The translations under genes and the position numbers were made by a program. A DNA stretch of 64,000 bases from positions 434,001-498,000 of the forward strand of contig NZ_CTEI01000002.1 of NCBI RefSeq assembly GCF_001368815.1. Direction: 5' to 3'. This stretch comes from Paraliobacillus sp. PM-2 (GTDB lineage Bacteria > Bacillota > Bacilli > Bacillales > Amphibacillaceae). This document shows, piece after piece, positions 1 to 64,000 of the stretch (position 1 is the stretch's first letter; every line of letters begins with the position of its first letter). The notes below the pieces were generated by a model, which saw only the letters and a list, made by a program, of their open reading frames with translations, was not told the origin of the DNA and did not search any database.

Positions 1-236
1 TGTGGCGTATAACTAATCGCACCTCGTTTGCCAGTAATCTCTTCTTGATCAAGCAAGAATGTACCATCATCCGGTTGAAGCATACCACCAATTAAGTGAA
101 AAAGTGTACTTTTGCCACTTCCAGAAGGTCCTAATATAGATACAAATTCACCATCTTTTACTGTAAAAGAGAGATGATCTAGTATCTTTTTATCATTAAA
201 TGATTTTGAAATATTTTTTGCTACTAATTCACTCAT
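1..236 (-). CDS. thiZ: ABC transporter ATP-binding protein ThiZ-type (partial)
   Basis: This is the N-terminal 78 residues of a nucleotide-binding ABC subunit; the gene runs off the left edge. It starts at ATG 236 with MSELVAKNISKSFNDKK, and the Walker A motif GPSGSGKST is visible at about residues 40-48. It overlaps the 3' end of the permease gene by 8 bases, so the two are probably translationally coupled. With the permease, the NMT1-type binding protein and the TPP riboswitch upstream, it should energise uptake of a thiamine pyrimidine precursor at the inner face of the membrane. The family is certain; the substrate is inferred from context. Confidence 0.85.
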   Translation of the reverse strand, partial: MSELVAKNISKSFNDKKILDHLSFTVKDGEFVSILGPSGSGKSTLFHLIGGMLQPDDGTFLLDQEEITGKRGAISYTP

Positions 237-1008
237 TGGTGTGCCTCCTCCCTTTTAGCAATACCTTTTCAAGTAACATGATTACTGTGAAAAATAGTAA
301 ACATAATATCATAATAAATCCAATCGCTACAAATACACGATCTGTTCGAAACGATGATTGGGCTAACGTCATATACACACCAATTCCTTTATTAGCGCCT
401 AGCCATTCAGATATAACAGCCCCCATTACACTATATGTGGCAGATATTTTTAGCCCTGAAAAAATTGCTGATAACGCATGTGGAAACTCTAATTTAACAA
501 AAAGCTGTCCTTTCGTCGCACCTGCCATTCGCATATAGTGGACAAGTTCAGGTGATGTTTGACGAAATCCGTCCAATGTTGCCACTACAATCGGAAAAAA
601 ACAAACGAGTGTAATAATGATAATTTTTGGTAATACACCAAAACCAAACCAAATAACAAGTAATGGCGCCAAAACAATAATCGGGATATTCTGCGAAAGA
701 ATTAATAATGGATAAATTGCTTGTCTAACTAACGGTAATAAATGCAAAATAATTGCTACAATTAAGCCAACACTAACACCAATTACTAGGCCACCGATAG
801 ACAAATAGGTGGTTGATACAAGGTGATGTGTATAGCTATCCCAACCTTTGATTGCCTCATTAAAGATATCTGTTGGTGCAGGCAAAAGCCATTTGGGAAT
901 AGAAAAGAATAGACTACTCCATTGCCAAATAAGCAAAATTACGATAATAACGATTACTGGACTATATCCCCTTAGTATTTTTTTCATAAATGAAAGGCGA
1001 TTCTGCAT
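229..1008 (-). CDS. thiX: ABC transporter permease ThiX-type
   Basis: This is a membrane permease of the BPD_transp_1 family (SsuC/TauC/ThiX group), about 259 residues with roughly six membrane segments. The cytoplasmic coupling (EAA-like) loop is near EFPHALSAIFSGLKISATY. The start is uncertain: the frame is open to a TTG at 1038, but I prefer ATG 1008 or ATG 987 (MKKILRGYSPV) because nothing conserved lies upstream; none of these has an ideally spaced ribosome site. The gene sits between the thiamine-binding protein and the ATPase in a riboswitch-controlled operon. It is probably the channel subunit for HMP or formylaminopyrimidine uptake. Confidence 0.85.
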   Translation of the reverse strand: MQNRLSFMKKILRGYSPVIVIIVILLIWQWSSLFFSIPKWLLPAPTDIFNEAIKGWDSYTHHLVSTTYLSIGGLVIGVSVGLIVAIILHLLPLVRQAIYPLLILSQNIPIIVLAPLLVIWFGFGVLPKIIIITLVCFFPIVVATLDGFRQTSPELVHYMRMAGATKGQLFVKLEFPHALSAIFSGLKISATYSVMGAVISEWLGANKGIGVYMTLAQSSFRTDRVFVAIGFIMILCLLFFTVIMLLEKVLLKGRRHTNE

Positions 1009-1040
1009 CAAAAAGAAACAAAATCGCCATTCCTCCAATC

Positions 1041-1331
1041 TTAACGATACTTTTCTGTCAACCTATCCATGGATGCACCATCCGGTTTGTAGAATACTTT
1101 CACCTGTGAAATCACACTTAAGCTCCCTAGTTCAATCATCTTTTGATTCATTTGTTCGATAACAGAGAATAATTCCGTTAATTCTCCTTCCATTGTTGTT
1201 TCTAATGGGTGAACGTTATATTTAACTCCAGATGCTTCAATCACACCAATTGCTGCATCTACAAGCGGAATCGTATCTCCACCGTTTTTTAGTTTTGGAA
1301 TAATTTGTATACTAACTAATGCATTTGCCAT
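1041..1331 (-). CDS. MTH1187/YkoF-family thiamine-binding protein
   Basis: This 96-residue protein belongs to the MTH1187/YkoF (DUF77) family of small ferredoxin-fold proteins, some of which bind thiamine or hydroxymethylpyrimidine. The conserved N-terminus ALVSIQIIPKL and the stretch GVKYNVHPLETTMEGE are typical. The ATG at 1331 is preceded by GGAAGGG with about 10 bases spacing, so I reject the TTG 21 bases upstream. It lies inside the thiamine transporter operon between thiY and thiX, which supports a ligand-buffering or delivery role. That role is inferred; the family call is firm. Confidence 0.85.
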   Translation of the reverse strand: MANALVSIQIIPKLKNGGDTIPLVDAAIGVIEASGVKYNVHPLETTMEGELTELFSVIEQMNQKMIELGSLSVISQVKVFYKPDGASMDRLTEKYR

Positions 1332-1355
1332 CCTACTCGTTCCCTTCCACAATCG

Positions 1356-2354
1356 TTATTTACTTTCAGGTAAAAATTCATTAGTAAATGCTTCTTCTGC
1401 ATCTAATTCTTCATCTAACAATCCATTTTCATACATCCAGCTTGCATAATTCTCCCAAACTTCTATATCTTGTATCCCCCATTTTCTTGCATCTGCTTGA
1501 TACTTAGGAGAAAGCCACTCTTGACTTGCCTTTACTAGTTCTGCATCTAAATCAGGGACAGCTTCTATTAATAGATCAGCTGCCTTTTCAGGATTATCTA
1601 TTGCAAATTGATATCCTTTGGAGACAGCACGAATAAATTTCTCAACCATTTTTGAATGATCTTGTATCATTGTTTCATTGGTGGTGATTACTGGCGTGTA
1701 GTAGTCAAGTTTATCTGAATAATCAGTTAAATACTGCATATTTAATTCCATTCCACGTAGTTCAGCCTCTACACCAGTCCATCCATAATAAATCCAAGCG
1801 AAATCAATATCTCGCTTTACGGCAGTAAAGAAGTCAGTATTCCCCATATTAACAATATTCACATCTTCAACACTGCCACCCTCTTGTTTCATTAATGAAT
1901 CAATCACTGCCGATTCAACTGGTGCTCCCCAACCACCATAGGTCTTTCCTGCAAAATCAGCTGGTGAAGTTATATTTTTGTCCACTGGTGAAGCGAAACC
2001 AGATGTATTATGTTGAATAATCGCAGCAATTGAAACGATTGGGATATCTTGTGTTCTTGCTTCTGTTATTTGTTCTTGTGCACTAATACCAAATGCCGCT
2101 TTTCCTGATGCAACTACTTGATCTGCACCTGATTCACCAGGTAATGTAATTTCTACATCTAACCCTTCTTCTTCAAAATAGCCTTTTGACTCTGCTACAT
2201 ACAAACCCGTGTGATTTGTATTCGGAGTCCAATCAAGCACCATTGTTACTTTTTCTAACGACTCACCTGTTTCTACTCCCTCATTTTCCTCGCTTGCACA
2301 ACCTGCAACGAAAAATAAAACAACTAAAACTAACAAACCTAACTTCTTTAACAC
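1356..2354 (-). CDS. thiY: ABC substrate-binding lipoprotein ThiY (NMT1/THI5-like)
   Basis: This is an extracellular solute-binding lipoprotein of the NMT1/THI5 family, which captures thiamine pyrimidine precursors for ThiXZ. A hydrophobic signal ends in the lipobox FVAGC near residue 19. The mature part holds the family motifs KVTMVLDWTPNTNHTGLYVA and GWGAPVESA. GTG 2354 lies 8 bases after GGGGGA, a better start than the TTG at 2360, which touches that site. It is the first gene of the operon, directly downstream of the TPP riboswitch and its terminator, so thiamine pyrophosphate should repress it. Confidence 0.9.
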   Translation of the reverse strand: MLKKLGLLVLVVLFFVAGCASEENEGVETGESLEKVTMVLDWTPNTNHTGLYVAESKGYFEEEGLDVEITLPGESGADQVVASGKAAFGISAQEQITEARTQDIPIVSIAAIIQHNTSGFASPVDKNITSPADFAGKTYGGWGAPVESAVIDSLMKQEGGSVEDVNIVNMGNTDFFTAVKRDIDFAWIYYGWTGVEAELRGMELNMQYLTDYSDKLDYYTPVITTNETMIQDHSKMVEKFIRAVSKGYQFAIDNPEKAADLLIEAVPDLDAELVKASQEWLSPKYQADARKWGIQDIEVWENYASWMYENGLLDEELDAEEAFTNEFLPESK

Positions 2355-2403
2355 GAACAATTCCCCCTTTTAAATTATAGAGGAACATATGATGCAACAC
2401 GAA

Positions 2404-2437
2404 AATAAAAAAGCACGCTAAGCGAGAGCTAGCGTGC
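2404..2437 (-). terminator. Intrinsic terminator of the TPP riboswitch
   Basis: Read on the minus strand, the arms GCACGCTA and TAGCGTGC form a hairpin followed by a T-run. It stands between the TPP aptamer and thiY, so it is the expression platform of the riboswitch: ligand binding should favour termination here. Confidence 0.85.
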
Positions 2438-2470
2438 ATATCTTTATCATATCACTAATGATTTACGTGT

Positions 2471-2575
2471 TCAGATATGTTCCCTACGCTGGTCTCAGCC
2501 AGATCAGGTTCCAAGGGTCAGTATCTATTGGATACAATCTCAACCGGCAACACCGGTCCCCCCACATGAAACAAC
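2471..2575 (-). promoter_or_regulatory. TPP (THI element) riboswitch
   Basis: The minus strand carries the hallmark TPP aptamer blocks: GGTTGAGAT (variant of the CTGAGA block), ACCCTTGGAACCTGATCTGG, and CCAGCGTAGGGAA, in the correct order and spacing. The optional P3 arm is the AT-rich hairpin between the first two blocks. A terminator follows before thiY, so control is probably by transcription attenuation. Confidence 0.95.
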
Positions 2576-2772
2576 CTATTTAATTTCTACACTATCCACT
2601 TTGCCATAGGACTAATATAAATGCAAGTTTTATTTGTTCTTTTAAAACTGATCTAACTATTTACTATATTCCTTGGATAACAGTGATACAGATTACCCGC
2701 CTTCCTTGTTTACTTCTATAAATCTTGATAAACTAAAATAGTTTTCTAGAAAGAAGGAATAAAAGGAGTTTT

Positions 2773-2952
2773 ATGATGCATCTTAAGAATTACATACAAA
2801 CTATTTTTGTGCTTTGTTTTTTCATTTTATTAATTGGTTGTGAATTACAATCTTCACCAAATACAACTACAGATCCCTCAAGTACCACCATTGAATCTAC
2901 AGAAAAGGTTGATGCAAAAGTAAAACGCGTTGTGGACGGTTTATCTCTATGA
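2773..2952 (+). pseudogene. Truncated thermonuclease-like lipoprotein gene
   Basis: A 59-codon ORF starts at ATG 2773 after AAAAGGAG. It has a lipoprotein signal (LLIGCELQSS), a Ser/Thr-rich linker, and then KVDAKVKRVVDG followed by three unrelated residues and a stop. The segment VKRVVDG matches the start of staphylococcal nuclease (SNase) domains, which normally continue VVDGDT with the first catalytic Asp. The gene breaks exactly there and the catalytic domain is absent downstream. I read it as a deletion remnant, possibly linked to the IS element about 140 bases away. It could still make a short lipoprotein. Confidence 0.65.
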
Positions 2953-3003
2953 ATACGCACAGATTAATATTGTACATAATTAAATAACATTATAATTTGA
3001 TAT

Positions 3004-3028
3004 AGAGCTATATAGCTCTTTTTTTATG
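3004..3028 (+). terminator. Small hairpin with T-run after the truncated nuclease
   Basis: AGAGCTATATAGCTCT is self-complementary and is followed by seven T residues on the plus strand. It is a plausible intrinsic terminator, perhaps that of the original nuclease gene, retained when the body of the gene was lost. Confidence 0.6.
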
Positions 3029-3156
3029 CAAAATATCTTGTACATATTTATTCGCATTGATAATATAGAGTAAGGATGTATCTGATATTATGTCAAGAAA
3101 ATGGACACAGCGAATAGGGAGAAAGTTGTTTTTCCCTACCGCGCTTCGCTTGCTGG

Positions 3157-3202
3157 CCTCTCTGGTAGGAGAAGGGATGTTTCCCTTCTCCTACCAGAGA
3201 GG
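3157..3202 (-). repeat. 21-bp perfect inverted repeat inside the IS end
   Basis: Two perfect 21-base arms (3157-3177 and 3182-3202) enclose a 4-base loop just past the orfB stop codon. The arms are built around CTCTCTGGTAGGAGAAGGGA. The hairpin probably terminates or protects transcripts at the IS edge; it lacks a long T-run. Confidence 0.75.
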
Positions 3203-3212
3203 ATAATATCTT

Positions 3213-4086
<874 letters not shown>

Positions 4087-4102
<16 letters not shown>

Positions 4103-4374
4103 GCGAAGATGCCCATAGCCTTTTTTAAGATAGCATTTTCCTCTTCTAGATCACGGATTCGTTTTTGTAGGTCATTTTCCATCTTTTTTTCACGTTGTAC
4201 ATTGCCACTACCAACGAAAGCATCATCCTTACCTTGATTATGTTTCTTCACCCAATTATGAAGAGTTTGTTCAGCTAAATCTAATTCCCGTGCAACTTCC
4301 GCAATTCTCTTGCCGTCCTCCTTCACCATATGGACTGCTTGTAATTTAAAATCTTTATCATATGTTTTTCTCAT
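4087..4374 (-). CDS. IS3-family transposase OrfA
   Basis: This 95-residue protein has an N-terminal helix-turn-helix (DFKLQAVHMVKEDGKRIAEV, LDLAEQTLHNWVKKH) that binds the IS ends, followed by a leucine-zipper-like coiled coil ending DLEEENAILKKAMGIFAKD. It is the standard OrfA size and layout of IS3-family elements. A slippery AAAAG lies 10 bases before its stop, in register to give the OrfAB fusion by -1 frameshifting. With orfB broken, OrfA alone may act as a repressor of the element. Confidence 0.9.
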
Positions 4375-4461
4375 TCTATGGACACTCCTGTAAAATTGTT
4401 AATTTCATTATACTTGAAATTCTCCCAATTTACCGTGTCCAATTTTTAGACTAACATCAAA

Positions 4462-5592
4462 ATGCTAAAAAACCTTACCCATATCGATATAGATAAAATA
4501 TCTGAAAAAGTTGAAGAAAACATTAACGCAAAAATGAATAAAGCAGAAGATGTAGATTTCTTACCTACAAAGGGGTACCTCATAGTAGAAGATGCCGCAG
4601 AAATTCTTGGAATTAAAAAGGATACACTAAGGACATTTTTAAGAAACGGTAAACTTCCTTCAGCTATTAAAATAAAAAATAAATGGTATATCCCTAAAGA
4701 AGAATTACAATCTTATCAAGAAAGGATAAATAATTGGTACAAAAATAGACCAAAAGTAATGAAGAATATTCCTTCTCTGAAAGGTTATTTAACAATGATA
4801 GAAGTTTCTGCGCAAATAAATTTAAGTAGATCAAAAACCTCAGTACTTTTAAATAACGAAGCGTTTCCAAATGCGATAAAAATAAAGAATAAGTGGTTTA
4901 TTCCTGAAGAAGATATTTTGTTTTACCTTGAAAATAAAAAAGACGGAAAACAGGTCCCATCCCCATTTACTAAAGAAAATCAGCTATTAAAAGGACATTT
5001 AACAACAAAGGAAATTTCTGAACGCATTCATTTAGGTCCATCAAGAATTCTAGTACTTATACACAATGGTTCATTTCCGAATGCTGTAAAATTTAACGGG
5101 AGATGGTTTATTCCCGAAGAGGATCTCCAACTCTACAGTAAACAAAGAAATAATTTACTTATGAACAAAAACAAGCAATCTAATATCCAATCCCTGAAAG
5201 GTTATTTAACCACAAATGAAGTAGCGAAGGAACTAAATATTTCTAATGGTGGTGTAACCGCTCTAATAAAAAACGGAAAATTAAGAGATGCTATAAAGCA
5301 CAAGAAAATATGGATGATTCCTGAATCAAGTTTAACCGAGAGAAAAAAACAAATAGAAAATAAACGAATTAGTATAACAAAACCCGATATGATCAATGAA
5401 CTAAATCATTTGATTAATAATGTTCAAAATGAAGAACATCTTAAAGAAACAATAAGGTTGTACTCTGATTTTACAATAACTAGATTAAATGCAACAAATG
5501 GCAGGATAAATAATGTACGAAGAGTTTTTAATCATCTAAGAAAAATCTTTTATGATATTATCATCAAAAGGTTTTATACAAGAATTAAATAA
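4462..5592 (+). CDS. Protein with four tandem excisionase-like HTH domains
   Basis: I do not recognise a named family for the whole 376-residue protein. It contains four copies of a MerR/excisionase-type winged helix at a near-exact 70-residue period. The repeat starts KGYL or KGHL at residues 37, 107, 177 and 246, continues through a helix-turn-helix (DAAEILGIKKDTLRTFLRNG in copy 1), and ends in NKWYIPKEEL or NRWFIPEEDL-type strands. Such domains bind DNA as Xis/MerR wings, so an array could read a repeated site. The start is only 6-9 bases beyond the IS end, has no ribosome site, and may be an artificial truncation. The C-terminus overlaps the next ORF out of frame by 41 bases. Confidence 0.7.
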   Translation: MLKNLTHIDIDKISEKVEENINAKMNKAEDVDFLPTKGYLIVEDAAEILGIKKDTLRTFLRNGKLPSAIKIKNKWYIPKEELQSYQERINNWYKNRPKVMKNIPSLKGYLTMIEVSAQINLSRSKTSVLLNNEAFPNAIKIKNKWFIPEEDILFYLENKKDGKQVPSPFTKENQLLKGHLTTKEISERIHLGPSRILVLIHNGSFPNAVKFNGRWFIPEEDLQLYSKQRNNLLMNKNKQSNIQSLKGYLTTNEVAKELNISNGGVTALIKNGKLRDAIKHKKIWMIPESSLTERKKQIENKRISITKPDMINELNHLINNVQNEEHLKETIRLYSDFTITRLNATNGRINNVRRVFNHLRKIFYDIIIKRFYTRIK

Positions 5593-6076
5593 ACCAATTT
5601 TAAGGGACTTTGGTTACACTGATAGTGATGAAATTTATTTTCCTAATATTGAAAGTATTTTCGAAGCATATGGGAATGATAAACAGCGAATTATCAACGA
5701 ATTGCATCATTTTGAATTGTTATTTCAAGAATTATACGAAGAAAGAAATACTCTAAAGGAAAAGTTGAATAAATTGGAGGAATTTAAGGGGAGATTAGAA
5801 GAATATACAAAGGGTATTGCTAGTTTACAACAAGAGGTAAAACACTATAAAACTTTATATGAGCAGAAAATTGTATCTAGTGTAGAACCACATCTGAGAG
5901 ATGAACTAGGCATAAAAGACAACTTACTTGATTTTAATTCCAATATTGAAAAGAACGTTTCATTAAATAACCTTCAACAGCATTTCCCGAAACTTCAGGA
6001 TGATGATGACAATATTGAAAATACTAGAAATGAAAACATGAAAGAATTAAAGAATCAATTTAAAAACTTATTTTAA
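5552..6076 (+). CDS. Coiled-coil protein overlapping the tandem-HTH gene
   Basis: This 174-residue ORF of unknown function has a long charged coiled coil (about residues 45-105, ELLFQELYEERNTLKEKLNK onward) and an acidic, Asn-rich C-terminus. It overlaps the preceding gene by 41 bases in another frame and has no ribosome site before ATG 5552. It may therefore be the real C-terminus of that protein after a frameshift near 5550, or be translationally coupled. A strong 16-bp-stem terminator follows at 6133, so the pair forms one transcription unit. HTH plus coiled coil suggests a DNA-binding oligomer from a mobile element; this is inference. Confidence 0.55.
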   Translation: MILSSKGFIQELNKPILRDFGYTDSDEIYFPNIESIFEAYGNDKQRIINELHHFELLFQELYEERNTLKEKLNKLEEFKGRLEEYTKGIASLQQEVKHYKTLYEQKIVSSVEPHLRDELGIKDNLLDFNSNIEKNVSLNNLQQHFPKLQDDDDNIENTRNENMKELKNQFKNLF

Positions 6077-6132
6077 AAAATGAGGTTTTGAGAATTTTGA
6101 AAAGATTCTATTTTACTTGATGGTTAAACGTC

Positions 6133-6172
6133 AAATAACCCATTATCCCAAACTCAGGATAATGGGTTATTT
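6133..6172. terminator. Bidirectional terminator, 16-bp perfect stem
   Basis: AAATAACCCATTATCC (6133-6148) pairs perfectly with GGATAATGGGTTATTT (6157-6172). A/T tracts on both sides let it work in either direction. It ends the tandem-HTH/coiled-coil unit. Confidence 0.85.
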
Positions 6173-6213
6173 AACGATTACTAAAAAACAAAGATATCCC
6201 ATATCAACATATT

Positions 6214-6426
6214 TCAATTGCACATCCAGAAATACAAGATCAAGAGAAATCCGATGAAGCCAAAAAATACTATCTTAAATGTAGCCTCGGATACTGTATT
6301 ATCATAAGGGTTGCCTTTATCACTTAGAGAACGTTCAATATTATTATTGGCGCTTAACAGTTCATCAATTGCGACATTCTTAAATTCAGAACCCCGATCT
6401 GCGTGAAATATTTTAACTGTTTCCAA
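6214..6426 (-). pseudogene. IS3-type transposase OrfB fragment
   Basis: About 50 residues of an rve integrase core remain: VKIFHADRGSEFKN (second catalytic Asp region) and IERSLSDKGNPYDNTVSEAT, where the catalytic Glu is expected. After TFK the sequence becomes an unrelated hydrophobic tail, so the C-terminal third is lost. No upstream part of the transposase is present on the minus strand. It differs clearly from the orfB at 3213, so it is a second, older element. Confidence 0.75.
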
Positions 6427-6448
6427 TGACTGGTTAACCGATTGATTA

Positions 6449-6534
6449 TTGCGGATGAATTAAGCCACTTATGCGGTGTTTTGAGCCAGTCATTGCGGAT
6501 AAATGAGCCACCAATTGCGGTACAGAGAGCCACT
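6449..6534. repeat. Four 22-bp tandem repeats resembling IS21-family ends
   Basis: Four imperfect units with GCGG at 6451, 6473, 6495 and 6517 are spaced exactly 22 bp. The consensus is roughly ATTGCGGATNNATNAGCCAC. A further GAGCCAC occurs near 6560 off-register. Multiple short repeats at element ends are characteristic of IS21-family insertion sequences, where they bind the transposase. No istA/istB coding sequence is visible nearby, so this appears to be an orphan end. Confidence 0.6.
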
Positions 6535-6539
6535 AATAG

Positions 6540-7114
6540 AAATGCTCATTTATAGAATAGAGCCACAGCCACAGCGTAGCTGCTTGCCATTGACTGTAAC
6601 GCCCGATTCTTAGCAGACGGTGGAAGGTGTTGGGGCCCCACCAGCGAATGCTTAGAATCGATTTGCCCTTACTTCATCAAGATTGACATTGTCATGTAGC
6701 GACGATTTTGTAACCCATTAAAGTATAGGTGTACTGATAACTTGAAAGAATCTGCGTTATCGTATTCGGAAATGTGATAATTGCTTCAAAATTAGTGGCT
6801 CCAGCTGAACAGCGGTTCACGCCTTCCATATAAGCTTGATCACCATGTCGGTTAAGCGTACTATCTTGTAGTTTTTTCATTCAACTCTTAACTGACTCAC
6901 AAGCCCAGTAATCTTTATCTCGATCCATTTTGTTGAGAGGCTGGTTGGTCCTTAGGCACACCATTTGGATGAACTTTTCTTGGTTCAGTACAATTATTAA
7001 ATTTCGTATTTGTACCTTGTATTTTGTTTCAACAGTGCATTATTTCAATTTTTTTAAAAAAGGATCCTAGTTATACAAAGAAGTATTTGCCAATTCTACT
7101 CTGCAAAATTTGAG
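6540..7114. other. Degenerate intergenic DNA between mobile remnants and ABC gene
   Basis: I see no convincing gene here. A 62-codon minus-strand ORF (6692-6880) has no ribosome site and no recognisable motif; a short minus-strand stretch reads MDRDKDYWACESVKS then stop. The DNA is less AT-rich than the following cassette (for example GGTGTTGGGGCCCCACC near 6628), so it probably comes from decayed insertion elements. Confidence 0.4.
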
Positions 7115-9256
7115 TTAATCTTTTAATAATTTTACTAAGTTATTATTTTTAATTCCTTTTACTCCCCAAATGATAGAAATTGATACAATAATTATAACAA
7201 GTAGAGATAAAGAAACAACATTTTTAAATGTTAGTAAATTCAAAAATAGATGACCATACTTACTAGTATTTAAAAATATAAAGTCAATTAAAAAGGCTAA
7301 TAAATAAGCAATTAAGAAATAAATAGTAAAAATCAAACCATTTTCCAAAGATATTATTTTAATTATATCCCTTTTGGAAAATCCTTGACAAAATAAAATA
7401 GCGAATTCTTTAGTGCGGTCGAAAATATAACCTTTATTAAGGAAGATTACAACTAAACCAATAATTACAGCTATTATGATAGAACCTACAACTAAATTCC
7501 GAATTAGCGAGTGGTATACATATGATAAATCTCCATTCTTTAAATCATATTGTGAAATGAATTGATATTTAGGGAAAACATTCTTTAATTCATTATAGAC
7601 ACTATCAAAGTTTTCTTCATGGTCAACCACAACTATCATTTGGTCAAAACCTGTTCCCATAGCTTGTTTATAATGTTGTAAATCTTTAATAATATTTTCG
7701 GAATATTCTTCTGTTGCTCTATTTATTTTATAAGCTTGTACATGAAATTGATAAGCCTCTTCGTTCAATTTATCTTGGATATCATTTTGAGGAAAGTAAC
7801 CCACATAGATTGGATAAGATGGAGATAAATTAAATCTATATCCCGTATCATAAATACCGACAATTTTATATTCCTCATTAACCAAGTTATTTTTAGGAGA
7901 AGTAACATCTAATTCAATTGTACTATTAATTAAATTTGTATTATTTTCTGATTCAGATATCATAAAAGCATATAAATCTGGAATTAATATTTCTTTTGAG
8001 CCATCCTTAGGAAACTCTCCTGAAATTATATTTATATTATTAAAGTTATAATTATGAATGACTGAAGAAGGAACGTTTTGTGCTGTTAATGTAAAGGTTA
8101 TTGATTCTCCATTTCGAATTTGAACAAGATCTTTTCTTAAAAATGCAGGTATATTTTCATAGTCTAATCTATATTCAAACCGATTTCCTTCATGATCATA
8201 AAAAGATTGTATACCTTCCACTGTAAGTTCAATTTTATCGATATGTTGAATGTTTTCGACCTTTTTAATATCTTCATTTGAGAACCCAATTCGCTCCCCA
8301 TCATGACTCGCTAGAATATTATTCTTTTTCAAATCTTCTGATACTTCTGAGGTTAATTTCTGAGTGCTAAAGACAATGGATTTATTATCAACGCCTGAAA
8401 AAAAATTAGTAAATGAATCCAATGATGCCGCTTGAAAAGCAGTAAAACTTAAAATAAAAAGCATTAGAATAATTACAATTGGTACCCCTAATAAAAAAAT
8501 TCTTTTCATTTTACGAAATACACTTAAAAATGTATAGAGAAGGACATGTTTTTTTTGTTTAGTTTTTTCTGTTTGAAGTGATTTTTGTTTTGTTTCAACA
8601 TATTCATGTTCGTTTTTTGAATAAGTCTGAGTAATTTTCCCATTTTCTAATTTAAAAACTATATCTGCATACTCAAGAATTGAATCATCGTGTGTAATGA
8701 CAAAGAATGATATTCCTTTATTTTTTAATTTACTGATATAAACCATTATTTTATTGGTTGTCATTCCATCTAAATTTCCTGTAGGTTCATCTAGTAAGAT
8801 AATCTTTGGAGAACCTAAGACAGCACGACCTATTGCTACTCTTTGTTTTTGCCCCCCACTAATATTTTTTACAACTTCATCTTTTAACTCAAGTAAGTCC
8901 ATACTTTCTAGAACAGAATAAATATCTTCCCTTTTATAATCCCCTGATAGATAAAGATTTTCATAGACAGTTAATTGTTCGAATAATTTAAAATCTTGAA
9001 AAACCATTTTTATTTCATTGGTTCTTAGATGATCCCAATCTTGATTTTTGTATGCTTTGCTATCTTTTCCAAATAATTTATAATTACCTTGATAGTCATT
9101 ATCTAAACCGAATAATATATTAAATAAGGTGGTTTTGCCACTACCACTTTCACCAGTTAAGACATAAAGACTAGAAGGATTAGTTAATTGTAGGTTAATA
9201 TCATTTAAAACAACTTTATCATCAAAAAATTTTGTTAAATTTCTTAAATCTAACAT
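7115..9256 (-). CDS. One-piece ABC transporter, ATPase fused to FtsX-type permease
   Basis: This 713-residue protein has an N-terminal ABC ATPase: Walker A GESGSGKTT at 35-43, Q-loop VFQDF at 85-89, signature NISGGQ at 131, Walker B IILLDEPTG at about 152 and the H-loop ITHDD at 187-191. A membrane segment at about 252-275, a large extracytoplasmic domain (about 280-580) and three C-terminal membrane segments follow, the MacB/FtsX layout. It lies directly downstream of a small secreted-protein gene, separated only by a strong hairpin. Similar fused or paired transporters accompany lactococcin-972-type bacteriocins, so export or self-protection is the likely role. The gene is strikingly AT-rich, suggesting transfer. 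Confidence 0.85.
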   Translation of the reverse strand: MLDLRNLTKFFDDKVVLNDINLQLTNPSSLYVLTGESGSGKTTLFNILFGLDNDYQGNYKLFGKDSKAYKNQDWDHLRTNEIKMVFQDFKLFEQLTVYENLYLSGDYKREDIYSVLESMDLLELKDEVVKNISGGQKQRVAIGRAVLGSPKIILLDEPTGNLDGMTTNKIMVYISKLKNKGISFFVITHDDSILEYADIVFKLENGKITQTYSKNEHEYVETKQKSLQTEKTKQKKHVLLYTFLSVFRKMKRIFLLGVPIVIILMLFILSFTAFQAASLDSFTNFFSGVDNKSIVFSTQKLTSEVSEDLKKNNILASHDGERIGFSNEDIKKVENIQHIDKIELTVEGIQSFYDHEGNRFEYRLDYENIPAFLRKDLVQIRNGESITFTLTAQNVPSSVIHNYNFNNINIISGEFPKDGSKEILIPDLYAFMISESENNTNLINSTIELDVTSPKNNLVNEEYKIVGIYDTGYRFNLSPSYPIYVGYFPQNDIQDKLNEEAYQFHVQAYKINRATEEYSENIIKDLQHYKQAMGTGFDQMIVVVDHEENFDSVYNELKNVFPKYQFISQYDLKNGDLSYVYHSLIRNLVVGSIIIAVIIGLVVIFLNKGYIFDRTKEFAILFCQGFSKRDIIKIISLENGLIFTIYFLIAYLLAFLIDFIFLNTSKYGHLFLNLLTFKNVVSLSLLVIIIVSISIIWGVKGIKNNNLVKLLKD

Positions 9257-9276
9257 AGTATCCTCTTTTCTTGATC

Positions 9277-9321
9277 AACAAAAATCCATATTCTAATTTT
9301 ATAGAAATATGGATTTTTGTT
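9277..9321 (-). terminator. Hairpin/attenuator between secreted-protein and ABC genes
   Basis: Perfect 16-bp arms (AACAAAAATCCATATT at 9277 and AATATGGATTTTTGTT ending 9321) enclose a 13-base loop, with T-rich 3' flanks on both strands. On the minus strand it sits 11 bases after the small gene's stop and before the ABC gene. It should make the small product far more abundant than the transporter, with readthrough supplying the latter. Confidence 0.85.
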
Positions 9322-9331
9322 AATAATATTC

Positions 9332-9667
9332 TTAATGGTTGAAGTACGGTGTGAACCATACTTGAGGTGATGCTGCAATACGACCTTGCTTATCCTTTAA
9401 AGGTGCAGACCAATGAGTAGTCTCGTATGATTGATGACCACCAATTTGTTTAAAACTACTACTCAAAATTTCACTTCCGGCACCCCACACTTGAAATTGA
9501 TAGTAATATGGCTCTTCCATCGCGTTTGTTGCACCAATTCCTGAAGCCCCATTCACATCATAACCCCAACTAGATCTCCATGTACCTTGAGCAGCTGATG
9601 CAAAAATAGGTGAAAGTAAAATTAAAGTAGCTCCTAAAACAATAAAAATATATTTCCCTTTTTTCAT
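9332..9667 (-). CDS. Small secreted protein, bacteriocin-like (lactococcin-972-like?)
   Basis: This 111-residue precursor starts at ATG 9667 after AGAGGAGG. A classical signal peptide (KKGKYIFIVLGATLILLSPI) probably ends at FASA-AQ near residue 26, leaving about 85 residues. The mature part starts AQGTWRSSWGYDVNG, is rich in Trp, Tyr, Gly and Ser, has no Cys, and ends VWFTPYFNH. The GTW start, Gly/aromatic richness and aromatic C-terminus recall lactococcin 972, as does the neighbouring ABC gene, but I cannot confirm homology. Linkage with the transporter and a divergent membrane protein favours a toxin or bacteriocin; a secreted signal is an alternative. Confidence 0.6.
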   Translation of the reverse strand: MKKGKYIFIVLGATLILLSPIFASAAQGTWRSSWGYDVNGASGIGATNAMEEPYYYQFQVWGAGSEILSSSFKQIGGHQSYETTHWSAPLKDKQGRIAASPQVWFTPYFNH

Positions 9668-9689
9668 AAAATAACCTCCTCTCACAATT

Positions 9690-9734
9690 ATTATATATAT
9701 TAATCTTACAAAAAACAACAATATTTGGTATAAT
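9690..9734. promoter_or_regulatory. Divergent overlapping promoters of the secreted-protein cassette
   Basis: On the minus strand, -35 TTGTTT (9718-9713) and -10 TATAAT (9695-9690) have a 17-base spacer and drive the secreted-protein gene. On the plus strand, -35 TTACAA (9706-9711) and -10 TATAAT (9729-9734), also with a 17-base spacer, drive the membrane protein. The two -35 boxes are 1 base apart, so both genes probably share one regulator and compete for polymerase. Confidence 0.65.
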
Positions 9735-9796
9735 TATTCCATGAGTTAGATTATTTCAACTATATCATTAAAATCACTAGATGGAGGATCATTTTG

Positions 9797-10258
9797 ATGA
9801 AAAGATTGTCTTTTAAAAAAATTATAATTTTTTTCTTAATAAGTGCTATTGTATATTTAAGCTTATCTATTTTCTGGGGTATATACCAAGCTCAAAATAT
9901 TAGTGTAGTTCCTATTAAAGATATAAACAGCGTTAGTATATCTGCAGACAAAGTTTTATCAACCGAAACTGAAATTACTGGAGAAGTTAAAGTAGACCAT
10001 TTTGAAGCAGTATCCCACATAAATAAAGAAAAAGTTGATGAAGTATTGTATATCATCATTCATAAGCAACCTTCTTTTTCTAGTAAAAGTACATTTTCAA
10101 TTAATTTGGATGATGTAAATGATGTAGATTCTATTAATAATATCTTCATCATATCAGGTAATATATACACAGGAGAAGGAGCAGAGCAAGGTTATTCTCT
10201 TGGAGACTTAAAAAAAATTACTGATCAGGAAGTCATATGGGAACAACTTGTAAAGTAA
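9797..10258 (+). CDS. Membrane-anchored protein divergent from the secreted-protein gene
   Basis: This 153-residue protein of unknown family starts at ATG 9797, 7 bases after GGAGGA. It has a basic N-terminus, a single membrane segment at about residues 8-32 (IIIFFLISAIVYLSLSIFWG), and an extracytoplasmic domain of about 120 residues with a repeated Asp/Val pattern (NLDDVNDVDSINN). No catalytic motif is visible. Its promoter abuts that of the bacteriocin-like gene, so an immunity or anti-toxin role at the membrane surface is a reasonable hypothesis. It is equally AT-rich, so the three genes probably moved together. Confidence 0.65.
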   Translation: MKRLSFKKIIIFFLISAIVYLSLSIFWGIYQAQNISVVPIKDINSVSISADKVLSTETEITGEVKVDHFEAVSHINKEKVDEVLYIIIHKQPSFSSKSTFSINLDDVNDVDSINNIFIISGNIYTGEGAEQGYSLGDLKKITDQEVIWEQLVK

Positions 10259-10648
10259 TTGTTTTTTTGAAAACCCCCTCTCTCTGCGAAAGTTAAGTTA
10301 TTCAATGAAATAAGACTACAAATTCGATAAAGGTCAGGCAGAACGACTAAAGCGTTAATAGCTCAGCTGTCTCAATATCCATAGGCATGTGGTAAATTAA
10401 GTACAGAATTTTATAGTAAACATCTTTAAAGAACTATGACGGTAATTGCTCAATCAGAAATGGAAACTACTAATATGGAACAAAAACTCTATAGATATGT
10501 ACAACACCGAAAGTCATAAATACAAATTATGTACAAGAAAAGAAATGTGTACACTATTGATATTTCTTTTTTCATTATTGACACCAATGTTTAGGATAAA
10601 AAAATCAATGTGTACATTATATTTTATAGCGATAAGGAGGTTCATGCT
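10259..10648 (+). other. Intergenic stretch before the antiporter gene
   Basis: About 390 bases contain no supportable gene. Open stretches such as FDKGQAERLKR-stop near 10325-10355 and a 27-codon ORF at 10437-10520 (MTVIAQSEMETTNMEQKL) look like remnants without ribosome sites. The last 10 bases hold the AAGGAGG of the antiporter gene. Confidence 0.4.
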
Positions 10649-11851
10649 ATGGATATTGGGCACATTATCTGGTTATTACTTATTGGATTTATTATGTTTA
10701 CCTTGGATAAAAAACAAGACAATTTTCCGGTACCTACTGTATTGTTGCTTACTGGTATCGCGTTATCATTCATCCCCTATTTTTCTACAATTGAGATTAC
10801 AAGTGACTTAATTTATAACATATTTTTACCACCACTTTTATTCATTTCAGCCTACCAATTCCCACCTAAATCATTTAAACAAAATGCTGGAATTATATTA
10901 TTTTTAGCAACAATAGGATTACTTATGACAGTAGCGATATTAGGTGGTACTTTATTTGTTTTAGGAAATTTGTTTACATCTTTTTCTTTACTAAGCTGTT
11001 TTATTATTGCATCGATTTTAACTCCTACTGATCCAGTGTCCGTCGTTTCTATCTTAAAAAATTCTAGCAGTGATAAGCGTATTGCTTCTGTAGTAGAAGG
11101 CGAATCTATGTTAAATGATGGAACAAGCATTGTGGTCTTTACAGTTTTAGCTAATATGTTTGTTCATCAATCAACCTTCTCTGTGTTAAATTTTACTGAA
11201 GATTTCTTATATGTTTCGATTGGAGGTGCAATACTAGGAATTCTCTTTGGATGGCTAATGAGTAAAGGGGTTTATTATACACATCATACAGATTATCAAG
11301 TAATGCTTAGTATTGTTTTAGCGTATGGTATTTTTCATTTGGCTGAATTCTTCCACGTTTCTGGTGTATTAGCCACTGTTTCTGCCGGAATTATGTTAAG
11401 TTTTGAGTATGGTAAAACAATTAAAGAGTCACACTTTAAAGATGCATTAAATGGTTTTTGGGGAATTATAGAGTTAGCAATTGTCTCATTAATTTTTCTA
11501 TTAATTGGCATTGAGGCTACAAACTACTTGATTTTTGATCATTGGCTCTTTGCTATCTTAACATTCTTAGCATCTATTGGGATAAGATTTATCATAATCT
11601 TTAGCACAACACGTTTATTTCCTAATTGGCGGCATACTGATTGGCGCACATCTTTTATTGTTTCTTGGGCTGGTTTGAAAGGTACAATGTCTATTTTTCT
11701 TATACTTACTTTATATAGTAAACAATCGAGTAACACTGAAATAGATTCGATTGTTTCTATCTCCTTTGCAGTTGTTTTGCTTTCTTTGATTGTTCAAAGC
11801 TTTGGAATCTATCCATTATCCAACAAACTTTCGTCAGCCACATCAAAATAA
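10649..11851 (+). CDS. CPA1-type Na+(K+)/H+ antiporter, NhaP-like
   Basis: This 400-residue integral membrane protein has about 12 hydrophobic segments. Family hallmarks are TPTDPVSVVSIL (unwound TM4-like helix) and EGESMLNDGTSIV with the cation-binding Asn-Asp pair. It lacks a long C-terminal regulatory domain, as in short NhaP proteins. ATG 10649 follows AAGGAGG by 8 bases; the frame stays open 13 codons upstream without support. It should exchange Na+ or K+ for H+, fitting salt or alkali tolerance. It is a single gene ended by a strong hairpin at 11920. Confidence 0.9.
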   Translation: MDIGHIIWLLLIGFIMFTLDKKQDNFPVPTVLLLTGIALSFIPYFSTIEITSDLIYNIFLPPLLFISAYQFPPKSFKQNAGIILFLATIGLLMTVAILGGTLFVLGNLFTSFSLLSCFIIASILTPTDPVSVVSILKNSSSDKRIASVVEGESMLNDGTSIVVFTVLANMFVHQSTFSVLNFTEDFLYVSIGGAILGILFGWLMSKGVYYTHHTDYQVMLSIVLAYGIFHLAEFFHVSGVLATVSAGIMLSFEYGKTIKESHFKDALNGFWGIIELAIVSLIFLLIGIEATNYLIFDHWLFAILTFLASIGIRFIIIFSTTRLFPNWRHTDWRTSFIVSWAGLKGTMSIFLILTLYSKQSSNTEIDSIVSISFAVVLLSLIVQSFGIYPLSNKLSSATSK

Positions 11852-11867
11852 AAAATTCAGGCTTTAT

Positions 11868-11906
11868 TTTTTCCGTAGTACGTCAGTTAGAACGTTGTCA
11901 CAGCTA
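11868..11906. repeat. Remnant of the dispersed repeat seen at 62991
   Basis: The string GTCAGTTAG-AACGTTGTCACAG (11882-11903) matches GTCAGTTAG-ACGTTGTCACAG in the element at 62991-63172, with one extra base. Upstream TTTTTTCCGTAG loosely matches CTTTCCGCGG there. I read it as a decayed copy. Confidence 0.45.
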
Positions 11907-11919
11907 AATTATTTCCTAA

Positions 11920-11966
11920 AAAGACGAATTTTAATTCCCTTGATACCAGAATTAAAATTCGTCTTT
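11920..11966 (+). terminator. Terminator after the antiporter gene, 18-bp stem
   Basis: AAAGACGAATTTTAATTC (11920-11937) pairs perfectly with GAATTAAAATTCGTCTTT (11949-11966), with an 11-base loop. It can serve the plus-strand antiporter gene and, less likely, the converging M42 gene. Confidence 0.8.
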
Positions 11967-12097
11967 AACTAAGTAATGTCCCATCCTGATACTTTACCAG
12001 GTTGTTTGGCTTTATACAGTGCCAAATCTTTTCTTCACACTGAAGAATTTTTACATTCATAAATAATTCTTTAAGTAATTTATTGTTTCTCTACGTT

Positions 12098-13150
12098 TTA
12101 CTCTACGAATTCAGATTGAACATAATAATATAATAGTCTTTCTGTCTCGACTAATGCATCTTCATGTGTGCGTTCATATGCATGAGATGAATCAATTCCT
12201 GGTCCAATTAAACCATGGACAACATCATATCCTGCTTTCATAGCAGCAGAAGCATCGGACCCATAATACGGATAAATGTCCAATTTATATCCAATGTGAT
12301 TCGTTTTACACAAGTCCACCAGATGCTTTCTCAGACCATAATGATAAGGGCCGCTTGAATCCTTTGCGCAAATTGAAACCGTATATTCATCCGTCCGTTG
12401 CCCTTCTCCCATTGCACCCATATCCACTGCTAAATACTCCACTGTTTCTGGTGTAATATTCGAATTACCTCCATACCCTATTTCCTCATTATTCGAGATA
12501 AGAAAATGCGTCGTATACGGTAAAATAATATTTTCTTGTTGGATTCTCTTAAGTAATTGAATTAACATGGCAACACTTGCTTTATCATCCAAATGTCTTG
12601 ATTTAATAAATCCATTATCCGTTAATTGTACACGAGGATCGAAAGAGACAAAATCACCAACTTCGATCCCAATAGCCCGCACATCCGCTTCATTCTCCAC
12701 TTTAGCGTCAAGACGAACTTCCATATTTGCTTGATTCCGTTCTGCTGATCCAGCATCTTTATATACATGAACAGAAGTTTGCTGCATTAAAATTGTACCA
12801 GTAACGATTTTACCGTTTACCGTCTCAATTTCACAATACTCCCCTTCCATCGCGTTATAACAAAATCCACCAATTAAAGCTAATTTTAATCTACCGTTCG
12901 ATTTAATTTCTTTCACCATTGCACCTAAGGTGTCTACATGAGCTGTTAACATTCGGTGTTGTGATTCATCTTGTCCAGGTATAGTGGCAATCAATCCGCC
13001 CTTCCTGTTTTTTACAGTCTCTACTCCTATTTCAGCTAACAATTTTGCCACAAATTGAATGACATATTTCGTGTTACCAGTTGGACTTGGTATAGACACT
13101 AAATCCTTAATTAATTGTTTTGTTTCCATTACATTTGGATACTTTGTCAA
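12098..13150 (-). CDS. M42-family metallopeptidase (glutamyl aminopeptidase-like)
   Basis: This is a cytoplasmic 350-residue dinuclear zinc aminopeptidase of family M42 (YsdC/YtoP/FrvX group). The metal and catalytic motifs are visible: TAHVDTLGAMV (His ligand), RHLDDKASVAM (bridging Asp), NNEEIGYGG (general base and ligand Glu) and AVDMGAMGEG (Asp ligand). These enzymes form large tetrahedral complexes that trim peptides. The start is TTG 13150, 8 bases after GAGGAG. The gene is monocistronic. Specificity cannot be read from sequence. Confidence 0.9.
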   Translation of the reverse strand: MTKYPNVMETKQLIKDLVSIPSPTGNTKYVIQFVAKLLAEIGVETVKNRKGGLIATIPGQDESQHRMLTAHVDTLGAMVKEIKSNGRLKLALIGGFCYNAMEGEYCEIETVNGKIVTGTILMQQTSVHVYKDAGSAERNQANMEVRLDAKVENEADVRAIGIEVGDFVSFDPRVQLTDNGFIKSRHLDDKASVAMLIQLLKRIQQENIILPYTTHFLISNNEEIGYGGNSNITPETVEYLAVDMGAMGEGQRTDEYTVSICAKDSSGPYHYGLRKHLVDLCKTNHIGYKLDIYPYYGSDASAAMKAGYDVVHGLIGPGIDSSHAYERTHEDALVETERLLYYYVQSEFVE

Positions 13151-13360
13151 TGCTAACTCTCCTCTTTATGCTATTTATACTTACCAAAAAATGAATATTA
13201 TCTATATTTTAGCGTTATTCATATTGGAGGGCAACCGTCTAAATGAGTTACATTTGTGTATAAATCTATATTGATCTGTTATAGATGCCTCTGTTGCAAT
13301 TAGAAAATGCTTGCTACGATTAATATGAATAAAATCTAGTATCTTTTAGGAGGATGGTAC

Positions 13361-14323
13361 ATGGAAATGAAAATGCATCTTGCTAATTATAAAGTCGTTA
13401 AGCAAATGAAAAAAATTAATGAAATACCAAAAGGAGTAAAGATGATTCAAGCACCCCAAGTTTGGAAACAAACAAAAGGAGAGGGTGTGACAATTGCTAT
13501 TTTAGATACTGGATGTGATACACGACATGTCGAGCTTTCCAATCGAATTATTGGCGGAAGGAATTTTACTACAGATGATCATGGGAATCCGAATAAATTT
13601 GAGGATTATAACGGACATGGTACACATGTTGCTGGCACAATTGCTGCAAGCTTAAATAACATAGGTGTCGTTGGTGTAGCACCGAAAGTAAATTTATTAA
13701 TTGTTAAGGTACTAGATAGAGACGGTGCTGGCGAATATGACTGGATTATAAAAGGGTTAAAGTACGCAATAGAGCAACAAGTTGATATCATTTCGATGTC
13801 ATTAGGTGGATCCTTTGACCTTCCAGCACTACACAGAATAATTAAAAAAGCTGTACTAAAACATGATATACCTATTATTTGTGCAGCTGGAAATGAAGGG
13901 GATGGGAGTGTAGAGACAAATGAACTTTCCTATCCAGCTTATTATAATGAAGTAATTAGTGTAGGTGCCATTGACTTTGAACATCAATCCTCACGTTTTA
14001 CTAATTCAAACAACAAAGTAGACCTGGTTGCACCTGGTGAAGATATCACATCGACTTATTTAGATGGTGGATATGCGACACTTAGTGGTACATCTATGGC
14101 TGCTCCCCACGTAACTGGTGCTCTAGCATTAATAAAAAACCTAACGACGAAGCAGTTTGAACGTGAACTTACAGAAATTGAATTGTATGCACAACTAGTT
14201 AGGCGAACACTTCCACTAGGGTTTAACACTAGTTTCGAAGGAAACGGACTTATATATCTGACTTTATTAGATAACCTCTCATCATCCTTCAGGAACCTTA
14301 CAATAAGTACGTATCAAGTATGA
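13361..14323 (+). CDS. isp: Intracellular subtilisin-like serine protease (S8)
   Basis: This 320-residue subtilase has the complete triad: Asp in IAILDTGCD, His in NGHGTHVAGT and Ser in LSGTSMAAPHV; the oxyanion Asn is in CAAGNEGDGS. There is no signal peptide, and the short N-terminal extension before IPKGVKMIQAPQVW matches intracellular serine proteases (ISP), which act in stationary phase and are activated by removing that extension. The LIPY-type inhibitory motif of classic ISPs is not obvious. ATG 13361 follows AGGAGG. It is monocistronic. Confidence 0.9.
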   Translation: MEMKMHLANYKVVKQMKKINEIPKGVKMIQAPQVWKQTKGEGVTIAILDTGCDTRHVELSNRIIGGRNFTTDDHGNPNKFEDYNGHGTHVAGTIAASLNNIGVVGVAPKVNLLIVKVLDRDGAGEYDWIIKGLKYAIEQQVDIISMSLGGSFDLPALHRIIKKAVLKHDIPIICAAGNEGDGSVETNELSYPAYYNEVISVGAIDFEHQSSRFTNSNNKVDLVAPGEDITSTYLDGGYATLSGTSMAAPHVTGALALIKNLTTKQFERELTEIELYAQLVRRTLPLGFNTSFEGNGLIYLTLLDNLSSSFRNLTISTYQV

Positions 14324-14412
14324 TCTAAGTCTCCAAATGACTATCACTTCAACCTATTCTGCACATTGTCTAGATATCTGCTATACTTGTAACAAAAAAG
14401 GAGCCCTAACTG

Positions 14413-14796
14413 ATGCAACAACTCCAATTCGAACATGCCTGGAACCGCACGATTAGCGATAAAGATAGACAATTAATTAACAATACATTTCTTCAGACAC
14501 TTAAGGAAAATATGTCACAAATACAGCTTATATTAGTACGAAAAGCTACTAATCATAAAGGGGAATATTTACTAACTGCATTGATTCATAATTTTTCGGA
14601 CACCGCTTTTTCGTTTTCAAACACACCCGTTTTTTACGTAGAAAAAAATAAACTTATTGCTAAACAACTTTTTTCTTTACCAAAACTTTCAATTAAAGCA
14701 AAAACTAGTATACCTTGGACATTTATTTTCCATCAAGAAAGCTTCTATAAAACGCCTGCTTGGGAAGATGCTGAAATGACGATTTATTTCGAATAA
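14413..14796 (+). CDS. SLAP-domain-like small protein
   Basis: This 127-residue protein resembles a stand-alone SLAP domain (S-layer-associated beta-rich domain of Bacillus accessory Sec proteins). Features are the paired half-motifs around LLTALIHNFSDTAFSFSNTP and VEKNKLIAKQLFSLPKLS, then the closing segment IPWTFIFHQESF. It has no signal peptide or membrane segment. The start ATG follows AAAAAGGAGCC. Its role is unknown. It is monocistronic with a strong terminator at 14799. Confidence 0.65.
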   Translation: MQQLQFEHAWNRTISDKDRQLINNTFLQTLKENMSQIQLILVRKATNHKGEYLLTALIHNFSDTAFSFSNTPVFYVEKNKLIAKQLFSLPKLSIKAKTSIPWTFIFHQESFYKTPAWEDAEMTIYFE

Positions 14797-14798
14797 TA

Positions 14799-14846
14799 GC
14801 AACAACCCCATAGCCAGTTTGGTTTTGGGATGTTGCTATTTATTAA
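14799..14846 (+). terminator. Terminator after the SLAP-like gene
   Basis: TAGCAACA and TGTTGCTA, with inner CCC/GGG pairs, form a stem followed by TTTATTAAC on the plus strand. Confidence 0.75.
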
Positions 14847-14886
14847 CTTTTTAACCAAATGATAGCATGTGAAGACTGCCAAAAAA

Positions 14887-15126
14887 TCAGTCTTCATCTT
14901 TAACATCCATGTCTTCAGGAATAGGTTCATTTAAATAGTCTTGTATTTGTTGCTTGTAACGTTCGACCTGTTTAAAATGTTCCTGAAATTGATCTTGATT
15001 AATTAAATAATTGTCACCATCATGTATGAAACGAATTCGTTTTTGAAAAATTAACTGCCTAACCTCTTTTTCTGTAATATCTAAATAATCAGCTGTTTCA
15101 TTTATTGTTAAATACATGCACATCAT
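14887..15126 (-). CDS. Excisionase-type helix-turn-helix protein
   Basis: This 79-residue protein has an N-terminal excisionase/MerR-type domain (LTINETADYLDITEKEVRQL, then GDNYLINQDQFQEHF) and an acidic tail. The first ATG overlaps the upstream pseudouridine synthase stop as ATGA, so translation is coupled; ATG 15117 is better spaced from AAGGG and may be the true start. Such domains bind DNA, but this one stands in a housekeeping pair and not in a prophage. Its function is unknown. Confidence 0.8.
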   Translation of the reverse strand: MMCMYLTINETADYLDITEKEVRQLIFQKRIRFIHDGDNYLINQDQFQEHFKQVERYKQQIQDYLNEPIPEDMDVKDED

Positions 15127-16007
15127 CCCTTCGTAAGTTCAAAAAATGTGTTTGGAACTTCAACTTTAAATTCCAACGTTGTATTTGTTATTGGATGCCG
15201 AAATACAAGAACATTTGCGTGTAAAGCTAATCTTCCAATTGGATTAGTTGTTGCACCATATTTTTTGTCCCCGACAATCGGTGTCTTCATCTGTTCCATC
15301 TGCACACGAATCTGGTTTTTTCTACCTGTATCTAATTCTAACTCTAACAATGTGTATTTTTTATTTGCATCTAACTTTTTCATATGTGTTATTGCTTTTT
15401 GACCACCATTATCTTTTGCTGAAGCATACATTTTATGCGTCTTCGTTTCTTTCAACCAGGAAACAAGTTTTTGCTGTTGATTAGATATATGACCCTCAAC
15501 TACTGCAACATACGTTCTTTTTTTAACTACTTGCTTCCAATGATCCTGTAAGCTTCTTTTAACCTTTTCTGTTCTAGCAAATACCATTACACCAGACGTA
15601 TCTCGATCTAGACGATGGACGATAAAAATTCGATTTTTCGGATGCTGCATTCTTACATGCTCTGTTAATTGATGATATGCTGTTCTTTGTTTCTCCTTAG
15701 AGGAAGCGATTGTCAATAAACCTGCATCTTTGTTGATTACAATAACTTCATCATCTTCATACAATATTTCAATTCCTTTATTTTTATGATTAGGAACAGC
15801 ATGTTTTAAAATTGTTATCGTCTCTCCTGGAACAAGCTTGCAATTGAATTGGGTTTCTACTCTCTCTCCTACAAGCACTTGACCTCTTGCTAGCATAGAT
15901 TTTGTTCGATTTCTACCTTGATCCAGTCTTTGTAATAAAAAAGGTAATAGCTCATTCTCTTCTTTGACTTGAAAAATATATTGATCCTTACTTCGTTTCT
16001 TTGTCAT
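15123..16007 (-). CDS. RluA-family RNA pseudouridine synthase
   Basis: This 294-residue enzyme has an S4-like N-terminal RNA-binding region (RLDQGRNRTKSMLARGQVLV) and the RluA catalytic core with Asp in [14 protein letters not shown]. Other family motifs are VINKDAGLLTIA, LDTGRKNQIRVQM and GDKKYGA. It isomerises uridine in rRNA or tRNA; the target is not predictable. The start ATG 16007 matches the family N-terminus, and the gene overlaps the next by 4 bases. Confidence 0.9.
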   Translation of the reverse strand: MTKKRSKDQYIFQVKEENELLPFLLQRLDQGRNRTKSMLARGQVLVGERVETQFNCKLVPGETITILKHAVPNHKNKGIEILYEDDEVIVINKDAGLLTIASSKEKQRTAYHQLTEHVRMQHPKNRIFIVHRLDRDTSGVMVFARTEKVKRSLQDHWKQVVKKRTYVAVVEGHISNQQQKLVSWLKETKTHKMYASAKDNGGQKAITHMKKLDANKKYTLLELELDTGRKNQIRVQMEQMKTPIVGDKKYGATTNPIGRLALHANVLVFRHPITNTTLEFKVEVPNTFFELTKG

Positions 16008-16054
16008 GTTTTATTGACACTCCGATCTATTACATTAACTTTATTATGCTATGT

Positions 16055-16085
16055 AAAAAGCGCCATTACAAGAGTAAAGGCGCTT
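16055..16085 (-). terminator. Terminator after the TVP38 gene
   Basis: AAGCGCC and GGCGCTT form a stem with a 14-base loop, followed on the minus strand by TTTAC, 10 bases past the TVP38 stop. Confidence 0.7.
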
Positions 16086-16094
16086 ATCTCCAAA

Positions 16095-16646
16095 TTAGTT
16101 TAATTGCATTCTTACTTTATTTCTTCTATCAATAAAATAATAAATGAGAACTAAAATGAAGAAGAAACAAATTGTAACATACCAAGGAAACGCAGTGATT
16201 GCTTCACCAAATGCAGTATAAATAACTGCTGGCGCTATTAATCCTAAAATAGAATAATACATATATCCTTTTAGATTATTTGTCATTTCCATTAAATAAA
16301 AAGATAGTAAATGAAAATGGACAAAAGGCATAATCCTTAATACCATCACCTGTGAAACAGAAATCATTCGATCCTGAAATATTTTCTTTTTTAATCTAGC
16401 TATAGACTGACGTAGCTTTGGGAATTTATACACTACTTTATATGTTAAAAGACTCATTAAAGATAAACCAATTAAAGAAAGTATCGCTCCTTCTACAAAA
16501 CCAAATACAACCCCACCAGCAATACAAACAACGATTACGGGAATAAATAGAATTGGTCGAATAATGTGTAGCACTACAAATAATAATGGCGCATACCATC
16601 CAGCATAATCAATAAATGCCTCGATTGATTGGTTGACTTGTTCCAT
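16095..16646 (-). CDS. TVP38/TMEM64-family (DedA superfamily) membrane protein
   Basis: This 183-residue inner-membrane protein has about five hydrophobic segments and the SNARE-associated/VTT domain. The family motif region is FIPVIVVCIAGGVVFGFVEG with the re-entrant helix, and a conserved block follows at ISVSQVMVLRIMPFVHFHLL. DedA/VTT proteins are implicated in lipid (undecaprenyl phosphate or phosphatidylethanolamine) transport and membrane homeostasis. ATG 16646 follows a GAGGAGGG-like site. It is monocistronic. Confidence 0.85.
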   Translation of the reverse strand: MEQVNQSIEAFIDYAGWYAPLLFVVLHIIRPILFIPVIVVCIAGGVVFGFVEGAILSLIGLSLMSLLTYKVVYKFPKLRQSIARLKKKIFQDRMISVSQVMVLRIMPFVHFHLLSFYLMEMTNNLKGYMYYSILGLIAPAVIYTAFGEAITAFPWYVTICFFFILVLIYYFIDRRNKVRMQLN

Positions 16647-17024
16647 GCTTATATCCCTCCTCTGTTATTTGCTTAGACAATATATGCAATAGCATACTCG
16701 TTGTACATGATACATGTTTATATTAGACAGCCCTTTACACATTCTAGGTCTTTCTAATCCACTATAAACTATTCTTTTGTTATCTAAAAGCTTCCTAAAA
16801 AAACATTTTATCGAAATTTCACATGAAATCAAATTAACACACAATATTTTAATATATTAATACTTCATGATAAACAGAAATTCAAAAAAAAGATATATTA
16901 TAAGCTTGCTATGAAACGCGTTTCATCATTTAGAATTCAAAAAGAAGCTTACATATTATTGGCGTTATATCGAATGATCGATAGCGTTACATAAATATGT
17001 AAGTGATTACTGATACCATCCGAC
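16647..17024. other. AT-rich intergenic region with a 16-bp palindrome
   Basis: No gene is visible. At 16911-16926 lies the perfect palindrome ATGAAACGCGTTTCAT, typical in form of an operator for a dimeric repressor; its centre is GC, unlike the CG centre of catabolite (cre) sites. It is about 265 bases upstream of the TVP38 start. The rest is AT-rich and featureless. Confidence 0.45.
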
Positions 17025-17056
17025 AAAAAAAGCCGGGCAAGGAACCCGGCTTTTTT
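17025..17056 (-). terminator. tRNA-Val terminator
   Basis: AAAAAAGCCGGG and CCCGGCTTTTTT form a GC-rich stem with a T-run on the minus strand, 4 bases after the tRNA end. Confidence 0.95.
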
Positions 17057-17060
17057 ACAA

Positions 17061-17132
17061 TGTCTCGTACTGGGATTGAACCAGTGACCCCTTGCCTGTC
17101 AAGCAAGTGCTCTCCCGCTGAGCTAACGAGAC
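17061..17132 (-). tRNA. tRNA-Val (anticodon GAC)
   Basis: The 72-nt cloverleaf folds as acceptor GTCTCGT/ACGAGAC with discriminator A, D arm GCTC...GAGC, anticodon stem CTTGC/GCAAG with loop TTGACAG (anticodon GAC), and T arm ACTGG-TTCAATC-CCAGT. CCA is not encoded. It is a single tRNA with its own promoter and terminator. Confidence 0.95.
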
Positions 17133-17157
17133 ACGCAATTATTTTAGTAGCACTATT

Positions 17158-17186
17158 ATCATAATCATGTATTGAGTGCTTGTCAA
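17158..17186 (-). promoter_or_regulatory. Consensus promoter of tRNA-Val
   Basis: On the minus strand, -35 TTGACA (17186-17181) and -10 TATGAT (17163-17158) are separated by exactly 17 bases, about 25 bases before the mature tRNA. It is a strong sigma-A-type promoter. Confidence 0.85.
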
Positions 17187-17397
17187 TAGTGTCTGTTAAC
17201 AATTTGTCATCTATCTGTTATAAGCGTAGCTAAACTTGTATTATTAACCAAATTTTTCATTAAGAATATATTACCATTCTTATGTTATCCATTGACTGTT
17301 CTACCTTTCTAGTAACCTTCCATTTTTTTGATAATGAAAAGGTATGTTACAACTGATAGCCTTTTAACTAGAGTCATAGACAACAAGGAGGGCTATC

Positions 17398-17988
17398 ATG
17401 AAAAATATTAAAAACATTTTACTAACGATAGGATTATCTTTAACTATTCTTCTAGCACCATCTATTGCAAATGCTGCAACGTACACAGTTAAAAGCGGTG
17501 ATTCTCTATGGAAAATATCAAATCATTATGGTGTTTCCGTTTCTGCATTACAACAAACAAATCATTTAAAAGGAATCACAATCTATCCCGGTCAACTGTT
17601 AACATTACCAACACGTATTTCTAATCAAGAAATGGATTTACTGGCTCGACTGGTTCATGCAGAAGCAAAAGGTGAACCTTATGCTGGAAAAGTTGCTGTC
17701 GCAACCGTTGTATTGAATCGAGTAGATCATTCTGATTTCCCAAATACAATAAAAGAAGTCATTTATCAACGTTCAGCAGGTGGGTATTATGCATTTACAC
17801 CTGTGAAAAATGATGCCATTTATCAACCTGCTGACAGTGATGCTAAACGAGCTGTACAAGAAGCACTTGCATTTCGAGGACAAGGACAAGGATCTATTTA
17901 CTTTTATAATCCAAAAACAGCAAAAAGTGACTGGATATTATCAAGAACAGTAACCATCACGATCGGGAATCATCGCTTTGCAAAATAA
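17398..17988 (+). CDS. LysM plus SleB/CwlJ-type cell wall hydrolase
   Basis: This 196-residue secreted protein has a signal peptide ending APSIANA (about residue 26), one LysM peptidoglycan-binding motif (YTVKSGDSLWKISNHYGVSV, residues 29-72) and a Hydrolase_2 domain (LARLVHAEAKGEPYAGKVAV, NGHR-like C-terminus). The conserved Glu in HAEAKGEP is the presumed lytic-transglycosylase acid. Size and order match B. subtilis YkvT or SleB relatives that act on spore cortex during germination. It starts at ATG 17398 after AAGGAGG and is monocistronic with a terminator. Confidence 0.88.
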   Translation: MKNIKNILLTIGLSLTILLAPSIANAATYTVKSGDSLWKISNHYGVSVSALQQTNHLKGITIYPGQLLTLPTRISNQEMDLLARLVHAEAKGEPYAGKVAVATVVLNRVDHSDFPNTIKEVIYQRSAGGYYAFTPVKNDAIYQPADSDAKRAVQEALAFRGQGQGSIYFYNPKTAKSDWILSRTVTITIGNHRFAK

Positions 17989-17996
17989 TGTATTTA

Positions 17997-18062
17997 GTCC
18001 ATCAAAAGATTATGAACCTATGAAAAGATAGTAGTTCATAAATCTTCTGATGGGCTTTTTTC
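17997..18062 (+). terminator. Terminator after the SleB-like gene
   Basis: Interrupted complementary arms (CCATCA, AAGATT, ATGAAC and GTTCAT, AATCTT, TGATGG) end in GCTTTTTT on the plus strand. Confidence 0.85.
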
Positions 18063-18124
18063 TATTTAAACAATATACGTCATGCTATAATAAATAAAAA
18101 ACAACGTGCTGGGAGGTATTTTAA

Positions 18125-18553
18125 TTGGAAATAATTGAAGTACATAATCAGAAACAATTAAACGATGCTCTTAAAGTAAGAACAAGCGTATTCGTTGATG
18201 AACAAAAAGTACCTGAAGATATAGAAAAAGATCAATTCGATGCTCAAGCAGTACATTTTGTTGGTTATATCAGTAACCAAGCCGTTGCTGCAGGTCGTTG
18301 TCGAATAAATACAACACATGCAAAACTAGAGCGAATCTGTGTCATCGAAGCATTTCGAGGCCAATCATTAGGTAAAGAACTAATTCTTCACATGGAGCAA
18401 TCTCTAATAAAGAAAGGTGTTAAAAAAGTAGCATTAGGTTCTCAAACCCACGCTACATCTTTCTACCTCAAGCTTGGTTATCAAACCGTATCAAGTGTGT
18501 TTATCGATGCAAATATGCCACACGTGATGATGGAAAAAGCGTTATTTTCCTAA
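18125..18553 (+). CDS. GNAT-family N-acetyltransferase
   Basis: This 142-residue GNAT protein of the ElaA/YjcF-like group starts FVDEQKVPEDIEKDQFDAQA. Acetyl-CoA-binding motif A is RICVIEAFRGQSLGKELILH, and motif B is LGSQTHATSFYLKLGYQ. The start is TTG 18125, 8 bases after GGGAGG. The substrate is unknown. It lies 70 bases before the DUF421 gene, perhaps in the same transcript. Confidence 0.88.
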   Translation: MEIIEVHNQKQLNDALKVRTSVFVDEQKVPEDIEKDQFDAQAVHFVGYISNQAVAAGRCRINTTHAKLERICVIEAFRGQSLGKELILHMEQSLIKKGVKKVALGSQTHATSFYLKLGYQTVSSVFIDANMPHVMMEKALFS

Positions 18554-18624
18554 AAGCAAGCGCATAAACGAATTCTCTCTTGTTCATACTAATAGGTAGC
18601 AACATCGACAGGGGGGGGCTTAAT

Positions 18625-19302
18625 ATGCAACTCGTACCATCTATTTTTATTGAGTCATTATTTGGTTTTTTTGGATTATTCATTCTTACAAAAGCACTTG
18701 GAAAAACACAGATTCGTCAACTTACTGCATTTGATTTTATCTCTGCTTTAATTTTAGGAGAACTAGTGGGTAATGCCTTATATGATGATAAAGTCGGAAT
18801 TATTAGTATTGGTTTTGCGATTTTATTATGGGGTGTACTATTGTACTTTACGGAAATAGCAACTCAAAAAATTAAAAAAAGTCGGTCACTATTAGAAGGT
18901 CGACCTTCCATTGTTATCCACAAAGGAAAACTTCAACGAGAGGTTATGGCGAAAAGTAAACTTGATACAAATCAGTTACTTCATCTATTACGATCGAAAG
19001 ATGTTTTTTCTATTCGAGATGTAGATTATGCTATCTTAGAAACAGATGGTACTGTTTCCGTATTAAAAAAGACATACGCTCAAGAGCCTACTCGTTTAGA
19101 TCTTAATTTACCAGCTGAGTCAGTTAAACTATCCATGATGTTAATTAATGATGGTGAAATTATTGAAGATAATCTGAAGGAGATTAATCAGGATCAAGAA
19201 TGGCTTGAAAATGAATTAAAAAAACAAGAGATTTCTTCTTATCAAGAGGTCTTTTATGCAGAATATAAAGAAGGAGAGAACTTATTAGTACAAAAGATGT
19301 AA
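18625..19302 (+). CDS. DUF421/YetF-family membrane protein
   Basis: This 225-residue protein has three N-terminal membrane segments (about residues 5-80) and a cytoplasmic DUF421 domain with the signature LTAFDFISALILGELVGNA and the motif EGRPSIVIHKGKLQ. The B. subtilis relatives YetF/YrbG/YkjA affect spore coat or membrane biology. ATG 18625 follows GGGGGG. The last codons and stop lie inside the 20-bp terminator stem shared with the converging gene. Confidence 0.88.
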   Translation: MQLVPSIFIESLFGFFGLFILTKALGKTQIRQLTAFDFISALILGELVGNALYDDKVGIISIGFAILLWGVLLYFTEIATQKIKKSRSLLEGRPSIVIHKGKLQREVMAKSKLDTNQLLHLLRSKDVFSIRDVDYAILETDGTVSVLKKTYAQEPTRLDLNLPAESVKLSMMLINDGEIIEDNLKEINQDQEWLENELKKQEISSYQEVFYAEYKEGENLLVQKM

Positions 19303-19320
19303 GTTCTCTCCTTCTTTATA
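19264..19320. terminator. Terminator stem shared by two converging genes
   Basis: TATAAAGAAGGAGAGAACTT (19264-19283) pairs perfectly with its complement at 19301-19320, with a 17-base loop. The plus-gene stop (19300-19302) and the minus-gene stop (19316-19318) both lie within it. Confidence 0.85.
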
Positions 19321-19600
19321 TAACTTTATTAAAATATTTTCCAGTACCAGTTAGTTGCGTATACATTTTTTCTGTCGCTTCTGACCTTTCCAAAGAGGAC
19401 AATATAGTATGCAGATTATTTTGTTGATTCCTACTTAGCTCAGCTATATCTGCCTTTTGGCTGTCCATCTCTTTTTGATATGCCATATCTAATTGAACCG
19501 GATATAATTGTTCAATTACATATGGATCACGCTTAGGTAATATATCTCGCATATGATAATTGAAATTTTGATAATGATTTATTGGAAGTACATAACCCAT
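19316..19600 (-). CDS. Hypothetical small protein near spore coat genes
   Basis: This 94-residue soluble protein of unknown function begins MGYVLPINHYQNFNYHMRDI and continues with polar helices (VQLDMAYQKEMDSQKADIAE). It has no signal peptide or membrane segment. A GGGAGG-type site precedes ATG 19600. It lies next to a second small gene, 19659-19832, on the same strand and upstream of the cotZ region. A spore coat or forespore role is possible from context only. Confidence 0.6.
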   Translation of the reverse strand: MGYVLPINHYQNFNYHMRDILPKRDPYVIEQLYPVQLDMAYQKEMDSQKADIAELSRNQQNNLHTILSSLERSEATEKMYTQLTGTGKYFNKVI

Positions 19601-19658
19601 AAGTCATTCCTCCCTTTATTACTTATATACCCAACCTGCAGAACAATTATGCCTAAAT

Positions 19659-19832
19659 TTATTTAAAATATCGCTCCCATGAAGTAATTTCTTTTTCGAA
19701 GGAATGCATTAATTTCTCTGTTTCTTTTATCGTTGGCATAACTTTTTTTTCTGGATAGCGAAAATACTTTTCATTTCTTTCCAAATGCTTTGCTATAACT
19801 GCTACATTATTTAAAAAACGCGATATATTCAT
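19659..19832 (-). CDS. Hypothetical 57-residue basic protein
   Basis: ATG 19832 follows the strong site GGGGGAGG by 6 bases. The product reads MNISRFLNNVAVIAKHLERN and later KKVMPTIKETEKLMHSFEKE, an amphipathic helical protein ending ITSWERYFK. I do not recognise it. It probably shares a transcript with the 94-residue gene 59 bases downstream. Confidence 0.55.
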   Translation of the reverse strand: MNISRFLNNVAVIAKHLERNEKYFRYPEKKVMPTIKETEKLMHSFEKEITSWERYFK

Positions 19833-19912
19833 TTGTTACCTCCCCCTCAAAATCACTAATATAAGCAAAGGGTCGACACATCTATTCTATTTTCAAATTT
19901 GTACTCTCTTAT

Positions 19913-19947
19913 AAAAAAAGAGATAGCCCAAAATTGGTACTATCTCT
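19913..19947 (-). terminator. Terminator after the 80-residue acidic protein gene
   Basis: AGAGATAG and CTATCTCT form the stem, followed by TTTTTTTAT on the minus strand, 7 bases beyond the stop. Confidence 0.8.
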
Positions 19948-19953
19948 AATATA

Positions 19954-20196
19954 TTATAGCCAAGAAAACGGGCGTCGATCTGGCTTTTCTTGCTGTTCAT
20001 CATCTTCTTCCATTTCTTCTACTTCTAACTTTTCTTCTTGTTCGACAGATTCAACCTGTTCATCTGTTGGTCTTCTCACTCCAAAAAATGCATCAAATGG
20101 TCGTGGCCGTTCTGTACGCTGGGTTGGTTCAAAATGTACATTATCTGCTTTAATAATTAAGTCCTTTACATGTATCACTTTTTTTGATTCAGACAT
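19954..20196 (-). CDS. Small acidic-tailed protein divergent from cotZ
   Basis: This 80-residue protein has a conserved-looking basic N-terminal half (KKVIHVKDLIIKADNVHFEP, then RPRPFDAFFGVRR) and a very acidic C-terminus ending DRRPFSWL. I do not recognise a named family. ATG 20196 is in frame 11 bases after AAGGAG; a GTG at 20208 overlaps that site. Lying divergent from cotZ, it may be a coat-associated protein; this is inference. Confidence 0.6.
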   Translation of the reverse strand: MSESKKVIHVKDLIIKADNVHFEPTQRTERPRPFDAFFGVRRPTDEQVESVEQEEKLEVEEMEEDDEQQEKPDRRPFSWL

Positions 20197-20400
20197 AACA
20201 TTTTTCACTCCTTTTCCTTTAAAAACTTAGTCGCTACTAGTCTATGTGACAAGACTTAGTATGTTTGTGATATTCGCCCGTTTATTTAAAATAATGCATT
20301 TTATCTCTATAGAAGATGAATGCCTACACAAACCTTACAACAATACATAAGCTATAAGTGACGAATCAGTCATTAAATTTATCGAAAGGAGTTTATCAAT

Positions 20401-20877
20401 ATGACATGTGGAGGTAAATACGATTCTGGAAATTGTGTATCAGACATTCTTCGTGAAATTGCAGATGCACAGTCTGATTTACTCAATGATTGTGTTACAA
20501 GTTGTGAGCAATCCATTGCAGATTTATTAGGTGACACAAGTCCTTCCAATAATCTCGATACGGTACCTGTTATTTTATACTGTAAAGGCACTTGTAAACC
20601 TTTCAAAGGTTATGGCGTACCAGCAGATGATTTAGGTGACGCATTTGCTAGCTTCTATTTCCGTGTAAAGAGTGTAGATAAGGATAACTGCGCTGTATTA
20701 GAATTACTTCGTGAAGAAGATGATCATGGAAAAGATCATAAAGATCATAATCAAAAAGATCCTCGTTCACCAGTGCAACAAAACACTAGTGACTTAGAAG
20801 TAACAGGTGTATGTATTACTGTTGATTTAGATTGCTTCTGTCATATTACTTGTCTTCCAGCAATTAGCGCATTTTAA
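20401..20877 (+). CDS. cotZ: Spore coat protein CotZ/CotY family
   Basis: This 158-residue Cys-rich protein of the CotY/CotZ family forms disulfide-linked lattices in the outer coat or crust. The N-terminal signature is MTCGGKYDSGNCVSDILREI, and the core has CVTSCEQSIADLLGD and PVILYCKGTCKPFKGYG. At least 11 Cys occur, including the closing CVTVDLDCFCHITC-like cluster. A His/Asp-rich insert (EDDHGKDHKDHNQKD) may bind metal. It starts after AAAGGAG. It converges with cotO, whereas in B. subtilis cotO and cotZ are co-oriented. Confidence 0.92.
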   Translation: MTCGGKYDSGNCVSDILREIADAQSDLLNDCVTSCEQSIADLLGDTSPSNNLDTVPVILYCKGTCKPFKGYGVPADDLGDAFASFYFRVKSVDKDNCAVLELLREEDDHGKDHKDHNQKDPRSPVQQNTSDLEVTGVCITVDLDCFCHITCLPAISAF

Positions 20878-20884
20878 ATGATTT

Positions 20885-20920
20885 AAGGTCTGGTGTTATA
20901 AACACCAGACCTTTTCTTTT
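20885..20920 (+). terminator. cotZ/cotO terminator
   Basis: AAGGTCTGGTGTT pairs perfectly with AACACCAGACCTT, and TTTTCTTTT follows on the plus strand. Confidence 0.9.
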
Positions 20921-20933
20921 CATTTCGTTCATT

Positions 20934-21524
20934 TTAAAATCCTAATAGTCGTATAGATTTAATATCGTCTAGCGAGACTTGATGGTATCTTGGCCGTCTA
21001 AATGTCTCTATATATACAGTTTCTTCACTACGCTTTCTGATAATACCCTTTAGGCGTTCGTCTTTTGTTATAATTTCACATTTTAATTTTGGCATAAACC
21101 CTGGAGATGCAGCTAAATAGTCAACTTGTTCAATAAGTGACATCTCAGTAAAAGGAACCTTTTCTTCAGATCGATTTGTTTCGATTCCTACATTATCATC
21201 ACTTATCTCTTCTTCTACCTGAATATCATTTCCTTCGTTTTGATCCTTTGATTCATTATCCTCTTCATTAAATGCATCAACTGTTTCATTTTTTTCATCC
21301 TCAAAAAACGTATCAAATTCGTCTTCTTCTATAGATGTGTTATTCTTTTTTGCTCCTTTTTTTGACTTTGGACGTTTAATAGGTCTTTCAATATTAGTTG
21401 TAGATCGTTTCGTTTGTTTGGGCGTGTGGTAATCTTCTTGCATGTTAGGAGTTGGCGCTTCTAAATCAGGTTGATCAATATATAACATTGGTCGTCTTTT
21501 AGAATTTCTCTTTTTTCTGGACAC
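20934..21524 (-). CDS. cotO: Spore coat morphogenetic protein CotO
   Basis: This is a 196-residue CotO homologue. It has a basic N-terminus (SRKKRNSKRRPMLYI), a disordered Lys/Glu/Asn-rich middle (about residues 20-120) and a conserved C-terminal domain (EMSLIEQVDYLAASPGFMPK to VSLDDIKSIRLLGF). GTG 21524 is 9 bases after AGGAGG, better than the ATG at 21548, which lies too close to its site. CotO directs late coat assembly with CotH. Its place between cotZ and fabI is the B. subtilis arrangement. Confidence 0.88.
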   Translation of the reverse strand: MSRKKRNSKRRPMLYIDQPDLEAPTPNMQEDYHTPKQTKRSTTNIERPIKRPKSKKGAKKNNTSIEEDEFDTFFEDEKNETVDAFNEEDNESKDQNEGNDIQVEEEISDDNVGIETNRSEEKVPFTEMSLIEQVDYLAASPGFMPKLKCEIITKDERLKGIIRKRSEETVYIETFRRPRYHQVSLDDIKSIRLLGF

Positions 21525-21620
21525 AGTTAGTTTCCTCCTCAAAAACATTCTCCACGTTAATATATGAACGAAAGGATTAAGGTGTGCCCATTAATTAATC
21601 AAGACTCAGTACTCGTATAA

Positions 21621-21657
21621 ATAAAAAAGCTTAGCAGAATAAATCATGCTAAGCTTA
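21621..21657 (-). terminator. fabI terminator
   Basis: AAGCTTAGCA and TGCTAAGCTT form the stem, with TTTTTTAT following on the minus strand. Confidence 0.85.
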
Positions 21658-21666
21658 GTTTGTTTC

Positions 21667-22446
21667 CTATGACAATCCTAAAATATTATATCCAGAATCA
21701 ACATGAATAATCTCACCTGTTACTCCTCGTGACAGGTCACTAAGAAGATAATAAGCTGTATCTCCCACCTCTTCTTGTGTTACAGTACGGCGTAATGGTG
21801 CTTTCTCTTCGATATCTTTCAAAATAGTATTAAAGTCACCTACACCTTTAGCAGATAATGTGCGGATAGGTCCAGCAGAGATTGCATTAACACGTACACC
21901 ATGTTGACCAAGATCATTTGCTAAATACTTCATACTCGCATCAAGACTTGCTTTCGCAACACCCATGACATTGTAATTTTGCACCACTCGCTCGCCACCA
22001 AGATAAGTCAATGTAACAATACCGCCACCTTCTGTCATTAATGGTTGTGCTGCACGTGCAACAGCAACTAATGAGTAGGCACTGATATTGTGTGCAAGTA
22101 AATAGCCATCACGACTTGTATCAACAAACTCACCTTTTAGATCATCTTTTTGTGCAAATGCAATACAGTGCGCTAATCCATGTATTGTTCCAACGTCTTC
22201 TTTTATTTGATCAAATGTTTGTTGCACTGCTTCATCACTAGTTACATCACACTCATAGAATAATGCATCTTGTCCTTCAAGTGTAGCAACTAAATCTTCT
22301 ACTGGTTTTTTAAAGCGGTCATTTGCATAAGTGAAAATTAAACGAGCACCTGCTTGATGCAACGAGCGCGCTATTCCCCATGCAATACTTCTCTTATTTG
22401 CCACACCCATAATTACATATGTACGGCCTTCTAACGAAAAATTCAT
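21667..22446 (-). CDS. fabI: Enoyl-[acyl-carrier-protein] reductase FabI
   Basis: This 259-residue short-chain dehydrogenase catalyses the last NAD(P)H-dependent reduction of fatty-acid elongation. Visible features are the FabI-type cofactor loop VMGVANKRSIAWGIA, the catalytic Tyr-X6-Lys in YNVMGVAKASLD, and the family stretches LTYLGGERVV and GPIRTLSAKGV. Length is normal. ATG 22446 follows AGGAGG. It is monocistronic between terminators and adjacent to cotO as in B. subtilis. Confidence 0.95.
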   Translation of the reverse strand: MNFSLEGRTYVIMGVANKRSIAWGIARSLHQAGARLIFTYANDRFKKPVEDLVATLEGQDALFYECDVTSDEAVQQTFDQIKEDVGTIHGLAHCIAFAQKDDLKGEFVDTSRDGYLLAHNISAYSLVAVARAAQPLMTEGGGIVTLTYLGGERVVQNYNVMGVAKASLDASMKYLANDLGQHGVRVNAISAGPIRTLSAKGVGDFNTILKDIEEKAPLRRTVTQEEVGDTAYYLLSDLSRGVTGEIIHVDSGYNILGLS

Positions 22447-22540
22447 TTATTATCCTCCTAATAGCATTATAGGTTGTTATTAGTATCTGATCTTATTTTA
22501 GCTTAATTTAACTAGAAACTCAATTATTATCAACTGAAAA

Positions 22541-22580
22541 GTAAAAAGACCTACTCTAATTCAAATACGAGTAGATCTTT
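22541..22580 (-). terminator. Terminator after the CPA2 antiporter gene
   Basis: On the minus strand AAAGATCTACTC and GAGTAGGTCTTT form a stem with one mismatch, followed by a T-run, 8 bases beyond the stop. Confidence 0.8.
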
Positions 22581-22587
22581 GAATAAA

Positions 22588-24438
22588 TTAGCTAAATTCT
22601 AACAACCCTTGTAGTTCTTCTACATATTCTGTTGATCCAGTAACAACCAAATTATCACCTAAGCGTAATCGTGTATCACCGTGTGGCACAATTGAGTCAT
22701 CCTCTCTAAAGATACGAACCATAATGACATCACCGGTAAATGGAAATTCTCGAAGCATAATTCCATCATAAACAGAATTATTCATCTGGATTTCATATAA
22801 CGCACTTTCTTGATTAGTCAGAATGTCTACCACATTTGGTGACTCGATCATCGCTTTAAGCAATGTTTTTGTTGATAACAAGAAAGAAAACACCTCAACC
22901 CCATTTTCCTTTAATTGTTTATCAATGTCTGAAATTTCTGCTCTAGCAATGACACGTTCTACACCATTGTGCTTAGCAAAGCATGCGATATCTTTGTTAA
23001 TCTCCTCATTACCAGTTGAAACAACAACAATATCCGAGTCAAATACACCTAACTCCTGTAATTCGTTTATTTGATAGGATTCTAACTCTCTTATGTCAAA
23101 TACAGATCGAGTGATTTTTTCATCAATTTTATCCAAACGGGTATGGTATAAATGAGATTCAAATAATTCTTGGTCTAATTCACGAACAACAGGTAATGTA
23201 GCTTGATTAGAGCCAATAAAAGATACAATTTGTTTTGGAATTGCTTCTTCCTCGTGGATATATAATTTCTTAAAAAATGGAGGTGTAATAATACAAGTTA
23301 ACACCGCAACAAGTATTAATGCACTTTCCATTTGGCTATCAATTACACCAATTCTCTCTCCAATTGCAGCAGCTGCAATAACCAATGATAATGTTGAAGT
23401 TAAAATCATTCCAGCCCCAACAACTGTCCGGGTATCATACCATTTTTTCAAAATGGCTACAGGTATTAGTTTAGAGAGTAACAAAGCAATTAATAGCAAT
23501 GGAATCAACATTAATACCATTGGATCTCCAAATAATGACCAAAGATTAATATCTACACCAATCATTACAAAAAAGATAGGAATAAGAAAGCCATAACCGA
23601 AGCTATCCAATTTTTGTACCAAATCTTGATTCGGCGCTAGTAATGACACAAGTGCTCCTGCAATAAAGGCCCCTAAGATATTCTCAGCTCCAACTGACTC
23701 AGATAGTGCTACCAAAAAGATGATAAGTGTAAATATAGCTCTTGTTCCAATTTGAATGGTCCCTTTTGACATCGCTTCAAGAAATGACTGGTTTTTGAAA
23801 TGTCTTCCAACAAAATATAATACAATACCTACCGCAAACAGAATCAGTAACAGCCACATATTCCCTGATCCATCTCCATAAATCGAGACAAATACTGCTA
23901 GTAAAATCATTGTTACCAAATCGGCAATAACTGCGATTAAAAGAATGGTTTGACCTACTGGACTTTTCATTGCATGTGCTTCTTTTAAGGTTGGTACTAC
24001 AACGCCCAGTGAGATAGTGGAAATGATTAATGTCATTAAAAATACATTATCAATAAATCCAGCCAGTACAAACAAATAAGACATACCGAATGATAGTAGG
24101 ATAATACCACTAAATACTAAAATCGCAATTAAAACTGGATTAGGACCGGTATCATAATCATTGCTACGCTTCTTCTTTTTCCTAGTAAAAAGAGAAAAAT
24201 CAATTTCAAGTCCGCTCAAAAACATTAAAAAGATAAAACCCAATGTAGATAATGTTTCTAACCAATTACTTTCTTCAACTATATTAAAGCCGCTTTGTCC
24301 AATAATTAACCCCACAATAATCTCAGCAACAACAACTGGAATGACATTTAAACGCAATCGATGCATGAGAATTGGTGTAATGAAGGCGGCACTAATAACA
24401 ATAACAAGCGAGCTAACTGACTCAGGATGTGCTTCCAA
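22588..24438 (-). CDS. CPA2 monovalent cation/proton antiporter with RCK domains (YjbQ-like)
   Basis: This protein of about 616 residues has 12 or 13 N-terminal membrane segments of the KefB/CPA2 type (ENILGAFIAGALVSLLAP, IPIFFVMIGVDINLW). A cytoplasmic TrkA-N-like domain follows from about residue 395 (KQIVSFIGSNQATLPVVREL, VVVSTGNEEINKDIACFAK), then a TrkA-C domain (RLRLGDNLVVTGSTEYVEE). Length and neighbourhood match B. subtilis YjbQ. It probably exports K+ under ligand or nucleotide control. TTG 24438 is 9 bases from GGGGAGG and preferred over the TTG at 24447. Confidence 0.88.
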   Translation of the reverse strand: MEAHPESVSSLVIVISAAFITPILMHRLRLNVIPVVVAEIIVGLIIGQSGFNIVEESNWLETLSTLGFIFLMFLSGLEIDFSLFTRKKKKRSNDYDTGPNPVLIAILVFSGIILLSFGMSYLFVLAGFIDNVFLMTLIISTISLGVVVPTLKEAHAMKSPVGQTILLIAVIADLVTMILLAVFVSIYGDGSGNMWLLLILFAVGIVLYFVGRHFKNQSFLEAMSKGTIQIGTRAIFTLIIFLVALSESVGAENILGAFIAGALVSLLAPNQDLVQKLDSFGYGFLIPIFFVMIGVDINLWSLFGDPMVLMLIPLLLIALLLSKLIPVAILKKWYDTRTVVGAGMILTSTLSLVIAAAAIGERIGVIDSQMESALILVAVLTCIITPPFFKKLYIHEEEAIPKQIVSFIGSNQATLPVVRELDQELFESHLYHTRLDKIDEKITRSVFDIRELESYQINELQELGVFDSDIVVVSTGNEEINKDIACFAKHNGVERVIARAEISDIDKQLKENGVEVFSFLLSTKTLLKAMIESPNVVDILTNQESALYEIQMNNSVYDGIMLREFPFTGDVIMVRIFREDDSIVPHGDTRLRLGDNLVVTGSTEYVEELQGLLEFS

Positions 24439-24475
24439 TGTAGTCAACCTCCCCTTCTCTATTTTTGTCTCATTC

Positions 24476-25843
24476 TTATTGTAATAGTAAATTCATAAAT
24501 GCGGTTGCTAAACCAAAATAAATCATAACGGATATAATATCATTTATTGTAGTAATAAATGGCCCTGATGCAACAGCTGGATCAATATTAAATCGATCCA
24601 TCACCAAAGGAACTAACGCACCCGCAATAGTTGCCACGATTAAGGTAGCCATAATGGATATTCCGACTAAAATACCAAGATACAAGGAACCTTGCCAAAC
24701 GTATACCACAATCGTTATCACTATCCCACAGGTTATTCCTGTAATCAAACCGGTCATCGCTTCTCGCATAATAATTTTCCATTTTCCTTGTTTTTCAATT
24801 TCACCTGTAGCAATCCCTCGAACCGCCACTGCAAGTGCCTGAGTCCCTGTATTTCCAGCCATTCCTGCAATTAAAGGAATGAAAATAGCGAGAATAGCAA
24901 CTTTATCTAAAGTTGCTTCAAATCTGCCAATAATACTTGCAGTAAATAAGCCTAAGAATAATAAGATAATAAGCCATGGTAATCTTTTTTTCGCTGAAAT
25001 AAGCGCGTTATCACCGGAACGTTCCATATCAGAAACCCCAGCTAACTTCGAATAATCATCATTTGCTTCTTGATCCATGACGTCCATAATATCATCAACA
25101 GTTATAATCCCTAATAAATGATCTTGAAAATCGACTACTGGTAACGCTAGAAAGTCATAGTCTCGCATCATTTGTGCAATATCTTCTTGATTTTCACCTA
25201 CTGGCACAGAAACAACCCGATCACTCATGACATCAGAGATCAACCAATCACCTTCTGCTATAATTAAGTCACGTAATGAAATAACACCAACTAAACGTTT
25301 ATCTTTGTCAACTACATAAATATAATAAATGGTTTCTGCTTCAGGTGCTTCTTTTCTTAAATGACGCATCGCTTGTTTTACTGTTTGCTCAGTATGAATA
25401 ACAACAAATTCTGTTGTCATAATACTACCAGCAGTTTTCTCCTCGTAATGAAGAAGTGTTTTAATTTCCTCAGCAGCCTCTTGTTCCATCATAGTTAAAA
25501 AACTTGCTACCTTATTTATATCTAATTCATTTAATATATCAACCGCATCATCTGTAGCCATTTCTGCTAACACTTGTGCAGCAAACGTTGGATTCATTTC
25601 AATAATGAATTGCTCAGTGAGTTCTTCATCTACATGCTCCATCACATCAGCAACTTCTTCAGGCGATAAATAGGTGTAGATTAAAAATCGAATATCTTCT
25701 GTTTGTTCTTCGAATATTTTTGCTTGATCATATGGATGTATTTCTAAAAATTCCGCACGAAATTCATCAATGTGCTCATTAAAAAGTGCATCCTGAATTT
25801 TTTCCCACAATTGTTCTCGTTCTTTTTGCTCTAAATGTTCCAT
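24476..25843 (-). CDS. mgtE: Magnesium transporter MgtE
   Basis: This 455-residue channel has the canonical layout: an MgtE_N domain (residues 20-125, HPYDQAKIFEEQTEDIRFLI), tandem CBS domains (about 135-255, MTTEFVVIHTEQTVKQAM and MSDRVVSVPVGENQEDIAQM) that sense Mg2+, a plug helix, and five C-terminal membrane helices with the selectivity motif GMAGNTGTQALAVAVRG. It imports Mg2+ when cytoplasmic levels are low. I see no M-box riboswitch in the 200 bases upstream. ATG 25843 follows GGAGGG. Confidence 0.96.
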   Translation of the reverse strand: MEHLEQKEREQLWEKIQDALFNEHIDEFRAEFLEIHPYDQAKIFEEQTEDIRFLIYTYLSPEEVADVMEHVDEELTEQFIIEMNPTFAAQVLAEMATDDAVDILNELDINKVASFLTMMEQEAAEEIKTLLHYEEKTAGSIMTTEFVVIHTEQTVKQAMRHLRKEAPEAETIYYIYVVDKDKRLVGVISLRDLIIAEGDWLISDVMSDRVVSVPVGENQEDIAQMMRDYDFLALPVVDFQDHLLGIITVDDIMDVMDQEANDDYSKLAGVSDMERSGDNALISAKKRLPWLIILLFLGLFTASIIGRFEATLDKVAILAIFIPLIAGMAGNTGTQALAVAVRGIATGEIEKQGKWKIIMREAMTGLITGITCGIVITIVVYVWQGSLYLGILVGISIMATLIVATIAGALVPLVMDRFNIDPAVASGPFITTINDIISVMIYFGLATAFMNLLLQ

Positions 25844-26069
25844 CTTTGTTCCCTCCTTTATCGCCTAGACCGTATTATAGTAATCGTCAACAAGTAATTT
25901 GTCAATTCATAAAGCTGAATCGATGAGTATAGTTATGCTTTACTAATTCTGTTGGATATTACGTGTAGTTGTTTTTTTAAAAAACAATACTTAAAAAATA
26001 AAACATTTTAAGGTAAACTAAGCAATAGAGTTTCATTTATTATTATAAAAGAAAAGAGAATGATGCACG

Positions 26070-27233
26070 ATGGAAAAGAATACATCACCTAAAATAGATT
26101 ATACATTAATTTCAATTATTATTTTGTTAGGAATAACTAGCATATTTACTTTATATACACTAGAGCCGTTTTTAAAAGAATCCTTTTATATAAAGCAACT
26201 TGTTTGGTATATAGGGGGTTCAATCGTAATTGGTGTCATTATGCTAATTGATTACGATCGTTTACGGCAGGTTTCTTGGATATTATACGGTTTTGGTGTT
26301 TTAATGTTAGTAATGCTACAGTTACATATTCCACCAGGGATTGCTAATGAAGTTAACGGAACATGGGGCTGGTTTGATTTAGGATTCATTTCACTTCAGC
26401 CAGCCGAATTTATGAAGGTTTTTTTGATCATTATATTAGCTCATATAATTGTCATGCATAAAGAAAAATTCAAAGCTTACTCTATGAAGCATGATTTATG
26501 GTTGTTAAGTAAAATTGCCTTCATTTCTTTTCCACCAATCGTATTAATTGCCCTACAACCTGATTTCGGAAGTGCTCTGGTGCTTGCTTCAATCGTCATT
26601 AGTACCATACTTGTTTCAGGTATACAATGGCGGATTATATTTTCATTATTAGGTTTAGCTATGTTGACCATTGGTTCATTAGTTATATTGTACTTAACAT
26701 TTCCTGAACAAGTTGAGCAATTTGCTGAAGATAATAAATTTGGACATATTGAAAGTAGAATTAATGGCTGGTTAAACCCGAATAGCAACGCTCAAGGTGA
26801 TGCGTATCAGTTAATAGAAAACTTAAAAGCAATTGGATCAGGACAACTGTCTGGGAAAGGTATAGGAGGATTTGAAGTATCTCACATACCTGAGCGACAA
26901 ACGGATTTCATTTTTTCTGCAATAGCGGAACAATTTGGTTTTATTGGTTCGAGCGTATTGTTAATATTATTTTTTATATTAATTTATCGCTTAATTCATA
27001 TCGGACTTCAAAGCAATGATCCATTTGGAACTTATCTAATCACAGGTATGATCGGTATGTTCACTTACCAAATATTCCAAAATATAGGTATGTCCATCAA
27101 TTTATTACCGATTACCGGTGTTCCCCTACCGTTTATTAGCTATGGTGGTAGTTCAACCTTAACCTATCTAATCACAATAGGAATTGTATTAAATATTCAT
27201 TATCGGACCAAAGTATATATGTTTGATTCATAA
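26070..27233 (+). CDS. FtsW/RodA/SpoVE-family SEDS glycosyltransferase
   Basis: This 387-residue SEDS protein polymerises peptidoglycan glycan strands with a partner class B penicillin-binding protein. It has ten membrane segments and the signatures NGTWGWFDLGFISLQPAEFM, ALQPDFGSALVLASI (containing the catalytic-type Asp), ERQTDFIFSAIAEQFGF and PLPFISYGGSSTL. Closest in style to RodA (elongation), but subgroup assignment needs a tree. The ribosome site is weak (AAGAGAATG). It is followed by prpE after 27 bases, possibly in the same transcript. Confidence 0.88.
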   Translation: MEKNTSPKIDYTLISIIILLGITSIFTLYTLEPFLKESFYIKQLVWYIGGSIVIGVIMLIDYDRLRQVSWILYGFGVLMLVMLQLHIPPGIANEVNGTWGWFDLGFISLQPAEFMKVFLIIILAHIIVMHKEKFKAYSMKHDLWLLSKIAFISFPPIVLIALQPDFGSALVLASIVISTILVSGIQWRIIFSLLGLAMLTIGSLVILYLTFPEQVEQFAEDNKFGHIESRINGWLNPNSNAQGDAYQLIENLKAIGSGQLSGKGIGGFEVSHIPERQTDFIFSAIAEQFGFIGSSVLLILFFILIYRLIHIGLQSNDPFGTYLITGMIGMFTYQIFQNIGMSINLLPITGVPLPFISYGGSSTLTYLITIGIVLNIHYRTKVYMFDS

Positions 27234-27260
27234 ATAATTTAACAACGCGGAGGCTTCTAT

Positions 27261-28001
27261 ATGAGTATTGATATTATTGGTGATGTACATGGTTGTTATG
27301 AAGAATTACTTGATTTATTTAAGGAACTCGGTTATACAATAGAGGCAGATATCCCTACCCATCCAGAGGGACGAAAAGTCATATTTTTAGGAGATATTAC
27401 GGATCGAGGTCCAGCTTCCATTAAAATGATTGAACTGGTATATGAAATGGTCGTACAAAAAAAGGTTGCTGCATATGTACCTGGCAATCATTGCAATAAG
27501 TTATATCGCTATTTCCGGGGAAATAACGTTAAAGTAAAGCATGGTTTAGAAACAACAGTTGCAGAATATAACAGCCTATCTACTTCTAAACAAAATGAAA
27601 TAAAAGATAAGTTTATGCAATTATATGAAGAAGCACCATTGTACTTAGTGCTTCACAAATATCAAGCAGTTATCGCCCATGCAGGTATTCGTGAAGACCT
27701 GATCGGTCGTCAGGATAAAAAAACAGCGACATTTGTTTTTTATGGTGACATTACCGGTGAGACACATGAGGATGGTAGGCCAGTAAGGCGAGACTGGGCA
27801 CAAGCATATCATGGGGATAATTGGATAGTTTATGGTCATACCCCAGTTAAAGAACCTCGTATCGTTCATAAAACCATTAACATCGATACCGGGTGTGTGT
27901 TCGGAAATAAACTAACAGCTTTTCGCCTACCAGAAGAAACAACTGTTAGTGTTAATTCTAATCAACCTTATATTGAAGAAAAGTTTAGCTATTTTGCATA
28001 A
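27261..28001 (+). CDS. prpE: Bis(5'-nucleosyl)-tetraphosphatase PrpE
   Basis: This 246-residue metallophosphoesterase has the metal-binding signatures [32 protein letters not shown] and IAHAGIRED, followed by [20 protein letters not shown] and DTGCVFG. In Bacillus, PrpE hydrolyses Ap4A and affects spore germination. ATG follows CGGAGG. It converges with rluD, and its terminator overlaps the rluD stop. Adjacent to rluD-nadK-relQ as in B. subtilis. Confidence 0.93.
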
Positions 28002-28027
28002 AGAACGTTCGATTTTGGTTCAAATAA

Positions 28028-28069
28028 TTACTCCCAGCGAAAGCATTTTGCTCATTTCGCTGGGAGTAA
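28028..28069. terminator. Shared prpE/rluD terminator
   Basis: TTACTCCCAGCGAAA and TTTCGCTGGGAGTAA are perfect 15-bp arms with a 12-base loop. The rluD stop (28054-28052) lies in the loop, so the stem also encodes the last rluD codons. Confidence 0.9.
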
Positions 28070-28969
28070 TTTTTGCATATCTGCTGGTAACTTAGAAGTA
28101 AATGTATGTTTCTCTTTCGTAATTGGATGGATAAATGATAAAGATACACAATGTAAGGCTTGGCGATGCAAAACATCTGTTTTACCACCATACAACTCAT
28201 CACCAACTAACGGATGACCAAGATGTGAAAAATGAACACGAATTTGGTGCGTCCTCCCTGTTTCTAACCTTATGTGCAACAAAGAATCAGAATTTGTCTC
28301 TTCCAATACGTGATAATGCGTGATGGCTCGTTTCCCCGAAATATCTACCCTTCGTTCGATAATAGACGCTGGATTTCTGGCTATCGGTGCATCAATTCTC
28401 CCTTGCTTTTCTTGTAAATGTCCAGATACAATCGCTTGATACCGTCGTTCTATCTTACCTTGTTTTTGATCCATTGCAAGGATAGAATGACTAAGTCGAT
28501 GCTTTGCTACTAATACCAATCCGGAAGTATCTCGATCTAGCCTAGTGACAATATGTACCGTAAAATCTATTTGATTTTTTTCATAATGATACAATATGCC
28601 ATTGGCGAGTGTTCCTTTTGTATGATGAATGGATGGTATAGTTGCCATCCCTGCCATTTTGTCAATAACTAATACATCATCATCCTCATAGACAATATTT
28701 AAACATACTGGCTCTGCTCGCATAAACGATCCCCGATGTTCTTTAGGAAAAACAACCTCTACTATATCATTTTCGTGTAATACTCGGCGAACAGTCGCAC
28801 ATTCCCCATTTACTAACAGACTTCCAGACTGAAACTTAATTGCTTTAATAATACGTCGAGAAAACCCCTTTGTATCTTTTAGGTATTCTCTTAGTAATAA
28901 ACCACTTTCTTCATTTGTTACTTGCCACTTCACTATTCTCTTCACCTTTTCATCTTTCTTATCGTTCAT
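28052..28969 (-). CDS. rluD: RluA/RluD-family pseudouridine synthase
   Basis: This protein of about 305 residues matches B. subtilis YjbO. It has an S4-like domain ([20 protein letters not shown]) and a catalytic core with Asp in [15 protein letters not shown], plus [19 protein letters not shown] and GDELYGG. It modifies 23S rRNA uridines. ATG 28969 overlaps the nadK stop by 11 bases; a GTG at about 28935 ([11 protein letters not shown]) after AAGGTGAAGAG is an alternative. It forms an operon with relQ and nadK. Confidence 0.9.
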
Positions 28970-29759
28970 CAGATATAAAGGAATCACGAACCCGCTTCCA
29001 AAATGGAAAAGACCTAAATCTTGCAAATCGAATTTTTTCCTCTGCTACTTGGTATTCAATCGACTCAATATTGACTACACTCTTAGTAATATGATCGATC
29101 GTCAATAAGAAACTTTGGTTCTCCTCTACTGGTTTAAATTCACATACATGATGTTTTGGTAATATCAAAGGGGAGCCAATTGTTCGATATACTCGGTTAT
29201 TAATGGATGACATCTCTGTAATTTGTACAGAAGCTAGAGAAGGATGAATAATCGCTCCACCCAATGCTTTGTTATAAGCTGTACTACCAGAGGGAGTGGA
29301 AATACACAGTCCATCACCTCTAAAACGTTCAAACTGCTCCCCCTTAATATTCACATCTAATACAACAGATCCTTCTACTTTTTTAATTGATGATTCATTT
29401 AAAGCTAAATATCGCTTCGATTTCTTGTTTTTTGTATGAATTGTCATAGCTAATAAAGGGTATTCCACAATTTGATATGGATTTTTTGCAATATCAATTA
29501 CTAATTTTTCAATTTCTTCCGGAACCCAGTCAGCATAAAAACCTAAATGACCTGTATGCACACCAATAAATGCAGTTTTGTTTAATCGGTGGCTGTAATT
29601 GTGAAAAGACTGCAAAAAAGTCCCATCTCCACCTACTGATATTGCCAAATCAGGCGCTTGTTCATCGTATTCTAAATCAAAATCAGTTAAATATTGACGT
29701 ATTAATGCTTTAATACTTTCAGATTTGTGATCACCTTTTGATGTAATAGAAAACTTCAT
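28959..29759 (-). CDS. nadK: NAD kinase
   Basis: This 266-residue enzyme phosphorylates NAD to NADP. It carries the GGDGT motif ([18 protein letters not shown], residues 41-58) with the catalytic Asp, and the family block [20 protein letters not shown]. Length matches Bacillus NadF/PpnKA. It starts 4 bases after the relQ stop and overlaps rluD. Coupling with a (p)ppGpp synthetase is conserved in Firmicutes. Confidence 0.95.
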
Positions 29760-29762
29760 GAG

Positions 29763-30407
29763 CTATGAACTGCCTCCTCCTTTATGCTTATGTGTAAGTT
29801 TGTATTGATTAAAAATGCGTTGTGCCTCTTGGACTTCATCTTTAATCATAGCCATTTCTTCATCTAATTGAAAAGCTGCTTCTGCCGCACGTTTTAATTT
29901 TGATTTAATATGTGATGGAATTCGGCCTTGGTATTTGTAATTTAAAGAATGCTCATTTGTTGCCCAAAAATTCATAGCTAATGTTCGAATTTGAATCTCC
30001 GCAATGACCTGCTTTTCACCTTTAATAGTAGCAACAGGATAACGAATAATCATGTGATAAGACCGATAACCACTTTCCTTTTTATGTTCTATGTAATCTT
30101 TTTCTTCAACAATCTCAAAATCATTTCTTTCTCGTAACATGGTAACAATCGTGTAAATGTCATCAACAAATTGACAGACAACACGAACACCAGCAATATC
30201 TTGCATCTCTTCTTCTATTTTATCAAGCAATATATTTTTCCGTTTTGCCTTATCAATAATACTTGAGATAGGCTTTACTCTTGCAGTAACAAATTCAATG
30301 GGGGAATGCTTAGACTCATATTCGTATTGTGCTCTTATCCCCTTTAATTTTACTTTTAATTCTTCAACTACTTGTATATAAGGTGCGAGAAATGTTTCCC
30401 AATTCAA
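29763..30407 (-). CDS. relQ: Small alarmone synthetase RelQ (YjbM/SasB)
   Basis: This protein of about 214 residues contains only a synthetase domain, with no hydrolase, TGS or ACT. Features are IEFVTARVKPISSIIDKAKR, the acidic catalytic region DIAGVRVVCQFVDDIYTIV, the G-loop-type HKKESGYRSYHMIIRYPV, and IAEIQIRTLAMNFWATNEH. It makes (p)ppGpp under cell-wall or alkaline stress. I prefer TTG 30407 (MNWETFLAPY), 10 bases after GGAGG, because it fits the family start better than ATG 30425, which lies on top of the site. Confidence 0.93.
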   Translation of the reverse strand: MNWETFLAPYIQVVEELKVKLKGIRAQYEYESKHSPIEFVTARVKPISSIIDKAKRKNILLDKIEEEMQDIAGVRVVCQFVDDIYTIVTMLRERNDFEIVEEKDYIEHKKESGYRSYHMIIRYPVATIKGEKQVIAEIQIRTLAMNFWATNEHSLNYKYQGRIPSHIKSKLKRAAEAAFQLDEEMAMIKDEVQEAQRIFNQYKLTHKHKGGGSS

Positions 30408-30584
30408 ATCGGACACCGCCTCCATGTCAATTAATTCTTATTTTATCATCATTGTATCATATGTTTGTTTAAAAGCATTATAATAACTTCATTACAGATT
30501 TACGCATATATTATTCGACATTTACTCAAGTCATCCTCTATACTAATATATAGCAAATAGCACTAGTAATCGGGAGTTGATCTA

Positions 30585-31160
30585 ATGGTTCAAGAAATAG
30601 AAATGGAAAGTAAAAATTTATTAACTAAACAAGAGTATAAAGATCTAATTCACTATTTTAATTTAGATACAGAGGTACCAAAAAAACAAGTGAATTATTA
30701 TTTTGAAACACCAGATTTTCATTTAAAAAATACCGGATCGGCATTACGCATTCGGGAAAAAAACGGGCAATGGACACTAACATTAAAACAACCTTATCAT
30801 GAAGGCTTATTAGAAACGCATGATCAATTAACGGAAACAGAAGCAAAACAAGCGACAAACGATCAAATCATTGATAAACCAAATGTCGGAAAACAATTAA
30901 AACAATTAAAAGTTGATAGAACAACAATACAATACATGGGTTCCTTAGAAACACACCGCTTCGAGGTACCATATAAAAATGGACTAGTAGTTATCGATTT
31001 TAGTAAATTTAACGGTTATTCGGATTACGAATTGGAAATTGAATCATCATCTAAGTTAACAAGTGAAACAATAATGAAAGAGTTAGCAGAGATCTTGGAT
31101 ATATCCATAAAGCATACGCCAAATAAAATTGAACGTTTTTACCATACGTTACAAAAGTAA
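30585..31160 (+). CDS. CYTH-domain protein (YjbK family)
   Basis: This 191-residue protein has the CYTH signature EMESKNLLTKQEYKDL (ExExK) near the N-terminus, YFETPDFHL, LRIREKNGQWTLTLKQP and DYELEIESSS, which line the triphosphate tunnel. It is the YjbK relative always found beside relQ; a triphosphatase acting on inorganic or nucleoside triphosphates is likely. ATG 30585 follows a GGGAG site. It is divergent from relQ. Confidence 0.88.
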   Translation: MVQEIEMESKNLLTKQEYKDLIHYFNLDTEVPKKQVNYYFETPDFHLKNTGSALRIREKNGQWTLTLKQPYHEGLLETHDQLTETEAKQATNDQIIDKPNVGKQLKQLKVDRTTIQYMGSLETHRFEVPYKNGLVVIDFSKFNGYSDYELEIESSSKLTSETIMKELAEILDISIKHTPNKIERFYHTLQK

Positions 31161-31464
31161 TTTATCACGTAATCCTATTCCTTAAACAGATAAGTTGCCC
31201 AATTTCAAACAATGCTGTTAGAATAAGTTATTAGATAGAGTTATGAATAAATAAGTAGATAGGCTGTCACATCAAAAGTTTATCTTTCAATACACTGGTC
31301 AGTATTTATTGAAAAACATGGGTATCCTAAATGTAACTTGATACTTCAAATTTATATAACATCCAGATTTGTTGTTAATAAAGAATCCTACTGCTAACTT
31401 ATAATTAAACAAAGAAACCACATCCTATGATGAATACACCTGAAAATGAGAAAGGAGAATCGAT
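31161..31464 (+). other. Intergenic stretch before spxH
   Basis: I see no gene here. In B. subtilis this interval holds yjbI/yjbJ-type genes between yjbK and yjbH, so they appear absent. The last 20 bases contain AAAGGAG, the spxH ribosome site. Confidence 0.45.
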
Positions 31465-32343
31465 GTGAGCTGGAATGTATCTGGATCATCCGATCATGCT
31501 ACGGCACAGTTTGGCTACTTTGATCTTCTTAGAAAACCAATAGAAATATATCTCTTTATTAATCCCTTATGTCCAGAATGTTGGTCACTTGAACCATTAT
31601 TAAAAAAATTAGTGATGGAATATGGTCGATTTTTTACCATTCGTCCAATATTAAGTAATCAACTATCTACTTTAAACCAAGAAAAATTCAATAAGAAAGA
31701 GTTAAAAAAACAATGGGAAAAGACTAGCAGCTTGACTGGGATGTGTTGTGATGGTGATTTATGGCTAGAAAAACCTGTACACTATCCCTCTATTCTCCCA
31801 ATAGCGATTAAAGCAGCAGAACTTCAAGGGAAAAAGGCAGGAAAGAAATATTTACGAAAAGTTCAAGAGTGTGCTTTTTTAAATAAACGAGATATCACTA
31901 CTGAAGAAAATTTAATTGCCTGTGCTGATGAAGCACAATTAGACGTTGTAGAATTTAAAAAGGATCTATATTCTAACTCAGCAAAAAAGGCGTTACAGTG
32001 TGATTTAAAGTTAGTCAAAGAGATGGAAGTTGATTATTTTCCTTCTATCGTTTTTTTCAATCAAGCTGGTGATGACGAGGGATTAAAGCTCTCTGGTATA
32101 TACCCATATGAAGTTTATGTGAAGGTACTAAAAGAAATACTACAGAAAGAAGTAAAACCTGTTGAAAAACCCTCATTAGAGGAATTTATTGCACATTTCC
32201 GCTTTGTTGCAACAAAAGAAGTTGCTGTTGTATTTGACTGGTCCATAGAACACGCAATAAAGGAATTAAAGAAATTACAACTAAAACAATTAGTCCATGA
32301 AATTCCAGTTAAACATGGATCATTTTGGGAATACGCGAAATAA
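31465..32343 (+). CDS. spxH: SpxH (YjbH), ClpXP adaptor for Spx
   Basis: This 292-residue DsbA-like thioredoxin-fold adaptor delivers the redox regulator Spx to ClpXP. The N-terminal active-site-like motif FINPLCPECWSLEPLL (CPEC) and the helical insert typical of YjbH are present, plus a second Cys pair MCCD. GTG 31465 follows AAAGGAG by 8 bases. It ends in a strong terminator, then the convergent RoxS gene. With mecA nearby, several Clp adaptors cluster here. Confidence 0.93.
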   Translation: MSWNVSGSSDHATAQFGYFDLLRKPIEIYLFINPLCPECWSLEPLLKKLVMEYGRFFTIRPILSNQLSTLNQEKFNKKELKKQWEKTSSLTGMCCDGDLWLEKPVHYPSILPIAIKAAELQGKKAGKKYLRKVQECAFLNKRDITTEENLIACADEAQLDVVEFKKDLYSNSAKKALQCDLKLVKEMEVDYFPSIVFFNQAGDDEGLKLSGIYPYEVYVKVLKEILQKEVKPVEKPSLEEFIAHFRFVATKEVAVVFDWSIEHAIKELKKLQLKQLVHEIPVKHGSFWEYAK

Positions 32344-32345
32344 AG

Positions 32346-32380
32346 TGGAGGATACTGTTACAATCAGCATCCTCCATTTT
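32346..32380 (+). terminator. spxH terminator
   Basis: TGGAGGAT and ATCCTCCA form the stem with TTTTATT following on the plus strand. Confidence 0.9.
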
Positions 32381-32425
32381 ATTATACTTTTCAAAGAAAC
32401 TGTTACCCATGTCTAGATTTAAACA

Positions 32426-32541
32426 TAAAAAAAGCGAGTGTACATTAATGTACACTCGCTTCACCTAGTCTATTTCTAGACAAGGGGGGGATGGGAGAAA
32501 GTTTCAGGTCAAACAAAGGGGTTTTGTTTGTTAAACATCTC
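32426..32541 (-). ncRNA. roxS: Small regulatory RNA RoxS/RsaE
   Basis: The minus strand reads ACCCCTTTGTTTGACC, then CTTTCTCCCATCCCCCCCTT, the paired unstructured C-rich seed motifs that define RsaE/RoxS. A short hairpin (TCTAGAAATAGA) and a 3' terminator AGCGAGTGTACATT-AATGTACACTCGCT with seven T residues follow. The length is about 115 nt, as in B. subtilis. Its position between spxH and yizD/pepF matches the known loci in Bacillus and Staphylococcus. It represses mRNAs of central metabolism by base pairing and is normally controlled by ResD/SrrA and Rex. Confidence 0.92.
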
Positions 32542-32549
32542 ACATTTAG

Positions 32550-32578
32550 AATATACCAAGTATTTCTATGTGGTGCAA
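32550..32578 (-). promoter_or_regulatory. roxS promoter
   Basis: -35 TTGCAC (32578-32573) and -10 TATATT (32555-32550) are 17 bases apart on the minus strand, placing the start near 32541-32545. Upstream, TTTTTGTGAAAC (about 32613-32602) holds a TTGTGAA half-site resembling Rex/ResD targets; no full palindrome is seen. Confidence 0.7.
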
Positions 32579-32700
32579 TGGTTAGCTATGCGGTTTCACA
32601 AAAATGTCAAAGTTCTACTTCTGTTGTTCGATACATAAATTAAATTAAAAATTAGTATTTATTTCGTAATATATTTTTCAATCCAAAGGAGGTTGCACAT

Positions 32701-32874
32701 TTGCGTCATTATTCACCTTGGATCTTTCTTTTTTTAACTTGTATTGCTTTTGTTGTTAATTTATTTGGATTAATGGAGCTCATTTCAAAAATTATTACCT
32801 TACCATTTTTATTTGTTTGTATCTATCTAACCTTATTTTCCTTCACTCATCGGCATACTTATCGTGGAAGATAA
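32701..32874 (+). CDS. yizD: YizD-like small membrane protein
   Basis: This 57-residue protein starts at TTG 32701 after AAAGGAGG. It begins MRHYSPWIFLFLTCIAFVVN, has a second hydrophobic segment (ITLPFLFVCIYLTLFSF) and a basic tail HRHTYRGR. Two membrane helices are predicted. The position next to roxS matches yizD of B. subtilis; the assignment rests mainly on synteny. Its function is unknown. Confidence 0.75.
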   Translation: MRHYSPWIFLFLTCIAFVVNLFGLMELISKIITLPFLFVCIYLTLFSFTHRHTYRGR

Positions 32875-32876
32875 AA

Positions 32877-32910
32877 CGGAGTTGTCTTTAACAGGCAACT
32901 CCGTCTTAAT
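32877..32910. terminator. yizD/pepF terminator
   Basis: CGGAGTTG and CAACTCCG form the stem, followed by TCTTAATTTTATT on the plus strand. It also lies just past the pepF stop. Confidence 0.8.
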
Positions 32911-32911
32911 T

Positions 32912-34732
32912 TTATTGTTCAACTTTATCTAATAATTGTTCCATTTCATCAAGTTTTTCTTCAAACACCTTCAATGCTTGCATGATCGGTGTTTTTTCTG
33001 TCATATCTACCCCAGCTTGTTTTAATACTTCAATAGGATAATCACTACTTCCAGCCTTAAGGAAGCCAAGATATCGCTCAACAGCTGGTTCTTTTTCTGT
33101 TAATATCTGAGACGCAAGTGATTGCGCAGCAGCATATCCTGTTGCGTATTGGTATACATAATAATTATAGTAAAAATGAGGTATTCTTGCCCATTCTAAA
33201 CCGATTTCTTCATCAATGGTAATTTCTTCACCAAAATATTTTTTATTCAGCGTATAATACATTTCGGTTAATTTATCTGGTGTTAAAGCCTCTCCGTCTT
33301 GTGCTTGTTTATGAATAAGGTGTTCGAATTCGGCAAACATTGTCTGGCGGAAAACAGTTCCTCTGAATCCTTCAAGAAAATGATTCAATAAAAATAATTT
33401 TTCTTTATCATCATTTGTCTGATTTATCAAATATTCATTTAACAAAGCCTCATTACAGGTAGAGGCTACTTCAGCCACAAAAATAGAATAATCGCCATAA
33501 CGAAAAGCTTGGTTTTCTCGTGTGTAATAACTGTGTAATGAATGTCCCAATTCATGGGCTAAAGTAAATAAATTATTTAAGTTATCCTGCCAATTCATTA
33601 GGACATATGGATTTGTTCCATACGTACCGGAAGAATAGGCACCGCTACGTTTCCCTTTATTCTCTTCTACATCAATCCACCGGTTTTCAAAGCCTTCTTT
33701 CAATCTTGAAACATATTCTTCACCTAATGGTGCCAATCCTTTTAAGACATGTGCTTGTGCCTCTTCATAACTATATTTCATTGAAACATCTTTAATTAGT
33801 GGTGTATACAAGTCGTACATATGCAATTCTTCTACATCTAAAACTCGCTTACGTAAAGATACATATCGGTGAAGGAGATCGATTCGATCATTAATTGTTT
33901 CAACTAAATTATCATAAACTTTTTCTGGAATTTTATTATTATCTAAAGCCGCTTCACGAGCAGATTGATATTTTCTAACCTTTGCATTAAAATTATGTTT
34001 TTTGACTGCGCCGGATAATGTTGAAGCGAATGTATTAATAAAATTTCCGTACGTATTATACATTGCTTTAAATGCATTCTTACGCACTGATTGCTGATCG
34101 GATTCTAAAAAATTAAGATAGCGACCATGTGTTAACTCTACTTTATTTCCTTTATCGTCTTCAATGGTTGGAAACGTAAGATCTGCATTATTTAACATGC
34201 CAAACGTTTGCGAAGCATTATCCGTTACTTCAGATACTTCCGCTAATAGTGCTTCCTCTTTCTTTGATAACACATGATCTCGTCTACGGGTGATTTCTGC
34301 TAAAGCTTGACGATAGTGCTCTAATTTAGGAACGTCTTTAAAAAACTGCTCCAGCTTTGACTCTTCTATTTGTAAAATCTCTGGTACAATAAAACTCATC
34401 TTACTTGCAGCTAAAGTTAATAGGTTTTCTGCTTTTGCATTTAACGCTTGATAAAATGAATTCGTTGTGTCTTGATCATAGCGCATATGGGCATATGTAT
34501 ACAACTTACCAATTCGCTCTGAAATCTCATCCTGTAATACTAGCAAGTCATACAAGTTAATTGCTTCTTCTGCTAATTTCCCTTGATAATCCTGAATTTT
34601 TGGAATTTCTTTTTTTAATTCCTTTAATTCCATTTCCCATGACTCATCAGTCGAGAATATATCTTCTAAACGCCATGTTTTCTCAACTGATACTTGATCC
34701 CTTGTTTGTAACTTTTGATTTTCCGCTGTCAT
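32912..34732 (-). CDS. pepF: Oligoendopeptidase F
   Basis: This 606-residue cytosolic M3B zinc peptidase has the catalytic motif TLAHELGHSLHSYY near residue 390 (His, Glu, His), with the third ligand Glu in VAEVASTCNEALL. The N-terminal helical domain begins EKTWRLEDIFSTDESWE. It cleaves peptides of about 7-17 residues. It lies upstream of roxS and downstream of coiA, the B. subtilis yjbG position. Length is normal for the family. Confidence 0.96.
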   Translation of the reverse strand: MTAENQKLQTRDQVSVEKTWRLEDIFSTDESWEMELKELKKEIPKIQDYQGKLAEEAINLYDLLVLQDEISERIGKLYTYAHMRYDQDTTNSFYQALNAKAENLLTLAASKMSFIVPEILQIEESKLEQFFKDVPKLEHYRQALAEITRRRDHVLSKKEEALLAEVSEVTDNASQTFGMLNNADLTFPTIEDDKGNKVELTHGRYLNFLESDQQSVRKNAFKAMYNTYGNFINTFASTLSGAVKKHNFNAKVRKYQSAREAALDNNKIPEKVYDNLVETINDRIDLLHRYVSLRKRVLDVEELHMYDLYTPLIKDVSMKYSYEEAQAHVLKGLAPLGEEYVSRLKEGFENRWIDVEENKGKRSGAYSSGTYGTNPYVLMNWQDNLNNLFTLAHELGHSLHSYYTRENQAFRYGDYSIFVAEVASTCNEALLNEYLINQTNDDKEKLFLLNHFLEGFRGTVFRQTMFAEFEHLIHKQAQDGEALTPDKLTEMYYTLNKKYFGEEITIDEEIGLEWARIPHFYYNYYVYQYATGYAAAQSLASQILTEKEPAVERYLGFLKAGSSDYPIEVLKQAGVDMTEKTPIMQALKVFEEKLDEMEQLLDKVEQ

Positions 34733-34835
34733 TTAAAAAACCTCCACTTCTTCTTTTTCGACCATTAATGATGGTAATCCAATTACTCTATTACTTACTA
34801 TTATAACTTACTAATTAATATTCATGTGTCTTTTT

Positions 34836-35993
34836 CTATAATATAGCAAATTGTTTCATGATTAACTTATCCTGTTCAAGCGCTTTATCTAGGGATTCAT
34901 ACGATGTTAAATCCATTTGTAGTTGAAAAGTATCATGGCTTATCTCTTGGATATATTGGAGTTGTAATAATATATTTAAATATTCTTTGATTGGATGGTG
35001 TTTGGCATATACGAGAGGAAATTTGTAATCGGGAATCATGTACCGAGTTAAAAATTGTTGACATTCATAAAATGTGACACGTTTTTTCTTTAATAATAAA
35101 TCAATGCATAATCTGCTTTGCCAATTCCATGGTGCAATCATCATTTTCCATTGACTAACAACTGGTAAATGAATAATGGAGGGTAAGGTAGTAGGATGAT
35201 ATCGATGTAAATACAACCATTGACGCCATTGTTTTTCACTGCTGCTTGGATGAGAACTGTTATATAATCGAAATTGTTTTTTTTCAACTAACCACAATGT
35301 GGCTCTCTCCTCGCTTGTTTTATTTGCTATCTTAAATAGATCAACAAATTTCAGTTGAGAAATGGGATGAAAGGATAAGTTACCAATTGCTGTTCTTCGC
35401 CCATTAAGCCAACTATTTTGATTAATAGCGAATTTTTTACTGTTCGGACAATAATAGAAAAAATAAGTTGGCAAGTTTGCTTTAAATTGATGAATGAAAT
35501 GATGCTCTGTAGGGGTTAAATATAATTGTTGATGGTTGCGACGCCTCATTCGATTGCCGCCTAAAACCCAAATAGGAATGATACCTAGTTTTTGATAACC
35601 AGCTGTTCTTGAGATTAGTTGCTTTATTGGGATAGATGCACATTGAAATTCAATTGCGATCTTTTTATTATTGTGGAATAGAAGGAGATCAGGGCGTTGT
35701 TTAATTTGAGGTAAGTATTTTTCCAATTCGACATAATATCCTTGCGCTAGAAGCCAGTCATAAAGATCTATTTTTCCTTGTTCATGGTATTCACCTTCCC
35801 CTTGAGAAAAAGCACAAGCACTTTTTCGTTGGTGAGCAAAATGGGCAATTCTTTTATCGCCTATTCTTATATTTACCCTTTCTTTGCAGCATGGGCAATA
35901 AAATGGATGTTTTGATTTTAAGCTTAGAGCCACATCCCTTGATAATAATGGAAGTATAATTATCTGGCCATCTTTCGAAATTGCTTTAAGCAT
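34836..35993 (-). CDS. coiA: Competence protein CoiA family
   Basis: This 385-residue CoiA homologue begins at ATG 35993 (MLKAISKDGQIIILP) after AAGGAAGG. The frame is open further upstream to 36110 but without a ribosome site. It has a zinc-ribbon-like CPCCKERVNIRIG, the His-rich motif RIAHFAHQRKSAC, and a nuclease-like domain with DWLLAQGYYVELEKYLPQIK, RPDLLLFHNNKKIAIEFQCA (PD-(D/E)XK-type residues D, E, Q). CoiA promotes DNA uptake or recombination during transformation. It fits with comC and the pilus locus in this window. Confidence 0.9.
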   Translation of the reverse strand: MLKAISKDGQIIILPLLSRDVALSLKSKHPFYCPCCKERVNIRIGDKRIAHFAHQRKSACAFSQGEGEYHEQGKIDLYDWLLAQGYYVELEKYLPQIKQRPDLLLFHNNKKIAIEFQCASIPIKQLISRTAGYQKLGIIPIWVLGGNRMRRRNHQQLYLTPTEHHFIHQFKANLPTYFFYYCPNSKKFAINQNSWLNGRRTAIGNLSFHPISQLKFVDLFKIANKTSEERATLWLVEKKQFRLYNSSHPSSSEKQWRQWLYLHRYHPTTLPSIIHLPVVSQWKMMIAPWNWQSRLCIDLLLKKKRVTFYECQQFLTRYMIPDYKFPLVYAKHHPIKEYLNILLQLQYIQEISHDTFQLQMDLTSYESLDKALEQDKLIMKQFAIL

Positions 35994-36057
35994 ATATTCA
36001 CCTTCCTTTGTTTTAATGGATACATATTCGACAAAAGATTGCATAATCCTTCTTAAT

Positions 36058-36090
36058 CCAAAAAAAAGAAGCTGTCGTATAGACAACTTC
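36058..36090 (-). terminator. mecA terminator
   Basis: GAAG-TTGTC and GACA-GCTTC form the stem followed by TTTTTTTT on the minus strand, 17 bases beyond the mecA stop. Confidence 0.85.
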
Positions 36091-36106
36091 CGCCATTGAA
36101 AGCTTA

Positions 36107-36799
36107 TCACTTTTCTGGAAAATAGCTACGAATTTGTTCAAATACATCTTGATCAAAAATAACTTTACCATATTCCTCTAATAAATGTATCGTCTTGTTT
36201 GTTTCTTGTCCATATTCTAATAATTGACTTTCAATATCTGCTTGTTGGTCTTCATTTAAATATAAGTCATCAAATTGGACTAATAATACATATTTTCCTT
36301 GATAATGATATAATGTATCTTTTACTCCTTCTATTTCAATTGATTGATGACTTAACTGTATGACGTCTTCAAACTCTTCAAATTGAATAATTGAAATTAG
36401 ATCTTCATCTATTGGATACAGCATATCTTCTTCTTGATCATTTTCCGATTCGCCACCAAACTTTTCATCAAGTAAAGACTCTATCTTTTCATCAATCGGT
36501 AAATCAAAAGTGCTTCCTGCTTCGGTAGGCAGTTCTAAATTCTGACCATCCTTTGAAAGTTTGGCTTTGGTAACAACAATTTCTAAACCTTTATCTAAAG
36601 CTTGAACTTGAATCCAAAGCGGACCGTCTATATTAAAATCTTCATCAGTATAATTCACTTCATCCATTACTTGCCAAAAAAGTTGTTCGCTTCTTTCACG
36701 ATTGTACCAAATTTCTTCTCGATCAAATCCTCTATTTTCAATATCCATATATGATATATAGAATTTAACCGTGTTCTCATTTATTCTTTCGATTTCCAT
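36107..36799 (-). CDS. mecA: Adaptor protein MecA
   Basis: This 230-residue adaptor targets substrates (ComK in B. subtilis) to ClpCP. The N-terminal domain MEIERINENTVKFYISYMDI to FWQVMDEVNYTDEDFNIDGP recognises substrate, an acidic linker spans about residues 85-140, and the C-terminal ClpC-binding domain contains FEEFEDVIQLS and YLNEDQQADIESQLLEYGQ. It precedes coiA and pepF as in B. subtilis. The spx gene normally found upstream is not present. Confidence 0.95.
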   Translation of the reverse strand: MEIERINENTVKFYISYMDIENRGFDREEIWYNRERSEQLFWQVMDEVNYTDEDFNIDGPLWIQVQALDKGLEIVVTKAKLSKDGQNLELPTEAGSTFDLPIDEKIESLLDEKFGGESENDQEEDMLYPIDEDLISIIQFEEFEDVIQLSHQSIEIEGVKDTLYHYQGKYVLLVQFDDLYLNEDQQADIESQLLEYGQETNKTIHLLEEYGKVIFDQDVFEQIRSYFPEK

Positions 36800-37193
36800 T
36801 TGCTTTTACCTCTCCCTTCTAAAATATATTAGGTGGAAGGGATAACTTCACCTATTATACCTTACCCGAATGAAATAGTACTTAATCATCTAACATGGAT
36901 ATAGATCTTTATTCTATTCTATGATAAATTAGTTGTAATTGAAAATAGATATGCCTAAAAAAATTAATTTTTATTAAAAAATATCACAATTATTTGACAT
37001 GTTATTATATAAAGTTCTCTGTCAAATGTGGTGGTGTGGTTCTCACTCCACCATCTCTTTTATAAAAAGTTTATTATAAGCAATGCTTGTACCTAAACCG
37101 CAGGGGAAATACACTCGCTTTTTTTGCTTCTATTGATGCCTTGAAAGATCAAGGGGGCACCACCACATTTAGTATACAGCCAACATATATTTA
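36800..37193. other. Intergenic synteny junction with 147-bp inverted-repeat element
   Basis: This stretch has no gene. It separates the mecA block from the rpmA block, which are far apart in B. subtilis. It contains perfect 13-bp inverted repeats AAATGTGGTGGTG (37024-37036) and CACCACCACATTT (37158-37170). Inside them, AAACCGCAGGGGAAATACAC at 37096 continuing into TCGCTTTTTTT resembles the left end of the dispersed repeat at 62991. It is probably a non-autonomous mobile repeat. Confidence 0.55.
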
Positions 37194-37228
37194 TAAAAAA
37201 AACGCTAACCCTAGGTTAGCGTTTTTTT
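37194..37228. terminator. rpmA operon terminator
   Basis: AAACGCTAACC and GGTTAGCGTTT form a GC-containing stem with A and T runs on the two sides, 8 bases after the rpmA stop. Confidence 0.9.
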
Positions 37229-37235
37229 GTAAATA

Positions 37236-37532
37236 TTATGCTTCTTTTGTTGCAGGTAATGGATATACACTTACTTTTTTACGGTTACGTCCAACTCGTT
37301 CAAAACGAACCACACCGTCTGTTTTAGCATAAAGTGTGTCATCTCCACCACGTCCTACATTGACGCCTGGATAAACTTTTGTTCCACGTTGACGGTAAAG
37401 AATAGATCCACCAGAAACAAATTGGCCATCAGCACGCTTGGCGCCTAGACGTTTTGATTCAGAGTCACGACCGTTCTTTGTACTACCCACACCTTTTTTA
37501 GATGCGAAAAATTGCAAATCTAAACGTAGCAT
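37236..37532 (-). CDS. rpmA: 50S ribosomal protein L27
   Basis: This 98-residue protein has the Firmicute-type N-terminal extension [10 protein letters not shown], cut before [20 protein letters not shown], the conserved L27 core that reaches the peptidyl-transferase centre. The neighbouring Prp protease is the dedicated enzyme for that cut. [20 protein letters not shown] follows. It ends the rplU-prp-rpmA operon. Confidence 0.98.
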
Positions 37533-37546
37533 TGGTTTGCACCTCC

Positions 37547-37879
37547 TTATTTGTCAGAGATGGTAATATATTGACCATAATCACGAGCGATTGTTTCTAA
37601 TGATACAATCATTCCTTCAAGTAATAATTGCACACGTTCAAACGTGACACCTGTTACTTGTGTAGGAAGCGTAACATAAAGATAACCACCCTCGCCACCC
37701 TGGTCAATAATTGGCTCAATCTCACAAAGCTTTATCATAGCATTAACGGATCCAAACGAGACGGCTGACACTGCTGCACAAACTAAATCATGACCAGCAG
37801 GACCACTCTCTGCATGTCCGCTCAACTCAAAAGCTGAAACTTTCTTATTCGATTTACGATAAATCGTAACATTAATCAT
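37547..37879 (-). CDS. prp: Ribosomal-processing cysteine protease Prp
   Basis: This protein of about 110 residues (YsxB) removes the N-terminal extension of L27. The catalytic His and Cys are visible in [23 protein letters not shown] 37879 is spaced 9 bases from AAGG and preferred to TTG 37888. It lies between rplU and rpmA, its invariable position in Firmicutes. Confidence 0.95.
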
Positions 37880-37890
37880 ATAAGTCAACC

Positions 37891-38199
37891 TTACGCATTG
37901 ATTTTTTCAATCGTTACTTTTGTATATGGCTGACGATGACCTTGTTTACGGTGGTAGTTCTTTTTAGGTTTGTATTTGAATACAGTTACTTTCTTTTGAC
38001 GACCTTGTTTTTCAACTTTTGCCGCAACTGTTGCACCATCAACGTATGGAGATCCGACTTTTACATCATCACCACCAACGAAAAGTACTTTGTCAAAAGT
38101 CACTGATTCTCCAGCTTCTGCTTCTAATTTTTCTACAAAAACTGTTTGTCCTTCTTCAACTTTTACTTGCTTACCACCAGTTTCAATAATAGCGTACAT
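37891..38199 (-). CDS. rplU: 50S ribosomal protein L21
   Basis: This 102-residue protein begins [20 protein letters not shown] and ends with the RNA-binding segment [19 protein letters not shown], all typical of L21. It is first in its operon and preceded by AAGGAGGTGC and by the L21 leader structure. Confidence 0.98.
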
Positions 38200-38204
38200 A
38201 CTAC

Positions 38205-38310
38205 CTGCACCTCCTTCAAAAACTCAGACTCGCCATACAGGTGTTGTAAAATACAACTTATGCTTTACCTGTTCTGTGCGGTTGTAGCAACAGGTGCTAC
38301 GATGAATAAC
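38205..38310 (-). promoter_or_regulatory. Ribosomal protein L21 leader
   Basis: The minus-strand leader has the pattern of the known Firmicute L21 leader: stems built from GCACCTGTTGC, ACAGGT, TTGTATTTTACAACACCTGT, then ATGGCGAGTCTGAGTTTTTG just before AAGGAGG. It probably mediates autogenous control by L21. Confidence 0.75.
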
Positions 38311-38329
38311 GTATTGATATTATCATGAA

Positions 38330-39781
38330 TTAAACCAATTTGTCAATAACCCGATCCTTATTCTTTTCCATATACGATTTAATAAGATCTTGGGTTCCAA
38401 CCCGTTTAATATGAAAACCGGTAACTCCTTTTGTTTTTTCAAAATAAATGGACTGTTTGATATTTATCTCAATCTTTTTCTGATCAATGTATTCATACCA
38501 TAATTCTAGCACTTTTGGTTCCACTTGGATCAATAATGCTTCAACCTCAGATGTTTGATATTGATACAGTGTTCGTTCTAGGCTAAAAACAAAAGACAGT
38601 GGTGCATACGCAACTTTTTTCCTGTTCGGTTGTCCCCCTAATAATTTAGTAATAGAAGGAGCTTCTCTTTTCCTTGTTATTTCTAGTAATCCCAGTTTAG
38701 TGAATCCGTACACTACTGTTTTCATACGATCAAAAGCAAAGACTTTCCTCAATGCATGGATTACCTTTTGTTGTTCTTTTGTTGATTTCATATCAATAAA
38801 ATCAATGATAATAATACCAGATAAATTGCGTAATCTAATTTGTTCTGCAATTGCTGTTGCAGCAAACAAGTTAGTTTTTACATGTGTTTTACCTTGATGA
38901 TATCGATCTGCAAAACCACCAGAATTAACGTCAATGACAACCATCGCTTCTGTTTCCTCTATCGTTAAAGTTATACCATTCTCTAATGTGACAACTGGAT
39001 GGAGTAGCTGTTTAAAAAGTTGATCAATAGTCATTGGCAATGCTTGTTCCATTGATTTTTTCCAATGAATCATACTAATCATTGTTGGAAATTTTTGTTT
39101 CAAGTGTTTACTTAGCACACTACTATCGACGTTGATTTGATTTATTTCTGATGGTGAATAGCTACGAATTACACGCTCTGCTACAGAGTCCTCAAAGAGA
39201 AGAGACGGGGCTTTTTTTGATTTAGCCTGATTGAATAATTGATTCATTTGAGATCGTAGCATGATGAATTCTGTTTTAATCACGTCATCCGCTACTTCTG
39301 AAGCAGCTGTTCGAAGAATAATTCCCTCTTTGCTTTCGATCACAGAAGCAAGCATTTCTTTTTTTGATTCAATCGCCAATGCAGTTAACTTTCTGGAAAT
39401 CACTATATTATCACCATATGGCAAATATATTAGGTATTGACCAGGTAAAGTAATATTTGCTGTTAATCTAGCTCCTTTAGATTCATAAGCATCTTTCACA
39501 ACCTGTACCAGTAACGTCTGTCCTTCTGTAATTAACGATTCGATTCGTGTGTCTGGATCAAATGGAAGTTCTTTTCGTTGTAAAAATCCATCTTGGTCTG
39601 CACCAATATCGATAAACGCAGCTTGCAATCCTTTCTCAACCTTTTTTACCTTTCCTAAATAAATATTTCCAACTTGCTGTGGTTGATCTGGACGATCAAT
39701 AATCAGTTCTTTTATTTGAGTGTTTTCTATTGCGATTGCAATTTTTTCTGTTGTTTCATTAAAAATATAAAAGGAAACCAC
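38330..39781 (-). CDS. rng: Ribonuclease E/G family protein
   Basis: This 483-residue endoribonuclease has an S1 domain (NIYLGKVKKVEKGLQAAFIDIG, with DGFLQRKELP) and an RNase E/G catalytic domain with metal-binding Asp residues in AMVVIDVNSGGFADR and IIIIDFIDMKSTKEQQ. The Zn-link CPxC motif of RNase E is absent, as in many short RNase G proteins. B. subtilis lacks this enzyme, but many halophilic Bacillaceae keep it beside rplU. GTG 39781 is 7 bases after GAGG. It likely processes rRNA or mRNA. Confidence 0.9.
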   Translation of the reverse strand: MVSFYIFNETTEKIAIAIENTQIKELIIDRPDQPQQVGNIYLGKVKKVEKGLQAAFIDIGADQDGFLQRKELPFDPDTRIESLITEGQTLLVQVVKDAYESKGARLTANITLPGQYLIYLPYGDNIVISRKLTALAIESKKEMLASVIESKEGIILRTAASEVADDVIKTEFIMLRSQMNQLFNQAKSKKAPSLLFEDSVAERVIRSYSPSEINQINVDSSVLSKHLKQKFPTMISMIHWKKSMEQALPMTIDQLFKQLLHPVVTLENGITLTIEETEAMVVIDVNSGGFADRYHQGKTHVKTNLFAATAIAEQIRLRNLSGIIIIDFIDMKSTKEQQKVIHALRKVFAFDRMKTVVYGFTKLGLLEITRKREAPSITKLLGGQPNRKKVAYAPLSFVFSLERTLYQYQTSEVEALLIQVEPKVLELWYEYIDQKKIEINIKQSIYFEKTKGVTGFHIKRVGTQDLIKSYMEKNKDRVIDKLV

Positions 39782-39799
39782 ATACGATCCTCATTTCTA

Positions 39800-40651
39800 C
39801 TAATTTTTGCAAACATCCTCCACTGTTGCTTGGTATTGTTTTAATGTGAAATATGTATAAAGACATTGTCTTTCATCTGTTGTGTTTAAGCTATGCTGTA
39901 CATATATGTCATGCTGATATCCTCGATGAAATTGACTAAATAAATCGATTAACTTTGTTTGAGTTGGCACTAGAATTGGTCGTTTTTTTTGATTAAAAGA
40001 TAAAGCTTGTTGTCGATTTAATAAAAAACGCATAAAGACATAAAAACGTTGTTTCCATTCTAATCGATTTTCCCATAGGATAAAAGTAAATAATAAATAA
40101 GTACTAAACGCAACTTCTTGTTGATATAACATAAAACCAATTAAAGCTAATGTAAAACTTACTGATGTAATAATGGTCATGGTATGTGCTTTACGGAAAG
40201 GATATCGAAAAGATAGAATGGTTAATAATAATTTACCCCCGTCTAATGGGAAAATGGGTAATAAATTAAACAGAAGAATCGTCCAATTAAATTGATAAGC
40301 CATGGCTAGAAGGGAAGGAGAAAGTAAAGACAGATGTTCCATCCCTTGCAATAAAAAAAATATCCCACAATGTTGTAAGGGACCAGCCAATGTTATCATA
40401 ATTTCTTCATGTAAGGGGCGATTAGCATACTCATCCGTTTCCATTACACCACCAAACATCCATAACATAACTTTTCGAATTTTCCATCTAAAGAATGTTG
40501 CTGCAAAAAAATGTCCGCTCTCATGAATGCACACAATAGAAAAGACAAGAAGGAACTCCATTATTGTACCGGTTAGTAAAGAGACAGTTAAACTAAACCA
40601 TAAGGTTGGATGAATAACAATTGGCGGTAGATAATTACGAAGCATCATCAA
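39800..40651 (-). CDS. spoIVFB: Stage IV sporulation intramembrane protease SpoIVFB
   Basis: This 283-residue M50 (site-2 protease type) enzyme cleaves pro-sigma-K in the mother cell. The zinc motif is in CIHESGHFFAATF (HExxH), the third ligand in LLPIFPLDGGKLLLTIL, and six membrane segments are apparent. It has a C-terminal CBS-like region. Three consecutive ATGs open the gene, overlapping the spoIVFA stop by up to 17 bases, so the pair is translationally coupled. Confidence 0.94.
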   Translation of the reverse strand: MMMLRNYLPPIVIHPTLWFSLTVSLLTGTIMEFLLVFSIVCIHESGHFFAATFFRWKIRKVMLWMFGGVMETDEYANRPLHEEIMITLAGPLQHCGIFFLLQGMEHLSLLSPSLLAMAYQFNWTILLFNLLPIFPLDGGKLLLTILSFRYPFRKAHTMTIITSVSFTLALIGFMLYQQEVAFSTYLLFTFILWENRLEWKQRFYVFMRFLLNRQQALSFNQKKRPILVPTQTKLIDLFSQFHRGYQHDIYVQHSLNTTDERQCLYTYFTLKQYQATVEDVCKN

Positions 40652-41405
40652 CCCGAATCACCTGCACTGGATCAAGATATTGATTATTTTTCTTCACAGC
40701 AAAATATAGTTCTTTTTCATCTTCAGAAGGAACAAACTTACCTATTTCTTGATTGGCTTTAATAAATTGATATTGGTTTACATGGATATCAGATAGATTA
40801 CCATAAATAGATTTACTTTTATCAGGATGTTGAACAATAATGGTTTTATTTGTCTTTCGATCATTACCTGCAAAAATTACTGTACCTTCATCCATTGCGT
40901 AGACGTTTAACGGATTATTTGCTGTAATCAAAATACCTTGTCCATTCACTTGAAAGGATTCACTTATTGTCCCATTTACAGGCAAAGCAGTAGCTGGTTC
41001 TGTTGTGTTCACCGAATTATCTGAAATAAAGGCTAAAGGAGAACCAAATTGTTGTTGGTACCATTGATTTACAGTTGCAAAAGGGAACTCTTCAGTTAAA
41101 GCAGTAGTAGCCCATTGCTTTGGTTTTGATAACCATGCTTGATCTACCTGATGACTTATTGTAAAAAACAAAAAGATAATTGCAGCAATCATAGATTTCA
41201 AAAGAAAAGCAGAGAACCAGGTATCCTCTTTTGATGATTGGGATAATTTAGCAAGTGTTGGCATGTAACCATGCTTCTCCTCGTCATCCACAAAATGTTT
41301 TGCAGTATACGTTGATGAATGGTTATTTTTGCGATACATATTTGGTAACTTCTTTTGTTTACGTCGGGCAATCTCTTTTCTAATATGTTCTACATCTTTT
41401 TTCAT
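40635..41405 (-). CDS. spoIVFA: Stage IV sporulation protein SpoIVFA
   Basis: This 256-residue regulator holds SpoIVFB inactive in the outer forespore membrane. A basic cytoplasmic N-terminus (RKEIARRKQKKLPNMYRKNN) is followed by one membrane segment (residues 70-88) and a LytM/M23-like extracytoplasmic domain (GQGILITANNPLNVYAMDEG, YAVKK-like closing strand) that lacks the full zinc ligands. It is upstream of and overlaps spoIVFB as in B. subtilis. Confidence 0.92.
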   Translation of the reverse strand: MKKDVEHIRKEIARRKQKKLPNMYRKNNHSSTYTAKHFVDDEEKHGYMPTLAKLSQSSKEDTWFSAFLLKSMIAAIIFLFFTISHQVDQAWLSKPKQWATTALTEEFPFATVNQWYQQQFGSPLAFISDNSVNTTEPATALPVNGTISESFQVNGQGILITANNPLNVYAMDEGTVIFAGNDRKTNKTIIVQHPDKSKSIYGNLSDIHVNQYQFIKANQEIGKFVPSEDEKELYFAVKKNNQYLDPVQVIRVDDAS

Positions 41406-41526
41406 TATTCTTCACTTTCCTTCATAAACGATTTGTACAAGTCTATGAACGAATATTACTTATTATGTGTACACTTCCAGAATAAAATAAAAGCTTCTTT
41501 TAAAAAATTAATTTATGCATAAACAT

Positions 41527-41566
41527 AAAGAAGTACTTACGAAAAAACGTAAATACTTCTTCTTTC
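41527..41566 (-). terminator. Terminator after minD
   Basis: AGAAGTATTTACG and CGTAAGTACTTCT form a stem with one mismatch, with A-rich loop and T-rich flank, directly after the minD stop. Confidence 0.8.
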
Positions 41567-41567
41567 T

Positions 41568-42365
41568 TTATGAACGCATTCCAAAAAATTTTTTCACTTT
41601 TGATAAGACACTTTTGTCGTCTTCAAAAGACTGTAGAGGCACTGATTCACCTAAGATTCTTCTACTAATATTCCGATATGCAAGTGATGCTCTCGTATTT
41701 GGCTGAAATGCCACAGGTTCTCCATGATTAGATGCTTTAATCACTTCATCATCATCAGCAATAATGCCTAAAAGCTCAATGGATAAAATCTGTACGATTT
41801 CATCAATATCTAGCATATCACCGTTTTTCATCATATGATTACGAATACGATTAATCACTAGTTTTGGAGATTCAAGGTCTTCTTTTTCTAATAAACCAAT
41901 GATACGATCTGCATCACGTACGCTAGACCTTTCAGGCGTTGTTACAACAATAGCCTTATCTGCACCAGCAACCGCATTCTTATAGCCTTGTTCAATTCCT
42001 GCAGGACAGTCAATCAAAATATAATCAAACTCTTGTTTAAGTTCTACAATCATTTTCACCATTGCTTCAGGGGTTAAATCAGTTTTATCACTCGTTTGTG
42101 CAGCTGGTAAAAGGTATAGATAATCAAATCTTTTATCCTTGATTAATGCCTGTTTGAGTTTGCAACGTTCCTGGGCAACATCAATAATATCATAGATAAT
42201 ACGGTTTTCTAGTCCCATAATTACATCTAAATTTCTAAGTCCAATATCAGTATCCATCAAACAAACTTTTTTATCATTTAATGCAAGTGCAGTACCCAAA
42301 TTTGCTGTGGTAGTTGTTTTACCCACACCACCTTTTCCAGAAGTGATTACAATTGCCTCACCCAT
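41568..42365 (-). CDS. minD: Septum site-determining ATPase MinD
   Basis: This 265-residue ParA/MinD ATPase has the deviant Walker A KGGVGKTTTTANLGTALA (residues 10-17 region), switch regions DTDIGLRNLD and IDCPAGIEQGY, and a C-terminal amphipathic membrane-targeting helix (LSKVKKFFGMRS). It works with MinC, and in Bacillus with MinJ/DivIVA, to block polar division. It overlaps minC by 8 bases. Confidence 0.97.
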   Translation of the reverse strand: MGEAIVITSGKGGVGKTTTTANLGTALALNDKKVCLMDTDIGLRNLDVIMGLENRIIYDIIDVAQERCKLKQALIKDKRFDYLYLLPAAQTSDKTDLTPEAMVKMIVELKQEFDYILIDCPAGIEQGYKNAVAGADKAIVVTTPERSSVRDADRIIGLLEKEDLESPKLVINRIRNHMMKNGDMLDIDEIVQILSIELLGIIADDDEVIKASNHGEPVAFQPNTRASLAYRNISRRILGESVPLQSFEDDKSVLSKVKKFFGMRS

Positions 42366-43044
42366 TTAAAATTCTCCTTTCAAACCCATTTAACTCAGGT
42401 CTTTTTTGTGTAAGAATTTGCAATCGATCGATGACTATTTTCTCTTCTTTCTCATCAATAAAGCCACATTCCATATAGACGCCAACTGATTCATAGTCTG
42501 GTGATCTACTAATATGATCTGCGATGCGCAATTGCATTGGTTGCATATAAGAGGCAGCAACTACCGCCTGTCTATTACCATGATACCCAGCATGTGCAAC
42601 TCCTCTTAAACTACCCAAGATAAAAATATTACCTGTAGCAATTAATTTCCCACCAGGGTTAATATCGCCAACTAATAACACGTCACCGGTTACTTCAATC
42701 ACTTGTCCTGAACGAACCATTTTTGTGATAACTTTCATTTCGTTTTCATTTTTCCATCTTAATGCATCTTCTTTTAAAATTACATTCGATTCAATCGCTT
42801 GTACAACTAACTTATGTTTACTACGAATTAAATCACGAAGCGCTTGCTCCTGTTCCTTATGTAAATACCGATTCCCTAAATGTATTGTCACCGTTATCAT
42901 CGGAGCATCCTCATCAATATATTCAGTAGAAAGGACACGATCTAATTCTTCTAATATTACTGTGAAAGAACAGGAATCATCTATGTTTAATGTTAAGCCA
43001 TCCCGTGTTCCCTTTATTGTTATCATTTGCTTGTTTATTGTCAC
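42358..43044 (-). CDS. minC: Septum site-determining protein MinC
   Basis: This 228-residue FtsZ inhibitor has an N-terminal domain and a C-terminal beta-helix (about residues 110-215) with VIEVTGDVLLVGDINPGGKL and FILGSLRGVAHAGYHGN, the MinD-binding face. GTG 43044 is 8 bases after GAGGTGA. A 124-base gap separates it from mreD, with no clear terminator, so the mreBCD-minCD operon is probably intact. Confidence 0.95.
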   Translation of the reverse strand: MTINKQMITIKGTRDGLTLNIDDSCSFTVILEELDRVLSTEYIDEDAPMITVTIHLGNRYLHKEQEQALRDLIRSKHKLVVQAIESNVILKEDALRWKNENEMKVITKMVRSGQVIEVTGDVLLVGDINPGGKLIATGNIFILGSLRGVAHAGYHGNRQAVVAASYMQPMQLRIADHISRSPDYESVGVYMECGFIDEKEEKIVIDRLQILTQKRPELNGFERRILNG

Positions 43045-43168
43045 GGTTGGTTCACCTCATTCTTCATATCATTAGAAAAGCTCATTTATTGATATAGTAC
43101 TTATGAAAATGCATTTCCCCTCACCTATCATTCCAAAATATATACTACTGAATGGCAGTAACGGAATA

Positions 43169-43705
43169 CTATGAGCTTTTTGTATCAAAGCGTTGCACTG
43201 ACCATTTAGAAAGTCGATTCTTAAAAATAAGATAAAGGATACAAAATACGATTACGTTTAGAACAAGTGTTGGTAACAATCGCTGTAGAAGGTAATCTGA
43301 AATAAGCATATTGTTTATTCCAATAAAATAATAAACAAATGATATGCCACCATCAACTAATGTCACCCCAAGAATAACCAACAATAATGTTACAAAGAAA
43401 TTAGCATGCAATACTTTACGCATACCATGAATTAAGTAAACGACTAACCCATATGCAAACATATATACGCCAATAATATCCGTATAGATAACATCTGTCA
43501 TTAATCCGATGATCACAGCAGCTAATATAGAGTAGTAGGTATATTCCAGATCATAAAACAGAGCCATTAAAACAATGAAAATAAACGCCCAATGCGCAAT
43601 AAACAACCAACCTTTGTCCAACATAGCGGATGGTATAAAATCATAAGCAATACCTTCCATTACAAATAAGAAAAGGAGTAAGAGAGGAATATAAATGCGT
43701 GACAT
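43169..43705 (-). CDS. mreD: Rod shape-determining protein MreD
   Basis: This 178-residue polytopic protein has about six membrane helices and the MreD-typical core GLMTDVIYTDIIGVYMFAYG. It is a component of the elongasome with MreB, MreC and RodA. The start overlaps the mreC stop (TAATG), indicating coupled translation. Confidence 0.92.
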   Translation of the reverse strand: MSRIYIPLLLLFLFVMEGIAYDFIPSAMLDKGWLFIAHWAFIFIVLMALFYDLEYTYYSILAAVIIGLMTDVIYTDIIGVYMFAYGLVVYLIHGMRKVLHANFFVTLLLVILGVTLVDGGISFVYYFIGINNMLISDYLLQRLLPTLVLNVIVFCILYLIFKNRLSKWSVQRFDTKSS

Positions 43706-44589
43706 TACTCTTCCTCCTCTCCTGTAACTCCTTGTGTAGAAGTATCCATCATACGATCTACCACAATAACATGATGGACATTAGATAGATCTGCTGACGT
43801 TTCTACATATGCTACTTGGCTTAAACCATATTGATCCATTGTAACTTCTTTTATCTCTCCTATTTCTAATCCTTTTGGAAAAACCCCACCTAATCCAGAA
43901 GAAAATACAAACGTTCCTTCTTTGATTTCTCGATCATAATCCGTGAATTCAAGTAATAATGCCTCTCGCTCTTTATCATAACCTAAGATAAATCCACTAG
44001 CATCTTCTTCTTGATTAGGTAGATTCACTTTAACAGAAATACGGTTTGAACGATCAAATCCATTTAATAATAGCACAGTGGAAGAGAACTGTGATGACGA
44101 TTGAATTTTACCTATCATTCCTTTGCCTGTAATAACTGCCATGTTTTTTTCTACACCATCTTGTAATCCTTTATTAATGGTTACTTGTTGAAACCACTGC
44201 TCGGGACTTCGAGCAGTGACAGATGCCTGGATTGGATGGTAAGCATCAAGTTTATCAGAATCTGTCTTATCAATGATCGATGATAATTCTTCATTTTCTT
44301 TACGAAGTTCTTGAATTTCATACAATGTCTGTTGGTACTGACTAAGTTCCTCTTTTAATCGTTGGTTTTCTTTGTATACATTTTTCATATCATCAAGATT
44401 AGTGATAATCGATGACACGTATTCTACTGGTGTATGAATTATTTGCTGCATCCAACTGATCGCATCTTTAGCAAATTGTTCTGGTGCCGTTAAGCTTTGT
44501 CGATCACGAATAGAAAATCCAATTAAGCCAACAAGGATGATAATACCAATTAATATAGTGAACAACCTTTTCCTACGAAAAAAAGACAT
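43705..44589 (-). CDS. mreC: Rod shape-determining protein MreC
   Basis: This 294-residue bitopic protein has a membrane anchor (residues 9-26), a coiled coil (NVYKENQRLKEELSQYQQTL) and two beta-barrel domains (VTARSPEQWFQQVTINKGLQ, AVITGKGMIGKI, FVFSSGLGGVFPKGLEIGEI). It links MreB filaments to periplasmic-side synthases. It sits between mreB and mreD. Confidence 0.95.
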   Translation of the reverse strand: MSFFRRKRLFTILIGIIILVGLIGFSIRDRQSLTAPEQFAKDAISWMQQIIHTPVEYVSSIITNLDDMKNVYKENQRLKEELSQYQQTLYEIQELRKENEELSSIIDKTDSDKLDAYHPIQASVTARSPEQWFQQVTINKGLQDGVEKNMAVITGKGMIGKIQSSSQFSSTVLLLNGFDRSNRISVKVNLPNQEEDASGFILGYDKEREALLLEFTDYDREIKEGTFVFSSGLGGVFPKGLEIGEIKEVTMDQYGLSQVAYVETSADLSNVHHVIVVDRMMDTSTQGVTGEEEE

Positions 44590-44603
44590 GCATCAACACC
44601 CAC

Positions 44604-45638
44604 TTAATCCATTGATCTTGTAGCTATATTAGGTTGCGATTTGAAATGTTGGATATAATCTAATGATTTCCCAGTACCTATAGCTACACTATCGAGAGGG
44701 GCATCAGCAATAAAGACAGGCATTTTTGTCTCATCACTTATAATCACGTCTAATCCAGAAAGTAGTGCCCCACCACCAGACAACACAATCCCTCGATCCA
44801 TAATATCTGCAGCTAATTCAGGTGGGGTTTTCTCTAATGTATTTTTCACAGCATCAATTATTGCATTGATTGTATCGTTTAAAGAACCAGAAATCTCTTC
44901 GGCTGTAATGGTAATTGTTTTTGGTAAACCAGTTAGTAAGTCTCTACCTCTGATATCCATTTCGTCATTGTTTGTAGGTTTTCCTGCATAGCCAATGTCC
45001 ATTTTAATTGATTCTGCAGAACGTTCACCAATCATTAAATTGTATTTCTTTCTAACATACTGAATAATTGCATCATCCATGTCATCTCCTGCGATTCGAA
45101 TGGATTTACTTGTAACAATACCACCCAATGATATAATGGCCACTTCTGTTGTTCCACCACCAATATCAACAATCATACTTCCAGTCGGCTCCCAAACTGG
45201 TAACCCAGCTCCAATGGCAGCAGCAAACGGTTCTGCAATTGGATAAGCTTCTTTTGCACCTGCTTGTTTTGTAGCATCAATAACAGCACGTTCTTCTACC
45301 ATGGTAATCCCTGAGGGTACACAAACCATTACATTTGGTTTACGGGCAAACGCAGAACGATTCTTTTGTGCTAAACGGATATAATATTTCATCATAGCAG
45401 CAGTTGTATCATAATCCGCAATCACGCCATCCTTCATCGGTCGGATAACTGAAATATTCCCCGGTGTACGGCCAATCATATTACGGGCATCACTTCCCAC
45501 CGCTTCAATATCTCCTGTTGAATTATTTCGCGCAACAACAGAAGGCTCTCTAACTACAATTCCTTTTGATTTCATATAAACTAATGTATTTGCGGTACCT
45601 AAATCTATACCTAAGTCTTGTGATAAACTAAATGCCAA
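44604..45638 (-). CDS. mreB: Cell shape actin MreB
   Basis: This 344-residue bacterial actin has phosphate 1 loop [14 protein letters not shown], phosphate 2 [12 protein letters not shown], connect and adenosine motifs ([15 protein letters not shown]), and the hydrophobic membrane-binding N-terminus. It is first of the mreBCD-minCD run. The 222-base gap to radC holds an imperfect hairpin (TTAGCGCCA/TGGCGCTAA, 45775-45808). Confidence 0.97.
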
Positions 45639-45860
45639 CTTAAATCTCCCTCTCTAAACCTAACGATGTCTATTTCATTTTATTATTACATGCATGAATG
45701 AATATTTATTTTCCCTATATATATCATAACATGAAATTACTAGGACGATATTTCCATTTATCATAACAATTAGCGCCAAACACAAGCAAAACTTGTAAAA
45801 TGGCGCTAATAAAAATTTCGTCTATATAATTATACGAAAAAATACAAAAAATAGATAGTA
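45639..45860 (-). promoter_or_regulatory. radC-mreB intergenic region with hairpin
   Basis: It holds the mreB upstream region (the ribosome site AGAGAGGGAG lies just before ATG 45638) and a hairpin TTAGCGCCA...TGGCGCTAA at about 45775-45808. The hairpin may end radC transcription, though it lacks a good T-run on that strand. Confidence 0.4.
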
Positions 45861-46550
45861 CTATACATATCCTTTTTCTTTTAATGAAATAAATTTATGG
45901 TCACCAATTACTAAATGATCTAAAAGTTCTATTCCTATCATCTTACCGCACTCGGCTAATCTTTTGGTAACGTGGATATCTTCTTGTGAAGGGGATGGAT
46001 CGCCAGATGGGTGATTATGGCAGCAAATAATCGACGCAGCAGCACGCTTAACAGCTTCTCGAAATACCTCGCGAGGATGAACAATCGATGCATTGAGACT
46101 CCCAATAAAAACGGTTTGTCTGTGAATAACCTGATTCTTTGTATTTAGAAAAAGACAAACAAAATGCTCCTGTTTCAATAAGCGCATTTCTTCCATTACA
46201 AAATTCGCACCATCTTCTGGGCTTCTTATGCAGTAATGCTCTTGAGGTTTAAGTTGGTTTATCCGATTACCAAGTTCAATCGCCGCAAGAATAATAACAG
46301 CTTTGACAGTACCAATCCCTTTAATTGCTGTTAATTCTTCTAGCGTAGAGTCTCGTAACAAATTAATCCCTTCAAAATGCATAAGCACACGTTGAGCAAG
46401 CTCCTGTACCGACTCTTCTTTCGTACCTGTTCCCAATAATATCGACAATAGTTCTTGATTGGAGACATGACTCGCTCCTAATTTTACCAATCTTTCTCTA
46501 GGTCGGTCTTGTCTAGGAACATCTTTCATTGTGACATGTAGTTTATCCAC
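45861..46550 (-). CDS. radC: RadC-family JAB1/MPN protein (YsxA)
   Basis: This 229-residue protein has an N-terminal helix-hairpin-helix region (LLSILLGTGTKEESVQELA, LTAIKGIGTVKAVIILAA) and a JAMM metalloprotease-like domain with HPREVFREAVKRAAASIICC, HNHPSGDPSPSQED and DHLVIGDH. Despite the name, a repair role is not established. GTG 46550 follows GAGGTG. The maf gene usually found between this and spoIIB in Bacillus is missing. Confidence 0.93.
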   Translation of the reverse strand: MDKLHVTMKDVPRQDRPRERLVKLGASHVSNQELLSILLGTGTKEESVQELAQRVLMHFEGINLLRDSTLEELTAIKGIGTVKAVIILAAIELGNRINQLKPQEHYCIRSPEDGANFVMEEMRLLKQEHFVCLFLNTKNQVIHRQTVFIGSLNASIVHPREVFREAVKRAAASIICCHNHPSGDPSPSQEDIHVTKRLAECGKMIGIELLDHLVIGDHKFISLKEKGYV

Positions 46551-46741
46551 TTTCTCACCTCATTCGTAAAAGTTACTGTAATGTAACTAGTTTACGAATA
46601 TGACTACAACAAAACAAATAACTATTCTGAATTAATACGTGCTCTTATACCCCTATTTTTCCTATCTTGACAATAGCAATATTCATTTTCTAATGGATAC
46701 AAACGATACATCTATCGATTTTGTTTTTTTACGCTTTTATT

Positions 46742-47635
46742 TTAATCAGTTTGATCATATAAATACCAAAGTTGGATTAATTGAGTAGAGATCCGATAGC
46801 CAGATGTATTTTTTTCTAATAACTCTACAAATTTTTCACCGGATTTTTTAATAGAACTGGAATATTCAGACAACGGGGCTGGAGCAGACGAAAGCCAATT
46901 CGACCATTTTTTTTTCTCTTCCACTACCGCTTCCTTATTCGTTTTCTTCATTGTATCCTTCCATAATGTTGAAAACTGTTGTATCCATTCACCCTCTGTA
47001 TTATTTAATTTGATTGATTTCGATTCTGTTGTCCATTCACGTACATATCCATCTAAATTTGCATCAATTAATTCATTTGCTAACTTCTCTCCTTCTGTTT
47101 TCGTAGCGTATACATTTACGAATAAACGAAAACCTTCACTCGTCTCCCAAGAGAAAGCATCATATCCTGATGCAACAAGTTTGTCTTTCCATTCATCTGC
47201 TTTATCTGTTGTCGAAAACAAACCAGCTTGTACAACATATCCTGTGATAGATTCCAATGTAACAGTTGTTTTTTCTTGATTACTAGCAGATGAATCTTCC
47301 TCTTCTTCAGTTATAGCACTAGTCTCCTGATTGGATATGGTTGGTTTAGTATCATCTATTTGAACAAACATTTTTAATACAAAAAAACCAAAACCAATAC
47401 CAATCATAATCGCCATGCTAGCTGTTAACAAAACCCGCTTAAGATATGTCTTGTCTCTCTTTTTAGGTAGTGTGTCATAATTAGTCGATCTACGCTCAAA
47501 CTCATTCGGCTCTTCGTTATCATCAAGGGAAGCTGCTTGTTCTTGGTACCAGTTATACGGTTCTTTTGTTTCAGAGCTAGCTGATTCTATCGTTTTATTA
47601 TTTAATTTTACAATCACTTTATTTCTTTCATCCAT
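46742..47635 (-). CDS. spoIIB: SPOR-domain membrane protein, SpoIIB-like
   Basis: This protein of about 297 residues has an acidic cytoplasmic N-terminus, one membrane segment (about 72-92, VLLTASMAIMIGIGFGFFVL) and a SPOR domain (GYVVQAGLFSTTDKADEWKD, SWETSEGFRLFVNVYATKTE) that binds denuded septal peptidoglycan. Position between radC and comC matches spoIIB, which helps septal peptidoglycan dissolution during engulfment. ATG 47635 is better spaced than the TTG before it. Confidence 0.82.
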   Translation of the reverse strand: MDERNKVIVKLNNKTIESASSETKEPYNWYQEQAASLDDNEEPNEFERRSTNYDTLPKKRDKTYLKRVLLTASMAIMIGIGFGFFVLKMFVQIDDTKPTISNQETSAITEEEEDSSASNQEKTTVTLESITGYVVQAGLFSTTDKADEWKDKLVASGYDAFSWETSEGFRLFVNVYATKTEGEKLANELIDANLDGYVREWTTESKSIKLNNTEGEWIQQFSTLWKDTMKKTNKEAVVEEKKKWSNWLSSAPAPLSEYSSSIKKSGEKFVELLEKNTSGYRISTQLIQLWYLYDQTD

Positions 47636-47791
47636 CAAACTCGCTCCATTCTTTTATCCTGTTTGCCATACTCTATCACATCTTAAAGAAAAAGAAAGGC
47701 GAGTTTTGTCTAATGAGATAAGTTATTTTTCTACAAAACTAGCAATCCTATCATCCCTATTGGGCTTGTTGAGTAATATTTTTCCAAAGTA

Positions 47792-47819
47792 TAAAAAAAG
47801 AACCATGAATCGGTTCTTT
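47792..47819 (-). terminator. Terminator of the type IV pilus operon
   Basis: AAAGAACC and GGTTCTTT form a stem followed by TTTTTTTAT on the minus strand, 20 bases after the pilO stop. Confidence 0.85.
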
Positions 47820-47838
47820 AAATAGATTATAAATTTTC

Positions 47839-48372
47839 TCATTCTGATTGGTAAAAGGTTGTAATTGTTGTAGTTGCATTCACTTTGTTAATAGAATTAG
47901 TAAATTCAATATGATGTAGCTCCATCAATTGTTCGTTATTACTGATTGCTGTCAGGAATTGATTCATTTCGTTAAAATTATCGGCATCAAAATCTACTTG
48001 AAACGTATATGTCAAAAGTTCTGAATAACCTTTCGATCGCGCGTCTTCTTCACTTTTCGTTATCTTCGTTACTGTTACACCTGATGCTTCTTCTATTTGC
48101 TTGAATTTAAGTAGCAATTGATCAACTGCTATTTGGTTTGGTAATTGTTGTTGTAAGTTTTCAACTATTTCAGTAGCCTCTTCAATAGTGTGTTCATCCT
48201 TAGTTGTTTTTTCAATTAATTGATTTTGTGTTGCTATCTCCGTTTCAAGTTGTTCTACTTCATCATGAACAGGGTAAACAAAATGATAAAAGGAAAATAG
48301 GCTACCTAAGACTAAGAGAAGTAAAATGATAACAAGGATAATTGAATACTTTTTGTTCCACTCTATCGTCAT
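47839..48372 (-). CDS. pilO: Type IV pilus assembly protein PilO-like
   Basis: This 177-residue bitopic protein has one N-terminal membrane segment (residues 10-31), a coiled coil (DEVEQLETEIATQNQLIEKT) and a C-terminal ferredoxin-like domain (ASGVTVTKITKSEEDARSKG, LTYTFQVDFDADNFNEMNQF), the PilO plan. It is last of the pilus operon, one base after pilN. With PilM and PilN it forms the inner-membrane alignment complex. Confidence 0.85.
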   Translation of the reverse strand: MTIEWNKKYSIILVIILLLLVLGSLFSFYHFVYPVHDEVEQLETEIATQNQLIEKTTKDEHTIEEATEIVENLQQQLPNQIAVDQLLLKFKQIEEASGVTVTKITKSEEDARSKGYSELLTYTFQVDFDADNFNEMNQFLTAISNNEQLMELHHIEFTNSINKVNATTTITTFYQSE

Positions 48373-48373
48373 A

Positions 48374-48901
48374 TTAATCAGCTTCCTCTAATAAAAAATC
48401 TTTGCTAACTTGAAAAGTAAACTCTGCCATATATGTATCACTTGTTTTGTTTAAACTTAATAAATTTGACTTCTCTATAAATGTTAGCTTACTCATAGCA
48501 CGAACAAACAAAGAGGTATCATTGATTGAATTCGTTTTAATATTGACTTTTAGACCATCTTCAATTGTAAAATAATATTCTTCTATTCTTGCTTCATCAG
48601 GTAAAACTTGATAAACCTGATTCAATAAATAGGTACTAGGATAAATCTTATGTTGTAATTGACTAATTTGATTCGTTAATGTTTCTTTCTGTTGGATAAT
48701 AATGTTTTTTTCTCTAATTTCATTCAGTATAAGGCTATTTTCTTGTTTACTATTCATTAACAATTGTTGCTTCTCATTTAAATTTTCCTGATAAACGAAC
48801 AAACTAACTGTAATGATAGCTATGCCAATTAAGAAAGTTCCTACTAATAAATATGGAGATGCATTTACTTTTTTCTTTTCGACTAAATTAATCTCTATCA
48901 T
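48374..48901 (-). CDS. pilN: Type IV pilus assembly protein PilN-like
   Basis: This 175-residue protein has the short cytoplasmic N-terminus MIEINLVEKKKVNASPYLLV, where the PilN INLLP-type peptide contacts PilM, then one membrane helix (residues 17-38), a coiled coil and a small ferredoxin-like domain (YPSTYLLNQVYQVLPDEARI). The ribosome site AGGAGAG precedes ATG 48901. Confidence 0.87.
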   Translation of the reverse strand: MIEINLVEKKKVNASPYLLVGTFLIGIAIITVSLFVYQENLNEKQQLLMNSKQENSLILNEIREKNIIIQQKETLTNQISQLQHKIYPSTYLLNQVYQVLPDEARIEEYYFTIEDGLKVNIKTNSINDTSLFVRAMSKLTFIEKSNLLSLNKTSDTYMAEFTFQVSKDFLLEEAD

Positions 48902-48947
48902 ACAGTTGCTCTCCTTACAAAAATTTAAATTAAGAGAATAAAAATAA

Positions 48948-49877
48948 CTAAGATCTTAATGTTAATCCATACAACTCAGCATAAGCTAATGGAAGCTCTT
49001 CTGGCAAATACGGTGTATAAACAGAAAGATTAAATCTACTTTGCAACAATTCTTTTAATAAATCATCAAATAAAAAATCACCCGACAATAATATATCCGT
49101 AATTTGGGCTTCATTATTCATAATCGAATACTGATAAAAATCCATAAACCGTTCAATTGTAATCAATTGTTCATCTATCAGATTTTGTAGTGTCTGTCTA
49201 TCAAATTCTTTATTATCAACTGTGTCTAATTTACTACTTGCTGCATGATAGACGTGACGATTAAAAATTGGCTGATGGTTATGGAATACAGTCAGTACTA
49301 AGTCTGATTTTCTCCACTGTATGTTTAACAAATGGGCTTCTGGACGAATCAAATCACGCTGAGCACATAATCGATAAACAGATAAAAAGGATAGATCCGC
49401 AAGCACCAACTTTAGATTTGCTTGTTCAAACACATCTTTATAAGAATCAAGCCGTTCCTGTGGGTAAGCAATTAATAAAATCTTATTTTTATCCGCTTCT
49501 TCTCCAATAATAGTATAATCAATAACAGGTCGATCAAAAGGTAAACGAATAGTATTACCTAATTCTAGTAAAATATATTTTTTTACTTCTTCTTTGTTTA
49601 ATTGTTTAGGCACCAGTTCTTCTCGCAAGGTAACGAATGCATCAGGGACACAAAAAGCAATTTCTTTGTTTTTCCATTTTTTCTTGTTAACTAACCCTTT
49701 CAGCACACCGATTAAGCTCATTCGATCAATAATCTTACCATCCTCTACTATCCCCGGCTCTAATTCAATTTCCCCATAATCACATTGCTTTTTATTTTGA
49801 AAGAAATACCGAATAACGGAATCCGTTAACGATAGGTTCACTCTGTATTTTGCAAAAAATTTCATCTCTCTATTCAT
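48948..49877 (-). CDS. pilM: Type IV pilus assembly protein PilM-like
   Basis: This 309-residue cytoplasmic actin-fold protein resembles PilM/FtsA. Visible features are VNLSLTDSVIRYFFQNKK, VPDAFVTLREELVPKQLNKE, LLIAYPQERLDSYKDVFEQA and LLSGDFLFDDLLKELL. It binds the PilN N-terminus. The start may instead be the in-frame ATG 12 bases downstream (MKFFAKYR), better spaced from AAGGATGA. Confidence 0.87.
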   Translation of the reverse strand: MNREMKFFAKYRVNLSLTDSVIRYFFQNKKQCDYGEIELEPGIVEDGKIIDRMSLIGVLKGLVNKKKWKNKEIAFCVPDAFVTLREELVPKQLNKEEVKKYILLELGNTIRLPFDRPVIDYTIIGEEADKNKILLIAYPQERLDSYKDVFEQANLKLVLADLSFLSVYRLCAQRDLIRPEAHLLNIQWRKSDLVLTVFHNHQPIFNRHVYHAASSKLDTVDNKEFDRQTLQNLIDEQLITIERFMDFYQYSIMNNEAQITDILLSGDFLFDDLLKELLQSRFNLSVYTPYLPEELPLAYAELYGLTLRS

Positions 49878-49879
49878 CC

Positions 49880-50635
49880 TTAAAAAAATGATGTCACATA
49901 CCAGTTAATTATATCATATCCCCAGAAGTACGTGATACAGGCCGCTATACAAATATATGGACCAAATGGAATGGCTGTTTTCCGATCAACTTGTTTTAAT
50001 AATAGCAATATAGCACTACTTATTGAACCTAATAAAACAGCAATAAAAAAGGTTAGCAGAATCCCTTGATAGCCTAACACAACACCTAATATTGCGAATA
50101 ATTTCATATCACCCGCACCCATTCCGCCTTTGCTAAACAAGATAATAAAAAAAATAAGAAAAAAACCAATTAATGCTCCTACAATTGAAGACCACCAAGG
50201 TTGTAATGGTGAGAAAAATCTAATTAATATAAAAATAGGTAAAAAGAATAATAGTATTTTATTCGGAATGACCATATATTTTAAATCAGTTACCATGATA
50301 ATGGCAACTAAAGAAGTGAGGCTTAATGCCATGATTAACTCTATTTCGAAACCAACCAAAGAATAACTTAGCGCAAATAAAAAGGCAGTAAATAATTCGA
50401 TGAAGGGATAAATGATAGAGATATGCTGTTTGCACCCTTTACATTTTCCTCTTTGAAATGCATAGGAGAGAATGGGGATTAATTCATACCATGATAATTG
50501 CCTTTTGCAAGATGGACAATATGATCGATTAGAAGTTAAAAAGTTTTGCATAGGAACACGTAACCCTACTACATTAAAAAAAGAACCAAATACACTTCCA
50601 AGAATAAAAAAGGTGATAATAAAATAATTATTCAT
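49880..50635 (-). CDS. comC: Prepilin peptidase ComC/PilD
   Basis: This 251-residue membrane aspartyl protease and N-methyltransferase processes type IV prepilins. The zinc-binding domain has CPSCKRQLSWYE and KCKGCKQ; the two catalytic Asp residues lie in VTDLKYMVIPNK and GGMGAGDMKLFA (GxGD). In B. subtilis comC occupies this same locus for competence. Here it is embedded in a full pilus operon, so it must serve at least these pilins. Confidence 0.95.
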   Translation of the reverse strand: MNNYFIITFFILGSVFGSFFNVVGLRVPMQNFLTSNRSYCPSCKRQLSWYELIPILSYAFQRGKCKGCKQHISIIYPFIELFTAFLFALSYSLVGFEIELIMALSLTSLVAIIMVTDLKYMVIPNKILLFFLPIFILIRFFSPLQPWWSSIVGALIGFFLIFFIILFSKGGMGAGDMKLFAILGVVLGYQGILLTFFIAVLLGSISSAILLLLKQVDRKTAIPFGPYICIAACITYFWGYDIINWYVTSFF

Positions 50636-50712
50636 ATTTGTCTCCTATATATGTAGAGAGATCTCATACCTATCATGAGATCTCTCCTACGTAATATGTC
50701 AATGTGTTTATT

Positions 50713-51087
50713 TTATTTTCCATCTGGATTGTCAAACGTGTAGGTGGTACCATCTTTATAAATCGTTTTGTCTAGAATAGCTGCATCTGAGTCTTCAGCA
50801 AAATCTCCAGTTGCTTCTAAATAACCATTATCAACCAGATCTTGTACTGTTGTAGTACCACTAGTAAAGGTAAAGTTTTCGTTTTCGTCCAACTCTGCTA
50901 ATCGTACTGCATCAAATACCAATTCTTTTTGTGCTTCATCTACATTAGTTTCAGCCTTCTCCGTAATATTACCAATAGCAGGCACTGCAATAGCAACAAT
51001 GATACCTAGGATAGCAATAACTGCTAAAAGTTCTACTAATGTAAAACCTTTCTCGTTACGAAATACCTTTCTTAATCTCCTTCTCAT
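50713..51087 (-). CDS. pilA: Major type IV pilin (prepilin)
   Basis: This 124-residue prepilin has the basic leader RRRLRKVFRNEKG and the cleavage site G-FTLVELLAVIAILGIIVAI, with the Glu at +5. The globular part is only about 85 residues, has no Cys and is acid-rich (DEAQKELVFDAVRLAELDEN). ATG 51087 is 6 bases after GGAGGGATGAAG; an earlier ATG overlaps the site. A complete +1 hydrophobic helix and central position make it the likely main subunit. Confidence 0.92.
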   Translation of the reverse strand: MRRRLRKVFRNEKGFTLVELLAVIAILGIIVAIAVPAIGNITEKAETNVDEAQKELVFDAVRLAELDENENFTFTSGTTTVQDLVDNGYLEATGDFAEDSDAAILDKTIYKDGTTYTFDNPDGK

Positions 51088-51257
51088 CTTCATCCCTCCA
51101 ATTAGAATAAATAAAAAAATCACTCTATTGTCAGTCGGTTGCACTACTAGCTCCGATCTATCCAAGTGCCCAGATAAAGATAGATTTTCAATGCGCCTAT
51201 ATACATATTATAATATATTTATAGTTAATGTCTATAACTTTAGAACTAATTACCGTC

Positions 51258-52460
51258 TTAAATTGTTTCAAATAGGTTAAACATTGGTATAATGATTGCT
51301 AAGACGATCGCCCCTACTACGAGAGAAAGAAAGATAATCATAATTGGTTCTATTAATGCCTTTAATTTATCAGAACTTTCATTTAATTCTTGTTCATAAA
51401 AGTTCGACACCTTCTTTAACATGGCATCTACTGAACCAGTCCGCTCCCCTACTATAATCATCTGTGTAATTAACTTAGGAAACACCCAATGAGTTTTCAT
51501 CGGCGTTGCTAAAGATTCCCCTCGCTCTAAAGAAGTCTTCGCATCACTTAATACTTGTTTAATTACCTTGTTTTCAATTACATTTTCTGTAATAGTTACA
51601 GCCTGAAGAATTGGAACTGCACTATTTAATAATGAACTTAATGTCTGTGTCATTCTCGCTAAAATTGCTTTTTGAGTAAACTTCCCAAAAATAGGAACCC
51701 TTAGCTTTAGACCATCAAACATATAAGCTATATTTGGATTGCGATATAATAATTTTATGACTATCGCGACAAGAATAAGACCAAGCAATAGAACCCACCA
51801 ATAAGTTTGAACGATATCACTAATACGCAATACAAATGCTGTATACGCAGGGATCTCCTGATCAAATGACAGAAACATATTCGTAAAAACCGGTACAATA
51901 ACCGCCAACAAAAAAACCGTAATCACAATAGCTATGAACCCTACCACTATTGGATAAGTTAATGCTGTAATAATTTTTTGTTTTAATTGATATTGTTTTT
52001 CATAATAATTTGCCATTTGATTCATAATATCATCTAAATTACCACTCACTTCTCCTGCTTTAACCATGCTTCTTAACAATTCAGGAAATAAACGTGGAAA
52101 CGCTCCGAACGCATCAGAAAGACTTGTTCCTTCTTCTAAAGAGAGTTGGACTTGTTTTAAAGCCTTTTTTAAAGCTTTGCTTTGTGTTTGTTCTTGAAGG
52201 ATATTTGTTGTTTCTACTAAGGTAATCCCAGCGTTAATTAAGGTAGCAAATTGTCGTAAGAAAATAACAAAATCTTTGTTCTTAATTGGATTACCAATAT
52301 AGATATCTTGATATAAAACAGAATTCAATTCTTTTATTTCAAATAAAATGAATCCATTTAATTTCAATTGTTTAATAGCTTCACTTTCACTTTCACTATT
52401 AATTTTACCTTTCAATAATTTTCCTTCTGTATTTTTTGCTTTATATGAAAAATACTTCAT
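51258..52460 (-). CDS. pilC: Type IV pilus platform protein PilC
   Basis: This 400-residue polytopic protein has two repeated T2SSF domains: IFLRQFATLINAGITLVETT with SLEEGTSLSDAFGAF, and ARMTQTLSSLLNSAVPILQA with LERGESLATPMK, each followed by membrane helices. It anchors the PilB and PilT motors. Length is normal for PilC/GspF. Confidence 0.94.
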   Translation of the reverse strand: MKYFSYKAKNTEGKLLKGKINSESESEAIKQLKLNGFILFEIKELNSVLYQDIYIGNPIKNKDFVIFLRQFATLINAGITLVETTNILQEQTQSKALKKALKQVQLSLEEGTSLSDAFGAFPRLFPELLRSMVKAGEVSGNLDDIMNQMANYYEKQYQLKQKIITALTYPIVVGFIAIVITVFLLAVIVPVFTNMFLSFDQEIPAYTAFVLRISDIVQTYWWVLLLGLILVAIVIKLLYRNPNIAYMFDGLKLRVPIFGKFTQKAILARMTQTLSSLLNSAVPILQAVTITENVIENKVIKQVLSDAKTSLERGESLATPMKTHWVFPKLITQMIIVGERTGSVDAMLKKVSNFYEQELNESSDKLKALIEPIMIIFLSLVVGAIVLAIIIPMFNLFETI

Positions 52461-52493
52461 TTTTCACACCTTCTTTCACAAACAACTAATTGG

Positions 52494-53534
52494 CTAATAC
52501 TTTAGATCTTTTACATATGGTGCTGCGTGTCTTTCGTTAATTATTCCTTGTCTTAATAATCGTTTAATATCCATCGTCATGGTGTGCATGCCAAATTCCT
52601 TTGATGTTTGCATCGTATTTGGAATTTGGTGCATTTTTTCAGAACGAATAAGATTTTTCACCGCAGGTGTATTAATTAAAATTTCTGTAGCCGCCACTCT
52701 TCCCGCTTCTTTAACTAATGGAAATAGACGTTGTGATATGATCGCTTCTAACACATTTGCTAATTGAATTCTAATTTGACTCTTCTGATGTGCTGGAAAA
52801 ACATCTATAATACGTTCCATCGTTGATGACGCATCTGTTGTATGTAGTGTTCCTAACACTAAATGACCCGTTTCAGCTGCGGTAATAGCAGTAGAAATGG
52901 TTTCTAAATCTCTCATCTCACCGACTAAGATGACATCTGGGTCTTGGCGTAAGCAAGCTCGTAACCCTTTTTGAAACGTTGTCGTATCAAAACCAATTTC
53001 CCGTTGATCAATAAGACAATGATTATGTTGATGCAAATATTCTATTGGATCTTCTAGTGTAATAATATGCCGATTCATTGTTTGATTCATATAATCAATC
53101 ATTGCTGCTAATGTAGTACTTTTCCCGCTGCCTGTTGGTCCAGTGACTAAGACTAAACCTTGTGTGAGTTGTGCTACCTCTTTCATAACGTTAGGTAGGC
53201 CGAGAGAATCAATGGATGGAATGGTTGTCGGAATTGTACGTATTGCTAGTGATATACAATTTCTTTGAAAATATATATTTATTCGAAAACGAGAGATAGA
53301 CTTAATTCCATGGGATAAATCTAGTTCTCTTTCTTCTACTAACTTATCCCACATTTCTTCTGTTAAAATCTCTTTTGCCATTGCTTCGGTGTCTTCTGGA
53401 AGCAACTTATTCTCACCAAAAGCTTGCAGTCTCCCATCAACTCGAAATATTGGTTTGGCTCCCACTGTCAAATGAATATCAGAGGCATTCTTCTGATAAG
53501 CTCTAATTAACAAATCTTCTATAGAATAACTCAA
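52494..53534 (-). CDS. pilT: Type IV pilus retraction ATPase PilT
   Basis: This 346-residue hexameric ATPase has Walker A GPTGSGKSTTLAAM, the Asp box region ITLEDPIEYLHQH, Walker B LVGEMRDLETISTA, the His box LVLGTLHTTDASSTMER, and the PilT-specific C-terminal helix TPAVKNLIRSEKMHQI (AIRNLIRE type). These set it apart from PilB. It depolymerises pili, enabling twitching or DNA uptake. TTG 53534 is the probable start. Confidence 0.95.
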   Translation of the reverse strand: MSYSIEDLLIRAYQKNASDIHLTVGAKPIFRVDGRLQAFGENKLLPEDTEAMAKEILTEEMWDKLVEERELDLSHGIKSISRFRINIYFQRNCISLAIRTIPTTIPSIDSLGLPNVMKEVAQLTQGLVLVTGPTGSGKSTTLAAMIDYMNQTMNRHIITLEDPIEYLHQHNHCLIDQREIGFDTTTFQKGLRACLRQDPDVILVGEMRDLETISTAITAAETGHLVLGTLHTTDASSTMERIIDVFPAHQKSQIRIQLANVLEAIISQRLFPLVKEAGRVAATEILINTPAVKNLIRSEKMHQIPNTMQTSKEFGMHTMTMDIKRLLRQGIINERHAAPYVKDLKY

Positions 53535-53544
53535 CTTTGATCAC

Positions 53545-55170
53545 CTACTCTTCTGTCGCTACGCGTAACACTTCATCTACTGTAGTCAAACCTTTTTCTA
53601 CTTTAAATAAGCCATCTTGTAGTAAGAAACGCATATGAGTTTCTTTTAAATACGTTTTAATTTCTGACATGGTTGATTGGTTCATCATTAATGTTTTTAT
53701 GTTATCATCAATAACTAATAATTCGTGAATGGCTATTCTGCCACGATAGCCAGTCTGTCTACAACCATCGCACCCTACACCTTCATACACTTCATCTATA
53801 TCCATTTGATTATTTCTTAATAATTGCTTTTCCATTTCGGTTAACACTCGCGTTGTTTTACAATCAGGGCATATTTTTTTCACCAAACGTTGTGCCATTA
53901 CAGCACTTAAAGCAGATACCACTAAATAAGGTTCAACTTCCATATCAAATAAACGTGGTATAGCAGCAATAGCACTGTTCGTGTGAAGCGTACTAAACAC
54001 TAAGTGTCCAGTTAAAGCAGAGCGTATTGCTATCTCTGCTGTTTCACGATCTCTAATTTCGCCAACCATGATGATATTAGGATCCTGACGCAAAATCGAA
54101 CGAAGTCCTTTGGAGAAAGTTAATCCTACCGTATTGTTTACTTGTACTTGATTGATTCCTTGCAATTGATATTCTACTGGGTCTTCAATTGTAATTATAT
54201 TGACATCTTCTTGGTTAAGTTCATTAATAGACCCATATAGAGTCGTTGTCTTACCTGACCCTGTAGGACCTGTTAACAATATCAAACCAGATGGTTTTTT
54301 TATAACCTTTTGATATCTCTCTAATGTTTCAGAGGAAAAATCTAGCTCTGTAAGTTTTTTAAAAATGTTGCTTAGATCTAATATTCGAATAACAATTTTT
54401 TCTCCAAACACTGTTGGCAAGGTAGCTATTCGTAAATCAACAGGTTTGGTATCAATCACCAAGCGTATCCTACCATCTTGGGGCAATCTTGTTTCAGTAA
54501 TATCTAATTCAGATAAAATTTTCACACGAGCTGTCAGTGCATTTTGTAATTTTTTTGGTATTGTTTTTTCCGTTTGTAGCATGCCATCTACCCTGTATCT
54601 AACCACGATATTTGTTTCCATTGGATCAATATGAATATCACTTGCCTTTAAGGCAATACCAGTTTGTAAAATTTGATCTAATATTCGAATAGCAGGTGCA
54701 TCATCATCACTAATCGCTTGATCTAAATACGCATCATCTAAATCATAGTACTTATTAATTGCTTGCAAGATATCATCTTTTGTTGCTATAACAGGATTAA
54801 TTGTAAATCCAGTAGCTAATTCAAGGTAATCAATTGCATAATAATCTAAAGGGTCGTGCATCGCCACAGTTAATAAATTTTCACGTTGTTCAATCGGTAT
54901 TAGGATATTCTCTCTTGCAAATTCCTTTTGAACAAAATCCATTAACTTCGTATCAATTGGAAAGCGATACAAAGATACACTTTTTATTTTTAAATGTATT
55001 TCTAACACGTCAATTAATTGTCGTTCTGTTATATACCCTTGTTCAACCAAAGCATCGCCTAATTTTTGTTTGTCTTTCTTATGTTCGAGTACTTCAATAA
55101 TTTCTTGCTCCGTTATCAAGCCATTTTCTTTTAAGACATCACCAAGTTTACGTTTATTTCTTGCATTCAT
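53545..55170 (-). CDS. pilB: Type IV pilus assembly ATPase PilB
   Basis: This 541-residue GspE/PilB ATPase has a MshEN domain (residues 1-150, two segments like KLGDVLKENGLITEQEIIEV; a possible c-di-GMP-binding fold), Walker A GPTGSGKTTTLYGS, Walker B MVGEIRDRETAEIA, and a tetra-Cys zinc element CPDCKTT...CDGCRQTG. It powers pilus extension. It lies 10 bases upstream of pilT. Confidence 0.95.
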   Translation of the reverse strand: MNARNKRKLGDVLKENGLITEQEIIEVLEHKKDKQKLGDALVEQGYITERQLIDVLEIHLKIKSVSLYRFPIDTKLMDFVQKEFARENILIPIEQRENLLTVAMHDPLDYYAIDYLELATGFTINPVIATKDDILQAINKYYDLDDAYLDQAISDDDAPAIRILDQILQTGIALKASDIHIDPMETNIVVRYRVDGMLQTEKTIPKKLQNALTARVKILSELDITETRLPQDGRIRLVIDTKPVDLRIATLPTVFGEKIVIRILDLSNIFKKLTELDFSSETLERYQKVIKKPSGLILLTGPTGSGKTTTLYGSINELNQEDVNIITIEDPVEYQLQGINQVQVNNTVGLTFSKGLRSILRQDPNIIMVGEIRDRETAEIAIRSALTGHLVFSTLHTNSAIAAIPRLFDMEVEPYLVVSALSAVMAQRLVKKICPDCKTTRVLTEMEKQLLRNNQMDIDEVYEGVGCDGCRQTGYRGRIAIHELLVIDDNIKTLMMNQSTMSEIKTYLKETHMRFLLQDGLFKVEKGLTTVDEVLRVATEE

Positions 55171-55196
55171 TGCGATCCCTCTTCCTAATGCTTAGC

Positions 55197-56672
55197 TTAA
55201 TGTATTTCTCTCGGAGGCTCTTTTGTGATTAGATCGTCTAAAGAGGAGTTTTCAGTACTAAACGGAAAATCTCCTAGATCCACTGCTTGATAATCCACTT
55301 TTGCACCTCCACCCCCGTTAAATTCCTTACTAATAATTGCTCCGGATATGCTTACTCCACCTCCAGCATCAACTGTAGCATCGGGTGCTAAAAGGAATAA
55401 TTTTGAAAATACCCCCCCATTAAACGTTACTTTATTCCCGCCAGTTACCATATATCCATTAAACCTTCCGCCACCACTTAGTGTAACATCTGCATCTTGA
55501 GCGAATAATGAACCGTTTATGCTTTGTCCACCACTTATCTTTACTTTTTGATTTTTACCAGCTAAAAAGATATTTAGTTGCTCTGTTGAAGCATTTTGAT
55601 TCAGCGTACTACCAGCTCCTATTTTAAAATTATTTTTAACATAAATATTCACTTTCCCAGAGCCTTTTAACTCAATGACACCATTATTAATATTCAAGTT
55701 ATCAACCACTATATTATGATCTTGATCATTAGTATCAATATTCAATTTATTATTTGATTTTAAAGTAATATTTTTAAATGAAGTATCTCTATTTAAATCA
55801 AAAGTATAATTATCTGCTTGCCAGCTGTTTATATTTAGATTCCCATTTTTAATTACGTCAAAACGATTAAATGAACCGCCAATTGTTTCATCTTCTGCTA
55901 ATGTGTATGCGGGAATAATTGGGAATGAATCAACAATTGTACGATAATCAGCCCATGGAATCGCATAATGGTTTTCTTTCACCGTAGGGGGATCTCCACC
56001 AAAATGTTTGGGTAAATCAAGCGCATTATCTACTGATTCCTTTGGTACATATGCAATGCCATTTGTTATCTTTGTACCACCTGACATCTGTATTGTTTTT
56101 GCATTAGAAGAAGCAATATAGATGTCTCCTTCTATCCAGGCACCACCTTTTAAAGATATAGTACTTTTTATTACCGCTACAGCTTGCTCAGGAATAGCTA
56201 TTCCATTGTCGGATTGCCAATTGATTCGAAATGGTCTAGATACTGTTCTTACTTGATTACCTATTGTCCCTTTCGAAATAATTTGATACTCTCGTGGATT
56301 CCCATCTGTAAGTTGTTTTACTTCAATTTCAGCTATTGGATTCTCACCAAAATGCTTTGAAAAATTAGTTAATACTTTATCATTCAATGGATCTATTTTG
56401 CTATTCAATACAGCATAGAATTCTGCTTCACTACTTGTCATGCTATACACAGATGAAACAATAGAATTAATTTTTGCATAGGTTTGATGAACGCCTGCTT
56501 CTGCAATGTAGTAGGTGGATTGATAATCACGATCCTTTGTAGTTAACTTTAGATGTGCGTAGGAAACAGTAGCAATTGCTGTGCCAAGCATAGTCAAAAC
56601 AGTTAATGTTAATAAAACTAAAACGAGACTAGCACCTGATTCATTTTTCCATACTCTATCCAATCCTTTCAC
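55197..56672 (-). CDS. PilX-type protein with beta-helix-like domain
   Basis: This 491-residue protein has a class-III-like prepilin N-terminus (RVWKNESGASLVLVLLTLTV, possible cleavage G-A) and a TM helix, then an N-terminal PilX-like region. A long C-terminal half (about residues 160-480) is rich in short Gly/Asn/Val/Ile repeats (IKSTISLKGGAWIEGDIYIA, SGGGRFNGYMVTGGNKVTFN), suggesting a beta-helix or bactofilin-like solenoid. It may be a tip adhesin or minor pilin. It starts where the previous gene stops. Function is inferred. Confidence 0.7.
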   Translation of the reverse strand: MKGLDRVWKNESGASLVLVLLTLTVLTMLGTAIATVSYAHLKLTTKDRDYQSTYYIAEAGVHQTYAKINSIVSSVYSMTSSEAEFYAVLNSKIDPLNDKVLTNFSKHFGENPIAEIEVKQLTDGNPREYQIISKGTIGNQVRTVSRPFRINWQSDNGIAIPEQAVAVIKSTISLKGGAWIEGDIYIASSNAKTIQMSGGTKITNGIAYVPKESVDNALDLPKHFGGDPPTVKENHYAIPWADYRTIVDSFPIIPAYTLAEDETIGGSFNRFDVIKNGNLNINSWQADNYTFDLNRDTSFKNITLKSNNKLNIDTNDQDHNIVVDNLNINNGVIELKGSGKVNIYVKNNFKIGAGSTLNQNASTEQLNIFLAGKNQKVKISGGQSINGSLFAQDADVTLSGGGRFNGYMVTGGNKVTFNGGVFSKLFLLAPDATVDAGGGVSISGAIISKEFNGGGGAKVDYQAVDLGDFPFSTENSSLDDLITKEPPREIH

Positions 56673-57095
56673 CTACTCTCTAAAATAAATAGTCGTCTCT
56701 AAGTCACTTTGCTCTCCTTGTTTATTCGCAACACTACTAATCGCTATTCCTATCCCTGATTCGGTAATCTCAATAGTAAATTGATCAATCATTCTACTAA
56801 CCGCATCATTATTACGATACAATGTATTACCACTATGACGATATGTGTGATTACCAATGATTAATTCGTTTTCTTTTTTCATGATCTTATTTTCCGTAAC
56901 AGAACGAAGATCGGTAGTAAGCTGACTCATTACAAAGCGAACTTCATCTTGCGTTTCAATTTCATCCGTTTGTTTAATATATTGCTTCTGACCAAACAAA
57001 TGAGCTGAACTAATTAATGCAATTACAATCGACAAAATAGCTAAGACTGCTAGTAATTCAACTAATGTGATGCCTCTTTCATTTTTAAGCATCAT
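56673..57095 (-). CDS. Minor pilin, PilW/GspJ-like
   Basis: This 140-residue prepilin has leader MMLKNERG and site G-ITLVELLAVLAILSIVIALI with the +5 Glu. The short C-terminal domain includes IETQDEVRFVMSQLTTDLRS. It overlaps its neighbours by single bases. It probably primes pilus assembly with PilV and the PilX-like protein. ATG 57092 is an equal alternative start. Confidence 0.85.
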   Translation of the reverse strand: MMLKNERGITLVELLAVLAILSIVIALISSAHLFGQKQYIKQTDEIETQDEVRFVMSQLTTDLRSVTENKIMKKENELIIGNHTYRHSGNTLYRNNDAVSRMIDQFTIEITESGIGIAISSVANKQGEQSDLETTIYFRE

Positions 57096-57547
57096 TATTC
57101 CTCCTGCCCTTCAAAAAATAGCTTTGTTTCCATCTGGGCTTTTAGATTACTATTTTGATCATAGACTTTAACAATTACTGCATACAAGTCATGAATAACC
57201 TCGTTATCTTGATTCTTTGCTGGTTGAACGACTGTTTCTACTTTAAATTCTTTCTCAAAACGTACTACCTTTTCGAGATCTTTGATCGATTGATAGCTAT
57301 CTGCTTGTGAACGAATAAACTGAATGAATGCATCATAATTTAAAGTTTCTGATTCATAATAGAGCCGTTCTAATTGAGTTTGCGCAACATAGGAAGCATC
57401 CAACACATCTTCAGATACATTTGTGTTTTTTTCAGATTGGATAAAAAAAGTGAGAAAAGTAACAATAATGATTGATAATATTAAAATAGAAACGAGTACT
57501 TCAACCAAGGTTAATCCATTTTGATTTTTTAAATTGCTTCTTTGCAC
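57095..57547 (-). CDS. pilV: Minor pilin, PilV-like
   Basis: This protein of about 150 residues has leader MQRSNLKNQNG and the site G-LTLVEVLVSILILSIIIVT, with the +5 Glu, then DASYVAQTQLERLYYESETL typical of PilV. GTG 57547 is 8 bases after AGAGGTG. It is the first gene of the operon. The ~45 bases before it carry no other ORF. Confidence 0.87.
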   Translation of the reverse strand: MQRSNLKNQNGLTLVEVLVSILILSIIIVTFLTFFIQSEKNTNVSEDVLDASYVAQTQLERLYYESETLNYDAFIQFIRSQADSYQSIKDLEKVVRFEKEFKVETVVQPAKNQDNEVIHDLYAVIVKVYDQNSNLKAQMETKLFFEGQEE

Positions 57548-57601
57548 TTTCCCCACCTCTTATTATTTACATTCTCAACTGGCTCTTCTATTAAATACCA
57601 T

Positions 57602-57619
57602 ATTATACTAGTTTACTAG
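57602..57619 (-). promoter_or_regulatory. Candidate pilus operon promoter with dyad
   Basis: On the minus strand a perfect -10 TATAAT (57607-57602) is directly preceded by the dyad CTAGTAAACTAG (57619-57608). No good -35 is present at 17 bases, so activation is likely. The dyad, filling the spacer, could be an operator. No clear ComK or sigma-H pattern is seen. Confidence 0.5.
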
Positions 57620-57693
57620 GTAATAAAAGCTATATTTTTTTAACAAGTTGTGATTATTAGTATAATCTTTTATATAATCGAGAACAACCTCAG

Positions 57694-58956
57694 TCATTGG
57701 ATAGCTTTTCGAACGTGTGTTACAAACGCTAAAGATCCAACAACAAAAATAATCTCCTTATCATGATTGCTTTGTATTTTCTCTTGTAAAAATTGGCACC
57801 AATTATTTGTGATTGCTTTGTTTTTATGATTAGACAATGCTATTAATGCCTCTGCTGTTTCTGCTCGTTGATGATTAAAAGTGGTAAATGTAATCGCATC
57901 AAAAGTGGAATCAACCTGTCTGATCATTTGTTCCAGTGGTTTATCTTTAAATGCTGCAAACAATAAATGTTTTTTATAGTCTGGATACTCTTTTACAACT
58001 GTACTTCTAAATGCATTTATACTAGCCACATTATGCGCACCATCAATTATAATCATTGGATTCTGGTAGATGATCTCAAAGCGAGCTGGTATAACAGCTT
58101 TTAATAGGCCTGTTTGTATGGCTTTAAACGTGATAGACTTCTCTTGATTCATTAGTAAACGCGCACTTTTAATAGCAATGGCAGCATTATGTCTCTGATG
58201 ATCACCTACCATATTTAACTGAAAAGGAAAAACTAGATCTTCATCGTTATAAAGAGACCGCGTGTCCTGTTGTTCTGCACAAAAATCTATACCATATCGA
58301 TAGATAGCTGTTGCCTGTTCCGATGCTTTCTTTTCAATCACTTTTTTTGCACCGTTTGGTAATTGTCCAATAATAACAGGGCAATTTTTTTTAATGATAC
58401 CCGCTTTATGTGTAGCAATTGATTCCAGATGACTACCTAAATAATATGTATGATCATAATCTATTGATGTAATAATTGACAGAATAGGATTAAAGCAATT
58501 CGTTGCATCTTCCAATCCTCCCATTCCCGCTTCTATAATGGTATATGTCGTATGATCTGCAAAATATTGAAAGGCGATAGTAACCATGATTTCAAAGTTA
58601 CTAGCCGGATCATCCTGTTCGTCTAAAGTTGTTAGTGCGATATATAAATTATTAAAATATCTTAAAAAATTTTGATTAGAAATTGCTACACCATTTATCT
58701 GAATCATCCCCTGACGATTCGTTAGACTAGGCGAAGTAAATGTTCCTACAACATGGTCACTCGCTTGTAAAATTCCACTTAAAAAAGTTGCAGTAGATCC
58801 TTTACCATTCGTTCCTGCAATATGAATAGCTTGAAGCCTTTCTTCTGGATGATTACAAGCTTCTAAAAGATATTTCATGCGATGTAATCCCGGTTTTATC
58901 CCTATCGATTCTCTTATATCTAAAAATTGATTTAGTTCTTCTATTGTTTGTAGCAT
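57694..58956 (-). CDS. folC: Folylpolyglutamate/dihydrofolate synthase FolC
   Basis: This 420-residue Mur-ligase-family enzyme adds glutamates to folates. It has the P-loop HIAGTNGKGSTATFLSGILQ, the omega-loop region IEAGMGGLEDATNCF, ITSIDYDHTYYLG with its ligand His, and the C-terminal DGAHNVASINAF motif. In B. subtilis folC is directly upstream of comC; here the pilus operon promoter lies between. Length is normal. Confidence 0.95.
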   Translation of the reverse strand: MLQTIEELNQFLDIRESIGIKPGLHRMKYLLEACNHPEERLQAIHIAGTNGKGSTATFLSGILQASDHVVGTFTSPSLTNRQGMIQINGVAISNQNFLRYFNNLYIALTTLDEQDDPASNFEIMVTIAFQYFADHTTYTIIEAGMGGLEDATNCFNPILSIITSIDYDHTYYLGSHLESIATHKAGIIKKNCPVIIGQLPNGAKKVIEKKASEQATAIYRYGIDFCAEQQDTRSLYNDEDLVFPFQLNMVGDHQRHNAAIAIKSARLLMNQEKSITFKAIQTGLLKAVIPARFEIIYQNPMIIIDGAHNVASINAFRSTVVKEYPDYKKHLLFAAFKDKPLEQMIRQVDSTFDAITFTTFNHQRAETAEALIALSNHKNKAITNNWCQFLQEKIQSNHDKEIIFVVGSLAFVTHVRKAIQ

Positions 58957-59034
58957 CTTATACCTACTTCCATAACCAATGTTTTTCCGTCATAATATAG
59001 TATATCAAATCATGACAAGGAAGGTTTAGAAATA

Positions 59035-59925
59035 ATGCATGGATGGGTAATTTATAATGGACATTTACAAAGCGAGGCGTTTCTCACCTTTTCACAATGG
59101 ATACATAATGCAGGCAAGAAATTCGATATGACAATTGAACAACGAAAAAACAATGAGCTATTTGTATTATTAGATAAGGGTAAGTCGTTACTAGATACAC
59201 TAAATTACCAGAACAAGCCTGATTTCGTTATTTTCATTGATAAAGATATTGCGTTGGCAAAACAACTAGAGGCGATTGGTATTCCCGTATTTAATTCGGT
59301 ACAAGCGATTGCCACCTGCGATAATAAAGTAGACATGTATCCTGTGTTACATCAAGCTAATATTGCAATTCCCAAAACAGTCATCGCACCAAAAATATTT
59401 TCTAAAGCAAATCCAATACAACTAGCTCACTTTCATCAACTAGAGAAAATTTTTCAATATCCTTTCATTATCAAGGAAGGTTATGGTTCTTATGGGCAAC
59501 AAGTATATTTGATTCCTAATCGAGAGGAATTAGAGGTAAAAATAAGTGAAATTGCTGATCGACCATTTTTATTTCAGGAATTTATTGACTCAAGTTATGG
59601 AAGAGATCTACGTATATACGTGGTAGGCAATGAGATTGTTGCTGGATTAGCACGCACAGCGCATGATGATTTTCGCGCAAATGTTTCTGTTGGAGGTACA
59701 GTGAAGGCACACCTACCTACTATAAAAGAGCAAAAAATAGCAATTGAGGCTGCTAAAGCGGTTGGTGCTGACTTTGCGGGTGTGGATCTTTTATATGATG
59801 AAAAAGAAGAGCCGATTGTCTGTGAAGTGAACACGAGTGCACATATTAAGAATATTTATGATTATACAGGCGTAAATATTGCGGAACATATTATAACTTG
59901 GATAGTAAAAAAATTGACAAGTTAA
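59035..59925 (+). CDS. RimK-family ATP-grasp ligase
   Basis: This 296-residue ATP-grasp enzyme matches the RimK/LysX group: pre-ATP-grasp region with VFNSVQAIATCDNKVDMYPV, ATP-binding FIIKEGYGSYGQQVYL, FQEFIDSSYGRDLRIYVVGN, and metal-binding ADFAGVDLLYDEKEEPIVCE with VNTSAHIKN. It probably adds an amino acid (often glutamate) to a protein or peptide; the substrate is unknown. ATG follows AAGGAAGG. It is divergent from folC. Confidence 0.88.
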   Translation: MHGWVIYNGHLQSEAFLTFSQWIHNAGKKFDMTIEQRKNNELFVLLDKGKSLLDTLNYQNKPDFVIFIDKDIALAKQLEAIGIPVFNSVQAIATCDNKVDMYPVLHQANIAIPKTVIAPKIFSKANPIQLAHFHQLEKIFQYPFIIKEGYGSYGQQVYLIPNREELEVKISEIADRPFLFQEFIDSSYGRDLRIYVVGNEIVAGLARTAHDDFRANVSVGGTVKAHLPTIKEQKIAIEAAKAVGADFAGVDLLYDEKEEPIVCEVNTSAHIKNIYDYTGVNIAEHIITWIVKKLTS

Positions 59926-59960
59926 AATATGAGTGCCTATCACCCGTTTGTGACCAAGGA

Positions 59961-60049
59961 ATGTGCGATTTCGCCGGATAATGTGCGATTTCGCCGGATA
60001 ATGTGCGATTTCGCCGGATAATGTGCGATTTCGCCGGATAATGTGCGAT
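59961..60049. repeat. 20-bp tandem repeat, four copies plus partial
   Basis: The unit ATGTGCGATTTCGCCGGATA is repeated perfectly four times (59961-60040) and a fifth copy breaks after ATGTGCGAT. There are no spacers. It directly abuts the IS91-like fragment. Confidence 0.97.
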
Positions 60050-60194
60050 CATCTCCAGCAAAGCTGTCGATGATCGCATATTTTTTCATAACTGGACGCA
60101 TCTGACCCTTGTTTCCTTCAAAAATGCGTGGCCAGTGATCTTGGAATTTGGTTTTTAAAATATTCATTGCAAGAACAAGCACGTAACAAAGCAA
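60041..60194 (-). pseudogene. IS91-like transposase N-terminal fragment
   Basis: The minus strand reads MNILKTKFQDHWPRIFEGNK, then MRPVMKKYAIIDSF before entering the tandem repeat. The pattern ILK-x-F-x-DHW...R-x-V resembles the beginning of IS91-family (Y1 rolling-circle) transposases. Only about 40 residues remain, with no catalytic Tyr domain. I am moderately confident; a database search would settle it. Confidence 0.45.
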
Positions 60195-60223
60195 AAAAAT
60201 TTTATGCCCTCTTATTTTTCAAT

Positions 60224-60254
60224 AAAAGTCCAAGCAATTTTTGCTTGGACTTTT
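60224..60254 (-). terminator. valS terminator
   Basis: AAAAGTCCAAGCAA and TTGCTTGGACTTTT form a perfect 14-bp stem with a 3-base loop, just past the valS stop. Confidence 0.95.
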
Positions 60255-60258
60255 ATAT

Positions 60259-62907
60259 CTAACCTTTTAGCTCTTGTAATCTTTCCTGTACTTTTGCACG
60301 CTTTTCGAGATAGTCTTTTTCTTTTTGTTTTTCTTCTTCTACTACTTTTTCAGGTGCTTTTTTAACAAATCCTTCATTTGAAAGCTTTTTCTGTACACGC
60401 TCTACCTCTTTATTTAATTTATCTAACTCTGCATTTAGTCGTTCGATTTCTTTATCGATATCGATTAAACCTTCTATAGGTAAGTACAATTCTGCGCCAG
60501 TAACTACTGCAGACATTGCTTTTTCTGGTGTATTTACTTCTGTAGCAATGGTTAAATCACTCGTATTACAGAATCGCTCTAAATAATGACGATTTTCTTG
60601 TAATTGTGATTGAATTGTCTCATCTCCAGCTTTTACAAGTAACACAATTTGCTTAGACATTGGTGTATCTACTTCCGCACGAATATTACGCACAGAACGA
60701 ATAATTCCAACAAGACGATTCATTTCTTCAGCAGCTTGTGCATCATGTAATTCTGGACGTACAACCGGCCATGCGGCACGTGTGATTGATTCTCCTTCAT
60801 GTGGAAGGTACTGCCAAATTTCTTCTGTAACAAAAGGCATCAATGGGTGAAGCATCCGCATGATTTGATCTAACACATAAGCAAGGATCGATCTTGTTTT
60901 TTGCTTTGCGGCTTCATCATCACCATACAATGGAAGCTTTGCCATTTCGATATACCAATCACAGAAGTCATCCCAAATGAAGTTGTAAAGGTGGCGACCG
61001 GCTTCACCGAAATCGTATCTATCCGTGTGTTTATTTACTTGTTCTATGGTTTCGTTTAAGCGTGTTAAGATCCATTTATCAGCAACTGATTTTTCACCTA
61101 ACAAGTCAATATCTTCGTACTTCAATCCTTCTAAATTCATTAAAACAAATCGAGAAGCATTCCAAATTTTATTAATAAAATTCCAAGTTGATTCGATTTT
61201 TTCATATTGGAAGCGTAAATCCTGTCCAGGTGTAGAACCTGTTGCAAGGAAATAACGTAATGCATCTGCACCATATTGATCAATGACCTCCATTGGATCA
61301 ACACCATTTCCTAATGATTTACTCATCTTCCTTCCTTCAGCATCACGAACAAGTCCATGAATTAACACGTCTTTAAATGGACGTTCATCATTGAATTCAA
61401 TTGATTGGAAAATCATTCGAGCTACCCAGAAGAATATAATATCATATCCAGTTACTAACACATTTGTTGGGAAGAAATGTTTGAAATCCGCATCTTCTGT
61501 GTCTGGCCAATTTAATGTTGAAAACGGCCATAATGCAGAGGAGAACCATGTATCTAATACATCACTATCCTGTTCCCAGTTTTCACTATCAGCTGGCGCT
61601 TCTTTCCCTACATACAATTCGCCAGTTTCTTTATGATACCAAGCTGGAATTCGGTGTCCCCACCATAACTGACGTGAAATACACCAGTCACGAATATTAT
61701 CCATCCAGTGAAGGTACGTTCCTTCAAAACGGTTTGGTACAAAATTAACCTTTTCGTCTTCTGATTTTTTCTGGAGTTCTACTGCCGCTTCTGCTAAAGG
61801 CTCCATATTTACAAACCATTGTGTTGATAAATAAGGCTCTACTACAGCACCGCTTCGTTCAGAGTGACCAACAGAGTGCATATGCTCCTCTATTTCAAAT
61901 AAAACATCTTGTTCTTGTAAATCTGCTACTAATTGCTTTCTACATTCAAAGCGATCAAGCCCTTGGTATTTACCAGCGTTCTCATTCATTGTTCCGTCTT
62001 CATTCATTACTAAAACGCGTTCTAGATTGTGACGGTTACCAACCTCAAAATCATTTGGATCATGGGCAGGGGTGATTTTTACTGCTCCTGATCCGAATTC
62101 CATATCAACATAGTCATCAGCTACAATTTCAATTTCTCTACCTACAATCGGTAAAATTACTTTTTTACCAATCAAATACTGATAACGTTCATCATTAGGG
62201 TTCACAGCAACCGCCGTATCACCAAGCATTGTCTCTGGACGAGTTGTCGCAATTTCAATTGACCCTTCTTCATCCTTTAACGGGTAACGCATATGATAAA
62301 AATGACCTTTTACTTCTTCATGAATTACTTCAATATCGGACAAAGCTGTTTTTGTAGCCGGGTCCCAGTTAATAATATACTCCCCACGATAAATCAGGCC
62401 TTTTTCATACAAAGAAACAAACACTTCTTTTACTGCATTTGAAAGTCCTTCGTCCAATGTAAAACGCTCTCTAGAATAATCTAAACCTAATCCTAATTTA
62501 GACCATTGCTCTCTAATAAAAGAAGCATACTCTTCTTTCCAATCCCAAGCTTTTTCAAGAAACTTTTCCCGACCAAGTTCATATCGGTTTGTTCCTTGCT
62601 CTTTTAATTTCGCTTCTACTTTAGCTTGTGTTGCAATTCCAGCGTGATCCATCCCTGGTAGATATAACACATCATACCCTTGCATTCGCTTCATTCGTGT
62701 AATGATGTCTTGAAGTGTTGTATCCCATGCATGACCAATGTGTAACTTTCCTGTTACGTTTGGTGGTGGAATAACAATGGTAAATGGCTCTTTATCTGTG
62801 TCTCCACTTGCCTCGAAAAATTTTCCGTTTACCCAGAAATCATAGCGGTCTTTTTCAACTGCTGCTGGATCGTACTTTGGTGGTAAATTCGTATTGTTTT
62901 GCTCCAT
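60259..62907 (-). CDS. valS: Valyl-tRNA synthetase
   Basis: This 882-residue class Ia synthetase charges tRNA-Val. It has the HIGH motif [19 protein letters not shown], the editing (CP1) domain with [19 protein letters not shown], the KMSKS loop [19 protein letters not shown], and the C-terminal anticodon domain plus coiled-coil arm ([20 protein letters not shown]). Length is normal. It is controlled by the T-box leader upstream. In B. subtilis valS also precedes folC. Confidence 0.98.
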
Positions 62908-62990
62908 GCTATAATCCTCCTTAGTTTCTTAAAAAACTATTGTTTATGAAAAAATATTACCCATCATTATTTTTAAATAGTGATTACTCT

Positions 62991-63172
62991 TGAACCGCAG
63001 CTAAAATATATTCGCTTTCCGCGGGCACGGCCTCGGGCCCACATGAGGTGGGTCAGTTAGACGTTGTCACAGGACGTGACGGTCTTAGTCTAACATACAT
63101 CCAAGTGGATCTTCGGACGCGTGCTGTTACCGCAGGAGTCTCATATATTCTCTCTGCTAGGGTTCTCATGCG
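62991..63172. repeat. Dispersed Bacillaceae-type intergenic repeat (MITE-like)
   Basis: A GC-richer block of about 180 bp starts GAACCGCAGCTAAAATATAT and CGCTTTCCGCGGGCACGG. It ends CCGCAGGAGTCTCATATATT and GCTAGGGTTCTC. The ends are imperfect inverted repeats (GAACCGCAGC/GAACCCTAGC and related). I recognise this family from many Bacillaceae genomes, where it lies between genes. No ORF is inside. Here it separates valS from its T-box leader region. Confidence 0.7.
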
Positions 63173-63254
63173 TTAAAAACCCCCTAACACTTTTACTTTA
63201 TTCAACAAAAGAATCCACATCTTTTAATATAGAGCCTAATATCTATATGAAATG

Positions 63255-63520
63255 GACGTAAAAAACCCTTTTCATCCTAATTAAAGGACGAAAAGGGTTT
63301 AGTTTCCGTGGTACCACCTTCATTTGCATGTATAAATAAGCTTACATGCACACTCATTAATGATATAACGATTCTTCACCGGCTGCTCTTACTACTATTT
63401 CTGAGAAGCTGCATCTGAGGCGACATTCCAAAATAGACAATCCTAGAAAACCTTTCAGCAAATGGCTTTCTTCTCTGTTGGGGTCAATTCTGTACTCTTC
63501 CTCTTCCTAACATTTCGAAT
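63255..63520 (-). promoter_or_regulatory. T-box leader for valS
   Basis: The minus strand carries the T-box sequence AAGGTGGTACCACGG (63320-63306), a terminator AAACCCTTTTC/GAAAAGGGTTT with T-run (63300-63259), and an upstream Stem I region with AGAGTA and the specifier stretch GGAATGTCGCCTCAGA. The likely specifier is GTC (63424-63422), a valine codon that pairs with the GAC anticodon of the tRNA in this window. Uncharged tRNA-Val should promote readthrough to valS. The dispersed repeat lies between the terminator and valS. Confidence 0.93.
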
Positions 63521-63766
63521 TCATTCAATTATATATTCGTTATTGTAAACAATTCATACCACAAAAGTCAATACATAAAGATTAGCAGAGTAATAATTTT
63601 TAACTTATATACACTCAATTTAATCTAAATTTCCAAAATTAAGCACTATGTTTAAAGTGTAATTTATTTCAAAATTTATTGAAAATTTAAACTTTTATGT
63701 TATTATAAAGGTAATAGCATTATTTCTTTAATAATGTTAAAAAATTTAATAAGGGAGAGTTATAAT

Positions 63767-64000
63767 ATGATAACTATGAAAAAGAGTTTTGCTTCAATTG
63801 CTATTTGTTCTGCATTATTTTTTACAGGTGTAATCACTACTTCCGCTTCCACAGATTCAAATAGTAATGTCCAAAATGCATACTATTATATTGGAGGCCA
63901 GGAGTATGAAGTACCGAAAGAAGACATTGATTCTTTTATAAATCAGGACGATGATTTTGTAATTCCTCAAGATTCTAATAAACCTGAGATAAAAGAAGGG
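63767..64000 (+). CDS. Secreted protein, N-terminal part
   Basis: The first 78 residues of a gene cut by the right edge. ATG 63767 follows AAGGGAGAG by 7 bases. A signal peptide (KKSFASIAICSALFFTGVIT, probable cut at TSA-ST) leads into an acidic, polar mature region (YIGGQEYEVPKEDIDSFINQ). I do not recognise a family. It is divergent from the valS leader. Confidence 0.7.
   Translation, partial: MITMKKSFASIAICSALFFTGVITTSASTDSNSNVQNAYYYIGGQEYEVPKEDIDSFINQDDDFVIPQDSNKPEIKEG

What the first reader, a model, noticed from the sequence alone, without database searches (positions are those of the whole stretch)
9277..10258. Secreted peptide, ABC transporter and divergent membrane protein form a bacteriocin-like cassette
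A 111-residue secreted, Cys-free, aromatic-rich protein is followed by a strong hairpin and a one-piece ABC ATPase/permease, and is divergent from a single-pass membrane protein with an external domain. The -35 boxes of the two divergent promoters are 1 base apart. The set is AT-rich and flanked by mobile remnants. The arrangement resembles lactococcin-972 systems, but the toxin sequence is not a clear member and the ATPase-permease fusion is unusual for them.
Basis: partly seen in the sequence, partly recalled or inferred. Interest (0 to 1): 0.75.

Follow-up and report, generated by a model that had tools for sequence, protein, structure and literature searches.

The report
Unnamed bacteriocin-like toxin and protection cassette
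Three neighbouring genes look like a small secreted antibacterial protein plus the membrane pump and anchored partner that protect its maker; the same set recurs in other Gram-positive bacteria and its protein family has no name yet.

Summary
In detail: a 111-aa Sec-type secreted, Cys-free protein (9332-9667 -), a 713-aa one-piece ABC ATPase/FtsX permease (7115-9256 -), and a divergent 153-aa one-TM protein (9797-10258 +). I found 13 distinct loci (one distant orphan ABC dropped); six have all three frames open. In four the peptide gene is broken (IS insertion, stops, deletion), in three none was found, yet the ABC gene is intact in 12 of 13 and the membrane gene in 12 of 13; no locus has an intact peptide with a broken partner. 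Between two genomes with dead peptide genes both partners show dN/dS 0.16 and 0.24. That is the pattern of toxin plus immunity. Best reading (0.7): a Sec-secreted unmodified bacteriocin whose producer is protected by a MacB-like pump and a membrane-anchored ectodomain. It works like lactococcin 972 systems but is not a member on the tests run: no PF09683 match, and a fused 4-segment permease instead of a DUF1430 7-segment protein plus separate ATPase. Peptide and ectodomain match no Pfam or NCBIfam family convincingly. One locus fuses the ectodomain to a helix-turn-helix, hinting that it senses. Killing activity is not shown.

The parts
9332..9667 (-). secreted Cys-free peptide, 111 aa, signal about 1-26, mature about 85 aa; candidate bacteriocin
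7115..9256 (-). one-piece ABC ATPase (PF00005, residues 17-159) + FtsX permease (PF02687, 591-704), 4 hydrophobic segments, large external domain about 265-580; candidate immunity pump
9797..10258 (+). one-TM protein with external domain, 153 aa (a TTG at 9794 is also possible; the O. contaminans frame begins at a TTG); candidate immunity or sensor protein
9274..9324 (-). AT-rich hairpin with U-run between peptide and ABC genes; possible attenuator of read-through
9690..9718 (-). putative promoter of peptide (TTGTTT-17-TATAAT), weak -35
   Evidence: by eye; identical in O. contaminans; not listed by the scan
9705..9734 (+). putative extended -10 promoter of membrane gene
2640..10648 (.). about 8.0-kb stretch absent at the same place in congener G107 (142 bases there)

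Best explanation
A bacteriocin cassette of an unnamed family. The peptide is exported by Sec, its signal is removed near Ala-Ser-Ala/Ala, and the roughly 85-residue unmodified aromatic-rich protein acts on the envelope of neighbouring Gram-positive cells (inferred). The producer is protected by a MacB/FtsX-type ABC pump, which drives the peptide off the membrane or its target, together with the membrane-anchored ectodomain protein, which binds or presents the peptide outside the membrane (inferred; comparable to the LanI plus LanFEG division of labour, recalled). The hairpin after the peptide gene lets more peptide than pump be made (inferred from position). Shown: gene order, linkage, conservation, loss of the peptide gene with the other two kept, purifying selection on the other two. 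Not shown: killing, immunity, binding.
For: Six loci with all three frames open: window, Planococcus versutus plasmid pPS15-1 (with a near-identical chromosomal copy in G662), G1096, two in G1131, G1267. Peptide broken in four: O. contaminans (1470-bp IS in the signal sequence, both IS-bearing contig ends found), E. lemanii (only the C-terminal part remains), G1281 and G1191 (stops). No peptide found in three (G1184, G1337, G1396). ABC gene intact in 12 of 13, membrane gene in 12 of 13; 5 loci have a dead or missing peptide with both partners intact, 0 the reverse. Membrane and ABC frames overlap by 4 bases in G1184 and G1337 and by 1 in G1131b. G1281 vs G1191 dN/dS: ABC 0.164, membrane 0.243. 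Regulators beside loci: RNPP_C 3.5e-94 in Planococcus, Rgg_C 6.9e-7 in G1096, HTH_3 plus a LytTR response regulator in G1131b. ATPase best NCBIfam model is the lactococcin 972 export ABC in 5 of 5 scanned.
Against: No activity data. The ATPase scores are 80-96 bits below that model's cut-off and only 1-20 bits above the next model, mostly FtsE (the lactococcin 972 yardstick ATPase scores 250.2 against a cut-off of 254.85). The 5-to-0 asymmetry is small (one-sided sign test 0.03, my arithmetic); the three peptide-free loci may never have had a peptide; most loci were found through the permease, which favours intact permeases; pairwise dN/dS also averages over time before the peptide died. No family or solved fold supports toxicity; the AlphaFold models failed. 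In E. lemanii the ABC gene is broken too, in G1396 the membrane gene. No regulator gene was recognised next to the set in the window.
Confidence: 0.7

Rival explanations
1. The three genes are a sensing and detoxification set for an envelope stress; the small secreted protein is an extracellular accessory (decoy or pheromone-like ligand), not a toxin.
For: In G1131b the ectodomain is fused to an N-terminal HTH_3 domain (230 aa), so it can be part of a sensor; G1184 has a two-component system directly upstream of membrane + ABC with no peptide, as in BceRS-BceAB resistance modules (recalled).
Against: A decoy or ligand gene should not be the one lost repeatedly while receptor and pump are kept under selection; none of the 5 strong peptide hits in 290 genomes stood without the ABC gene.
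Confidence: 0.17
2. The ABC protein exports or releases the peptide (a substrate-transporter pair) and the membrane protein is an accessory factor.
For: Peptide and ABC genes lie on one strand, next to each other or with only the membrane gene between, in 6 of 6 intact loci; NCBIfam names the nearest ATPase model a putative bacteriocin export transporter.
Against: The peptide has a Sec-type signal by eye in 6 of 6 intact loci, so it needs no dedicated exporter; membrane + ABC occur without a detectable peptide in G1184 and G1337 and stay conserved where it is dead.
Confidence: 0.08
3. A highly divergent lactococcin 972 family member.
For: Same logic of parts (Sec-secreted Cys-free peptide, ABC-type membrane genes); TIGR03608 ranks first; the best non-member hit of the peptide profile in 22 stretches was a lactococcin 972 peptide, E 0.11, and in a direct search of three such peptides it scored 10.2 bits, E 1e-4 for that tiny set, over signal and first half.
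Against: No PF09683 match at E up to 10 in 6 of 6 peptides scanned (the G1267 peptide was not scanned); no PF09683 match in the window's genome; hhalign probability 3%, only 8 signal-sequence columns aligned; permease unlike DUF1430 (probability 0.9%, 4 against 7 hydrophobic segments).
Confidence: 0.12

Closest known systems
Lactococcin 972 / streptococcin B type systems (lcn972-orf2-orf3; scbABC)
   Same: Sec-type leader (recalled for Lcn972), peptide gene followed by ABC-type membrane genes presumed to give immunity or transport (passages of PMC11796350 and PMC4055356)
   Different: No peptide family match; ATPase and permease in one protein with 4 hydrophobic segments instead of a DUF1430 7-segment protein plus separate ATPase (yardstick locus L019); an extra membrane-anchored ectodomain protein, divergent in one clade
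MacB/FtsX-type (ABC3) transporters, including BceAB
   Same: ATPase of the FtsE/LolD/MacB kind, FtsX domain, large external domain between first and second hydrophobic segment; BceB is the best solved-structure hit of the permease profile, E 0.011
   Different: Own permease subfamily with no Pfam name beyond FtsX; BceB has 10 TM (recalled); no MacA-like partner seen
LanI + LanFEG immunity of lantibiotics (recalled)
   Same: Works like: anchored outer-surface protein plus ABC pump protecting the producer
   Different: No sequence comparison with these was made; the peptide has no Cys and no modification genes were recognised nearby

Membership tests
Lactococcin 972 family | Peptide matches PF09683 or the NCBIfam lactococcin model | tested here: not met
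   no lactococcin match at E up to 10 in 6 of 6 peptides scanned (G1267's not scanned); only chance hits such as 0.035 to PepA
Lactococcin 972 family | Profile-level similarity to family peptides | tested here: inconclusive
   hhalign probability 3% over 8 columns, but one of three family peptides got 10.2 bits; only three (L019, L033, L035) were used, a fourth (L034) was left out because of a stop
Lactococcin 972 family | DUF1430 / TIGR01654 7-segment protein and separate TIGR03608 ATPase | tested here: not met
   fused, 4 hydrophobic segments, TIGR03608 80-96 bits below cut-off
Lactococcin 972 family | Sec leader and Cys-free unmodified peptide | tested here: met
   signal-like N-terminus by eye in 6 of 6 intact members (hydropathy computed for the window only); 0 Cys in 7 of 7 sequences; absence of modification not testable
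Lactococcin 972 family | Beta-sandwich fold | tested here: inconclusive
   mean pLDDT 43, not usable
Lactococcin 972 family | Lipid II binding, septum inhibition | not testable with these tools
   needs biochemistry
MacB/FtsX-type ABC transporter | PF00005 ATPase + PF02687 FtsX above curated cut-offs | tested here: met
   110.7 bits (cut-off 25) and 40 bits (cut-off 25.5)
MacB/FtsX-type ABC transporter | One TM, large external domain, three TM | tested here: met
   segments 246-264, 580-613, 631-650, 670-704 (hydropathy only; the first just passes the threshold)

The most novel reading that the evidence does not exclude
A new bacteriocin family in which the external domain of the small membrane protein is a receptor for the peptide, used for immunity when it stands alone and for direct sensing when it is fused to a helix-turn-helix (G1131b): the producer would read its own toxin at the membrane through a one-component regulator and set pump and toxin levels by it.
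Probability: 0.3. Interest if true: 0.75.

Novelty: new variant of a known kind. Interest (0 to 1): 0.6.

Why it matters
It would add an unnamed family of unmodified secreted antibacterial proteins to Gram-positive bacteria, with a defined protection module that occurs with and without the toxin. The pairing of a pump with a small external-domain protein, and the natural fusion of that domain to a DNA-binding domain, makes two open points testable: how Sec-secreted bacteriocins of the lactococcin 972 kind are resisted (a passage of PMC11796350 says the roles of the B and C genes had not been verified in any lactococcin 972 locus), and whether a producer can sense its own bacteriocin directly.

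Tried and rejected
Structure route: AlphaFold models of the peptide (3 sequences, pLDDT 43) and the membrane protein (2 sequences, pLDDT 48) were too poor, so no fold search was made. Solved-structure sequence searches with the peptide and ectodomain gave only chance-level hits. PHROGs: nothing for peptide (0.64) or membrane protein (0.056); the permease matches one family of unknown function (phrog_6434, 4.6e-9). Viral contigs: no relatives by two narrow pattern scans. Phages: the P. versutus ABC protein (E limit 1e-25) gave 56 records, none covering 80% of the query, ATPase part only in the 20 rows listed; the window's membrane protein gave none. Plasmids: only P. versutus for the peptides tried; of 956 records with weaker ABC matches I opened four (Paraclostridium, Listeria, Priestia, B. 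velezensis); none had annotated neighbours like these and the peptide profile found nothing in them. G1300 (L051) was dropped: ABC 26% identical, no membrane gene, no peptide. Three weak peptide hits were set aside: L058 has 5 stops in frame, L059 is antisense to a larger ORF, L060 lies in a 332-aa frame and was not examined further. A link of the permease to DUF1430 was tested and not found.

The scan of named genomes used narrow patterns (2 relatives among 256 stretches), so absence there means little.

Full report
What is there. The window is part of a 2.93-Mb genome. On the minus strand a 111-aa secreted protein (9332-9667) is followed by a hairpin and a 713-aa ABC ATPase/permease (7115-9256); on the plus strand a 153-aa one-TM protein (9797-10258) is read away from them. 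Pfam gives ABC_tran and FtsX above cut-off for the large protein and nothing for the two small ones at E 10; NCBIfam gives nothing for the small ones either.

Relatives. The peptide alone matched 2 of 159 genomes of the family, the window's own included, only the window's own among 397 genomes of the order, and one plasmid among 72,556. The permease reached further: 2 of 398 genomes of the class (own and G662), 1 of 200 in the family of G662 (G662 itself), 3 of 105 in the family of Enterococcus lemanii and 9 of 295 in its order, counts that include the centre genomes; a pattern scan of named genomes gave O. contaminans and E. lemanii. So the set is rare and scattered. After merging the near-identical P. 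versutus plasmid and G662 copies and dropping G1300, 13 distinct loci remain.

Gene content. Peptide, membrane and ABC frames are all open in 6 of 13: window, P. versutus, G1096, two loci of G1131, G1267. In the window's clade (window, O. contaminans, G1281, G1191, G1267; support 100/100 in the ABC tree) the membrane gene is divergent; the other loci that have peptide sequence run in one direction, as membrane-peptide-ABC (P. versutus, G1096, G1131a, and the decayed E. lemanii) or peptide-membrane-ABC (G1131b). The layout is therefore inherited within a clade and not needed for the linkage. The window proteins are 73.8% (ABC), 57.7% (membrane) and 62.2% (peptide) identical to those of G1267, from the order of E. 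lemanii, but only 44%, 24% and 35% to those of P. versutus, which fits horizontal transfer. A congener, G107, lacks about 8.0 kb at this place: window 1-2639 and 10649 onward align to stretches 142 bases apart. The other congener, G106, has neither the membrane gene nor the flanking antiporter and is uninformative.

Peptide family. Seven sequences align over the whole length, with invariant A-x-G-x-W-x-S, D-x-N, S, G, V, a late G and a C-terminal P-x-F. None has Cys. As an independent direction, the peptide profile was run over 290 genomes of the order of E. lemanii: 8 hits at E 0.01 or better, of which 5 strong (about 1e-13 or better), all five beside the ABC gene found, and 3 weak ones (0.005-0.009); one has five stops and one is antisense to another ORF, the third was not examined.

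Which gene is lost. Peptide broken: O. contaminans (a 1470-bp IS copy, identical at two contig ends, with the start of the peptide gene and the divergent membrane gene on one contig and the rest of the peptide gene and the intact ABC gene on the other), E. lemanii (here the ABC gene is split over two contigs too), G1281 (one in-frame stop and a poor signal), G1191 (several stops and a shift). Peptide not found: G1184, G1337, G1396 (six-frame profile search; the membrane gene of G1396 is itself in pieces). Thus 5 loci have a dead or missing peptide and both partners intact, none the reverse. Between G1281 and G1191, both with dead peptide genes, dN/dS is 0.164 for ABC and 0.243 for the membrane gene; this averages over time before the peptide died. 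For window against O. contaminans it is 0.278 and 0.383, and 0.497 for the peptide part (101 codons). This is what toxin plus immunity predicts; the numbers are small and partly biased, because most loci were found through the permease.

Regulation. P. versutus has an RNPP-type regulator beside the set (RNPP_C 3.5e-94), G1096 an Rgg-like one (Rgg_C 6.9e-7), G1131b an HTH_3 protein and a LytTR response regulator, G1184 an OmpR-type response regulator and a kinase. Such neighbours are usual for bacteriocin and bacteriocin-resistance loci (established knowledge, recalled). I recognised none next to the set in the window. Of eight loci looked at, seven have a stem with a U-run between the peptide and the next gene, of unrelated sequence between subgroups (z -6.3 in the window, then P. 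versutus -7.0, G1096 -3.6, G1131a -3.1, G1281 -3.2, G1267 -1.3, G1131b -2.2), as expected of an attenuator that keeps pump expression below toxin expression; O. contaminans has only a 14-base gap.

The ectodomain protein. Its family has one N-terminal hydrophobic segment; the six rows share G62, F69-E70, S73, Y85, I116 and S120-G121 (window numbering). In G1131b the same domain, 30% identical to the window's, follows an HTH_3 domain (2.9e-14) and a hydrophobic segment in one 230-aa protein. That points to ligand sensing, or to a sensor origin of an immunity protein. In G1184 and G1337 membrane and ABC frames overlap by four bases, in G1131b by one, which argues that these two work together.

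Comparison with known systems. Lactococcin 972 and streptococcin B are the functional neighbours: the family is described as acting on lipid II and septum formation and as encoded with two genes whose roles in immunity and transport are presumed, not verified (passages of PMC11796350 and PMC4055356). Membership fails on peptide family, on the permease and on gene architecture (with the B. velezensis locus L019 as yardstick); profile comparison of the peptides is inconclusive, because only three family peptides were used and one of them got 10.2 bits. The ATPase is of the same broad kind (TIGR03608 ranks first in 5 of 5 scanned, always below cut-off). In G1184 a protein with a weak TIGR01654 match (41.8 bits, cut-off 189) lies nearby. 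Five literature searches showed no paper on this set among the rows listed (30 of 126, 2 of 2, 1 of 1, 12 of 100, 1 of 1); I read passages of two papers only, and the library holds open-licence papers only.

Verdict. Probably a new family of bacteriocin cassettes: established as a linked, scattered three-gene unit with loss of the peptide while its partners stay; inferred as toxin plus two-part immunity; untested for activity.

Noticed in passing
   Followed up: partly
L048:137-8260: Membrane + ABC genes without a peptide sit below an OmpR-type two-component system, near a second membrane protein with a weak TIGR01654 (bacteriocin-associated 7-TM) match: possible compound resistance locus.
   Followed up: partly
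window:4462-5592: 376-aa protein with four stretches matching one HTH family (PHROG HTH and excisionase hits), inside the 8-kb island; an unusual multi-unit DNA-binding protein.
   Followed up: no
window:3213-4374: IS3-family element with the second transposase reading apparently split over two ORFs (3743-4039, 3213-3767).
   Followed up: no
L012:101-1429: 1470-bp IS with a 442-aa transposase, identical copies at two contig ends, inside the peptide signal sequence of O. contaminans.
   Followed up: yes
L016:1-2681: Paraclostridium bifermentans plasmid locus with an annotated radical SAM/SPASM Clo7bot peptide maturase next to ABC genes, met while checking ABC hits.
   Followed up: no
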